Shown here: positions 1 to 38,483 of the stretch, piece after piece
How positions within the stretch are numbered: the stretch's first letter is position 1
Layout: each line of letters starts with the position of its first letter
Virus record (IMG/VR): IMGVR_UViG_3300042938_000893
Span: 1 to 38,483 of that record
Origin: a virus
DNA length: 38,483 nucleotides
Reading direction: 5' to 3' (one strand)
Program-made: the position numbers and the translations under genes
The notes under the pieces: model-generated
Databases searched by the model: none
Seen by the model: the letters and a program-made list of their open reading frames with translations, nothing else
Told to the model about the DNA's origin: nothing

Positions 1-127
1 CCTGCTCAGTGACTGCTCGACGTTGGTTCTCTTCGTTCTGTTGCGCCTGACGAATCTGCTCCTGACCAATAGCCTTGTTCTGCGCTTCGGCATTGAGTTC
101 TGCCTGCTTTGCAGCGGTTCTTGATGC
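1..127. repeat. Exact terminal direct repeat, left copy (circular assembly overlap)
   Basis: Bases 1-127 are identical to 38357-38483. A perfect overlap of exactly 127 bases is the usual k-mer overlap left by a de Bruijn assembler when it closes a circle, so it most likely marks a complete circular or circularly permuted genome of 38,356 bp and not a biological terminal repeat. It lies inside an open reading frame that reads correctly across the joined ends, which supports circular closure. Confidence 0.93.
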
Positions 128-277
128 ATCATAAGACATATATGCACCAGCGACTTGGATTCCGGTTGCAATGGCTAATCCAATCTCAACCCCTGTATTG
201 CATGGAGGAGTTCTTAACCACCCAAAGTTTGAGCAATTTAGCGGGAAGAAATCAAGGCAGTCTTGGTGTGATTTCAT
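1..277 (-). CDS. Internal virion protein, gp14-like, N-terminal part (continues at 38483)
   Basis: Joined across the contig ends with 37989-38483 this gives one 214-residue protein. The ATG is at 277, 26 bases inside the end of the preceding GNAT-like gene. The N-terminal part has a short lead, then a small-residue-rich hydrophobic segment (GLAIATGIQVAGAY, about residues 30-45), then a long Ala/Gln/Glu-rich helix. A single membrane-prone segment followed by a Q/A-rich helix is the layout of T7 gp14-type core proteins, which are ejected into the host envelope at DNA entry. The position just after the tail tube genes and before two larger core proteins matches the T7 order gp14-gp15-gp16. No Shine-Dalgarno is visible; translational coupling to the upstream gene is likely. 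Confidence 0.72.
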   Translation of the reverse strand, partial: MKSHQDCLDFFPLNCSNFGWLRTPPCNTGVEIGLAIATGIQVAGAYMSYDASRTAAKQAELNAEAQNKAIGQEQIRQAQQNEENQRRAVTEQ

Positions 278-680
278 AGGTAATCTGTGTGCTGGTGGTT
301 TTTGATACATGCCAACCGTCACTCTTGGCAAAGCGAGCCAGAGGAGTTTTGCAATGTGTTCTGACGAATTGATAATTCATGGGAATGCCTTCGCAATTCA
401 CAAGATTCTCCAAGAATGATTTGATGGTTGACCACATGATTTGCCATGCGGCTTTGGAAGTTTTGATGCTGCTATTGGGTCGAGTGATGAAGTTATCGAC
501 CATTGCAATTGGAACGTCGAACACGAGGTAAACCCACGAAACGGCACATGGTTCACCGGCATCATCTGTGACAATGAATCCATTTTTGCTAAGGAACGCA
601 GGATGGAAGGCTATATCCCGCGCTTTTGCCCAGGAGGCGACCAAATCAAAGTCATCTGATGTGTATGCTCTGATGTTCAT
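252..680 (-). CDS. GNAT-like acetyltransferase fold protein
   Basis: A 142-residue protein starting at the ATG at 680, one base after the stop of the gp12-like gene; a longer frame upstream is not needed. The N-terminus (MNIRAYTSDDFDLVASWAKAR) is the typical first strand and helix of GNAT N-acetyltransferases. Later segments look like the central sheet (VYLVFDVPIAMVDNFIT) and the C-terminal 'FAKSDGW' end, similar to the 'lGF' end of GNATs. A clear R/Q-x-x-G-x-G/A acetyl-CoA loop is not obvious, so it may be a degenerate, structural version. GNAT-like genes are often found among podovirus tail genes. The role is unknown; it could modify a virion or host protein. Confidence 0.6.
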   Translation of the reverse strand: MNIRAYTSDDFDLVASWAKARDIAFHPAFLSKNGFIVTDDAGEPCAVSWVYLVFDVPIAMVDNFITRPNSSIKTSKAAWQIMWSTIKSFLENLVNCEGIPMNYQFVRTHCKTPLARFAKSDGWHVSKTTSTQITYEITPRLP

Positions 681-681
681 A

Positions 682-3600
682 TTATCTTCCAGCCCCCGAT
701 GTGCCGTCGATCTCGACATCCAGTATCATGCCGGTGAGATTAAATGGCAGAGGATGCTTCGATGCGATCACGATATCCAAGCAGTTTCCCCAGTCGTGGT
801 TCACAGCGTCAGGCAATGTCTGACCGGTGACATAACCAGTGGTGGTCGCAGTGAGTGATGGTGATACTGGGAACGCATCGATGTTGTCGATATTGATGCG
901 AGTGCTGTAGGTGTAGTCTGCACCTGACAATCTATTCCAGACCTGACCGTAGAATGAGCGAAACAGTCGGAATGCTGCACGAGCCACTCTCCATCTCCTC
1001 ATCTGAGCGGTGCCGTCACGAAGCTGGATCTCGACTCTGTTCGGAATGATGTATGCAACATAAGGAAGACCGACATTCATTGGTGCTGCCACAGAAGACA
1101 GAGCAAACGTCACTGTACTTGCGCCGGCGGTAGCTTCGATTGGTGCTCCGGTAGTAGTCACTGACGATGTGCCGAGAATGAGTGATCGGCTCGTTAGATT
1201 GGCATTGCCTGACACAGTGAACACCGATGTGGTTGTCCCTGTCGGAGTCAGTATGCTGTAGCAATCGCAAAAGAACCCTGCTTTGCCGGTCGAATGTTGC
1301 GTGTCTGATGCTGATTGATAGTTCACATCTGATGAAGTAACTGCGGCAATCATGATGGCACCATCAATGGACTCAAGATTGATGGTTCCGCTTTTGCGGT
1401 TTGTCAGGAAGATGAGCGAATCTGCTGCGGTCGATGAGGAATAAAGCGTGCAAAGGGACAGAATCTTATCTCCGGTAAATGTCCGGTGCGAATGCCAGGC
1501 TGTGACCGAGTTCTCACGATCATAGGTGAATCCACTCCATGAACCATCAGCATGCACGAGCCAAACAATCGGGTCAGGTGACTGCGAGTACGTTATGTAT
1601 TCAACTGTCGATCTACTTGGGATGTGCTCCGCGAGCAGCATCATGTCTGGCGCAGAGTAACCATCCTTCTCAAAGACGTAGGCAAACTCACGCAAACGGT
1701 CGTCTCTCGTCAACCACAGCAGGGAGTCGCCCGAAAGAACAGGCTGATGGTGCGACGAGCCATATCGACTCCACCTGCGAAGTCTAATGTTCGCCGGCGT
1801 TAAGGCCGAATCGGTGTCGCCGGTGTCCAACGTCCACTCCTCGCCACTCGTGCCGATGACCATCGTGCGCTTGAATGATGCCAACCACTGGATCTCATTC
1901 GCTTGAGTCGCCGCAAGCGTCATGTCAATCGCACTCGTGTCGAGAGCACCGGTCAGGAATGTGTAGAAGTCATCAGTCTGGCTCCCCCAAATGCGTGTTG
2001 GCTCAGTTGTCGTCGATGCAAAGAACAACCGCTGATCGTGGAATGCCAATGTGCGAGGATACCCACGAGATACAGAGAATGCTGCCTTCTGCCAGATGGC
2101 GAAATCGCTTCCAAGGACTTCGTTCGGAATCAATGAATTCACCGCGAGTTGTGGAACTCCGATAAATTGATATGGCGTTGATGCTGAATAGGTGTTGAGA
2201 AGAAACGGTATCTTCAAGATGCCATTCACCGGCTCAAGAGTCATCGTTGCTCCGGTTGCCACAACTCCTGGACGTATTGTTGTCGCTCGATACCATCCTC
2301 CAGTATTTGGAGCGGCACCAGAATACGATATTGTCCCTTCATTGAGATCATTGACATACCACTCTCTCAAGGTGGTGTAATTAACCTGATCAAGCGATTC
2401 CTCTATGTGAACAGTCGTTTTAATTGGAGCACCACCAGTTACCCATGTGGTTCGAAAGATGAATTCATTCTGAATAAATATAGGTGAACTTGTGATTGTT
2501 ATCGTAGCGGCACCAGTTCCCATCACCTCATTAGCAAACCTCTTTGTTGAGCTTGGCGAAAGTAACCAGTTTGCGCCAATTTCATCAGCACTGAATGTTG
2601 TGCTCAAACTACTAATCAGCCTGTAATTAGTAATCTGGAGTCCGCTGCTTTTGTAGTTTACGCGAACCCATGCAGGAGTTGCCCCATCAGGAGCATTTGC
2701 CGCAGTTGCAGCACCGGCCGTGATGCACACATAGTTGCTTGCTTGGTATTCAGCGATTTGGCCGAAGGCATAGGTGGCACCTACGTTCCAAGATGAACTG
2801 TATGTTGCTTCCGTCCAGTCAGCGGTCTTGAATATGTTAGCAGTTGATGTTGTCGCTGATTCATAGACAAAAGTGCGGATGTAAGATGAATTGGTTGTGA
2901 CGTAAAACGCTCCAGTTGCAGCGGTGTATGCGGAAGGCAGTGTGCTTGTTCCATCAAGCAAAAATGTGGTTGCCGTAACGCCGCTGATTGTGAATGTTCC
3001 GTTCGCATTTGTCGCTCCACCAACGCCATAAATTGTGACTGTGTCACCATTGCTCAATCCATGTGCATTGGCAGTGATCTTAATCTTTCCTGAATCAATA
3101 ACTGCTCCTGTGATTGCCTGCGTGAATGGCAGCGTGACGATGTTCCCTTTGGTGTATGTTGAACTCGTGTTCCAGTCGTCTGCATTATACAGCAGGCGCA
3201 TCGTCGTCGCATCCTTCGGCGCATCGAGCACAGGCGCAAAATCAAATGGCACATCGACGAATGTCCACGTCCCGTCGCTATTCCTCGTCAAACGCTTTGG
3301 ATGCTTGGTCGAGCAGGTGAAGAACATCACGTCATTCAATTGGACGTAGTGCAACAATGGAATCTCTGTGGACGTGTAGTCGGTCGTGACGGTAGTCACC
3401 GAGGTGAATGCGCCGGAGGCGTAGGAATACACCACGATTGAGTCTACTTTGAAGGCAAGCACAAAGTTTACGTCAGTGCTGCGGCGGAACGGGATGACTC
3501 GCACGATTCCAGAATCAGTAATGCCGAATTTGGTGCCAGGTCGTTTGAACGCTCCGCCGTAGGAGCGCACCATGAAGTTTTCCACCATGCGACATCCTGT

Positions 3601-3693
3601 TGCATACTTTTCAGAATCGGTTCTGCCATCCATGATCGGTGACATTTCGCCACCGTTGAAGACCGCCTTGATCGTTTGGAACTGTGAACTCAT
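682..3693 (-). CDS. Tail tubular protein B-like (gp12-like) protein
   Basis: A 1003-residue protein preceded by a good GGAGG ribosome site. The N-terminus has the features of the T7 gp12 family: a FNGGEMSP motif, then 'CRMVENFMVRSYGGAFKRPGT', then short beta strands. T7 gp12 is about 794 residues. The extra length comes partly from an inserted small beta domain at about residues 193-263 of FCCH type (ITANAHGLSNGDTVTIYGV), also present in the next gene upstream. Six copies of gp12 form the nozzle of T7-like tails, and this protein probably does the same here. It overlaps the gp11-like gene by 4 bases, which fits coupled translation. Low-complexity Thr/Ser/Ala stretches are typical of virion proteins. 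Confidence 0.88.
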   Translation of the reverse strand: MSSQFQTIKAVFNGGEMSPIMDGRTDSEKYATGCRMVENFMVRSYGGAFKRPGTKFGITDSGIVRVIPFRRSTDVNFVLAFKVDSIVVYSYASGAFTSVTTVTTDYTSTEIPLLHYVQLNDVMFFTCSTKHPKRLTRNSDGTWTFVDVPFDFAPVLDAPKDATTMRLLYNADDWNTSSTYTKGNIVTLPFTQAITGAVIDSGKIKITANAHGLSNGDTVTIYGVGGATNANGTFTISGVTATTFLLDGTSTLPSAYTAATGAFYVTTNSSYIRTFVYESATTSTANIFKTADWTEATYSSSWNVGATYAFGQIAEYQASNYVCITAGAATAANAPDGATPAWVRVNYKSSGLQITNYRLISSLSTTFSADEIGANWLLSPSSTKRFANEVMGTGAATITITSSPIFIQNEFIFRTTWVTGGAPIKTTVHIEESLDQVNYTTLREWYVNDLNEGTISYSGAAPNTGGWYRATTIRPGVVATGATMTLEPVNGILKIPFLLNTYSASTPYQFIGVPQLAVNSLIPNEVLGSDFAIWQKAAFSVSRGYPRTLAFHDQRLFFASTTTEPTRIWGSQTDDFYTFLTGALDTSAIDMTLAATQANEIQWLASFKRTMVIGTSGEEWTLDTGDTDSALTPANIRLRRWSRYGSSHHQPVLSGDSLLWLTRDDRLREFAYVFEKDGYSAPDMMLLAEHIPSRSTVEYITYSQSPDPIVWLVHADGSWSGFTYDRENSVTAWHSHRTFTGDKILSLCTLYSSSTAADSLIFLTNRKSGTINLESIDGAIMIAAVTSSDVNYQSASDTQHSTGKAGFFCDCYSILTPTGTTTSVFTVSGNANLTSRSLILGTSSVTTTGAPIEATAGASTVTFALSSVAAPMNVGLPYVAYIIPNRVEIQLRDGTAQMRRWRVARAAFRLFRSFYGQVWNRLSGADYTYSTRINIDNIDAFPVSPSLTATTTGYVTGQTLPDAVNHDWGNCLDIVIASKHPLPFNLTGMILDVEIDGTSGAGR

Positions 3694-4541
3694 AGTGAAT
3701 AGCCTCCGCGTGAGAGGACAACCTGAGAATCATCAAAAGGAGTGATACGTCGACCCTTTCCTTCATTGGCATCTCGTGACTTCACCGGTGGCGCTGCTGC
3801 CTTCGTAAAAAACTGATGAAGCTCGGTTGCTCGACCACTGCTTCCGGCTGTGTCAGAAGCGATATATGAGGCGAGCAGATAGCTGAATGCCGTCACAAAA
3901 TCAGCGGGATAGCTTGGAATCGTCGTGATACGTTGGATGTATTTCAGATTGATCGTTTCGTCGTCGCAAAGAATCACTCCTTTTTCGAGCAGGAAGTCTG
4001 AGCCATCGTCTTCATTCTGCCCACCGTCAGCATTGATCGACAACGGTCGAAGGCAGTCGGCTGGCGGCGTGTGCTGGAAGTCATAGGCGAACTGAGGAAT
4101 GCCGACAACGCTGCCTGTCGAATTTGTGTAAGTGCCGGCAAAGACCGAGTCGTCCAAAGTGAAATGGTTTCCATCGACGGTGACATACCACTGACCATTT
4201 GCAGCGGTAACGCCTTGCACGTCCTTCACATAAACACGATCTCCTGTGGCATAACCATGCCCAGGATGAGTGATCTTAATCAACCCGCCTTCATTAGTCA
4301 CGGCAGCGCCTGTGAGAGTGTGATAGGTAACGGTCTGTCTCTTTCGTGCCGTTGCAAAGTTCCACGGATGCATTCGCAGTGTCTCATCGAGCGCGGTGTA
4401 GACAGGCACAGTTTCTTCAGGATTCCACCATTTACGGAGGCTCACAGCCTGCTGTGTGCTGTCAGTTTTTAGTGCCATCAGTGCTCGTCCACCCAGGTGG
4501 GCAATTGCCAGATTCGCGATCTCGGTTGCTGTTGCTGCCAT
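3690..4541 (-). CDS. Tail tubular protein A-like (gp11-like) protein
   Basis: A 283-residue protein from the ATG at 4541; a GTG at 4559 would add six residues but lies in the terminator tail. The start MAATATEIANLAIAHLG, followed by an LRMHPWNFATARK motif, is the signature of the T7 gp11 adaptor family, which forms the 12-copy ring between portal and nozzle. At about residues 76-145 there is a beta insert (GLIKITHPGHGYATGDRVYV) of the FCCH type, homologous in appearance to the insert in the gp12-like protein. The C-terminal part resumes gp11-like sequence (PSYPADFVTAFSYLLASYIA). No Shine-Dalgarno is seen. It follows a terminator, so it may have its own promoter. Confidence 0.85.
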   Translation of the reverse strand: MAATATEIANLAIAHLGGRALMALKTDSTQQAVSLRKWWNPEETVPVYTALDETLRMHPWNFATARKRQTVTYHTLTGAAVTNEGGLIKITHPGHGYATGDRVYVKDVQGVTAANGQWYVTVDGNHFTLDDSVFAGTYTNSTGSVVGIPQFAYDFQHTPPADCLRPLSINADGGQNEDDGSDFLLEKGVILCDDETINLKYIQRITTIPSYPADFVTAFSYLLASYIASDTAGSSGRATELHQFFTKAAAPPVKSRDANEGKGRRITPFDDSQVVLSRGGYSL

Positions 4542-4550
4542 AGTAGTGGG

Positions 4551-4578
4551 ATAATACACAAAAAGCGGAGAAGTGCAA
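4551..4578 (-). promoter_or_regulatory. Possible promoter for the tail tube genes
   Basis: On the minus strand TTGCAC (4578-4573) is followed after 16 bases by TATTAT (4556-4551), close to a sigma70-type pair. It lies just downstream of the terminator hairpin and would give a very short leader before the ATG at 4541. The -35 element overlaps the inner arm of the hairpin, so chance is possible. Confidence 0.33.
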
Positions 4579-4593
4579 CAGCACCGCTCCGCT
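4559..4593 (-). terminator. Rho-independent terminator after the decoration gene
   Basis: Minus strand: AGCGGAG (4593-4587) pairs with CTCCGCT (4570-4564). Inside it a second stem GTGC/GCAC closes a TGTT loop, and the outer stem is followed by a run of T (4564-4560). This two-tier GC-rich hairpin with a T tract sits 18 bases after the stop of the decoration-like gene and ahead of the tail tube genes. Confidence 0.82.
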
Positions 4594-4610
4594 CTTTGGT
4601 CGGTTTTGGA

Positions 4611-5078
4611 TTAGTTCCAGTCGATGTATGCAACGTCGAAGTAGAGCACAACAGAGGGTGTGACCGTATTAGCAGAGGCAATGGTCACGATGACTGGGCT
4701 ATTGGTGGTGGTGACAGTTGGTGCAAGGTCACCAACGGTTCCTGCAACGGTGGATCCGAATCGGATCGTTCCGCCACTGGTCACCACAATGCCGTCAGCG
4801 TAGAGGTCAGCGTTGGTTGAAGTTCCGATGTCGAGTGTCAGCGCGGTGCCAGTAGCAATCGAGGATACAGCCGAACTGCCACGAACAAGAGATGCACCTT
4901 TGGGGAGATAGCACAAATTGAAGGTATCGTTCGCAGTCTCGCTGCCAGTGGTGGTGTAGGTGGCGCGGATGAACTTGAGAGTTCCACCGGTGGTTCCAGT
5001 CCGGTTAGGACGTTCGGATCCATCGAGCAGAGCAGTAGCTTGATTCGTGAAGAGTGTGGTATCGGTGAGTGCGGCCAT
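4611..5078 (-). CDS. Probable capsid decoration or head-associated protein
   Basis: A 155-residue protein with a Thr/Ser/Gly/Val-rich, beta-type composition and no long helices, as expected of a small virion surface protein. It lies directly after the major capsid gene and has its own terminator downstream, so it is probably made in large amount. Motifs include FIRATYTTTG near residue 37 and YFDVAYIDWN at the C-terminus. I do not recognise the exact family; the call as decoration, head fibre or stabiliser rests on position and composition. The start has no Shine-Dalgarno; its leader is AT-rich (CAAATACCAAT-ATG). Confidence 0.6.
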   Translation of the reverse strand: MAALTDTTLFTNQATALLDGSERPNRTGTTGGTLKFIRATYTTTGSETANDTFNLCYLPKGASLVRGSSAVSSIATGTALTLDIGTSTNADLYADGIVVTSGGTIRFGSTVAGTVGDLAPTVTTTNSPVIVTIASANTVTPSVVLYFDVAYIDWN

Positions 5079-5127
5079 ATTGGTATTTGATTGAGTTGTT
5101 GGACTTTATCGATTTGGTGAATTGTTA

Positions 5128-5154
5128 AGAAAGGGGCGGTTGTTACACCGCCCC
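5128..5154 (-). terminator. Rho-independent terminator after the major capsid gene
   Basis: Minus strand GGGGCGGT (5154-5147) pairs perfectly with ACCGCCCC (5140-5133) around a six-base loop and is followed by TTTCTT. It begins 15 bases after the capsid stop codon. Confidence 0.85.
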
Positions 5155-5168
5155 AATCAGTTCAGATG

Positions 5169-6068
5169 TTACGGGGACTCATCGCAATAGATACGAACAA
5201 CCTTCTCATTCTCAGTGCGGACGGCACCAAGCATCATGGTCGAGCGAATCTGAAGCGCATGCCGGCGGGTAGGCAGAATGTCCATCTGCACCTTGCGGTC
5301 GGACATGGCGAACTTGATTGCGCTCTTGTGGAAGGCAAACACGGAGCGGATGTCAGCAACCGAGGAAACGGTGGCATTGATGAGACGCTGCGAGGACAGG
5401 AACTTGAAACCGAGGAAGGTGTCGACCTGACCACTCACAAGTGCCTTGATGCTGTTGAAGTCTTCGCTGGTGACTTCCGTAGTGCGAAGAAGGTCTTGCA
5501 CCTGTTGAGCACCACAGACGAGCATACGGTCAGAGTTTGGCACTTCAGCCAAATCCATCAGGTATTTGGCTCGACGAAGTTTGCCAATGGTCAGACCGCT
5601 CTGCGCGGCGGATCCGGTTTCAACATAGCTGGACGCGATGGAATAGCTGGAGTTGAAAGCATCCGAGGTCGTGCCGTCTTCGCCAATGTAGCGGGTAGCG
5701 TCAAAGGCATTGATGATCACGTCATCGATTGCACGGTTGAATGCCATCGCGTGAGACTGGACTTCGTCGCTCGTTGGGAGAACGATGGAACCGAGGAAGT
5801 GCTTGTCGAACTCATCGAAGACAGTGACTTTTTCCTTCGGACGCTGGGTGAGCCAGTATTTGGATCCGTCGAATTCACCGTCAGGCGTGTCACCTTTGCG
5901 AGTGAGAACGTCCTGAGCTTCGGAATCGTTGATGAGGTTGAACCATTTCTTCTTGCCGGTGAAATCGGCGCGAGTAACGGAATTGAGCAGGCGCGAATCC
6001 ATCTGCTGGAGAGCCTGGGAGAAAGAGCGTTCGAACTCTGTTGGGTAGAATGTATCAATGGTAGCCAT
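5169..6068 (-). CDS. Major capsid protein
   Basis: A 299-residue protein starting MATIDTFYPTEFERSFSQAL. Motifs such as KKWFNLINDSEAQDVLTRKG, LPTSDEVQSHAMAF and AQQVQDLLRTTEVTSEDFN match the phage capsid-like family found in many podoviruses next to a portal of the head-tail connector type, with the HK97 fold expected. It follows portal and scaffold in order, is flanked by a long gene-free leader and a strong terminator, and sits behind two copies of the TTCTCA palindrome, all pointing to a strongly and separately expressed gene. No N-terminal delta domain is apparent, consistent with a separate scaffold protein. The leader lacks a Shine-Dalgarno. Confidence 0.87.
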   Translation of the reverse strand: MATIDTFYPTEFERSFSQALQQMDSRLLNSVTRADFTGKKKWFNLINDSEAQDVLTRKGDTPDGEFDGSKYWLTQRPKEKVTVFDEFDKHFLGSIVLPTSDEVQSHAMAFNRAIDDVIINAFDATRYIGEDGTTSDAFNSSYSIASSYVETGSAAQSGLTIGKLRRAKYLMDLAEVPNSDRMLVCGAQQVQDLLRTTEVTSEDFNSIKALVSGQVDTFLGFKFLSSQRLINATVSSVADIRSVFAFHKSAIKFAMSDRKVQMDILPTRRHALQIRSTMMLGAVRTENEKVVRIYCDESP

Positions 6069-6095
6069 GATTTTGGTGTGATGAGGTGAGATGAC

Positions 6096-6132
6096 CTGTC
6101 CGTTGTGGACAGTGTCGGAAGTCGTTGCTTCC
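6096..6132. other. Two hairpins in the capsid gene leader
   Basis: CTGTCC/GGACAG (6096-6101 with 6107-6112, 5-base loop) and GGAAG/CTTCC (6117-6121 with 6128-6132, 6-base loop) lie in tandem, 28 to 64 bases before the capsid ATG. They may stabilise the capsid mRNA 5' end or belong to the larger structured block. Confidence 0.45.
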
Positions 6133-6210
6133 AGTGCTCCTCGGTTGCCTTCGTTGAAGACCTCGTAGACCGGCTTTCAGCTTGTCCATTGCTGGGGCTG
6201 ATTCAGGATA

Positions 6211-6257
6211 TTCTCACAAATGAGAATCAAAGCAAGAACTTTTCTCATTTTTGAGAA
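6211..6257 (-). promoter_or_regulatory. Two palindromic sites TTCTCA-N4-TGAGAA ahead of the capsid gene
   Basis: Perfect inverted repeats TTCTCA-CAAA-TGAGAA (6211-6226) and TTCTCA-TTTT-TGAGAA (6242-6257) start 31 bases apart, about three helical turns. On the minus strand a TTGCTT lies between them, 16 bases before GAATAT, so the sites overlap a possible promoter for the capsid gene. The same palindrome occurs ahead of the portal group and ahead of the tail appendage group. It is best read as an operator or late-promoter element, though hairpins in the RNA cannot be excluded. Confidence 0.6.
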
Positions 6258-6365
6258 AAAGGATCATTGCACATGAGCGGCACATAAGAATCAGGAGTTG
6301 TAGTGAAACACTGATTTAACTTGCAAGAAGCGACAAATGCTTCACCTTCAGGTCGAATTCAAATA

Positions 6366-6410
6366 GGTTTCCCTCTCTGAGAAAGAGTGATCCGACCCAT
6401 TGGGGAAACC
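6366..6410. other. Hairpin domain GGTTTCCC/GGGAAACC
   Basis: An 8-bp perfect stem (6366-6373 with 6403-6410) encloses a smaller CTCT/AGAG hairpin (6375-6378 with 6384-6387) and a CCCA stretch that can compete for pairing with the closing strand. It sits just before the plus-strand terminator and, with two hairpins at 6289-6316 and 6327-6343, makes a compact structured unit. Confidence 0.5.
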
Positions 6411-6416
6411 CGCCGA

Positions 6417-6447
6417 GGCCGACTTTTTCTCAGGAAGTCGGCCTTTT
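6417..6447 (+). terminator. Plus-strand rho-independent terminator with no plus-strand gene
   Basis: Plus strand GGCCGACTT (6417-6425) pairs with AAGTCGGCC (6435-6443) around a nine-base loop and is followed by TTTTGCG. On the minus strand the hairpin has no T tract after it, so it is oriented to end a plus-strand transcript, although no plus-strand protein gene exists here. It may end a small RNA starting near the TTCTCA sites. Confidence 0.6.
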
Positions 6448-6819
6448 GCGTTCTGGGCATCTCCTGCCTGACATAGTTGGTAGCGTCCCTGAGTGGGCAA
6501 CGTGGGCCAATGTTGGAGATTCGGCGCACGGTAGAAAGCAGATCAGCCGTGCAAAAGTCTTATCCGAAAGGATAGGCTGCCGCTTGAATCGTTTGACCCG
6601 TGTTTACTGAGACAGCCGAGCGGGAAGATTTAAGTGTGCGATGGTGTTCCTAATTCCCGACGAATGAGCAACTCACGCTAGCAGATTCCCAGCAATGGGA
6701 CTGCTATGCTCCGATGAAACCATCAAACCCTCTGAATGAGTATGCAACGAAAAGGGCCAGGCCGATTAAGACCTGACCCCTGCTCATTCTGAGGACACTA
6801 GAGCTAGTGCAAAAACGCC
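6440..6819 (+). ncRNA. Candidate large structured RNA between scaffold and capsid genes
   Basis: This stretch has no credible gene but is filled with nested arms. Arm A 6459-6520: ATCTCC/GGAGAT, ACA..TTGG/CCAATGT, CGTCCC/GGG..ACG. Arm B 6526-6552: GCACGG/CCGTGC. Arm C 6559-6576: TATCC-GAAA-GGATA. Arm D 6583-6634: CTTGAATC/GATTTAAG, CCCG/CGGG, TGTTT/AGACA. Arm E 6640-6724: GATGGT/ACCATC, GAGCA/TGCTC, TAGCAG/CTGCTA, TCCCA-GCAA-TGGGA. Arm F 6729-6794. Arm G 6796-6809. A long-range GGC.TTTTGC/GCAAAA..GCC pairing could close the domain. GNRA loops and G-U pairs (6532-6546, 6560-6575, 6586-6631, 6604-6611) favour a plus-strand RNA; one pair in arm F (6757-6776) favours the minus strand. Folding was by eye and no family was identified. 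Confidence 0.42.
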
Positions 6820-6832
6820 GACACAACTCGGC
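6811..6832 (-). terminator. Rho-independent terminator after the scaffold gene
   Basis: Minus strand GCCGA (6832-6828) pairs with TCGGC (6821-6817) around a six-base loop and is followed by GTTTTT (6816-6811). It lies 11 bases after the scaffold stop, so most minus-strand transcription should end here and the capsid gene needs its own promoter. Confidence 0.72.
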
Positions 6833-6842
6833 ACCTCAAATC

Positions 6843-7667
6843 TTATGCGGTCGCAGCACCGTGCAAACGCTGAAGCTGAGACAATGCAGCGGTTTGCTTC
6901 TCGATGCCATTCTTTCCTTGGTAATCGTCACTTTTGCGAATGCGATCAGCCTGCTCTTGGTAGGTAGCCGCGACATTGTCACCGCTGACCAGGCCGGAAT
7001 CTTCGCGCAGGAACTTATCCACAGCCAGTGAGGCGCGAATGAATTCAGGATCCGATGCCAGTTTGCTGGTCTTGATGTCGATGCCGACTGCCAGTGCTCC
7101 ACGAGCTGCACGCTGCCAGTTATTTGGAGCATCTGCGCCCCATTCAGTATTCAGCCCATCGATCACGCTCTGAATCTGTTGTGCCTGCAACTCAGCCGAC
7201 TTGGTGACGATGCCACTCAAGTTATCATTGTTGAGGTCAATGAGTTTGTGCAGTGCTTCAGGTGGAATGCCATACTCTGCTGCAATTGCTGCGGCTTTGT
7301 TGGCAGTGTCAGCATTCCACTCAATGCCTTCAGGCAGGTTCTCTGGTGCCTTCAGACCGTAGTCTTCAGCTTTCTCAGGCGCACCGGTGATTTTCCTGAC
7401 TTCAGCGCGATAAGCGGCGATCTGTTCAGGTGTTGCGTTGGCACCTGGGATCTTGATCTCGCGTTTCTCGCTGAATGCCTTTTCGAGCGACTGATATGAT
7501 GCGCCGAGTTGATCAACCTTTGGCTCACCTTTGGCCTCATCCCAGAACTTGGCTGGAATGTAGTCAGGTCGAGTGACTGTTGATGGCGCAATGTCGGGAG
7601 TCGCCGGCGTTGGTGTGATCTGCGTTTCGAGCGCAGTCGTTTCTGTGGTCGTTGTTGTTGTGTCCAT
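6843..7667 (-). CDS. Head scaffolding protein
   Basis: A 274-residue acidic, helical protein starting at the ATG at 7667, four bases after the upstream stop (TAA CATC ATG). The N-terminus is a Thr/Pro-rich disordered tail; residues 32-60 read RPDYIPAKFWDEAKGEPKV followed by a SYQSLEKAF helix, the recognised opening of podovirus scaffolding proteins. The remainder is Ala/Glu/Lys-rich helix with a motif GIPPEALHKLIDLNN. Gene order portal, scaffold, capsid supports the call. Scaffold proteins guide procapsid assembly and leave or are degraded before packaging; no protease motif is visible in it. Confidence 0.85.
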   Translation of the reverse strand: MDTTTTTTETTALETQITPTPATPDIAPSTVTRPDYIPAKFWDEAKGEPKVDQLGASYQSLEKAFSEKREIKIPGANATPEQIAAYRAEVRKITGAPEKAEDYGLKAPENLPEGIEWNADTANKAAAIAAEYGIPPEALHKLIDLNNDNLSGIVTKSAELQAQQIQSVIDGLNTEWGADAPNNWQRAARGALAVGIDIKTSKLASDPEFIRASLAVDKFLREDSGLVSGDNVAATYQEQADRIRKSDDYQGKNGIEKQTAALSQLQRLHGAATA

Positions 7668-7671
7668 GATG

Positions 7672-8025
7672 TTATTTGACGTTGATTTCTTTCCACTGGT
7701 TGAATTCACTTGGCCCGTAAGTGTTGACGAACCGAAGCTGAAACTGCTGCTGATTCTCGTAGTAGTTACCGAATCCGCTAGTGTCCCAGCGTGATGGAGC
7801 AGGCTCTTGAACTGACAACGATTCGTTGTCGGTTGGTTCCTCGGTTGGTTCCTCAGGCCATGGCTTAGTAATGACCACTTTCAGGTTAGGGTTTGCCGCA
7901 ATGTCTCGGATTTGTCCCAAGATGCGCCCGCTGATCTTCTCACCGGCGATGATTGTGTCATTGACGATGCGACCGATGAACTCGTCATCGCGCATCACTT
8001 TGTTGTCTTCTGTGATTGTGATCAT
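7672..8025 (-). CDS. Unknown small protein between portal and scaffold
   Basis: A 117-residue protein starting at the ATG at 8025 (leader TAACAAC-ATG, whose TAA is the stop of the gene before). The N-terminal half (EDNKVMRDDEFIGRIVNDTI) looks like a small beta unit with the 'k-v-r-d-g-k-f-v-G-x-i' pattern seen in small phage proteins. The middle is an acidic Pro/Glu linker (EEPTEEPTDNES) and the C-terminal part is rich in aromatic residues and glutamine. I do not recognise a function; its place within the head group suggests a structural or assembly role. Confidence 0.7.
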   Translation of the reverse strand: MITITEDNKVMRDDEFIGRIVNDTIIAGEKISGRILGQIRDIAANPNLKVVITKPWPEEPTEEPTDNESLSVQEPAPSRWDTSGFGNYYENQQQFQLRFVNTYGPSEFNQWKEINVK

Positions 8026-8029
8026 GTTG

Positions 8030-8317
8030 TTATAGCTGTTCTGTTGGTTTCTCTGGTTTATCGTCGTAACGGGAAAGGTATGTGTCGAGTAGCCACCTGA
8101 CGTGCGCTTTGCTGCCATCTGACAAGCCGGCTTTGATCGCATCAGCACCGTTGGACTGCGTGAAAACGGTCGAGAACACGCCGCCGCATGTCTGATTCAT
8201 CCACCGGAACACGAGTTGAAAGTCCTCGTTAGAGAACAGGCGAATGACAGCACCTTCGATTGATGCTTTTTCGTCACCGGTGAGAGGTGAGAGCAGTTGT
8301 GTTATTGGTGTTTCCAT
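8030..8317 (-). CDS. Unknown small head-group protein
   Basis: A 95-residue protein, mostly helical (SIEGAVIRLFSNEDFQLVFRWMNQTC), with a basic, proline-containing C-terminus. The leader is GAACAACTGA-ATG, one of the CA-rich non-Shine-Dalgarno starts. It lies between portal and scaffold, where several podoviruses keep one or two small conserved genes of unknown role. Nothing in the sequence suggests an enzyme or a membrane segment. Confidence 0.7.
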   Translation of the reverse strand: METPITQLLSPLTGDEKASIEGAVIRLFSNEDFQLVFRWMNQTCGGVFSTVFTQSNGADAIKAGLSDGSKAHVRWLLDTYLSRYDDKPEKPTEQL

Positions 8318-8325
8318 TCAGTTGT

Positions 8326-10020
8326 TCACATCATTGCCTGGGCGACCTCTTTGGCTTTATCCACGCCTCCGATATCCTTTACGGCACCTGCCATCTGTTG
8401 CGCCATTGCCATCTGTTGCTGAGCCTGCATTGCCTGAGCGCGGCCTTGACGAATTGCATCGACCTCCTCTTGAGGACGCAGGAAGGAAGGATCCACGCCG
8501 GCAAGCCTTGAGCTTTCACGAATGAACCATGACGGGTTGATTTCATCGATGATCTCAGGAAACACTGGAGCAAGTGATGCGATCTTCTGAACCATCGTGT
8601 CAGCAGCACGCAGCGACAGTCCACGCAGAGCGAGTGCCAGCCGATTTGTCATCGTGATCACAGGATTCGGCACCTGGACAAGATTCGGCCCGATCTGTTG
8701 CACAGCTTCAGCAGGAGGAGGAGGAAGCATTCCATTCTCAGCCCACGATTCAAATAAGCGAATCATCATTGGCTGGATCGTATCGGTCGTGTCGCGATCA
8801 AACGCAGGGCTGATGGCATCCAGCTTCTCACCGGCAAGTTGGTTTGCTTCAAATGCCGTCATTTCACGATTGTTCGCAGCGTTCATGCTAAACATTTGGA
8901 ACATGTCGAGATGGCATCGCCGGCGGATCATGTCCTGGCGCATTTTGACGCGCTCCATTGCCATCGACCAGTCGCCACTGACTGGCAGCGGATAGATGGA
9001 ATCAGGATTCAAGCCTGCGCCATAGTAGTTCATGGCTCGTGCGGATGTCTTCAGCGTGCCTTCAAACGTGTCTGGCACCATCATTGGCGGGAACACTGAC
9101 TTCTCAGCGTAAACATCCATCATCTTCTGCATGAAATTCAACTGACGTGACTCAGGCAGAATCGAGAATCCTGGGCCGTATCCCCAAACGTCACCAACGT
9201 CGAGAGCATCCCACTTCAGGAACCGTCCAACGTGGAACGGGAATGAGTCAAAGCCACCTTCCTGAACGATTTTTTGACTATCCTTTTCGACATAAGCAGA
9301 GACGAACGCTTTCTTCATGCCTGCTGCCATTCCGAGATCATTCCCGCGCTCACTGACTGGTCGAGGTTCGACGATATGAATGAAGGTGAACTTCTTGTCG
9401 GAGTTGTTGTCGCATGCCTCCCTGACTGCTAGTGGCAATTCATCTTTTCCGAACTTAGCTTCAGCCTGTCGAGCAGTCAGATCGAACTCACGCATGACGC
9501 AGTTCGCCATGCCGTTGTGATCAGTGTCGAAGACATACGAGCCGATCTTGATCTTCTCAAACCGAGTCTGGTTGTCGGGCGTGACCTGCGAGAACAAGCA
9601 GGATGTTCCAAAGCCCCAAAGGTCAAAGAGCGACTCGTGCCGCTCAGCGTAAAAATTGCTGTTTGCGATGTATTCGGACGCGAGCATCGAGCACTCACGC
9701 AGCCAGTTCTTGACGGCATCGTTATCGCGGAACTTGAGGATCGGCGTGAACTCCATCCACGGCTGCGTTTTGTCGGTCGTCCATGACATGTAACCGGCAA
9801 CTGCACGCTCGATGGCATCCATGCCGGTGATGTCGTAGAGTCGAGCATCACGTTGATTCGCAGGCGTGTAGTCTTTCTGTGTAACGCCAGCCTTTCGAGT
9901 AAAGATGTGCTCCGCAATCTCCTGCCAGGAAGTGTCCCAAATAGCACGAGCATCTCTCAGCGAGTTGTAACGCTTGAGCCACCTAGCAGTGCGATCATTG
10001 CCCTCGATGTAGTCGCTCAT
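8326..10020 (-). CDS. Portal (head-to-tail connector) protein
   Basis: A 564-residue protein with the features of the podovirus head-tail connector family. The N-terminal helical region reads LKRYNSLRDARAIWDTSWQEI, followed by motifs around SLFDLWGFGTSC, WGYGPGFSILPESRQLNFMQ and a C-terminal segment with VQKIASLAPVFPEIIDEINP and a Gln/Met/Ala-rich tail (about residues 530-564). The 12-copy portal ring forms the DNA channel of the head. Length and order after terminase and before scaffold are as expected. It starts 5 bases after the small MGGK gene and is probably translated with it. Confidence 0.9.
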   Translation of the reverse strand: MSDYIEGNDRTARWLKRYNSLRDARAIWDTSWQEIAEHIFTRKAGVTQKDYTPANQRDARLYDITGMDAIERAVAGYMSWTTDKTQPWMEFTPILKFRDNDAVKNWLRECSMLASEYIANSNFYAERHESLFDLWGFGTSCLFSQVTPDNQTRFEKIKIGSYVFDTDHNGMANCVMREFDLTARQAEAKFGKDELPLAVREACDNNSDKKFTFIHIVEPRPVSERGNDLGMAAGMKKAFVSAYVEKDSQKIVQEGGFDSFPFHVGRFLKWDALDVGDVWGYGPGFSILPESRQLNFMQKMMDVYAEKSVFPPMMVPDTFEGTLKTSARAMNYYGAGLNPDSIYPLPVSGDWSMAMERVKMRQDMIRRRCHLDMFQMFSMNAANNREMTAFEANQLAGEKLDAISPAFDRDTTDTIQPMMIRLFESWAENGMLPPPPAEAVQQIGPNLVQVPNPVITMTNRLALALRGLSLRAADTMVQKIASLAPVFPEIIDEINPSWFIRESSRLAGVDPSFLRPQEEVDAIRQGRAQAMQAQQQMAMAQQMAGAVKDIGGVDKAKEVAQAMM

Positions 10021-10024
10021 GTGG

Positions 10025-10282
10025 TCAGTATTTAGCCTTCATGGTCTTCACAGGCGCCACCGGCATAACCGGATTAGGTTGCATCGCAGGAGGAGCGACA
10101 GCGCCGAGTCCAGCAGCGGATCCGAGTGCAGTCTGAGCACCAAGAGCGTTGGGTGATCGGGTAGATGCCAGACCTTTGCGACGACCAGCAGCGATCAATG
10201 CCTGCTCACCTTGAGCCGCATCAGCGCGAACAGGTGCCGCCGCAGCAGGTGGTGACGGTGGTGCTTTAGCTTTGCCGCCCAT
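10025..10282 (-). CDS. Small Pro/Ala-rich protein ahead of portal
   Basis: An 85-residue basic protein beginning MGGKAKAPPSPPAAAAP, with a central RRKGLAST segment and a Pro/Met-rich end. Small proteins with an MGGK-Pro-Pro start are repeatedly found between terminase and portal genes of podoviruses, where their role is unknown. It has a strong AAGGAGG ribosome site and lies directly behind two copies of the TTCTCA palindrome, so it is probably the first gene of the portal-scaffold transcript. Confidence 0.72.
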   Translation of the reverse strand: MGGKAKAPPSPPAAAAPVRADAAQGEQALIAAGRRKGLASTRSPNALGAQTALGSAAGLGAVAPPAMQPNPVMPVAPVKTMKAKY

Positions 10283-10300
10283 GAATGCCTCCTTTGTGGT

Positions 10301-10334
10301 TTCTCATTTTTGATAATCATCTCAAAAGTGAGAA
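10301..10334 (-). promoter_or_regulatory. Two palindromic sites ahead of the portal transcript
   Basis: TTCTCA-TTTT-TGATAA (10301-10316, one mismatch) and ATCTCA-AAAG-TGAGAA (10319-10334, one mismatch) are the same palindrome as at the capsid leader, here 18 bases apart. On the minus strand TTGCGC lies 17 bases before GATTAT with one palindrome in the spacer, so the site may overlap a promoter that drives the portal, scaffold and small head genes. Confidence 0.58.
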
Positions 10335-10347
10335 AGCGCAAGGCATT

Positions 10348-10689
10348 TCACATTCCCAGCCGAATTCTGAGCCGCTGATAGTCCAGCCAGTAGACGTGAC
10401 CTTCGTTCTCTCGACAGTATCCAATCCACTTTCGACCGGTCGGATTTGGGTCAAGACGAGCCAGTTCAGCTAGATTCCCGACTGCCAGCACAACGAAATA
10501 AGCCAGATCTTGCCGCGACTCACCGAACTCACGATAGACATCATTGGCGATGATGAATGACTCGCTGTTGCTGTAAATGTAACCGCAATGTAACGCATCA
10601 GTAACGAGTTCCTCAAAGCACATTCCAAGGTCAGCGGCGACCTTTCGTGCGTAATCCGCCGGTGATGGGTCAGTTGGTGTCTTGCACAT
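10348..10689 (-). CDS. Unknown protein between terminase and portal
   Basis: A 113-residue protein overlapping the end of the large terminase gene by 20 bases. The C-terminal half (YFVVLAVGNLAELARLDPNP then GYCRENEGHVYWLDYQRL) resembles the small podovirus proteins encoded next to terminase, with an 'AVG-x-L' helix, 'P' turn and 'F/Y-x-R-x-x-x-G-x-v-x-x-y' strand. Their fold is GNAT-like in some relatives, but no acetyl-CoA site is clear here. The function is unknown. It is the last gene before the TTCTCA sites. Confidence 0.66.
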   Translation of the reverse strand: MCKTPTDPSPADYARKVAADLGMCFEELVTDALHCGYIYSNSESFIIANDVYREFGESRQDLAYFVVLAVGNLAELARLDPNPTGRKWIGYCRENEGHVYWLDYQRLRIRLGM

Positions 10690-11989
10690 CGCTGCGTCTA
10701 CGGTTTGAGGTTGCCTGTCCTGGGCCGGCGTGAATCAGCCCCATCTTGTCAGCTTCAGCCATTGTCCTGATGCCATCAGCAACGTGTGAAGCCCAAGTAT
10801 GCAGCGGCACATTACGGACGATGCCTGACGATGTATCTGATGCCATCTCGTATGCCTTGATCCCTTTGACCCCAGTCTCACAGGCAGGCAGTCGCCACTC
10901 AAAGCTGGGCATCAGTTCGCGGACGTAGCCAATACCCTGCCAATAATCGGGGATCACCGGCACAACGACCATCGACCGGAACCCAGCAGCAGCAGCATCA
11001 GACTCAAAAGTGAACCCATTGCGCTGCGTTTGCCTTGCATCGTGCGGAAGGTAGTGCCGGCCATAGTTGTAGCCTTTCGCGCTCATGTGGGCAAACCGCT
11101 CGATGATGGTCAGATCAAGCCCAATGTCGCAATCAATCCATCTCCACCGGCCAAACGCCAGCCTCTGACCATACCAGACCACTGTGTTGCGCGGCCCACC
11201 CAAGTCCCAGAATGTATGCACCGGCGACCTACCGTCGATTGGGAACTCACCAATGCGCTGCTCTGCCAGTGCCTTGCTCATCTCGCGACCGTAGATGGCA
11301 TTCTCGTTGCTGACCGAGAAGTCACAATAGAACTCCTGTCTGATGAGTGCCTCGCTCATGCCTGACTTGCGCTCCTCATCGATCTGCTCAAGCGAAATGG
11401 CACCGGTGTCCTCGACCGTCATGACCTGTGTCGACCATGCCGGATTTGCCTTGTTACACTTGAGCATGTCGTAGAAATGATTCTCGCCCCTCGGTGTGCC
11501 GTTGAACCAGGCAAAGCCACCGTTCTCAGCTAGAATTGGTCGAGTGTAGTCCCATGCGAGCGGGTTCTGGTTTTGATACTCCGAGAACACAACGCCGTAG
11601 TAGTTACCGCCCACCACGTCGAGATTGTCAGTGCCGAGAATTTGGATTGTCGAACCATTGATCAGTTCGATCCGCATGTCAGTCTGGTTCGGTGGTTTAG
11701 CGAGCAGTTCTTTCGGGATGTGATCGATCACGCGCATGCCATTTGTGACGTCGACATTGAGCCACAACGCCTTTTTGCCCAGCGCAGCGGTCGGGAAGTA
11801 GTATGCGTAGTTCGCGCTCTTCTCAGCCGCTTTGCAGATCAATTTATTAAAGCACAGTTTGTCCTTTCCTGCTCGCCGGTGGAGCACCATCATCACGCGA
11901 TTCTTCTCGTCCATCTCACGCCATAACGGCAATTGATACGGCCTGGGTTTGAACCGGTGAGGAAGGTTGATTTCGATGGTGCGTGCCAC
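10670..11989 (-). CDS. terL: Terminase large subunit
   Basis: A 439-residue DNA-packaging motor with both expected domains. ATPase: Walker A HRRAGKD at residues 37-43, Walker B VVFSEY at 133-138, and a coupling motif FNGTPRG at 162-168. Nuclease: acidic residues in FWDLGG (D262), LPHDAR (D317) and VADG (D405). The N-terminal 'RPYQLPLW' adenine-binding motif is also present. The small subunit lies directly upstream with a 4-base gap. The Walker A ending in Asp instead of Ser/Thr is common in large terminases. It cuts concatemers and pumps DNA through the portal. Confidence 0.93.
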   Translation of the reverse strand: MARTIEINLPHRFKPRPYQLPLWREMDEKNRVMMVLHRRAGKDKLCFNKLICKAAEKSANYAYYFPTAALGKKALWLNVDVTNGMRVIDHIPKELLAKPPNQTDMRIELINGSTIQILGTDNLDVVGGNYYGVVFSEYQNQNPLAWDYTRPILAENGGFAWFNGTPRGENHFYDMLKCNKANPAWSTQVMTVEDTGAISLEQIDEERKSGMSEALIRQEFYCDFSVSNENAIYGREMSKALAEQRIGEFPIDGRSPVHTFWDLGGPRNTVVWYGQRLAFGRWRWIDCDIGLDLTIIERFAHMSAKGYNYGRHYLPHDARQTQRNGFTFESDAAAAGFRSMVVVPVIPDYWQGIGYVRELMPSFEWRLPACETGVKGIKAYEMASDTSSGIVRNVPLHTWASHVADGIRTMAEADKMGLIHAGPGQATSNRRRSDVQDTN

Positions 11990-11993
11990 TCTG

Positions 11994-12359
11994 TTATTGC
12001 TTTGTGATCGTGATCTTCACTTCACCGGTGACATCGGACTTGTCAGGCTCATTCCACCCATGCATGCGACCGAGCAGTTCAGCCGCACGCAGTTGTTGAG
12101 GATTCGCCTCAATGTGTCCATCGACAACATCCCAGATGAATTTCACGAGTTCTTCCTTTTTACGCTCGCTCTTTTGTGCAGATATTTGCTTAATCTCATT
12201 GATGCGTTCCTTCATGCCATGAACTGCCATGTATTCATCAGCATGCACATTTGCATCCTTTGTCTTCCCAGTAGCCTGTCTCCATGCTTCGGACGCATTA
12301 CCGCAAATGCAGTAATTCTGGGCAAACATCTCATGTTTTATGTTTTTCAGTGCTGGCAT
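11994..12359 (-). CDS. terS: Terminase small subunit
   Basis: A 121-residue protein with the usual layout: an N-terminal helix-turn-helix (NIKHEMFAQNYCICGNASEA then WRQATG) for DNA recognition, a central helical oligomerisation part rich in Lys/Glu, and a C-terminal tail containing 'AAELLGRMHGWNEPDK', a recognisable motif of this family. It lies immediately upstream of the large subunit. The start at 12359 has the leader TTTGAATT-ATG without a Shine-Dalgarno. Confidence 0.86.
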   Translation of the reverse strand: MPALKNIKHEMFAQNYCICGNASEAWRQATGKTKDANVHADEYMAVHGMKERINEIKQISAQKSERKKEELVKFIWDVVDGHIEANPQQLRAAELLGRMHGWNEPDKSDVTGEVKITITKQ

Positions 12360-12384
12360 AATTCAAATAGTAACTGTCGAAGCG

Positions 12385-12714
12385 TTACATTTCAACCTCA
12401 GGTTTGGCGAGCACCCACCGCTTGAGTGTCGATTTCGTCTTGCCGAACGGAACGCCGGCATCGATTTCTTTGCCGATTTCATCGCGGAAGATTTCAGAGA
12501 ATGCTTTGTTGGTTTCAAACGCTTCGCGACCGGTCATCGTTTTCTCTTCATTGAGATCTTGCTGGTTTGCGACGAGTTTGTAGCAGTGGACGGCATTGAG
12601 ATAATCGACTGCTTTTTTGTTGTGCTTTTTTCTGAGCACCTTGGATCTGAGATTATCGCCAATGATTTTATCGGCTTGTCGGATTGCTGTGAAGTATGGG
12701 TTAATCGTTCTCAT
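12385..12714 (-). CDS. Unknown basic protein after the helicase
   Basis: A 109-residue Lys-rich helical protein (RQADKIIGDNLRSKVLRKKH near the start) with the leader TAACACAAC-ATG, in which TAA is the helicase stop codon. This sits at the border between replication and packaging genes. The charge and helical content would suit a nucleic-acid-binding or DNA-remodelling role, but no motif supports a function. Confidence 0.62.
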   Translation of the reverse strand: MRTINPYFTAIRQADKIIGDNLRSKVLRKKHNKKAVDYLNAVHCYKLVANQQDLNEEKTMTGREAFETNKAFSEIFRDEIGKEIDAGVPFGKTKSTLKRWVLAKPEVEM

Positions 12715-12720
12715 GTTGTG

Positions 12721-13995
12721 TTATTCCTGAATCTCTTTGAAGGTAAATGTCGCGCCAGAGAACGCAAGAGGCAACTGCCAGTGCCGTGATCCGCCTCGGT
12801 TTTTATCGCACCACAGGTTTCTGAGTGCATCATCGGTGCCGCCATCTTGTTTCTCGACCTTGCTGATGATGAATACACCGTCAGCATCCTGGCCGATTGC
12901 TCGTGATTCGCGCAGTTTGCCGGCATCGTTGAGTTGGCTTGCCGTGAGAATGTGCGTTCCAGTGCGTTTTGCCACCTGCTTCATCCTGCGCGAGATGCGT
13001 GCAATGATCTCTTCACGGGTTGCTCCCTTCCTGCCTTCATCCTCCATGAGTTGCAAGTAATCGACGACAGCAATGTCGTATCCTCCATGCTCGATGTCTG
13101 ACAGGATATCGGAAGCACTTGCTGTGTCGGTATTGACCAGATCACAGCCCATCGTGGATAGTTGCCGAATCGACCGTGAAAGCATTTCCTGCTGTCCTCG
13201 GCTCATTAGACCGCTGTAGAGCGCACCGTTATCGACTCCGCTGTCTTCACACAGGAGACGCATTGTCTGCTCCGTGGTGGGCATTTCTAGCGAATACCAG
13301 GCCACTCTGGCACCGGCGACTAGTGCGTTCCGAGCGCAGTTCTGCATGATTGCGCTTTTTCCGTCAGATGGCAGGCCGGCGAAGACGGTAACCCTACCTT
13401 TCTGCAATCCACCGCATTTTTGGTCGAGCATCGGGAAACCGGTCGTCCACCCAGGTATTGCGCCGCCCCTTTTCATTCGCTCCTCAATTTCGTCCATCGT
13501 TTGGCTGATCGCGTCCTTGATCGTTATGCGTGACAGTTTGCGAACCACCACATTGTCGACTGCATCCAATGCTGCCTGTGCCCTTTCGATGGCGTTAGCT
13601 ATGGGCAATGACTCATCGGCGAATGCGGCAAGTGCTGCCTGGTGTGCTTCAATGTTGCGTCTTGCGAGGTATTTGTCCTCAACGACTCGTTTGTATTCGA
13701 GATAATGCGACGGAGATGGGACAAAGCAGAACAGTTCTGAGATGTAAGCGGCACCACCAACTGACTCCAATTCACCTCTGTTGCGAAAGTGCTGGGTGAG
13801 CAGAGGCGCATCGATTGGGGATCCTGAGTCATAGAGTGCCACAAGTCCGCTGAAAACCTTCCTGTGGACATCTGAATGGAATGCAGAGGCATTGAGTGTA
13901 TTTCGAGCATTGCCAATGCGTTCGACAGGATCCTGAAGGAAACACGAGAGAAGCGAACTTTCAGCTTCATTGGAAAAAGGAAGGGTCAGAGACAT
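12721..13995 (-). CDS. dnaB: Replicative DNA helicase, DnaB type
   Basis: A 424-residue protein with an N-terminal DnaB helical domain (NEAESSLLSCFL near residue 9, then SAFHSDVHRKVFSGL) and a RecA-like ATPase domain. Walker A is GLPSDGKS at 207-214, Walker B is YDIAVVDYLQLM at about 306-317, and the arginine-finger region resembles the family (REEIIARISRRMKQVAK). The helicase unwinds the fork and interacts with primase; no phage primase is evident, so host primase or the neighbouring DUF1376 protein may serve in loading. It overlaps the DUF1376 gene by 10 bases. Confidence 0.92.
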   Translation of the reverse strand: MSLTLPFSNEAESSLLSCFLQDPVERIGNARNTLNASAFHSDVHRKVFSGLVALYDSGSPIDAPLLTQHFRNRGELESVGGAAYISELFCFVPSPSHYLEYKRVVEDKYLARRNIEAHQAALAAFADESLPIANAIERAQAALDAVDNVVVRKLSRITIKDAISQTMDEIEERMKRGGAIPGWTTGFPMLDQKCGGLQKGRVTVFAGLPSDGKSAIMQNCARNALVAGARVAWYSLEMPTTEQTMRLLCEDSGVDNGALYSGLMSRGQQEMLSRSIRQLSTMGCDLVNTDTASASDILSDIEHGGYDIAVVDYLQLMEDEGRKGATREEIIARISRRMKQVAKRTGTHILTASQLNDAGKLRESRAIGQDADGVFIISKVEKQDGGTDDALRNLWCDKNRGGSRHWQLPLAFSGATFTFKEIQE

Positions 13996-14612
13996 GAAGG
14001 TGGTTGGAATTTAGGTTTAAGATTGAGTGGTAGTTCGCATTTCGATAACCAGTTTTGGAAAAAGCGTCGAGTGTTTTGTCGGCTATTCTTTTGGCACCAT
14101 TGATGTGCTCGTTGAAATTCTGCTGTGATATCGATTCCGGTGTAGTCTGGATTGGTTTTGAGTTGAGTCATCCACTCCTCATCTGGTATTTCATTCCTGA
14201 CCTTCTTCTTAGAGTTCGAAGAACTCTTAATTGGTAACGGAGACGGAGACGGAGACGGAGAGCTATCGTTTGCCATACCTTCTGCTAATGGCAAAACGAT
14301 GGGTGTGCTATGGTTGTGCCATCGTTTTTCTGCTCCAGCTTTTCCAGCTTTTGCCTTCTCGATTTTGTATTCTTCCTGTTTAGTTCGTTCATTCTCAAGC
14401 CTTTTGTTCATTCCGTCAGGGAACTTCTGTAACACATCAAGCGTTACATTTGTGCCGGCGATGCGATTCAATTTGTTTCGGTCACTGGGAATTTTTCCCT
14501 TTGACCACTGATAGCAAATCAAGCGAATATATGCTCCAACCTCCTTCGCTGAAAGATCACAAGTGCCGCCGATAAAGTCATCTGGGTAGAACTGGAATGC
14601 TGGTGGTTTCAT
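13986..14612 (-). CDS. DUF1376-type replication protein
   Basis: A 208-residue protein whose N-terminus (FQFYPDDFIGGTCDLSAKEV then GAYIRLICYQWSKG) is the DUF1376 (YdaU-like) domain, a winged-helix-like unit in phage replication regions. The middle is a low-complexity Ser/Pro linker (SPSPSPSPLP, about residues 117-127), coded by repeats of GACGGAGA on the plus strand. The C-terminal part is basic and helical. Placed directly before DnaB, it probably binds the origin or loads the helicase, as proposed for similar phage proteins. The ATG overlaps the methyltransferase stop by 4 bases. Confidence 0.78.
   Translation of the reverse strand: MKPPAFQFYPDDFIGGTCDLSAKEVGAYIRLICYQWSKGKIPSDRNKLNRIAGTNVTLDVLQKFPDGMNKRLENERTKQEEYKIEKAKAGKAGAEKRWHNHSTPIVLPLAEGMANDSSPSPSPSPLPIKSSSNSKKKVRNEIPDEEWMTQLKTNPDYTGIDITAEFQRAHQWCQKNSRQNTRRFFQNWLSKCELPLNLKPKFQPPSCL
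14232..14261. repeat. Short tandem repeat GGAGAC inside the DUF1376 gene
   Basis: Plus strand: GGTAACGGAGACGGAGACGGAGACGGAGAG, about four and a half units of a 6-base repeat. It encodes the Ser-Pro linker. In-frame 6-base units allow length variation of the linker without frameshift. Confidence 0.75.
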
Positions 14613-15751
14613 GATTCTAAGAATGCTTTGATGAACTCTGCCGCGACTTGCGGCACAATTGCATTGCCGTAGCCTTTGAGGAGTATGGTTCGACCTAACT
14701 GCTTTTTGACGAGCGGGAACGGGTTGATTGCCGCTTCGATTTGCTCTTCAGTTGCACCAGCGTCCCGCACAGAGTCCACGAGAGTGGGAATCCCATCAGC
14801 CAGCCGGCGTGATTGGCATTCAATGCGCCTCGATTTTCCGTCTCGGCATGGGATGATGGCGTATTGATCCCAAAAACCTGTCGGCCCAGTTGATCGTTCC
14901 GATCTCTCTCCTCTGTGCAATTCCATTTCTGTGGGTCTGTGCTGTCCTTGTAGTCCCTGCTCGATGGGGTTGACCATCCCGCTGGGTCGATCAGCCTCAC
15001 CTGTGATCCCAGCATCTCTTGCATCTTCGTCCCATGATTCCCTGCTGCATCCTCGTTTGCTGATGGAGTTAGCCAGCCCGATAGTTGCACCATCTGGCTC
15101 AATGGAACTCCTGTGTCCTGAGGTCTGGGTGGTGTTGATCCTCGGCTGTGATCCTGTGCCATCGGAGTCGGCCATCCTGCTAATTGCGCTGACCTTGCTA
15201 AACTTTGAAACGCTCCCGATTCCCTCGTCACGTTGCTGGAATCGTCCACTGTCGGAGTCGGCCATCCAGTAAAGTCGTTGCCTGATGTGCGGTGCGCTGA
15301 CGCTGTGTGCGCCAAATACTGTCGCCCCGCAGGCGTAACCTTCCGACTCCAGGTCTGACGATATTCCATCGAGCCAACCTTTCCCAATTGCGCTTGCAAC
15401 CTGCTCGCCAAAGACATGCTCAGGGCGGCACTGACGGATGAGATTGAAGAACACGGGCCAGAGATGTCGTTCGTCTGCTTGAGCGAGTCCTTTTCCTGCT
15501 GCGCTGAATGGCTGGCATGGACAAGAACCTGTCCAGACTGGTCGATCTGCGGGCCATCCTGCGAGTTGGAGAGCAAGACTCCATCCACCGATGCCTGCAA
15601 AGAAGTGACACTGGGTATATTGGCGCAACTCGTTGGGTTGCACTTCGGTAATTGATCGCTCGTCCACATCTCCATTTGGAATAAGTCCGGCGTTGATGAG
15701 TTCGCGCAACCAGGCTGCGGCTTTTGTGTCGTGTTCATTGTAGTAGTTCAT
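14609..15751 (-). CDS. DNA (cytosine-5) methyltransferase
   Basis: A 380-residue C5 methyltransferase from the ATG at 15751, which has the leader AATAACACAACACAAC; an in-frame extension to 15850 is not credible. Motif I is CHFFAGIGGWSLAL (48-61), motif IV GSCPCQPFS with catalytic Cys79, motif VI appears as EQV (116-118) in place of ENV, motif VIII is RQRLYWMA, and motif X is GNAIVPQVAAEFI near the end. The stretch between VIII and X repeats 'MADSDG'-like units. It probably protects phage DNA from restriction; no cognate nuclease is nearby. Almost the whole gene is also open in the +1 frame (see the next entry). The EQV motif deserves note because ENV is usual. Confidence 0.9.
   Translation of the reverse strand: MNYYNEHDTKAAAWLRELINAGLIPNGDVDERSITEVQPNELRQYTQCHFFAGIGGWSLALQLAGWPADRPVWTGSCPCQPFSAAGKGLAQADERHLWPVFFNLIRQCRPEHVFGEQVASAIGKGWLDGISSDLESEGYACGATVFGAHSVSAPHIRQRLYWMADSDSGRFQQRDEGIGSVSKFSKVSAISRMADSDGTGSQPRINTTQTSGHRSSIEPDGATIGLANSISKRGCSRESWDEDARDAGITGEADRPSGMVNPIEQGLQGQHRPTEMELHRGERSERSTGPTGFWDQYAIIPCRDGKSRRIECQSRRLADGIPTLVDSVRDAGATEEQIEAAINPFPLVKKQLGRTILLKGYGNAIVPQVAAEFIKAFLES
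14695..15738 (-). CDS. Overlapping 347-aa reading frame inside the methyltransferase gene
   Basis: This frame is open for 1,044 bases in the +1 frame of the methyltransferase and starts at an ATG only 13 bases after that gene's start. Its product has recurring GWPTP or GWxTP units (GWPTPTVDD, GWPTPMAQDHS, GWLTPSANED), a block SRLQAQLGKVGSMEYRQTW, a 'HRTSGNDFTGWPTP' block and an end 'HAGWLMGFPLSW'. From memory, this pattern matches a large family of phage proteins of unknown function, often predicted next to or over methyltransferase genes. The DNA that codes MADSD in one frame codes GWPTP in the other. It may be a real second protein or a side product of repeated motif use; the family resemblance over its full length favours the first, without proof. 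Confidence 0.45.
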   Translation of the reverse strand: MNTTQKPQPGCANSSTPDLFQMEMWTSDQLPKCNPTSCANIPSVTSLQASVDGVLLSNSQDGPQIDQSGQVLVHASHSAQQEKDSLKQTNDISGPCSSISSVSAALSMSLASRLQAQLGKVGSMEYRQTWSRKVTPAGRQYLAHTASAHRTSGNDFTGWPTPTVDDSSNVTRESGAFQSLARSAQLAGWPTPMAQDHSRGSTPPRPQDTGVPLSQMVQLSGWLTPSANEDAAGNHGTKMQEMLGSQVRLIDPAGWSTPSSRDYKDSTDPQKWNCTEERDRNDQLGRQVFGINTPSSHAETENRGALNANHAGWLMGFPLSWTLCGTLVQLKSKSKRQSTRSRSSKSS

Positions 15752-15783
15752 GTTGTGTTGTGTTATTTTTGAACGTGCGCTGC

Positions 15784-15803
15784 ACCGAACGCTGAGCGTT
15801 GGT
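15784..15803. repeat. Imperfect inverted repeat ahead of the methyltransferase
   Basis: ACCGAACGCT and AGCGTTGGT form an inverted repeat with one bulged G and almost no loop, 33 bases before the methyltransferase ATG. A cruciform with such a short loop is poor as RNA, so a protein-binding site is more likely than a terminator. No T tract follows on either strand. Confidence 0.4.
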
Positions 15804-15806
15804 GAG

Positions 15807-16064
15807 CTATTTGTTAGCCAGAATACAGGCCGCGTCGTGCGGTATGCCATTGTCGAGCATCCCTGCGCCAGACTCAGATTGGCAGTATGAGCAGATTCGG
15901 AAGTTGCTTCCCTCTACTCCATACGAGTCGATTTCCTGCGTGTTGATCTCAAGTTCTTCCTTTAGTTTGCAGTTCTCCCGTTCGAGTTTTGCGGCCAGTT
16001 TGTAGAGTTCTTCCTTCGCGTTCGGGCCGTTTGCAGCGGCGTCTGATTGTGGGCATGTGGTCAT
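15807..16064 (-). CDS. Small coiled-coil and zinc-site protein
   Basis: An 85-residue protein with a helical Lys/Glu-rich half (ELYKLAAKLERENCKLKEEL, a likely coiled coil) and a C-terminal half with ICSYCQSE and HDAAC, a Cys-x2-Cys with His-x3-Cys set that could bind zinc. Small early phage proteins of this form are common and of unknown function. It follows the frameshifted gene by 3 bases. Confidence 0.6.
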   Translation of the reverse strand: MTTCPQSDAAANGPNAKEELYKLAAKLERENCKLKEELEINTQEIDSYGVEGSNFRICSYCQSESGAGMLDNGIPHDAACILANK

Positions 16065-16067
16065 AAG

Positions 16068-16259
16068 TTATTTCCAAAGATTGAGGGTTAGGCCGAAGGC
16101 TTCGGCACGTTGGGCTGCGGTTGCGTGCAGTATTGATGTATCTTTTAATACTTCCGAAAGAAAGCTCCAATAGCTTAACCATTGCTCAGTCGTCAGCGCC
16201 TTCTCAGCCTCGTGCATCGCGTTGAGGTCGGGGGTGTAGCGGAGTCCAGCGCGCCCTGT
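16068..16259 (-). CDS. C-terminal phage ABA-sandwich-like piece, reached by a -1 frameshift
   Basis: Sixty-three residues beginning in the -1 frame relative to the gene at 16193-17197. The sequence contains 'YTPDLNAMHEAEKAL' and 'HATAAQRAEAF', then ends LNLWK, which is the characteristic C-terminal end of small phage proteins with the ABA-sandwich fold. No convincing start codon precedes it in its own frame, while the upstream zero frame ends in a low-complexity tail that overlaps it. A run of five A (16263-16259, in CCAAAAACAGG) lies exactly where a -1 slip would join the two. It may be programmed frameshifting, an old frameshift mutation or an assembly error. Confidence 0.55.
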   Translation of the reverse strand, partial: TGRAGLRYTPDLNAMHEAEKALTTEQWLSYWSFLSEVLKDTSILHATAAQRAEAFGLTLNLWK

Positions 16260-17197
16260 TTTTGGCTGCGCTCCGCGTTCTGTGAAAGCGCAGCGAGCAC
16301 TATGCCGCGAGCAACTGTCACGTTGTCCATCATCGCGCCGTGACCAACATCCTCGATCAATGCAAGACATTCGTCAGCGGCTTCAAGGGCCTCCCTTTGC
16401 ACATTTAGTCGGATTTCCAACTTGCGGCAAAAGTCCGAGTCAGCCTTTACGTTCGGCGGAAGAATTGCGGTCAGCACAGCCCTGATGGTGCGGATTTCCT
16501 GCGAGGTCAGTTCTCCGCAACGGAGCCTCAACCCCTCATCGCTCTGATCCCGCCAGTCGATCACGCGGCGTTGCGTCTGCATAGCTTCCGCCATCAGTGC
16601 CTCGCGACAGTCGCAGGCAAAGTGGTGTGTCACACAACCCTCAACAAGATCGTGAGTGGGAAGAAGCTCCAATGCCTCTAGAAGCTCGGCATTCTCGCGC
16701 TCAAGATCACTGATCCTGTCCTCATAATTCTGCTCTTTGATCTCCTGTGCCTTTTCAGGGTTGCATCTCTCGCATCCGTCTCCGACGAGTCGAATCGCCA
16801 AGGGACACTGGCATACCTCACTCTTTGCCTTCGCGGCATTAAGCTCGCGTTCAAGTTGGCGGGCGAAGTCTGGAGCGATGCAAGGATCACCTTCTTTACA
16901 GGTGATGCTTTCGTTTGCATCTGTTCGTGGTGTTGGTGGCGGATGTGGAAACCATGAGTGCGATGTCAGCTTCACGTTTTTCTCCAATTCCTCAATCTTC
17001 GCGCCCATAACTATGATTTCCTCGCGCAGTGGTTTTTCAACCGCATCACGCACGGCTTGCGCGAATGCTTGGCGGGCGGGTTCGTCGGCAACCCATGATT
17101 GTGCTTGTTTTGATACGCTCAGGTATTTGTGCTTTGTGTCACTAGCAAATGCTGCGACTGCCCCAATGTCTGCCAGTTCTTTAAGTGTGCGTGTCAT
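16193..17197 (-). CDS. Unknown coiled-coil early protein, zero-frame product
   Basis: A 334-residue helical protein with Ala/Glu/Lys-rich coiled-coil segments (about residues 55-75 and 145-185) and Cys-rich patches (CQCPLAIRLVGDGCERC, then HHFACDCREAL) that could bind metal. The last 22 residues of this frame are Ser/Arg-rich and lie over the ABA-like piece, so the natural product is likely a fusion of about 376 residues made by a -1 slip at 16259-16263. The ATG overlaps the preceding stop as ATGA. The function is unknown. Confidence 0.6.
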   Translation of the reverse strand: MTRTLKELADIGAVAAFASDTKHKYLSVSKQAQSWVADEPARQAFAQAVRDAVEKPLREEIIVMGAKIEELEKNVKLTSHSWFPHPPPTPRTDANESITCKEGDPCIAPDFARQLERELNAAKAKSEVCQCPLAIRLVGDGCERCNPEKAQEIKEQNYEDRISDLERENAELLEALELLPTHDLVEGCVTHHFACDCREALMAEAMQTQRRVIDWRDQSDEGLRLRCGELTSQEIRTIRAVLTAILPPNVKADSDFCRKLEIRLNVQREALEAADECLALIEDVGHGAMMDNVTVARGIVLAALSQNAERSQKQGALDSATPPTSTRCTRLRRR

Positions 17198-17436
17198 TGT
17201 GTAGGTGCCTTATATTTTGAGAGTTTAGTGACCTTCAGTGGATATCCGAGATCAATCGCCCATTTACGCATGTCGTCGATATTGTATCCAACTCGACGTT
17301 CTGCTTTTGATCCTGGATATCCTGCCAGCAAGATTGCGTTTGCACGCTTCAAGATTCGCAGTTTGTCATCGTTTGTTAGTGCAGCATGCAGAGCATACTT
17401 CCTTCGACCTGCTTCGGTTCGTTCTGTTGTGTTCAT
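17194..17436 (-). CDS. Unknown 80-aa basic protein
   Basis: The start is the ATG at 17436 (leader AAATAAAAACA-ATG); the longer open frame runs into the SSB gene and is not real. The product is basic and helical, with GRRKYALHAALTNDDKLRI and a motif NIDDMRKWAIDLGYPLKV resembling a small helix-turn-helix. DNA binding is possible but unproven. Stop and next start overlap as ATGA. Confidence 0.65.
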   Translation of the reverse strand: MNTTERTEAGRRKYALHAALTNDDKLRILKRANAILLAGYPGSKAERRVGYNIDDMRKWAIDLGYPLKVTKLSKYKAPTQ

Positions 17437-17458
17437 TGTTTTTATTTCAAGGATAATA

Positions 17459-17890
17459 TCAGAAGGGCATGTCGTCTGTCGAATCAATTTCAGTCTCAAT
17501 TTCAGGCTTTTGATAAACGATCTTGCGTGACGGCAATTGATCTGATCGCTCTGGCATTGCTGGTTGAGCGGATCTTGCTTTGTCATTTGGCAGCAAGGTG
17601 AACTGGGTGACAACGAAGATGAGTTTGCGCTTTTCCTCACCGGTTGTCTTATCGTTCCACTTGTCCTCATCAAGCCTGGTTTCGAGAGCAATGACGTGAC
17701 CTTTCTTCACAAAGTTAGCAAAAGTCTCAGCCGGCTTTTTCCAGATTTTGAAATCCAGAAACACGGTTTTCTTTTTGTCACCGAATCCAATGTCGAGTGC
17801 TCCGCTGAATTGAGCAACTGCTGACCCATCAGGAGTGTAACGGATGTCAGGATCACGAGTTAGGCGGACGATAAATTGTTGTGCGTTCAT
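17459..17890 (-). CDS. ssb: Single-stranded DNA-binding protein
   Basis: A 143-residue protein from the ATG at 17890 (AATAACCAA-ATG). The N-terminal OB-fold shows FIVRLTRDPDIRYTPDGSAV, the typical 'G-x-l-t-x-D-P-e-l-r-x-T-x-s-G' opening of SSB, then VFLDFKIWKKPAETFANFVK and a strand pair 'VIALETRLDEDKWND'. The C-terminal linker is Pro/Ser-rich and ends DSTDDMPF, the acidic tip that docks replication partners. It sits among RusA, RecT and helicase genes, so it serves replication and recombination. Confidence 0.92.
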   Translation of the reverse strand: MNAQQFIVRLTRDPDIRYTPDGSAVAQFSGALDIGFGDKKKTVFLDFKIWKKPAETFANFVKKGHVIALETRLDEDKWNDKTTGEEKRKLIFVVTQFTLLPNDKARSAQPAMPERSDQLPSRKIVYQKPEIETEIDSTDDMPF

Positions 17891-17894
17891 TTGG

Positions 17895-18185
17895 TTATTT
17901 CTTTTTAGGGTTGGTTGACTCTGACGTTGATGCTGCGTTCCACAATTTAGTGACGACATCTGGCGGAATGCAATGCGTTGAGCTACCACACAGCCAGTTG
18001 ACGATTCGCGCCATTGGGATTTTAGATTTCTCCGAAAGTCGTTTGAGAGTGACCGCATTGCGGATCATCTCTGATCTAATTAGTTTGGAAAGATCACGAG
18101 ACAAATTGTCTGCTTTGATTGTTTGCTGAGACGCAATAACTCGTGATTGAGCGAGTGCTTTTCTCATGGGCTGGATACTATTCAT
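17895..18185 (-). CDS. Small helix-turn-helix protein
   Basis: A 96-residue basic protein from the ATG at 18185, which overlaps the RusA stop by 8 bases. Residues 30-70 (RDLSKLIRSEMIRNAVTLKR, then LSEKSKIPMARIVNWLCGSS) fit an XRE-type helix-turn-helix. The C-terminus is Ser/Lys-rich. As the only obvious DNA-binding regulator, it is a candidate for binding the TTCTCA palindromes or the early promoter, but this is inference from absence of others. Confidence 0.6.
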   Translation of the reverse strand: MNSIQPMRKALAQSRVIASQQTIKADNLSRDLSKLIRSEMIRNAVTLKRLSEKSKIPMARIVNWLCGSSTHCIPPDVVTKLWNAASTSESTNPKKK

Positions 18186-18549
18186 TTTCTTTTGTGATCG
18201 TAATTTCGATGCGTGGATTGATTGAGTCTTTTGCGAAGACCGGACGCTCAGGCCAGAGTGCTCTGTCGTTGACGATAATGCCGGCATCAGCAATCCCATC
18301 TTCAGCAGCTTTCAGTGATGCCATGAAATTCGATGGATCAGGGAATGCTTTTGTCTTGAAAAATGCTTTGGCGTTGAGCTTTGCTTTTTTCCATTTTGGT
18401 TGCTGTTCATTTTTGAGAGCACAGAGCGATGCCGCCCAGGCGTGCATTCGATATTTCTTCACATGCTTCGCTTTCACAGCCCAGTGGCACCGAGCGTTTG
18501 GCGATAGCATGCGAGGAGGCAGGTCGAGCACTATTGTTATTTGTTCCAT
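18178..18549 (-). CDS. rusA: RusA-type Holliday junction resolvase
   Basis: A 123-residue endonuclease with the RusA layout: N-terminal strand QITIVLDLPPRMLSPNAR, then 'AFPDPSNFMASLKAAEDG' and 'IIVNDRAL'. The three metal-binding aspartates are D71, D84 and D95. It resolves four-way junctions left by recombination-dependent replication. It overlaps the neighbouring zinc-protein gene by 13 bases. Length equals that of the family. Confidence 0.9.
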   Translation of the reverse strand: MEQITIVLDLPPRMLSPNARCHWAVKAKHVKKYRMHAWAASLCALKNEQQPKWKKAKLNAKAFFKTKAFPDPSNFMASLKAAEDGIADAGIIVNDRALWPERPVFAKDSINPRIEITITKENE

Positions 18550-18818
18550 CTGCGTTCCCTTTCTGCATCGTATGCCTGATCTGACTCGTGATCACATTTA
18601 TCACAGTCTCCCCATTCGTTACCATGCTTGCAACAATCTAGCGTGTAATGCTCAGGCTCGTATTGCTCAAATATGGACTCGGGATATTGATCGAAATCAG
18701 GGTCAATAGTTTTGCCACATAGCGTGCAAACGCAGGAACCGTCTTCCATCACGTCCATCATCTCATCGCAGCACTCTGGCACTTCAGGGTAGTCAGGTGG
18801 ATCGTCTCGGTGACTCAT
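18537..18818 (-). CDS. Acidic zinc-ribbon-like protein
   Basis: A 93-residue acidic protein with many cysteines: CC near residue 16, CVCTLCG at about 29-35, and a second group CCKHGNEWGDCDKC at about 62-75. The spacing suggests two zinc sites. A GGAGGG ribosome site lies ahead and the ATG overlaps the nuclease stop as ATGA. Similar short Cys-rich proteins occur beside RusA genes in other phages, with unknown role. Confidence 0.68.
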   Translation of the reverse strand: MSHRDDPPDYPEVPECCDEMMDVMEDGSCVCTLCGKTIDPDFDQYPESIFEQYEPEHYTLDCCKHGNEWGDCDKCDHESDQAYDAERERRWNK

Positions 18819-19993
18819 GATGCGCCCTCCAGTGCGATGCCTTTGACGATCTCCATGCTGCCTTTGCTCGTCTCTGTGGCATCGTGCAAGACCTCATCGA
18901 CCAGGTTATCGAGTGCCTTGCCTTTTGCTCCGGTGCCTTGCTTGATCAGAGTCTTCACGCTGCCGATTGGGATGGAGCATTCCGCAGCAAATGCGTCACC
19001 GGTAACTCCATGCGCTGAGAGACGACTAAAGACAGTGGTGACATCTGACACGCTGCGACGACCTTTCTTTTCGCGCAGAGAGTAACCATCGATCTCGCCG
19101 GCGGCGATGCGCTTGCGAAGCTCAAGGTCATGAGCGACGAGGAACCACTCCATGAATTTGCGACCGCCTTCCTGGATGCGGATCATCATCTCGTTGCTCA
19201 TGGATGAGTGATCACCCATGCGAGAGAAAATCTGAGCCTTGACCTGCTCGTCAGTGCCAGAGATTGACTCCGCATTGATCGCGTCGGTAACTGATAACGC
19301 AGCGGACTGAAACGCTGGGCAATGCATCTTCGCCTTACACCACTTGCAGTGATCGCCGGCGACTGCGTCTGCGGATGTCGATATCTCCGCTTTGCTCAGT
19401 GTGCTGATCATCGTGTTTTGAGCTAGCATCAATGCCTCAGTGTCGTAATGCGCCACCGTTGGCTTGCCAGCCCAAGGCTGGATGATTGCAACTGCTGCTG
19501 TCTCAATCGGCCGATACATGGACACGAGTGCTGCCAGTGCCATCAGTTGGTAGTTGTCACCAGCATCAGCAGTTGTGCCGCGACCGGTTTTGTAGTCGAG
19601 GATCAGAGCAAATGTGCCATCAATGATGATCAAATCAGCCTGACCGGTGAAGCGTAGAGCAATGCGAGCACCGTCTTTGACGACGACCACCCTGCCAAAC
19701 TGCGTCAGACCAAGGCGGACTTCTTTCAGCGTCAGCACCTCTGGATTGCTGATATATTGAGCGATCAAGTCATCCGCATGGGCTTTGCACATATCGTGCG
19801 TCTGCTCCTCGTCGCTCGACAGAGTGCTCATCTCAGCCTCGCCAGCAAGCACCGCATGGATGCGTGTTCCTGACGCTGCCGCTGCGCTTTCGGTGTCCTC
19901 CATGCCCAAAGACATTTGGTGCGATGGAGGGCATGCTGAAAGCCTCTCAAATGCGCTTGCGCTGGGCAAGCCGTGACGTGGATCGGTGATCAT
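18815..19993 (-). CDS. Cas4/RecB-like PD-(D/E)xK nuclease (DUF2800-like)
   Basis: A 392-residue nuclease from the ATG at 19993, which has a strong AAAGGAGG ribosome site. The N-terminus LPSASAFERLSACPPSHQ has the single Cys21 that, with C216, C219 and C225 (DHCKWCKAKMHC), can hold a 4Fe-4S cluster as in AddB and Cas4. The core has GTRIHAVLAGE, then GQADLIIIDG and LILDYKTG, the D and D-x-K of the PD-(D/E)xK site. It is followed by 'NYQLMALAALV', as in RecB motif III. Placed 2 bases from RecT, it probably makes single-stranded ends for the annealing protein. Confidence 0.84.
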   Translation of the reverse strand: MITDPRHGLPSASAFERLSACPPSHQMSLGMEDTESAAAASGTRIHAVLAGEAEMSTLSSDEEQTHDMCKAHADDLIAQYISNPEVLTLKEVRLGLTQFGRVVVVKDGARIALRFTGQADLIIIDGTFALILDYKTGRGTTADAGDNYQLMALAALVSMYRPIETAAVAIIQPWAGKPTVAHYDTEALMLAQNTMISTLSKAEISTSADAVAGDHCKWCKAKMHCPAFQSAALSVTDAINAESISGTDEQVKAQIFSRMGDHSSMSNEMMIRIQEGGRKFMEWFLVAHDLELRKRIAAGEIDGYSLREKKGRRSVSDVTTVFSRLSAHGVTGDAFAAECSIPIGSVKTLIKQGTGAKGKALDNLVDEVLHDATETSKGSMEIVKGIALEGAS

Positions 19994-19994
19994 A

Positions 19995-20927
19995 TTACTT
20001 ACCTCCTTTCTTCGCAAGTTCAGCGAGTTGGACGAAATTGTCGTCGAGGAATTTGAGCAACTCGGATCCTGCCTCATTGATCGGGTAGTAATTCTCGCCA
20101 CCTTCGCCGTTTGCCTGCAAAGTCTCCAGCATAGTTGACCAATGGATGCCGGCGGCATCAAGACGATCAATGATGCGATCGGTCAGGGACTTAACCGGTT
20201 GCGCCTTGTTTTCCTCTTCAGCCTCCAGCTTCGCGATCTCAGCCTTGTAGACGGGAACATCTGGAACGTCTTTCGGTTCCTCCTTTTTTGGCTTTTCGAT
20301 GAACAGTTTGCCGGCCTTTGCTGCGACCGGTGTGACATCGCGCACAGCAGCATCTTGCGCTTCCTCTGCGGTAAGCATTCCCAGGGTGATGTCTGGCGCG
20401 TAGAGACGGGCAAAGAATGCGGCGGCGCGGTAGCGCAGCATCAGCTCAGGCATGGTAAGCCATTTCGACCCTGCCTTAGTGCTCCAGCCCTCGGCCTTAG
20501 CCATAGCGAGGGTGATCTTTGGCCCTTCCAGCACGGTGCCGTCATCTTTCGACTTTGCCCATGCAATGCAAGAGCGGTCACCGGTGCCTTCGGTGCCATC
20601 CATCTTAAATTGTAACGGCTCAAAGCGACCTGAGCTATTGACCATTGCGATCAAGAAGGTGGCTCTGAAACTGGGGCGACCGTGGATGATGTCCACGTTC
20701 TGAAGCACCATGAATGGGTCTGCGCCCAACCGCTTTGCGATGCCAATGCCGATCGCGCAATTGGCAATGTTGCCTTGAAATTCCTTTGGGACAAGCGAGC
20801 TGGATGCGAACATTTTGGCCTGACGTTGCAGCATGTCGAATGCTGCTGACTCCCGCTGAATTTGAACGTCTGTGATTTCCGTGGTGGTGATTTGTGTGCT
20901 CATTGTCGTTGTGTTTCGTTGGTTCAT
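19995..20927 (-). CDS. RecT-like single-strand annealing protein
   Basis: A 310-residue protein with the RecT pattern: 'MLQRQAKMFASSSLVPKEFQ', 'NCAIGIGIAKRLGADPFMVL', then 'IIHGRPSFRATFLIAMV' and 'LMLRYRAAAFFARLYAPD'. The C-terminal part is Lys/Glu/Pro-rich with a separate helical end. The start at 20927 overlaps the previous stop as ATGA; an ATG at 20903 with the CA-rich leader AACACAACGACA is the other choice. It anneals complementary strands and pairs with the adjacent nuclease for recombination-dependent replication. Confidence 0.85.
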   Translation of the reverse strand: MNQRNTTTMSTQITTTEITDVQIQRESAAFDMLQRQAKMFASSSLVPKEFQGNIANCAIGIGIAKRLGADPFMVLQNVDIIHGRPSFRATFLIAMVNSSGRFEPLQFKMDGTEGTGDRSCIAWAKSKDDGTVLEGPKITLAMAKAEGWSTKAGSKWLTMPELMLRYRAAAFFARLYAPDITLGMLTAEEAQDAAVRDVTPVAAKAGKLFIEKPKKEEPKDVPDVPVYKAEIAKLEAEEENKAQPVKSLTDRIIDRLDAAGIHWSTMLETLQANGEGGENYYPINEAGSELLKFLDDNFVQLAELAKKGGK

Positions 20928-21268
20928 TTCCCTGCCTTGATGTCTGCGCTATTTTGCGCGGACGCTGTTCTGCGTTCAGCGGTTTCGCTGACGTAAAGTT
21001 GTTCGGCCTGCTCTTCGCAAGCGTTCCATGTGGACTGCGAAACGATCTCGCTGATGTCGGTGCCTCCTGCGAAGATGCCTTCGATGTTGCCTTTCTGGTG
21101 AGCGAAGAACACGCCTGGAACTCCGACCATTTCGGTCAGGTCACTTCCGTAGCGGATCTCAGGCGTTGTCGCGCAAATGTCTGTCAGTTCCAGCAGGCTG
21201 GCAATTGCCTTGGTGATCAGAGACAATTGCTCTGGGATAGTGCTGATATTGGTTCCGTTGATTTTCAT
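20924..21268 (-). CDS. Unknown 114-aa early protein
   Basis: An acidic, helical protein with the leader CAACACACACAAC-ATG. The N-terminal part (NISTIPEQLSLITKAIASLL) is helical and the C-terminal end Ala/Lys-rich. No motif is recognised. It is translationally coupled to RecT and may act with it or regulate it. Confidence 0.65.
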   Translation of the reverse strand: MKINGTNISTIPEQLSLITKAIASLLELTDICATTPEIRYGSDLTEMVGVPGVFFAHQKGNIEGIFAGGTDISEIVSQSTWNACEEQAEQLYVSETAERRTASAQNSADIKAGK

Positions 21269-21283
21269 GTTGTGTGTGTTGAA

Positions 21284-21454
21284 TTATTCTGCCTGAAACT
21301 TTTTATCTTGGCAATCATTCCAACCCTTGTTGTAGCTGTTGCGGCGAATGTGACGAATCAAACGCTCGTCGAGACGTCCCTGCCTCCAGATGAAGCAGGT
21401 GAATAACATGGTTGCGGCTAATGAACCGCATAGGAATGGAAGTAAGGTTGTCAT
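21284..21454 (-). CDS. Small single-pass membrane protein, first gene of the early block
   Basis: Fifty-six residues from the ATG at 21454, with the leader AACAACAACACAACA. Residues 4-22 (LLPFLCGSLAATMLFTCFI) form one membrane span, followed by a basic cytosolic tail (RLIRHIRRNSYNKGW). A longer frame from 21499 has no support. Small early membrane proteins often act on the host, for example in superinfection exclusion, but nothing here shows which. Confidence 0.58.
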   Translation of the reverse strand: MTTLLPFLCGSLAATMLFTCFIWRQGRLDERLIRHIRRNSYNKGWNDCQDKKFQAE

Positions 21455-21544
21455 TGTTGTGTTGTTGTTTCCTAACAACGCAATCAAAGCACAGTCCACC
21501 TATACCCGTCAACAAATTTGTTTTATTTTGTCAAAAAAGTTAAA
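21455..21544 (-). promoter_or_regulatory. AT-rich early control region with a 12-bp palindrome
   Basis: The minus strand has TTTTTTGACAAAATAAAACA, containing a perfect -35 TTGACA, next to the perfect palindrome AACAAATTTGTT (21511-21522). A well-spaced -10 is not obvious; TATAGG lies 24 bases after the TTGACA. The drop in GC and the position between the lysis block and the first early gene make it the best place for the early promoter and an operator. Confidence 0.45.
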
Positions 21545-21751
21545 CTACCCGTGCCGACGCACCCATTTTGCGAGTGTCTCTGACAGGCTGGATGAGTCGC
21601 CATCGTTCAGGACGCAGGCGCATTTCTCGTGTTCACAACATACCCACGTCACGCCAGGCTCGTGATGCACCTGCAAGGTTGCGACCTTCCTCTTTTTGCA
21701 TTTAGCGGTGCTGCAAAAGTGTGCAGCGATGCGCTCAAATTCTGAAGTCAT
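21545..21751 (-). CDS. Small Cys/His-rich protein
   Basis: A 68-residue protein with about seven cysteines and several histidines, including HFCSTAKCKK and VCCEHEKCAC. The spacing suggests a zinc-binding fold. Its ATG overlaps the preceding tiny gene's stop as ATGA (21751-21748), which supports both. Function unknown. Confidence 0.6.
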   Translation of the reverse strand: MTSEFERIAAHFCSTAKCKKRKVATLQVHHEPGVTWVCCEHEKCACVLNDGDSSSLSETLAKWVRRHG

Positions 21752-21900
21752 AATATTGAATTGTCAGGTGTTGAAATCCTGATCCGATCTTCAGGCAGAT
21801 TGGCGCAATGACATGACGCAAGCATAATGGCATCTTCCATGCATTCGGCTTCGTCTATGGTTTCCCACACGCCGCATTCTTTCCCCTCGATGATAAACAT
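21748..21900 (-). CDS. Tiny 50-aa acidic protein
   Basis: A short gene reading MFIIEGKECGVWETIDEAE near the start, with an 'I-E-G-K' strand, a 'v-W-E-t-i' strand and a C-terminal 'DRIRIS'. This is the pattern of small phage proteins with a beta-hairpin then helix. Its stop TGA is part of ATGA at the next gene's start, and it begins 9 bases after the endolysin stop. Coupling on both sides makes it likely real. Confidence 0.6.
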   Translation of the reverse strand: MFIIEGKECGVWETIDEAECMEDAIMLASCHCANLPEDRIRISTPDNSIL

Positions 21901-21908
21901 GCACTTAA

Positions 21909-22532
21909 TCAGAACACGTCCTGATTCGATGCCTTACGCGCACGCATCTCAGCGAGCATGACACTTTCATTCATGCCATTAGCCCATGCTGGACGAAGCT
22001 GGAAGTGCGGTTGATCTTGAATCAATGACCAATCGCCGCCCCATTCAAAACCGAGTGATTTGCCGAGTTGACCGACGATCTTATAGCTGGGCGATTCGTC
22101 GATGTATTTGCTGCCATCCGCCGAAAAAACACCGACATCGAAAGCGACTCCGAAGTTGTGGTTGGAATATCCGCCGCGAGCATTGGTGACGATCTTGCCA
22201 GATGACGTTCGGCCTTGAGCATAGAGCGCATTCTGTTCGTCGTATGTTCGCAGTCCGCTGATGATTTTGATTTTGATTCCTGCTGATGCTGCACGTTGCA
22301 CAAGCTGACGGGCTTTGTCGTGCAACCGTGGGTGGAGAGTCGAGATCACACGTTCGCTGCGCTCATCGACTTTATCACCGGTAAAAGTAACTACTGGCAC
22401 AGGGTCTGGCTTTGCCTGCTCCTTTGGCGGCAAAACCTTATCCAATGCAGCGAGAGTGATGCTGCCTGGGTTACCATCAGCAAACACGCCGAGACGGGTC
22501 TGCACAAGTTTAGCGAAGTCAGTTGTGTTCAT
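21909..22532 (-). CDS. Endolysin, M15-type peptidase
   Basis: A 207-residue protein with two parts. Residues 5-33 (FAKLVQTRLGVFADGNPGSI) look like a short peptidoglycan-binding repeat of the 'lQ-x-x-L-G-v-x-x-D-G-x-x-G' type. Residues 60-180 are an M15 (VanY/CwlK-like) domain: ISGLRTYDEQNALYAQG, then SNHNFGVAFDVG with zinc ligands H125 and D132, and QPHFQL with H176. It should cut the peptide cross-links of peptidoglycan (L-alanyl-D-glutamate or D,D-peptidase). There is no signal peptide, so it needs the holin. Its ATG overlaps the 29-aa gene stop as ATGA. Confidence 0.9.
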   Translation of the reverse strand: MNTTDFAKLVQTRLGVFADGNPGSITLAALDKVLPPKEQAKPDPVPVVTFTGDKVDERSERVISTLHPRLHDKARQLVQRAASAGIKIKIISGLRTYDEQNALYAQGRTSSGKIVTNARGGYSNHNFGVAFDVGVFSADGSKYIDESPSYKIVGQLGKSLGFEWGGDWSLIQDQPHFQLRPAWANGMNESVMLAEMRARKASNQDVF

Positions 22533-22618
22533 AGTTTATACATTGCCATCATGCTAAAAATAGTCAGGGAAACAATCGCGACGATGATGCCGGCAGCATC
22601 TGCCAGAGTCGTGATCAT
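22529..22618 (-). CDS. Tiny 29-aa membrane protein in the lysis cassette
   Basis: A gene too short for usual callers: ATG at 22618 (leader TAACAACGC, whose TAA is the holin-like stop), TGA at 22529-22531 overlapping the endolysin ATG as ATGA. The product has one membrane span, AGIIVAIVSLTIFSMMAMY (residues 9-27), after a short ITTLAD lead. Tight coupling to the endolysin suggests a second holin, antiholin or pinholin-like subunit. Its composition and position support it; expression is unproven. Confidence 0.62.
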   Translation of the reverse strand: MITTLADAAGIIVAIVSLTIFSMMAMYKL

Positions 22619-22624
22619 GCGTTG

Positions 22625-22840
22625 TTAGCCGTGATAGCTATTGTTGATCACACCATCATCAGCGAGATCAGCGATGCGGTTGGTCGTGTCTTTGATCAGC
22701 GATGCGCCGGCAAATGCGATTGCGGCATAGCCAGCATATTGAGCGGGCAGCATTGCGACGATTGGTAGGGATGCTACACCAGTGCCGATTGATGCGGCTT
22801 TGGTGATGAGGGATAGCCAGAGGAGGAGTTTCTTTTTCAT
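22625..22840 (-). CDS. Probable holin
   Basis: A 71-residue protein with a basic start MKKK, a first span LLLWLSLITKAASIGTGVA (5-23) continuing to residue 29, and a second span at about 36-50 (GYAAIAFAGASLI), then a charged tail ending NSYHG. Two spans, small size and place just before the endolysin support a holin that opens the inner membrane at lysis time. No exact family is recognised. Confidence 0.68.
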   Translation of the reverse strand: MKKKLLLWLSLITKAASIGTGVASLPIVAMLPAQYAGYAAIAFAGASLIKDTTNRIADLADDGVINNSYHG

Positions 22841-22843
22841 GGG

Positions 22844-23155
22844 TCAGTGGGTTTGTTGTTCGGGGTTAGGGTCAGTGCAGGGCGGAATGGATGCAGTTTG
22901 CAGTGTGCTGGCAGGAGGTGGGGTCTTGCTGATATTCATGTGTCCCTTGATGCGGGAAACATCAAGAGCAGTGCTGTCTGCCTTAGTTTTAACTTCGACT
23001 AAACTTGCAGCGGCTTCAGTAACTCGCCACTCCAATCTTGCACCCCATAGCACACCGCCACCAGCAGCAATCATGATCGATAGAGCAATCTTCCAGAGTT
23101 TTTCGACTCTACCTAATATTAAGTTACAATGATCGAGCAGTTCCACGGGGTTCAT
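22844..23155 (-). CDS. Membrane-anchored protein of the lysis region, possible spanin-like
   Basis: A 103-residue protein with a single span (WKIALSIMIAAGGGVLWGA, residues 21-39) after a cytosolic start, then a helical part with heptads (VTEAAASLVEVKTKADSTAL) and a Pro/Thr-rich tail containing one Cys. The anchor plus periplasmic coiled coil is the shape of an inner-membrane spanin, but no outer-membrane lipoprotein partner is found, so an accessory holin or other lysis protein is equally possible. Confidence 0.5.
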   Translation of the reverse strand: MNPVELLDHCNLILGRVEKLWKIALSIMIAAGGGVLWGARLEWRVTEAAASLVEVKTKADSTALDVSRIKGHMNISKTPPPASTLQTASIPPCTDPNPEQQTH

Positions 23156-23158
23156 GGG

Positions 23159-23641
23159 TTATGATAAATCCAAGGTTTGAGCTGACAAGAAAAGTTGATC
23201 GATTTCGTCTGTGGTTTTTCCAACAGCAGATCCGATTGCGGCAACATAAGGATTATTGCGATAAACAGTCATTGATGTTGTCCACCAGATTTGAGCTTTG
23301 AGCCTTTCTGTAGCATCAGGTATGCCGTTGATCGCAGCAACGACAGACTGATAGAGTCCAGCGTCGATTAAAGCGAGTCGGAGTGAGCGCATGGAGACTG
23401 CGACTGGAAAGGAGACTGGCTCAGGCTTTGGTGCAATCGTCCAGCCGTTAGTCACGGTCTTCGTGGTGGTGTTGACCGTCTGTGCAGGCACAAGAATCTC
23501 TGTTGCTTCGTCGAAGACTGGTTTGGCGGCATTGACTACCTGCATGATGAGGTATTCAGGTGACAGTCCAACTACATCCTCGTCATCGTCGCGGGGATAA
23601 GGTTGCAGTCGTTCGGTGAGTGTGTTGTAGAGCAGTTTCAT
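23159..23641 (-). CDS. Unknown tail-region protein
   Basis: A 160-residue protein with a helical C-terminal half: 'VSMRSLRLALIDAGLYQSVV', 'AQIWWTTSMTVYRNNPYV', then 'VGKTTDEIDQLFLSAQTL'. This three-part pattern is often seen in small proteins encoded at the ends of phage tail fibre operons and may act in fibre attachment or assembly. The N-terminal half contains a Thr/Lys linker. It overlaps the LamG gene stop. Confidence 0.68.
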   Translation of the reverse strand: MKLLYNTLTERLQPYPRDDDEDVVGLSPEYLIMQVVNAAKPVFDEATEILVPAQTVNTTTKTVTNGWTIAPKPEPVSFPVAVSMRSLRLALIDAGLYQSVVAAINGIPDATERLKAQIWWTTSMTVYRNNPYVAAIGSAVGKTTDEIDQLFLSAQTLDLS

Positions 23642-24339
23642 TATGAGTTAGGGAATGCCTCAGTTGGTGCGGTGAAATTGGCGGTGTATCGCGCCACTCC
23701 TTTTGTTATGCGAACATCATCAAGCCTGCCGTTAAGGGGGAAGATGTGTCCACCTGAATATGGCATACAGCCAAGTTCGAGTGGCAGGTTTGATCCGGTG
23801 ATATTATCACTGCTTGTTGCTGTAGAACCAGATTGGGTGCCGTCCACAAATAGACGGAGGCTAGTGCCGCTGCGACAGGCAGCAATGTGATACCATACGC
23901 CGGTGGTGGGTGTCCATGATCCGCCAGTCGCAATCGTGGTGGCACCATTGAGCATATACAATGCACCGAGATACCACCGGAAAGTGAACCCATTGCCGTT
24001 GTATTGGCTGACAAAGGTGCCTGGATCAGATGTGTTTGTGGTCGATTTATACCAAAACTCGATGGTGAAATCTCCTGTCCCGAAATCCCAATCGGCGGAA
24101 TCTGGTGCCTGGATGTAGTCACCGCTTCCGTCAAATAATACTGCTGCTGTCCCAAATTTAGGTGATGTGTCGCTCAACTGAGCATTGCCATAGAAAGTAA
24201 TAGAGTGCGCCGAATTGCTGTAGTCGGTTGCGCTTGTTGCTCCATTTGTCCCATCACAATGCAGAAGCAGCACAACGCTTGAGAAATACGGGTCAGTATT
24301 TCCAGCAGCAGCAAACCGATATGGATTCACAAGGTTCAT
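23641..24339 (-). CDS. LamG/concanavalin-like tail protein
   Basis: A 232-residue protein with a short hydrophobic N-terminal piece (NPYRFAAAG), then a concanavalin A-like LamG domain: 'LLLHCDGTNGATSATDYS', 'LFDGSGDYIQAPDSADWDFG', 'DFTIEFWYKS', 'WYHIAACRSGTSLRLFVDG', 'LELGCMPYSGG' and 'GRLDDVRITKGVARYTANF'. All core motifs of the sugar-binding fold are present. It is coupled (ATGA) to the fibre gene and likely binds host surface glycans. Confidence 0.86.
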   Translation of the reverse strand: MNLVNPYRFAAAGNTDPYFSSVVLLLHCDGTNGATSATDYSNSAHSITFYGNAQLSDTSPKFGTAAVLFDGSGDYIQAPDSADWDFGTGDFTIEFWYKSTTNTSDPGTFVSQYNGNGFTFRWYLGALYMLNGATTIATGGSWTPTTGVWYHIAACRSGTSLRLFVDGTQSGSTATSSDNITGSNLPLELGCMPYSGGHIFPLNGRLDDVRITKGVARYTANFTAPTEAFPNS

Positions 24340-25412
24340 GCGCGAGTTCCAATTAGGGTCACTTTCAGACCTGCTCCTGCAATTGTTGAGCCGATTTGAT
24401 CCACATCAATAGTCATTTCAGAATCGTCTGCCAAAGCACTGTCTGAGATAACAGCAGCAGTTGCAGCAGTGACACTGGTTTTCTCGGTAGCATCAATGCT
24501 CAACTTAGTGCTCAAGACAGATGTTCCACCTTCGTTGAGGTCAACAACAAGAGTGCTGCCAGTTGGAGCAGTCGTAACGCTGGAACGGATTCCCGTCAGT
24601 GTCATAGCAAATGGCATTCGGAACGTCACTTTGGCAGTCCCTGTAGTCAGAGCAGTGCCTTCGTCTGAGCAAGCATAAGCAAGCTCAACAGGCATTCCAA
24701 CGAAGCTACCACCTGCACGGTAAATCAAGTTGCCCTCGATGGTGACATTGCCTGCACTGCTGCGGGCCAAGGTAGTATCGGAAGCTGCGCCAAGCTCAAT
24801 CGTACCAACTCCAAGAGCGGTGCTTGTGGAGCTAGTAAGTCCAGCGATAGGCAATCCTGTGCATCCAGAAAGTGTGCCACTTGATGGTGTGCCAAGATCG
24901 CCACCATTGACGATAGGTGCTCCTGCTGTGCCGACATTGCCTGCCAGTGCCGTTGCCACTCCGGTGCCGAGTCCTGAAATAGAACCCACCGCTGGAGTCA
25001 CGGTGGTTTCGCTGGCAGCGGTGACTTGTCCTTTGGCATTCACTGTCACCACAGATGCTTTGGTGGCACTACCAAATGCTCCGACATTGCTATTTACCGT
25101 TGCCAAAGTCAGTGCGCCTGTGCTGGCTACGGTAGCATCACTGCTGAGTGACACTGGAGCATAAGCTGTTCCTCCTGCATTGCCCACAAGCAACTGACCT
25201 GCTGTAGGTGCAGTACTCGGAACAACTGCTCCATCAGCATAAAGTGTATCAAAATATGTTTTTAGTGAGGCTTTAATGCTGCTCCAAAGCGACTTCTTGT
25301 TCGTGCCAGTCGCTGCCATTGATGTATCCGAAACATCAACCACCTCCATAAGATCAGCATCAGCAAGATTGCCTGATGTGAGTTCTGTTAAATCTGTGAT
25401 TTTTCCAGCCAT
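24336..25412 (-). CDS. Tail fibre protein
   Basis: A 358-residue protein of low complexity. The N-terminal region (ITDLTELTSGNLADADLMEV) is the usual attachment part of phage fibres. The middle repeats TxAA/TVxA units in a Thr/Ala/Gly/Ser-rich shaft, with 'GTIELGAASDTTLARSSAG', a motif widely seen before fibre tip domains. The C-terminal 130 residues (AYACSDEGTALTTGTAKVTF onward) form a beta-type tip. Coupled to the LamG and FN3 genes, it is a candidate host-recognition fibre. Confidence 0.8.
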   Translation of the reverse strand: MAGKITDLTELTSGNLADADLMEVVDVSDTSMAATGTNKKSLWSSIKASLKTYFDTLYADGAVVPSTAPTAGQLLVGNAGGTAYAPVSLSSDATVASTGALTLATVNSNVGAFGSATKASVVTVNAKGQVTAASETTVTPAVGSISGLGTGVATALAGNVGTAGAPIVNGGDLGTPSSGTLSGCTGLPIAGLTSSTSTALGVGTIELGAASDTTLARSSAGNVTIEGNLIYRAGGSFVGMPVELAYACSDEGTALTTGTAKVTFRMPFAMTLTGIRSSVTTAPTGSTLVVDLNEGGTSVLSTKLSIDATEKTSVTAATAAVISDSALADDSEMTIDVDQIGSTIAGAGLKVTLIGTRA

Positions 25413-25416
25413 GAAA

Positions 25417-26127
25417 TTATGCTTCTAAAGTTCGTGTTGTACCGTTTTCAAGTTCTCTGCTTGTGCCATCCTCAAGATTTCTCAATGTTGCACCAGCACT
25501 GATCGGTGTGCATTCCAGATGGTTGCTTTGCGACGAGTAATGTCCAGCACCATCATGAGCGATGACGTACCACCAGTTGCCCACTCCAAAAGCTGAGGAA
25601 TACAGAATAACCAAACTCGTCGCTGCGATATCTGCCTGCCACAGGGTGTAACTGCTGTCAGTAGTTGACTTGTAGAGATCATACGTCGCCGCACCAGCAA
25701 TGCTAGACCAAGTAAGCGTGAAATCATTATATACATACTGTGGATTTGTCGTGTTATTGGGGCCGAGTAGAATCGGCCCATCAGACTCCCCCGGCAAAAC
25801 TACACCAACAGTATTGCTACTGATCCCTCCACCTGCATCGTTGTGTGGAGTTATGCGATAGGTATATATTTCACCTCCTGCTGTCCCTTGAGTGTCATTG
25901 TATGTGAGACTTGTTGTAGTGGTTAACGAACCATACCCACCACCATCAATATCTACCTCAACATCATAATAGAATCCTGGGCTTGTTGTCTTGTCACTAG
26001 CAGTCCAGCTAAGAGCAGCAACATCACTGCCAAGTTCAGTCGTTACCATCAACACTGGAGCAATGGTTGGAGGAGTTAACGCTCCACCACCTTCAAGGCT
26101 TAATGCAAGGCCAAGGCTAATATCCAT
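25417..26127 (-). CDS. Tail protein with two fibronectin type III-like domains
   Basis: A 236-residue protein with a very good AAAAGGAGG ribosome site. Two FN3-like units are visible: residues about 20-110 (VAALSWTASD, YDVEVDID, TYRITPHNDAG) and about 118-210 (FTLTWSSIAGAATYDLYKST, WYVIAHDGAGHYS). The C-terminal 24 residues repeat a unit of R-x-L-E-x-G-T (LRNLEDGTS, RELENGTT, RTLEA). Such FN3 proteins decorate tails and bind carbohydrates weakly. It lies just before the fibre gene. Confidence 0.76.
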   Translation of the reverse strand: MDISLGLALSLEGGGALTPPTIAPVLMVTTELGSDVAALSWTASDKTTSPGFYYDVEVDIDGGGYGSLTTTTSLTYNDTQGTAGGEIYTYRITPHNDAGGGISSNTVGVVLPGESDGPILLGPNNTTNPQYVYNDFTLTWSSIAGAATYDLYKSTTDSSYTLWQADIAATSLVILYSSAFGVGNWWYVIAHDGAGHYSSQSNHLECTPISAGATLRNLEDGTSRELENGTTRTLEA

Positions 26128-26176
26128 GATAGATACCTCCTTTTAAAAAGCCTAAAATTAAACCAAGATCACTCAT
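26117..26176 (-). CDS. Possible 19-aa leader peptide
   Basis: One base after the TAA of the 86-aa gene comes an ATG (26176) and an open stretch of 19 codons, MSDLGLILGFLKGGIYHGY, that ends inside the FN3 gene. It contains the ribosome site of that gene and could couple translation. It may equally be chance. Confidence 0.22.
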   Translation of the reverse strand: MSDLGLILGFLKGGIYHGY

Positions 26177-26177
26177 G

Positions 26178-26438
26178 TTATTCAGTCCACAGGATTATAA
26201 TTCCACCACCCAATGTGATCGATGATCCACGGATTGGATAATATCCGACAGGCAAGACGACACTAGCCAAACCTGTAGTGTCACCGGTGTAAGCCGTGTC
26301 ATCAGGATTGCCGGCAGTTGGTGCGACAACAGTCGTGATAGTAGCCTCAGAGACGACCGAAAAGCCGTAAAAGTTGGCAGCAGTTGCCGCTGTGTTCTTG
26401 ACTACTTTGTAGCCTTTGGACGAGTGATCTCGGTTCAT
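26178..26438 (-). CDS. Small beta-rich virion protein
   Basis: An 86-residue protein with a beta-type composition. The end 'VVLPVGYYPIRGSSITLGGG' then IIILW matches a motif found in small phage proteins that lie next to tail genes, probably a trimeric tail or neck component. It is the first gene after one TTCTCA palindrome, and so probably the start of the tail-fibre and lysis transcript. There is no Shine-Dalgarno; the leader is ATATCAC-ATG. Confidence 0.62.
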   Translation of the reverse strand: MNRDHSSKGYKVVKNTAATAANFYGFSVVSEATITTVVAPTAGNPDDTAYTGDTTGLASVVLPVGYYPIRGSSITLGGGIIILWTE

Positions 26439-26469
26439 GTGATATGGTGATCTAAATTATCAAATTTGC

Positions 26470-26485
26470 AACTCATTATTGAGAA
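26470..26485 (-). promoter_or_regulatory. Palindromic site ahead of the tail-fibre and lysis transcript
   Basis: AACTCA-TTAT-TGAGAA (10 of 12 arm bases as in the consensus) lies in the only gap in this part of the genome, between the giant gene and the 86-aa gene. On the minus strand it is followed by GCAAATTTGATAATTTAG, which contains a -10-like GATAAT. The same element lies ahead of the portal and capsid transcripts. Confidence 0.5.
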
Positions 26486-26487
26486 CG

Positions 26488-29400
26488 TCAGTCTTCTTTG
26501 CCGTAGAATAGGGTCGAAGTGTCTTTGAAGACTCGGTCGGCAATACCTGGTGCGGATCCAGCCGGCGAGAACGGAGTGACCATCGCGCCCCCAGCTTTCA
26601 TGATTTGCCATGCACCACCGAGGTAATCTTCATTTTCCATATTCTCTGGCAATTTCTTAATCGATTGAAGGAATTGATCAGACATGTCCACCATTGGGTT
26701 TATCGAAGATCTCCAGTTTCGCGGTGCATCCTGCTTTTCTCCGGTGAGTTTCTCGGTCGCCGCAGCAACTGCTGATGCGATAAAGAACTCAGCAGCAGCA
26801 CCAAGCAGGAACAATCCCTGCAACGGGCCAACGATGGCAGCACGAATGAAGTTGTCGAGTTCCCACTCTTTGTCGTCGTCCTTGAATAACGACCGAGTGA
26901 CAGCATTAGCGACTTGGAACATCAGCCCAGGTATCACCCAATATGCCAAAACCTTCCTCATTGCTTCCTCGTTGGTCGCTCCTCCGCGCTTCCATTTCAT
27001 CACTGCCTCACCAACGAGTCCGAGTTTCTGTCGAGGATCCGACGAGAACATAGACAGCAGGTTGAAGACTCCGCTGACATCATTCTCGATCAGTGATCGG
27101 CCAGACCAGTCATTCGGTTGAGCGGTTCGGCTCACAGCGATCTCCATTTCACGAGCCGCATATTTGTGAGCAGCATCGTCGCCGGCACCGGCATCCTTAG
27201 CTTGAGCGAACCGGTCGCCATAGACCATTGCCGCCGAATATGAGGTCAGCACAGCATCAGCATACTGGGTCGGCACAGACCCATACACCAATGCGTTCTC
27301 AACAAGCCTAAGAATTGAATTCTTTGATTTGCCAGCATTTGCCAAGATGTGCCTGATCTCAGGAGTTCCACCAAGCTCAAGCCGGTTTTGGATGATGTTC
27401 GTGTCCCACATCTTGCCCCAATGCTCAACACCTCGCGTGAATGCCGCCGGCCATCTCGTGATTGGTATTTCACCCAATGAATAGAACACACTCGAAAGCG
27501 TCTTGATCGATGTGCCGATATTGAATGCGAGTGCTTTCATCGCCACACCTGACTTCAGGTTCCTCATCAGTTTTGACGAGTGCATGACGAGTGCGCCTTT
27601 GCCAACTCCTCGTGACATTTCAAGCTGGATCCACGATGACAGTGTCTGCATTGCCTCTGCGCCATGACCCGATTTGATCGCATTCTGCACATCTGCATTC
27701 AGCATCACGGCTTGAGTATCGCGAAGGTATTCAGCCATATGCACCCAGTAATCCATTTGCACGAAGTGCGCTTGATAGACTGCCAATGCGCTTTCAATTC
27801 TCAGCGACGATGTGCGTCCTCGACGTGATTTGACTGCGCCAGGGTTTACCGATTGCGAGACAACACCAGAGTTCAGCGGATCAAGGCTGGCTTGATTGCC
27901 CTGATGGTTCTTCAAAAGCGGAGCGTAAAACTGTATCTGCGGCATGCGCGTGTGAAACAGTTTCATGAAGACCTCGTTAGCAGTGTCATATTCCGCCGAG
28001 TATTCCGCGCCAAACCATGCCAGCCAGTTTTTGGCATCGTCGCTCATGAATGCCTCAAGCTCAGTCTGGGTAACGTGATCGTAGCCATGCACTGACTGCT
28101 GGTCGAGGATGCCTGGCTGGCGCAATGCCATTGCCATGTATACAGCTTCCATCTGTGACAAAGGAATCTCGATGCGAGTGCCTAGTGTCTTGATCCTGTC
28201 GATGGTCAGGTTGCGCTTGCGTGCATTTGGCAGATTCGACCATGCATCCATTTCATCTTCCCACAGTTTTGCCTCTTCCGCAGAGTAACCGAATGTGGAT
28301 GGAGACTTGATGATCTTCGCCACCTCCTCAACTGTTTTGGTGTCGCTTTCTCTGATCTCTCCGCTCAGGTATGTGACTCGACTGCGCTCGACTTTGGTTT
28401 CGAGTTTCTCCAGTTCTTTGTCCAGCTTGATCTTCGACTTGGTGCCGTAGAGAGCACGCATGAAATCACGCAGGCTTTTCTTTCGTGCGGCTTGTGTTGT
28501 TTCAAACGCATTCACACCGAGGATCATGCGCTCATCAAATACATCCGCAGTCTTATTTGACCTGCCAAAGATTGAAGACAGCATAAATCGATGTGAGCCG
28601 CCTTCACGAAGGAGTCCCTTCATTATGCCCTTGGTGGTGCCTTTGCCTTTATCTTTACCTGCCTGCACTGTCGCTGCATTGGCCGCGCCGGCAAACGCAT
28701 CAGCCTTGGCCTGCTCGACCATTTTGGCAATCTCCGCAGCACGAGCCTCGTCGATGATCTTGCGAGCATTGCGACCCTGTGTCATGAGATCTTTGAGATA
28801 CTCGTGTGCCACGTCCATCTCTTCAGCAGTCGTCTGCTTGCCGTAGAGGTCACCGAATACTTCCAGCAGTTGACTCTTGGCGAACGAATCAGCGGCATCT
28901 TCAGCAGTCTGTGCCGATATGATCTCAGCCTCATAGCGTGCCGCCTCTTTGACCGTGTCATCAGCCGAAAGGCTTGCCATGTCGATGATCGTGTTCAGTT
29001 CGTCCTGCACGGTGACGATGAACTTGGATTTCGGAATCTCGCCGGCCTTGCCTTTTACAGCAGCAGATTCCAGCATCTTGTCGATGCGTTCGCCATACTC
29101 CTTCTTCAGGTATCGCTCGACCGCTTTTTCCATTTTCGGAATGCGCTCCTCGATAAACTTGAGACGTGCCTCGTCGGAAGACAGTTTCACCAATGTTGAT
29201 ATGCTGCCAATAGTGCCGCGAATCTCGGTGGGCATCGATGACACAATTGCATCGTGAAGCTGGATCCACCCATTGAGTTTATCCTTCAGCATCGCCGCCT
29301 TCGCCTGCTCTGGAGTCGTCTCTTTTTCGAGCGACTTCTTGACCCAGTCAGGAGTCTTGTCGGTGACCTTGCCGAGCTTTGCAATTCGGCTTGCCTCCAT

Positions 29401-32400
29401 CTCCGCGAGTTTGCGCTTTGCAGCACCTGGGCGACCAACATTGTAGAGTGCCTCACCTGAGATCGCTTGAGCACGCTTCAACGCCATCATGCCAATCTTG
29501 AGCTTGGCATCAGGTGATCCCTCAAATAGCGGACGCAGTGACTGTTCTATTCGTCCGGTGAAGTCTGATCGGGAGATTGAGAAAGTTGGGCTAGTCGAAG
29601 AATATCTTCCCCGTCCTGTGCCAACAGAAGCGAGTCCATCACCTCCGCGAGTAATGTTTCCAATTCGTTTGGTGAGTTGGTTTCCAGTGAGTCCATTTTT
29701 GAGTTCTTTCCTTGTTAGCGGTTTTGATTCCAGTTTCTTTAAATAGGCACCGTAGCTTTCGGGCGTTTCACCTGACTTCACAATCGAATAAGCCCAGAGC
29801 GCGGCTTGAACCTGCGATGGACTCCATCCGATTTCATTGGCTATCTTTGTGAGTATCTTCTCAGCCTTATCATATTGAGACTTGCTTGGAGTGTCCACAC
29901 CGAAAAGCAATCTTGCGATGTGCCGGTCAACGACCACTCTCGACAAATCACCTTCATTGGCAGCAGTGTAGTTTGCAATCTTGCGACCATTGGCAACAAG
30001 GTTATTTTTGACCGCATTGAGATTTGAAATCACCGCTGGCAGATAACCGCTCTTCTCTTCACCTCGCAGCTTCCCGTCAAATTCTTCGCCGCGCATCAGT
30101 TGCCCGAATGCTTTCAATGCCAGTCCGACATTTGCCTTCACACTTGAGGCTTGAGACGTGACCGACAAGATCTTCTGGAACAACTCAGCCGAGTCGCCAA
30201 AGAATTCATCAAGAGTCTCTTTGTGCTCAGAATACCAGTCCTTCCACGAGGCTTGAGCAAGAGCAGCATCAGTGAGTGCTTTTTTAGTGAGCAGGACACG
30301 CAGGGAGTTCTTGCGATTAGCCTTCTCCATTGAGAAGGTTGTGCCTTCAAACTCTGGAGTCTCACCATTTGCCCACTGTGTCAGCAGTCCATTCACCTTG
30401 CCCCACTTGCTTCCGTTCAACTGCATGGATGAGCGATTATTTGCATCATCTTCAAGGTCAACGTACGCACCATCAGCAGATGTCACGATTGATTTTAAAA
30501 CAGATGCTTGGGCCGAGGTAATCTTTGCGCGGCTGTGCATGGAAATCATACCGCTGTTTGCGTCGATCCTGACTGCGCCGAGACGTAGAAACCCAACCAT
30601 TCGCTCCCAATTCTCTTTGTAATCAGGCATGTCTTGCCACTCAATTTCTCGATGATCCATGCCGCGCTGATCCTTCATCCAGTCGCGAACACCTGCCTTG
30701 ATTCGGAATACGCCATCTTCGCCACGTTGGTAGTCTCCAACCTGTGACTTGCCAGAAAAGTCCAGCATCGTCCCATCTGGCAGGACGTATCCTGCCTCAT
30801 AGATTGAGCGAGTTACTCCGTGGTTCTTTTTGACTTCGGCAAAGATGTCAGCAGCAGGTTTCCCATTGATGGATGGCGCGACCTTGTTTTCTGGCGTGAT
30901 GCGCTCTTCTTCTAAGACAGGTGAGATGGAGAAGGTTTGGCCTTCCTGTAGACGGTTAGCCTCAATTTTTGCAAGTATCGCATCACGCTCTTTGGCGGTA
31001 AGACCTAAAGCCGCTAACCGTGCTGCATTAGCGGCTGCAAGCTCGGCAACAATGGAATCACCGCCTCTGGGAATTGATCCTCGATATCCTCCAACATTCC
31101 CTGAAGCACCGGCACCGTCAGTTCCGCCTGACTCGTATTGAGCATTGCCGCCAGCAGGTTTTCCTGATTTTGCCCTAGCATTGCTAATCTCTCCTCTGGC
31201 CATGCTTCCCGCATCCTCTCCTTCAAGTCTTTCGGGAGAGGCGGAAATTTGATTTGTGTTGAGTCCTTCATACTTCATTACTAACTCCGTTGGCTTTGGA
31301 TGTCTAGCTTTATCCCAACCCATTGAAGTCCAATCCGCCTCTTGGTTCTCGTTAGCCGCAGAAGAAATTTCTGACTCAGATTCAATTTTCCAACCGTGAT
31401 TAGCAAACAGGGAAGCAAGAACTCCAGAAGGCTTTTTATCAGTAATGACGTTGGTTATTTTGGTAATGTTTGCGCCTTCTGATAATGCCTTATGCATCAT
31501 CACATTCATTGCGCCTTTCAATGCAAGTTCGTTTGAGATTGCGTTGAACATTTCCATTGTTCCGTCTGCGTTCTTTTTGATCGCAAAGAAAATGGCAAAC
31601 TTGGGCAATCTGTAAATTTTTAAAGTTTTACTTTTGAGCGCCGCATTAATTTCAGACTCTGTCATTGACACCAAATTGGATGTCGCCACAGAATTATTTA
31701 CTGCACGTATATAGTCTGCAATGTTTTTTGCCTTAGCCTTTTGAGCTACTTCCCATTGATCATTTAAAGCAGAAATCATCATCAATGCACGATTTCGAGG
31801 AATGCTAAGTTTCTGCACATCGTTAATCGCATTGAAGACTTTTGGAGTCAATTTCTGCAACTTCACACTCTCTGGAAGCTTTGCTTGCATGAGATAGGTT
31901 GGACTGCTTTTTGGTGAAGCCTCCTTCATCTCCCTGACCATATCAGGGAAAGCTACATTCATTGGCACTGGTTGACGCAGGTGCGTTACGATTTCACCTG
32001 GGAGAACTGTGTCATATGATAAGTGCTCAGGCACTCCAAAGTCTGATGCATTCAACGTGTTGTCACGCAGGCCAGTGCGTAGCCGAGTAACATCAACCTT
32101 GATCACATTAAGCATACTGCCTCCAGTGATCATGTCATATGAATCATCGCGACCCTGTCTGATCGCAGTTTCAACATCAGGCAAACCAAGAGCAACTCCA
32201 TCTTGCTTCTTCAGCCGATTCATAACGTCTGCGCGTTCTGGATAAATCAGCGTCTTGACATAGTCTTCCATCTCCTGAGCAGTCCATTGCTCTGGGAAAT
32301 TCATCAGACGATTCTCGGTTGGTTCTTCTGGCTTTTTTGGTTCTTCGTATTTATCAAGAGGTCTGAGTGGTTTATACTTTTTCCCAGCTTGATCTGCTTT

Positions 32401-35400
32401 TTCTTTTCTGACTGCCTCAAGTGCGCTGCGATCTTCTGCTTTTTCTAAATACTTGGCTTTTGATTTTTCCTTCTTTTCTTCCCAACTAGGCAAGGTTTCT
32501 TCATTGTATTTTTTAATAGCTTCATTGAGAGCATTCTGACCTGTTGCTCTCATCATTTTAGCAAGAGCAAGCTTCTGCGCGTCTGTTGGGTTTGAGTTCT
32601 CAACCGCATGCATGAATGACATGAACATATTGTTGTTACTCTGGTGAGCATCTTGACTCATCGCGAATACAGCAACCAATGCCCACTCATGACCATCAGT
32701 GTCTTTCCACACTCCACCACGCTTGTCTAGGTATCCAAGAATGCCGGCAATGGCACCACGCGCAGATCGCCATGCTACGTCAGTACCGTAGTGCAGAAGC
32801 GGATGAATCGGCCCACCTTCCCATGGCACACCAACTCCAGTGCCGCCAGCCATAAGATCTGCCATGATTGGCAGGATTACTCGGTTTAGATATTCGCGAC
32901 CTATTGTGGATGAGATGCCCAACCTGTCAGCAAGGTCGTTTGCTGCCTCTTTTGTATAAGTGCCAAGAGAGAACGAAGTCTGCCCTTCGTCAAAAGGCTG
33001 TGCGCTACCCATGCTGAAATTGATGTCTGGCGATGCTTGGTTAAACCGTTGGCTGAGAGGGATGACTTGGCCGGACTCGTCGTAGGTTATTGGGCCGGCG
33101 GATTTTGAAGTTCTCGCCAGAACCATGTCTTTGCCTTTTTTAACAAAGCCGAGTGACTCGTAGTAACTTTCTTGACTACCTCCTAGCGGCGTAAGTCTGA
33201 GGTCAAACAAATCCGAGATTCCTATCAAAACATCCGCAACAGTCCGTTTTGGCGCTGTTTTATTCTCAATCCATGAAATGTAAAGTTCCCCATTTTTCAC
33301 CTCGTCCGTTACAATTTCAAAACCATAAGGATCTCCCTCAGTTGTTAATGAATCCCCCTCACGCAATACCGCAGCAAAATCATTTACAATCTTTCCAATG
33401 CGAGGGCCATGCTTCGCTAAAATAGCCGCCTCGTCCACCATGCGCTGGGCCTTCGCCAAGTCGCCCGCCTTAGCAGCAGCGAGATACTCAGCGTCTTGCT
33501 CTGGCGAGACACGTCCCATCGACATCGTCACGCCGGCATCCGCAGCAATGCCAGCAGCAGTGTCAACAACGGCATCTGCGTTGCGGTTGGATACATTCAG
33601 ACCAACGCTCTTTTCAAGCGCAGCGACGAAGTCCTGGTTGAGTCCGTTCGCATCGTGGATCGCTTTCAATTGAGCAGCGCGATAGAGAATGTTGAGCGTC
33701 TTCTCACCGACGAGATCTATGGCATCCTTCAATTCCATGCCAGCAATGCTTGACTGGAGACTGCCAAGGTAAAGATTGAGCGGCATGTCCGAAGTGAAGG
33801 TCGGACGCTCAACGGCCTTGGCTGTCTGCACGTAATACGACTTCGCAATGTGCGAGAATGCTTCAATGATTTCCATATTGGAAACCTGATTGTCGTCGCC
33901 GGTAGCGATGAGAGGCATGTGCCTCTGCCCCATCTGCATCGCCCTCTCTTTCATCTTCGCTTCGACATCTCTGATTTGCAGAATCAGTTTTGTGCGGCTC
34001 GTCGGATCACTCATTAAACGCTTCACTCCGACTTCTGCGCTTTCCTCGATGAGGTCGAGAAGACTGCCTCCTTTGTAAAGCGTGATGACTCCAACAGAGA
34101 TTCCTTCGCGTTGCTCTATTGAGTTAGTGCCGAGGATCCGGTAGTTCTTATTGTCGTTTGCTTCAGACTCGAGGGTTGCATTGTCGAGCGATACATCTTC
34201 AACTGCTCCATCAATTTGGCCTGTCAGCTTGATGCGCTCTTCGACTTGTGCGGTAGTCGATGGGAACAACTCGGTGAACTGTTTGGTGAACATGTCGTAG
34301 TCCATCATCAAGGCAACATCAAGACCCTGCTTTTCCTCCAAGGTATTAACCATTGATGTAAGGAATTCCTGCTCTGCTTTTCTGATGGTGATTCGACTGT
34401 TTTTCAGATATCGCATCCATGCTTCATTCGCTTCACTGAGTGAATCAAATTGTGCGCTGACTCCCTGATCAATGATATTGCCTTTGCCATCCTTCAGAAT
34501 AGGAGTCGTAAACTGGTACTTGCCATTGCCAATGTTTGCTGGAGTTCCAAGGCCAAAGTCCTGTCTGGCTTTGTTATGCCATTCAAGTGCCGCTGATTCT
34601 CTGATGTTGATTTTTCTTTTAGCTTCCTTGATCTGCTCTGGCGTTGCTTTGTTGCCTTTGTCGAAACCTTTGCGGAACAATTTATCGACTTCAGTGTAGT
34701 TGCCCTTCAAACCTTCAACTGTGATCTGGTTGGCTAAGTCAGGAGCAATGCCTGATTTTACCATATAGTCAGGCGATGTTATCAATGCGCGTGAATTCTT
34801 CACGTCTGCAATGGAGATTCTGCCTGCCATGAGGAATGACACGATCAGTGCCGGCCCAAATGTCTGCTCTGCAATGTCCGAGATCTTCGGCATGCGCTCA
34901 TCCCAGTCAGCTTTCGAGATTCCGCTTTCGATTGACCATGCAGATTGCCACTCAGAAAGCAGATCTTGGGTGAGCAAAGGTGTCGCAGTCTGCATGACCT
35001 CTTCAGAGATCTCGGTCGCCGTTCCGATTACAGTGCGCGTTGCAACGCGAATTGCTGCGCTCTTGACGCTTGTTGTTGCAGCTTTGAGCCATTTGTCGAT
35101 GAACGGGATCTTGATCTTTCCCAGCGGCAAAGCATTTGAGATGAATTCCTGCGTTGCCATAAACGGTGCCGAAATAGCACCAACAACCTCTGCGTTCTCA
35201 AATGACACTCCTGCGTTTACTGCCTCAATAGTTGCCTCATCCCTGAACTGACCTGTCATGATAGCAATCGACGCAGGGCTACTAATGAATGTCGCTGCCA
35301 GCAACGGAGTCATGCGTGCGACTCCAATGCCGGTTTCTTCCCACCAATTATTGCCGGCGATAGGATTGATTTTGCTGTGTGCCATCATCTTTACTTGGCC

Positions 35401-36405
35401 GGCTAAGACTTGGAGTTCTCGACGATTTTTGGCAACATCTACAATTCCCTGCATCTCAGGGATGTTTTGATACAATGAAATTGCTTGTGATGTCAGCATC
35501 GACTCAGCCAATGACGCAGTGCCAGTGACTCCTTTTTCTATTTCGCGCTCCATTGATATCGCGATTTTTTCCAAGTAAGCTTTCTTTTCTTTTGGATCCG
35601 CTGAACCCGCTTCACCAATGGCATTGATTACCAGCAACCGCTCTTTTGGCGGCAGCGAAAGCAAACTCTCAGCTATCTTGCTGAATGCATCATTAGCGTT
35701 CTCTTGGACTTCAAACTCTTTACCAAAGACAAGACTGTCGGTAAGTTTGTTAAATGTGTTTGAAGGCGTTTGATCAAGGCTTTGAATAGTCTTCGCCGCT
35801 TGATCAATGATTGTTCGGTATGGCGCAAGTCTCTGCGTGTATTCAAGGTGTAGATCACCAATCGACTGGTGATAGTCTTTCATACGTCCAGCTACTGGTG
35901 AGCCGGTTAATCCAACATTGAATTCATTGATTGCACTGTCTGCGGTGAAATCTCGTGCCGCTGCGCTAAAGGCCAGGTTGTGAGCATTGTCTTGTGCTTT
36001 GTAGTCTTCGCTCACGAGTTGGTAGAACTCGTCATCAGTGACGGTCTTCTTTGGCGACTTAAAGAACTGCTGCGCGTAAGTGTCCTGATAGACGGGCAAT
36101 GTCAGATTGAAATGATCAATGGGCTTTTGTTCACGCCTCGCAAGCCAGGCAACATTTGCTGCGCCTTTTTTGATGGTCGCGATTTCTTCAGGTGAAGTGC
36201 CATAACCGGCCATGACGTTGTCATCAATCTTAACGCCTTCAATTGATGGTGATGTGAATGCCTTTTTGATGCTTTTATCTACCTTCAGATCTTCAGCTTG
36301 GAAGTATTCATCAAGAGCGGTTGCCATCTTGAACTTCTCACCATCAGGAACCGATGGATCTTCAATGCCTAATGCAAATTCCTTGGCTTTTGTTTCGTCG
36401 ATCAT
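26488..36405 (-). CDS. Giant polyvalent internal virion protein (gp16-position)
   Basis: A 3305-residue protein from the ATG at 36405, about 26 percent of the genome, in the position of T7 gp16 (1318 residues). Visible parts: a small-residue hydrophobic segment at about 350-385 (GVARMTPLLAATFISSPASI) followed by 'TEISEEVMQ'; GNAT-like segments near 1070-1090 (YYESLGFVKKG) and 1590-1700; charged Lys/Glu/Pro linkers near 1300; several LPD-like regions; and a C-terminal third typical of large polyvalent proteins, ending in a hydrophobic LPD38-like region at about 3090-3290 (VFNLLSMFSSDPRQK). Linkers carry a repeated F-S-[MIL] motif. It is probably packed in the head, ejected first and used in the envelope or cytoplasm. 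No lytic transglycosylase motif is seen at the N-terminus. Confidence 0.75.
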   Translation of the reverse strand: MIDETKAKEFALGIEDPSVPDGEKFKMATALDEYFQAEDLKVDKSIKKAFTSPSIEGVKIDDNVMAGYGTSPEEIATIKKGAANVAWLARREQKPIDHFNLTLPVYQDTYAQQFFKSPKKTVTDDEFYQLVSEDYKAQDNAHNLAFSAAARDFTADSAINEFNVGLTGSPVAGRMKDYHQSIGDLHLEYTQRLAPYRTIIDQAAKTIQSLDQTPSNTFNKLTDSLVFGKEFEVQENANDAFSKIAESLLSLPPKERLLVINAIGEAGSADPKEKKAYLEKIAISMEREIEKGVTGTASLAESMLTSQAISLYQNIPEMQGIVDVAKNRRELQVLAGQVKMMAHSKINPIAGNNWWEETGIGVARMTPLLAATFISSPASIAIMTGQFRDEATIEAVNAGVSFENAEVVGAISAPFMATQEFISNALPLGKIKIPFIDKWLKAATTSVKSAAIRVATRTVIGTATEISEEVMQTATPLLTQDLLSEWQSAWSIESGISKADWDERMPKISDIAEQTFGPALIVSFLMAGRISIADVKNSRALITSPDYMVKSGIAPDLANQITVEGLKGNYTEVDKLFRKGFDKGNKATPEQIKEAKRKINIRESAALEWHNKARQDFGLGTPANIGNGKYQFTTPILKDGKGNIIDQGVSAQFDSLSEANEAWMRYLKNSRITIRKAEQEFLTSMVNTLEEKQGLDVALMMDYDMFTKQFTELFPSTTAQVEERIKLTGQIDGAVEDVSLDNATLESEANDNKNYRILGTNSIEQREGISVGVITLYKGGSLLDLIEESAEVGVKRLMSDPTSRTKLILQIRDVEAKMKERAMQMGQRHMPLIATGDDNQVSNMEIIEAFSHIAKSYYVQTAKAVERPTFTSDMPLNLYLGSLQSSIAGMELKDAIDLVGEKTLNILYRAAQLKAIHDANGLNQDFVAALEKSVGLNVSNRNADAVVDTAAGIAADAGVTMSMGRVSPEQDAEYLAAAKAGDLAKAQRMVDEAAILAKHGPRIGKIVNDFAAVLREGDSLTTEGDPYGFEIVTDEVKNGELYISWIENKTAPKRTVADVLIGISDLFDLRLTPLGGSQESYYESLGFVKKGKDMVLARTSKSAGPITYDESGQVIPLSQRFNQASPDINFSMGSAQPFDEGQTSFSLGTYTKEAANDLADRLGISSTIGREYLNRVILPIMADLMAGGTGVGVPWEGGPIHPLLHYGTDVAWRSARGAIAGILGYLDKRGGVWKDTDGHEWALVAVFAMSQDAHQSNNNMFMSFMHAVENSNPTDAQKLALAKMMRATGQNALNEAIKKYNEETLPSWEEKKEKSKAKYLEKAEDRSALEAVRKEKADQAGKKYKPLRPLDKYEEPKKPEEPTENRLMNFPEQWTAQEMEDYVKTLIYPERADVMNRLKKQDGVALGLPDVETAIRQGRDDSYDMITGGSMLNVIKVDVTRLRTGLRDNTLNASDFGVPEHLSYDTVLPGEIVTHLRQPVPMNVAFPDMVREMKEASPKSSPTYLMQAKLPESVKLQKLTPKVFNAINDVQKLSIPRNRALMMISALNDQWEVAQKAKAKNIADYIRAVNNSVATSNLVSMTESEINAALKSKTLKIYRLPKFAIFFAIKKNADGTMEMFNAISNELALKGAMNVMMHKALSEGANITKITNVITDKKPSGVLASLFANHGWKIESESEISSAANENQEADWTSMGWDKARHPKPTELVMKYEGLNTNQISASPERLEGEDAGSMARGEISNARAKSGKPAGGNAQYESGGTDGAGASGNVGGYRGSIPRGGDSIVAELAAANAARLAALGLTAKERDAILAKIEANRLQEGQTFSISPVLEEERITPENKVAPSINGKPAADIFAEVKKNHGVTRSIYEAGYVLPDGTMLDFSGKSQVGDYQRGEDGVFRIKAGVRDWMKDQRGMDHREIEWQDMPDYKENWERMVGFLRLGAVRIDANSGMISMHSRAKITSAQASVLKSIVTSADGAYVDLEDDANNRSSMQLNGSKWGKVNGLLTQWANGETPEFEGTTFSMEKANRKNSLRVLLTKKALTDAALAQASWKDWYSEHKETLDEFFGDSAELFQKILSVTSQASSVKANVGLALKAFGQLMRGEEFDGKLRGEEKSGYLPAVISNLNAVKNNLVANGRKIANYTAANEGDLSRVVVDRHIARLLFGVDTPSKSQYDKAEKILTKIANEIGWSPSQVQAALWAYSIVKSGETPESYGAYLKKLESKPLTRKELKNGLTGNQLTKRIGNITRGGDGLASVGTGRGRYSSTSPTFSISRSDFTGRIEQSLRPLFEGSPDAKLKIGMMALKRAQAISGEALYNVGRPGAAKRKLAEMEASRIAKLGKVTDKTPDWVKKSLEKETTPEQAKAAMLKDKLNGWIQLHDAIVSSMPTEIRGTIGSISTLVKLSSDEARLKFIEERIPKMEKAVERYLKKEYGERIDKMLESAAVKGKAGEIPKSKFIVTVQDELNTIIDMASLSADDTVKEAARYEAEIISAQTAEDAADSFAKSQLLEVFGDLYGKQTTAEEMDVAHEYLKDLMTQGRNARKIIDEARAAEIAKMVEQAKADAFAGAANAATVQAGKDKGKGTTKGIMKGLLREGGSHRFMLSSIFGRSNKTADVFDERMILGVNAFETTQAARKKSLRDFMRALYGTKSKIKLDKELEKLETKVERSRVTYLSGEIRESDTKTVEEVAKIIKSPSTFGYSAEEAKLWEDEMDAWSNLPNARKRNLTIDRIKTLGTRIEIPLSQMEAVYMAMALRQPGILDQQSVHGYDHVTQTELEAFMSDDAKNWLAWFGAEYSAEYDTANEVFMKLFHTRMPQIQFYAPLLKNHQGNQASLDPLNSGVVSQSVNPGAVKSRRGRTSSLRIESALAVYQAHFVQMDYWVHMAEYLRDTQAVMLNADVQNAIKSGHGAEAMQTLSSWIQLEMSRGVGKGALVMHSSKLMRNLKSGVAMKALAFNIGTSIKTLSSVFYSLGEIPITRWPAAFTRGVEHWGKMWDTNIIQNRLELGGTPEIRHILANAGKSKNSILRLVENALVYGSVPTQYADAVLTSYSAAMVYGDRFAQAKDAGAGDDAAHKYAAREMEIAVSRTAQPNDWSGRSLIENDVSGVFNLLSMFSSDPRQKLGLVGEAVMKWKRGGATNEEAMRKVLAYWVIPGLMFQVANAVTRSLFKDDDKEWELDNFIRAAIVGPLQGLFLLGAAAEFFIASAVAAATEKLTGEKQDAPRNWRSSINPMVDMSDQFLQSIKKLPENMENEDYLGGAWQIMKAGGAMVTPFSPAGSAPGIADRVFKDTSTLFYGKED

Positions 36406-36425
36406 TTGGATTCAGTCGGATTGTT

Positions 36426-37985
36426 TTATTTTTTCTGCTCGCTGAGAATGCTTTGAACTCGTGATTGAGTGTTCTCCCAATTTACTCTTGGCAGAAGTGG
36501 ATTCACTGACCCTGCACCTGATAGTTTTAAAATACTCTTGAACGAAGAATTCATTAACTTTTTCAATGACTCAAAGTTTTGCTGCTCCTTTGGCAATTTG
36601 TTGAATTCATCTTTAATTTGAGATTCAAGAGTTTGTTGAGCCATTAAGGCTTTTACTCTTTTTGGTGAGTCCTTGTCATTTTTCTCATCACCAAGATCAC
36701 CGAAGTGTCCGCTGCGATAAAGCTCATTGAATATGGTGTGTGTCTCAGATGAGAATTCAGAGAATCCAGTTGGCTTGCCGTCTTTGATTCTCTTTTCAAA
36801 TTCAAATTTAAGACCATCAGCCATATCAGGGCGATATTTCCTCATGCTTGAAATTGATTTGGCGATCTGCGCTCTGGTGGCACTGTCGATATCTGTTTCA
36901 GAATCGTAATTCTTAATCAATGCCATTGTGTCTTGATTGAGCTTTAACGCCTGATCTTCACTCGATGGGCCAGGGTTTCTAAACATCTTCTCAATCTCTA
37001 ATTGCTGAGAAGGATCACTCCATTTGAAAAGAGGTTTTGCCTCTTCAAAGGTTTTGACTTGCCCATCAATTGCAAGATTAACAATAGCTTCCGACTCTGA
37101 ACTCTGAAACCTTTTCAGTGTGTTTTGGGATTGAACAATCAAAGAGGCGCGATCATCAGGATTTAACCATGAGAGATAGTTTTTATCGCTCTGCAATTTG
37201 TTGGCATTGCCAATTGGATCTTGGTTTCTTTGTTCAGAATCAATAGCCAATTGCTTTTGCTTATCAGCAGAATCCTTGATGAGTTTATAGTTTTCTTCAG
37301 AAATGTGATTATTGGCAAACATTTCATTCGCCATTGCATCGATCCGATCAGCTGCATCAGCGGTTCCTTCTTTTCTTAACGATCCAACTGTATTGCTAAA
37401 ATCGTTCAAGATTTGTGTTCGTTTTGATTCATTCATATCGTTGCGAAGTCGTTCAATTTGCCAAGATGGAAGAATTGCTTCCGCAGCAGTTATCGCAGAC
37501 TGTCCAGCATCCCATTGTCTTGCTGATTTTGCTGAATCGATGGCAGATAACACCTTGTTTTCAGACTGCTTAAACACATCAGCCTGCACACGAATCGCTC
37601 CATTGGTGCTCCAGTTGGACAGTTTGCTTTCAAGATGCAATCTAGCCTCTGGCGTGAGTGCCATCGTCTTCACATCCTCACCAACCTTGCTTGAGATCTC
37701 GCTCCATTTCTTGCTCCAATTGGCATCGTCATTCATTCCTTCAGGCGACTGCTGATAAGTGATGAAATCCTTGTGAGCCTTGTCCATCGACAGAGTGGCA
37801 GCAGTGACATTTGTGATGTCATCAGCCTTCTTCTTCATCTCAAGCATCTTGAACCCAGCTTGGCCGATATTCATCAAGCCTTCACCGAGTGCCGCATTGG
37901 TTACGGCTGGAAGATCCGGTGTCTTGATCGTCGCGTTGCCCGTAGCCTGCAGCGTTGGGCTTTGTAGAATTGGAATGCGTGCCAT
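36426..37985 (-). CDS. Internal virion (core) protein, gp15-position
   Basis: A 519-residue, mostly helical protein, rich in Gln, Ser, Lys and Asp, starting MARIPILQSPTLQATGNA. The first 60 residues are a Pro-containing tail and a helix; the rest is long helices (for example ARLHLESKLSNWSTNGAIRV) without membrane spans. T7 gp15 is 747 residues, also helical. It starts 3 bases after the gp14-like stop and ends 20 bases before the giant gene, so the three likely form the ejected core channel. It was called by position and composition only. Confidence 0.66.
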   Translation of the reverse strand: MARIPILQSPTLQATGNATIKTPDLPAVTNAALGEGLMNIGQAGFKMLEMKKKADDITNVTAATLSMDKAHKDFITYQQSPEGMNDDANWSKKWSEISSKVGEDVKTMALTPEARLHLESKLSNWSTNGAIRVQADVFKQSENKVLSAIDSAKSARQWDAGQSAITAAEAILPSWQIERLRNDMNESKRTQILNDFSNTVGSLRKEGTADAADRIDAMANEMFANNHISEENYKLIKDSADKQKQLAIDSEQRNQDPIGNANKLQSDKNYLSWLNPDDRASLIVQSQNTLKRFQSSESEAIVNLAIDGQVKTFEEAKPLFKWSDPSQQLEIEKMFRNPGPSSEDQALKLNQDTMALIKNYDSETDIDSATRAQIAKSISSMRKYRPDMADGLKFEFEKRIKDGKPTGFSEFSSETHTIFNELYRSGHFGDLGDEKNDKDSPKRVKALMAQQTLESQIKDEFNKLPKEQQNFESLKKLMNSSFKSILKLSGAGSVNPLLPRVNWENTQSRVQSILSEQKK

Positions 37986-37988
37986 AAA

Positions 37989-38483
37989 TTATAATCCAGA
38001 TGGAGTGGCTGATACGGTTTTTGGAGTATATCCTGAAGGGATTGTCGATTTGCCACCGGTTGTTTGCGGTCGAGTGCTGTATCCTTGATAAGCCTGGCCG
38101 GCGATCTGTCCAATATTGGACACTAATTGAGCATTGCCCTGCGCCTTGATTGCCGCTGACTGCTGCTCGCCCATTGCCAGAAGCGATTGACCTTCATACG
38201 ACAACTGTCGCTGAGACAGATCTGCCATGTGCTGCTGGTCGCTCAGTTCAGTCTGCTGCTTTGCCCATGTATCTGCCTCCAGTGACAGGCTTGTGCCGGT
38301 TCCGAGTGTCGCTCCGCTTGCCGCCATTGCCGCTGTCTGCTGCGCTCTAAACCTAGCCTGCTCAGTGACTGCTCGACGTTGGTTCTCTTCGTTCTGTTGC
38401 GCCTGACGAATCTGCTCCTGACCAATAGCCTTGTTCTGCGCTTCGGCATTGAGTTCTGCCTGCTTTGCAGCGGTTCTTGATGC
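37989..38483 (-). CDS. Internal virion protein, gp14-like, C-terminal part (continues at 277)
   Basis: The second part of the 214-residue protein that begins at 277. In this window the frame enters at 38483 without a start. The ATG at 38327 is internal. The sequence is a Gln/Ala/Glu-rich helix (EQARFRAQQTAAMAASGATL), then a second helical segment with QQHMADLSQRQLSYEGQS and a Gly/Ser/Thr/Pro-rich tail. The alanine-glutamine helix and membrane-prone N-terminus suit a pore-forming ejected protein. Confidence 0.72.
   Translation of the reverse strand, partial: ASRTAAKQAELNAEAQNKAIGQEQIRQAQQNEENQRRAVTEQARFRAQQTAAMAASGATLGTGTSLSLEADTWAKQQTELSDQQHMADLSQRQLSYEGQSLLAMGEQQSAAIKAQGNAQLVSNIGQIAGQAYQGYSTRPQTTGGKSTIPSGYTPKTVSATPSGL
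38357..38483. repeat. Exact terminal direct repeat, right copy
   Basis: Identical to bases 1-127. See the left copy for the reading as a 127-base assembly overlap. Confidence 0.93.

Follow-up and report, generated by a model that had tools for sequence, protein, structure and literature searches.

The 774-bp gap between the capsid gene and the scaffold-like gene of this phage genome holds one copy of a modular phage RNA family, in which a leader is followed by an interchangeable domain and then by an open reading frame (ORF) or by nothing. The part of the gap at 6362-6740 almost certainly encodes, on the plus strand, a structured RNA belonging to a plus-strand RNA family. As an overall explanation, a modular RNA family with a leader controlling transcription accounts best for the data, and we hold it with evenly balanced confidence. 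The window, meaning the whole stretch of DNA analysed here, is the 38,483-bp virus record IMGVR_UViG_3300042938_000893, a podovirus-like phage. Its genes, all on the minus strand, encode a head-tail adaptor, capsid, tail, terminase, DnaB-like helicase, RecT, single-strand-binding protein and endolysin; a 3,305-aa ORF (26488-36405, minus) makes up about a quarter of the genome. Judged by the capsid protein, the closest GenBank phages, at about 38% identity, are an uncultured podovirus and Pelagibacter phages such as HTVC010P; the label "lake" for the phages discussed here rests on the environmental source type of the sequences.

An earlier note, made from the sequence of the window, had described 6069-6842 as a gene-free block forming one candidate ornate phage RNA. 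Indeed, the gap contains no convincing gene, and on either strand its folding beats that of dinucleotide-shuffled controls (z = -8.05 on plus and -6.31 on minus; -6.2 and -5.5 with a second set of shuffles). An identical gap is present in L002-L005 and L008, from five other datasets, which rules out an assembly artefact. Among 46 relatives identified via the capsid protein, the scaffold-capsid distance is bimodal, at about 230-350 nt or 720-1,440 nt, so that a block is sometimes there, sometimes missing and sometimes exchanged for other content, and close relatives differ by the presence or absence of the insert. Relatives that lack it still have the terminator of the scaffold gene at one end and, at the other, the promoter, operators and leader of the capsid gene. 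A single RNA across the 774 bp is ruled out by these flanks, which are common to insert-less relatives and covary on the other strand. The gap is thus three things: a minus-strand control region of the capsid gene, the plus-strand RNA at 6362-6740 and a minus-strand scaffold terminator (Table 1). The reading as one ornate RNA therefore stands for 6362-6740, where covariation, the strand bias, the folding and the occurrence of the RNA in other phages support it, but not for ~200 bp at the left and ~100 bp at the right, which belong to the flanking minus-strand genes. When segments were folded separately, the leader core scored well whichever strand was taken (z = -4.4 for plus and -4.8 for minus); the type-A domain did so only on plus (-4.3 vs -1.4 on minus), and the right flank, 6741-6842, was best on minus (-5.0). 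Across relatives the scaffold-capsid gap is a hotspot of accessory genes with many alternative contents: an HTH_17-like ORF in L007, Xre-like ORFs in L036 and L040, and in L021 a 211-aa ORF with no Pfam match, near-identical gaps occurring in L025, L042 and L046.

Table 1. Positions of the features of the gap and of the two genes bordering it, numbered from the first letter of the window.
Feature	Position	Strand	Evidence
Major capsid protein gene	5169..6068	-	PHROG 3437 "major head protein", E = 1.7e-55
Capsid mRNA 5' leader, a separate structured RNA	6069..6200	-	Covariation of two helices
Putative capsid promoter	6207..6235	-	TTGCTT (6235-6230), 17-nt spacer, AATATC (6212-6207); read from the sequence
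Two operator-like palindromes, TTCTCA..TGAGAA	6210-6227, 6240-6259		Sequence pattern, kept in most relatives
89-nt RNA leader, two hairpins and loop-loop pairing	6362..6450	+	Model R1, 78.1 bits, E = 1.5e-17 (this copy was itself in the model)
Hairpin P2 (GGUUUCCC..GGGAAACC), conserved GUGAUCCG in loop	6366..6410	+	
Loop-loop helix, 5' strand (CUGAGAAA)	6377..6384	+	Pairs with 6426-6433
Hairpin P1, terminator-like, then UUUG	6416..6444	+	Paired in all copies, covariation; boundaries are alignment columns
Loop-loop helix, 3' strand (UUUCUCAG), in P1 apex	6426..6433	+	Pairs with 6377-6384
P3 subdomain, closed by AUCUCC/GGAGAU	6459..6520	+	Contents vary between copies
Type-A RNA domain	6521..6740	+	Covariation; plus-strand z = -4.3; 3' end judged from conservation
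Type-A H1	6526-6532/6546-6552	+	Covariation set H1-H4
Type-A H2	6561-6565/6570-6574	+	Covariation set H1-H4
Type-A H3	6583-6590/6627-6634	+	Covariation set H1-H4
Type-A H4	6597-6601/6620-6624	+	Covariation set H1-H4
Type-A terminal hairpin	6679-6706	+	
Scaffold gene terminator (GGGTCAGGTC..GGCCTGGCCCTTTT)	6750..6779	-	Kept in insert-less relatives L009-L018
Scaffold/protease-like gene	6843..7709	-	PHROG 3742, E = 4.1e-19; PHROG 458 "protease", 6.8e-9

On the capsid side, the capsid mRNA begins with a 5' leader that constitutes another structured RNA, distinct from the object of the earlier note. Two of its minus-strand helices covary among 25 relatives (0.503 vs 0.218 shuffled, 0/500), further hairpins are retained among relatives despite altered sequences, and translational control of capsid synthesis by this leader is possible. 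The promoter proposed for the capsid gene has a TTGC-spacer layout that is common to the relatives, the window copy scoring below the cut-off of the consensus scan. The two palindromes overlap or adjoin this promoter; a helix-turn-helix ORF in the same gap of L036 and L040 could regulate them. On the scaffold side, the scaffold gene has its 3' region, terminator included, at 6741-6842, and relatives that have no insert retain this stretch. The long-range pairing once proposed to close the right half of the fold (6440-6449 with 6809-6819) was rejected, as its 3' half lies in the scaffold flank, outside the RNA, and it would join that flank to the plus-strand RNA.

The leader carries the best-supported feature of the whole gap, one that the earlier list of stems omits. 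Its first hairpin, P2, has a GGUUU..AAACC stem and a conserved loop motif, GUGAUC(C/U)G; its second, P1, has a 9-bp base followed by a short U-run and is 100% paired in 20 copies (covariation 0.432 vs 0.149). The apex of P1 is complementary to a strand within the P2 loop, forming 6-9 Watson-Crick pairs in 16/16 distinct loop pairs; loops exchanged between copies reach 6 pairs in only 6/230 cases, and shuffled loops in 2.9%. At least 10 different sequences of this helix occur across copies, always complementary, and the pairing is retained in five further copies that R1 or the search patterns brought up (p 0.0005-0.006 each), some of them with new sequences. Model R1 holds the pairs of P1 only, and neither it nor the search patterns included the loop-loop pairing. 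In some copies, and not in others, the loop-loop helix extends into the top of P1. P1 was called by a terminator scan in L136 and L076; the scan did not call it in the window, where the tail has too few T. A TTGAC lies at most 60 nt upstream of the leader in 8/15 distinct copies, about 0.055 being expected per copy, and promoter scores upstream of the leader combine to p = 6e-4; for the window copy itself the promoter scan gave no convincing leader promoter. Two further loci, L055 and L068, are the two ends of IMGVR_UViG_3300039106_000411 and carry different leader versions, as if strain variants had been joined in assembly.

Behind the leader, the type-A domain of the window is supported independently. 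Its helices H1-H4, amounting to 31 pairs in 19 sequences, have 94.9% of cells paired and 17 pairs changed on both sides, with a covariation of 0.417 vs 0.149 shuffled and 0.04-0.09 in slid controls. Among the stems noticed beforehand, those at 6559-6576 and 6583-6634 are in the sequence and are supported by compensatory changes, and the hairpin with a GCAA loop at 6687-6700 is likewise in the sequence. A closing pair, UCGG/CCGA, was dropped, not being kept in L071, L074 and L079. The evidence for P3 is weaker than that for P1 and type A: it ranges from about 65 to 330 nt, its closing helix has eight different sequences in eight copies, in windows chosen by eye, and an automatic test of P3 gave no signal above mismatched copies. 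The enlarged P3 of L087 and L090 contains a stretch resembling a tRNA T-arm (CTGGTTCAAGTCCAG); a tRNA there was rejected, since ARAGORN calls none.

The plus strand had been proposed from G-U pairs, and for 6362-6740 this holds. Wobble cells number 10 on plus vs 0 on minus in P1 and 39 vs 0 in the four type-A helices, that is, 49 and 0 together, the cells not being independent events. A wider count shows a few A-C cells, mostly from one subgroup with an extra base in the alignment. The U-run after P1 agrees with this one-sided bias, as does the orientation of the ORFs downstream of the RNA. That the gap has no RNA function, its fold being terminators, operators and recombination debris in an accessory-gene hotspot, as the many alternative contents of the gap and its terminator and operator palindromes might suggest, is highly improbable and largely refuted by covariation, which in each of two independent parts greatly exceeds that of shuffled and slid controls, with the loop-loop pairing kept over so many sequences and the G-U bias pointing the same way.

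Searching viral contigs for patterns taken from the insert, together with R1, extended the leader-RNA family to more than 40 phage contigs in several genomic contexts, all metagenomic and with related sequences that are not independent. R1 finds the leader in 27/35 phage records, usually exactly once. The domain behind it varies: told apart by eye, type B occurs in L011, L047, L083, L084 and L086, type C in L038 and L040, and other domains in L049, L052, L056 and L067. In L136-L139 the leader stands directly before an operon of small genes, with neither a large domain nor a nuclease. The site varies as well. In the window, L057, L089 and L070 the unit is antisense and just upstream of the capsid gene (the L070 capsid appears, by eye, to be of a different lineage), in L071, L076, L080 and L084 it precedes another block of minus-strand genes, and it is usually back-to-back with structural genes. 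L028, L042 and L023 have no RNA at the capsid site and carry the leader elsewhere, immediately before a small-gene operon pointing away from the tail genes; the L038 genome has it at both the capsid and the operon site. Several candidates were set aside: 12/14 new loci of one pattern search had no paired P1 (L157 and L158 were retained), L069 and L072 share a 19-mer from the insert in another context and were not counted as type A, and a bacterial-genome match, L094, lies inside a coding stretch without the surrounding RNA and is due to chance.

Comparison with known RNAs gave no assignment, in agreement with the earlier note, which could not place the RNA among GOLLD, ROOL, HEARO or the phi29 packaging RNA. 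No Rfam family reached its gathering score in the window or in 13 relatives, and the Infernal models of GOLLD, ROOL, HEARO and group I introns gave nothing at E <= 10 within 5900-7000. Weak matches obtained at loose thresholds (SCARNA18, CRISPR-DR21, RefA9 and others) are far below gathering scores, scattered and attributable to chance. With regard to a phi29-type packaging RNA, no Rfam family matches the window, whichever packaging-RNA models Rfam may include. Blastn against 50,697 phage records, cultured phages among them, and 72,556 plasmids returned no match, and a collection of bacterial and archaeal genomes gave one 18-base match, the chance match L094, in an exact-match search of the kind that misses diverged copies. 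No description of the RNA family was found in the literature covered by our search, most subscription journals lying outside it.

Kissing loops after a promoter-like sequence, a P1 that is scored as a terminator in some copies and a leader standing before operons together favour control of transcription past P1, resembling in position and length HK022 put (PMC9378689) or a terminator leader. The leader would thus be a cis-acting transcription-control element of a counter-oriented transcript. RNA polymerase would start just upstream of AAATAGG, and the loop-loop complex would allow termination at P1, yielding a short leader RNA; alternatively, the complex would be remodelled or bound and the polymerase would read through, the GUGAUC(C/U)G loop being a candidate contact. 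Control of read-through at P1 is a tentative proposal, somewhat short of an even chance; the attenuator-type switch is putative and its anti-terminator partner hypothetical. In the window phage no ORF follows the type-A RNA, which would therefore be the end product of read-through, and here type A fairly probably acts as a stand-alone RNA. Six ORF-less type-A copies (the window, L035, L039, L045, L088 and L089) retain the fold, so the RNA is more than the leader of a single gene. Against the preferred mechanism count the lack of a convincing promoter and the T-poor P1 tail in the window copy; moreover, the large domains have no role in a pure attenuator model, and the nuclease ORFs found beside several domain types are unexplained by a plain leader.

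These nuclease ORFs raise a serious alternative for the larger units, namely that they are mobile elements of an RNA and a homing nuclease, travelling together in the manner of group I introns or HEARO elements, the RNA assisting mobility, splicing or nuclease targeting and the window copy having lost its nuclease gene. HNH ORFs follow the RNA in L047/L078 (Pfam HNH, 1.9e-5) and L052 (AI2M-like HNH, 0.0047), the L056 ORF resembling that of L052 by eye, and PD-(D/E)XK-like ORFs, apparently all members of a single family, occur after type C in L038/L040 and after type A in L158, hinting that ORFs and domains are exchanged independently. Presence or absence of the insert between close relatives would also fit a mobile element. 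Other units are followed by other small ORFs or by none. Most type-A copies, however, have no nuclease and the ORF-less ones keep a covarying fold, a phage genome usually has one leader, and the leader by itself heads operons. That Rfam matches neither a group I or group II intron nor HEARO here also speaks against a mobile element, and as an account of the family we find it rather unlikely.

Less likely still, type A would be a large stand-alone RNA in the manner of GOLLD and ROOL, acting in trans or as an RNA assembly during infection, the leader serving it only as a folded 5' end and a signal for expression. Multimer-forming large RNAs are known from phages (PMC12286853), and type A is the most conserved part of the unit, densely covarying and ORF-less in six copies. 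Against this stand the lack of an Rfam match, the size of type A, which including P3 is about 280 nt, less than that of GOLLD or ROOL, and the replacement of the domain after the leader by unrelated ones or by none, which means that the unit can do without type A.

The large RNAs known from phages are few, and for most of them the function is an open question. The present family offers a defined secondary structure, strand and 5' region and a well-supported loop-loop pairing, and its natural domain swaps, together with copies that have or do not have the large domain, allow function to be tested by straightforward exchanges. Should the leader control termination, phages would have one more RNA element that steers RNA polymerase; should the link to nucleases be genuine, the family would represent RNA-linked homing of a kind distinct from introns and OMEGA. 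It is conceivable, at a confidence well below even, that the family is a new modular class of phage RNA, in which a kissing-loop transcription leader is combined with swapped large RNA domains and nuclease genes; these domains may belong to RNA-nuclease mobile elements, or may be RNAs that act on the host RNA polymerase or other host machinery.

The late leader of lambda (6S RNA) consists of a promoter, a short leader RNA and a terminator followed by regulated genes, an order that our family shares; unlike it, the leader described here has a loop-loop pseudoknot, and no antitermination protein was identified for it. Mobile group I introns are structured RNAs with an optional HNH or PD-(D/E)XK ORF, as are the units described here. 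Unlike them, the present RNA has no Rfam intron match and is intergenic, antisense to its neighbours and equipped with its own promoter-like sequence rather than placed inside a gene. HEARO, the RNA of the IsrB/IscB OMEGA systems, resembles the copies in which a structured RNA lies upstream of an endonuclease ORF; unlike HEARO, most copies have no nuclease, the proteins are small (112-268 aa), and Pfam finds only HNH or PD-(D/E)XK domains in the tested relatives, with no IscB/IsrB-type nuclease adjoining the RNA there and no ORF in the window. GOLLD RNA forms a multimeric cage made of RNA only. GOLLD has a conserved half and a variable half, with tRNAs sometimes in the linker (PMC12286853). 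Like GOLLD and ROOL, the RNA of the window is large, structured, phage-borne and without a protein product; unlike them, it has a constant 5' leader, a 3' domain that is swapped wholesale, a length of about 380 nt and small operons or nuclease ORFs after it. Leaders of the put type are factor-independent antiterminators that suppress termination through the zinc-binding domain of the RNA polymerase beta' subunit. The putRNA of HK022 is about 70 nt long, with two stem-loops just downstream of an early phage promoter, and acts in cis on transcription (PMC9378689). Compared with put as described there, our leader differs in its loop-loop pairing, the U-run after the second hairpin and the large domains attached to it. 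No operon follows the window copy, nor does a clear promoter precede it; in L136-L139, with promoter evidence at the level of the family, the 89-nt leader with its two hairpins follows a promoter-like sequence and heads operons of small genes, as in the layout of put.
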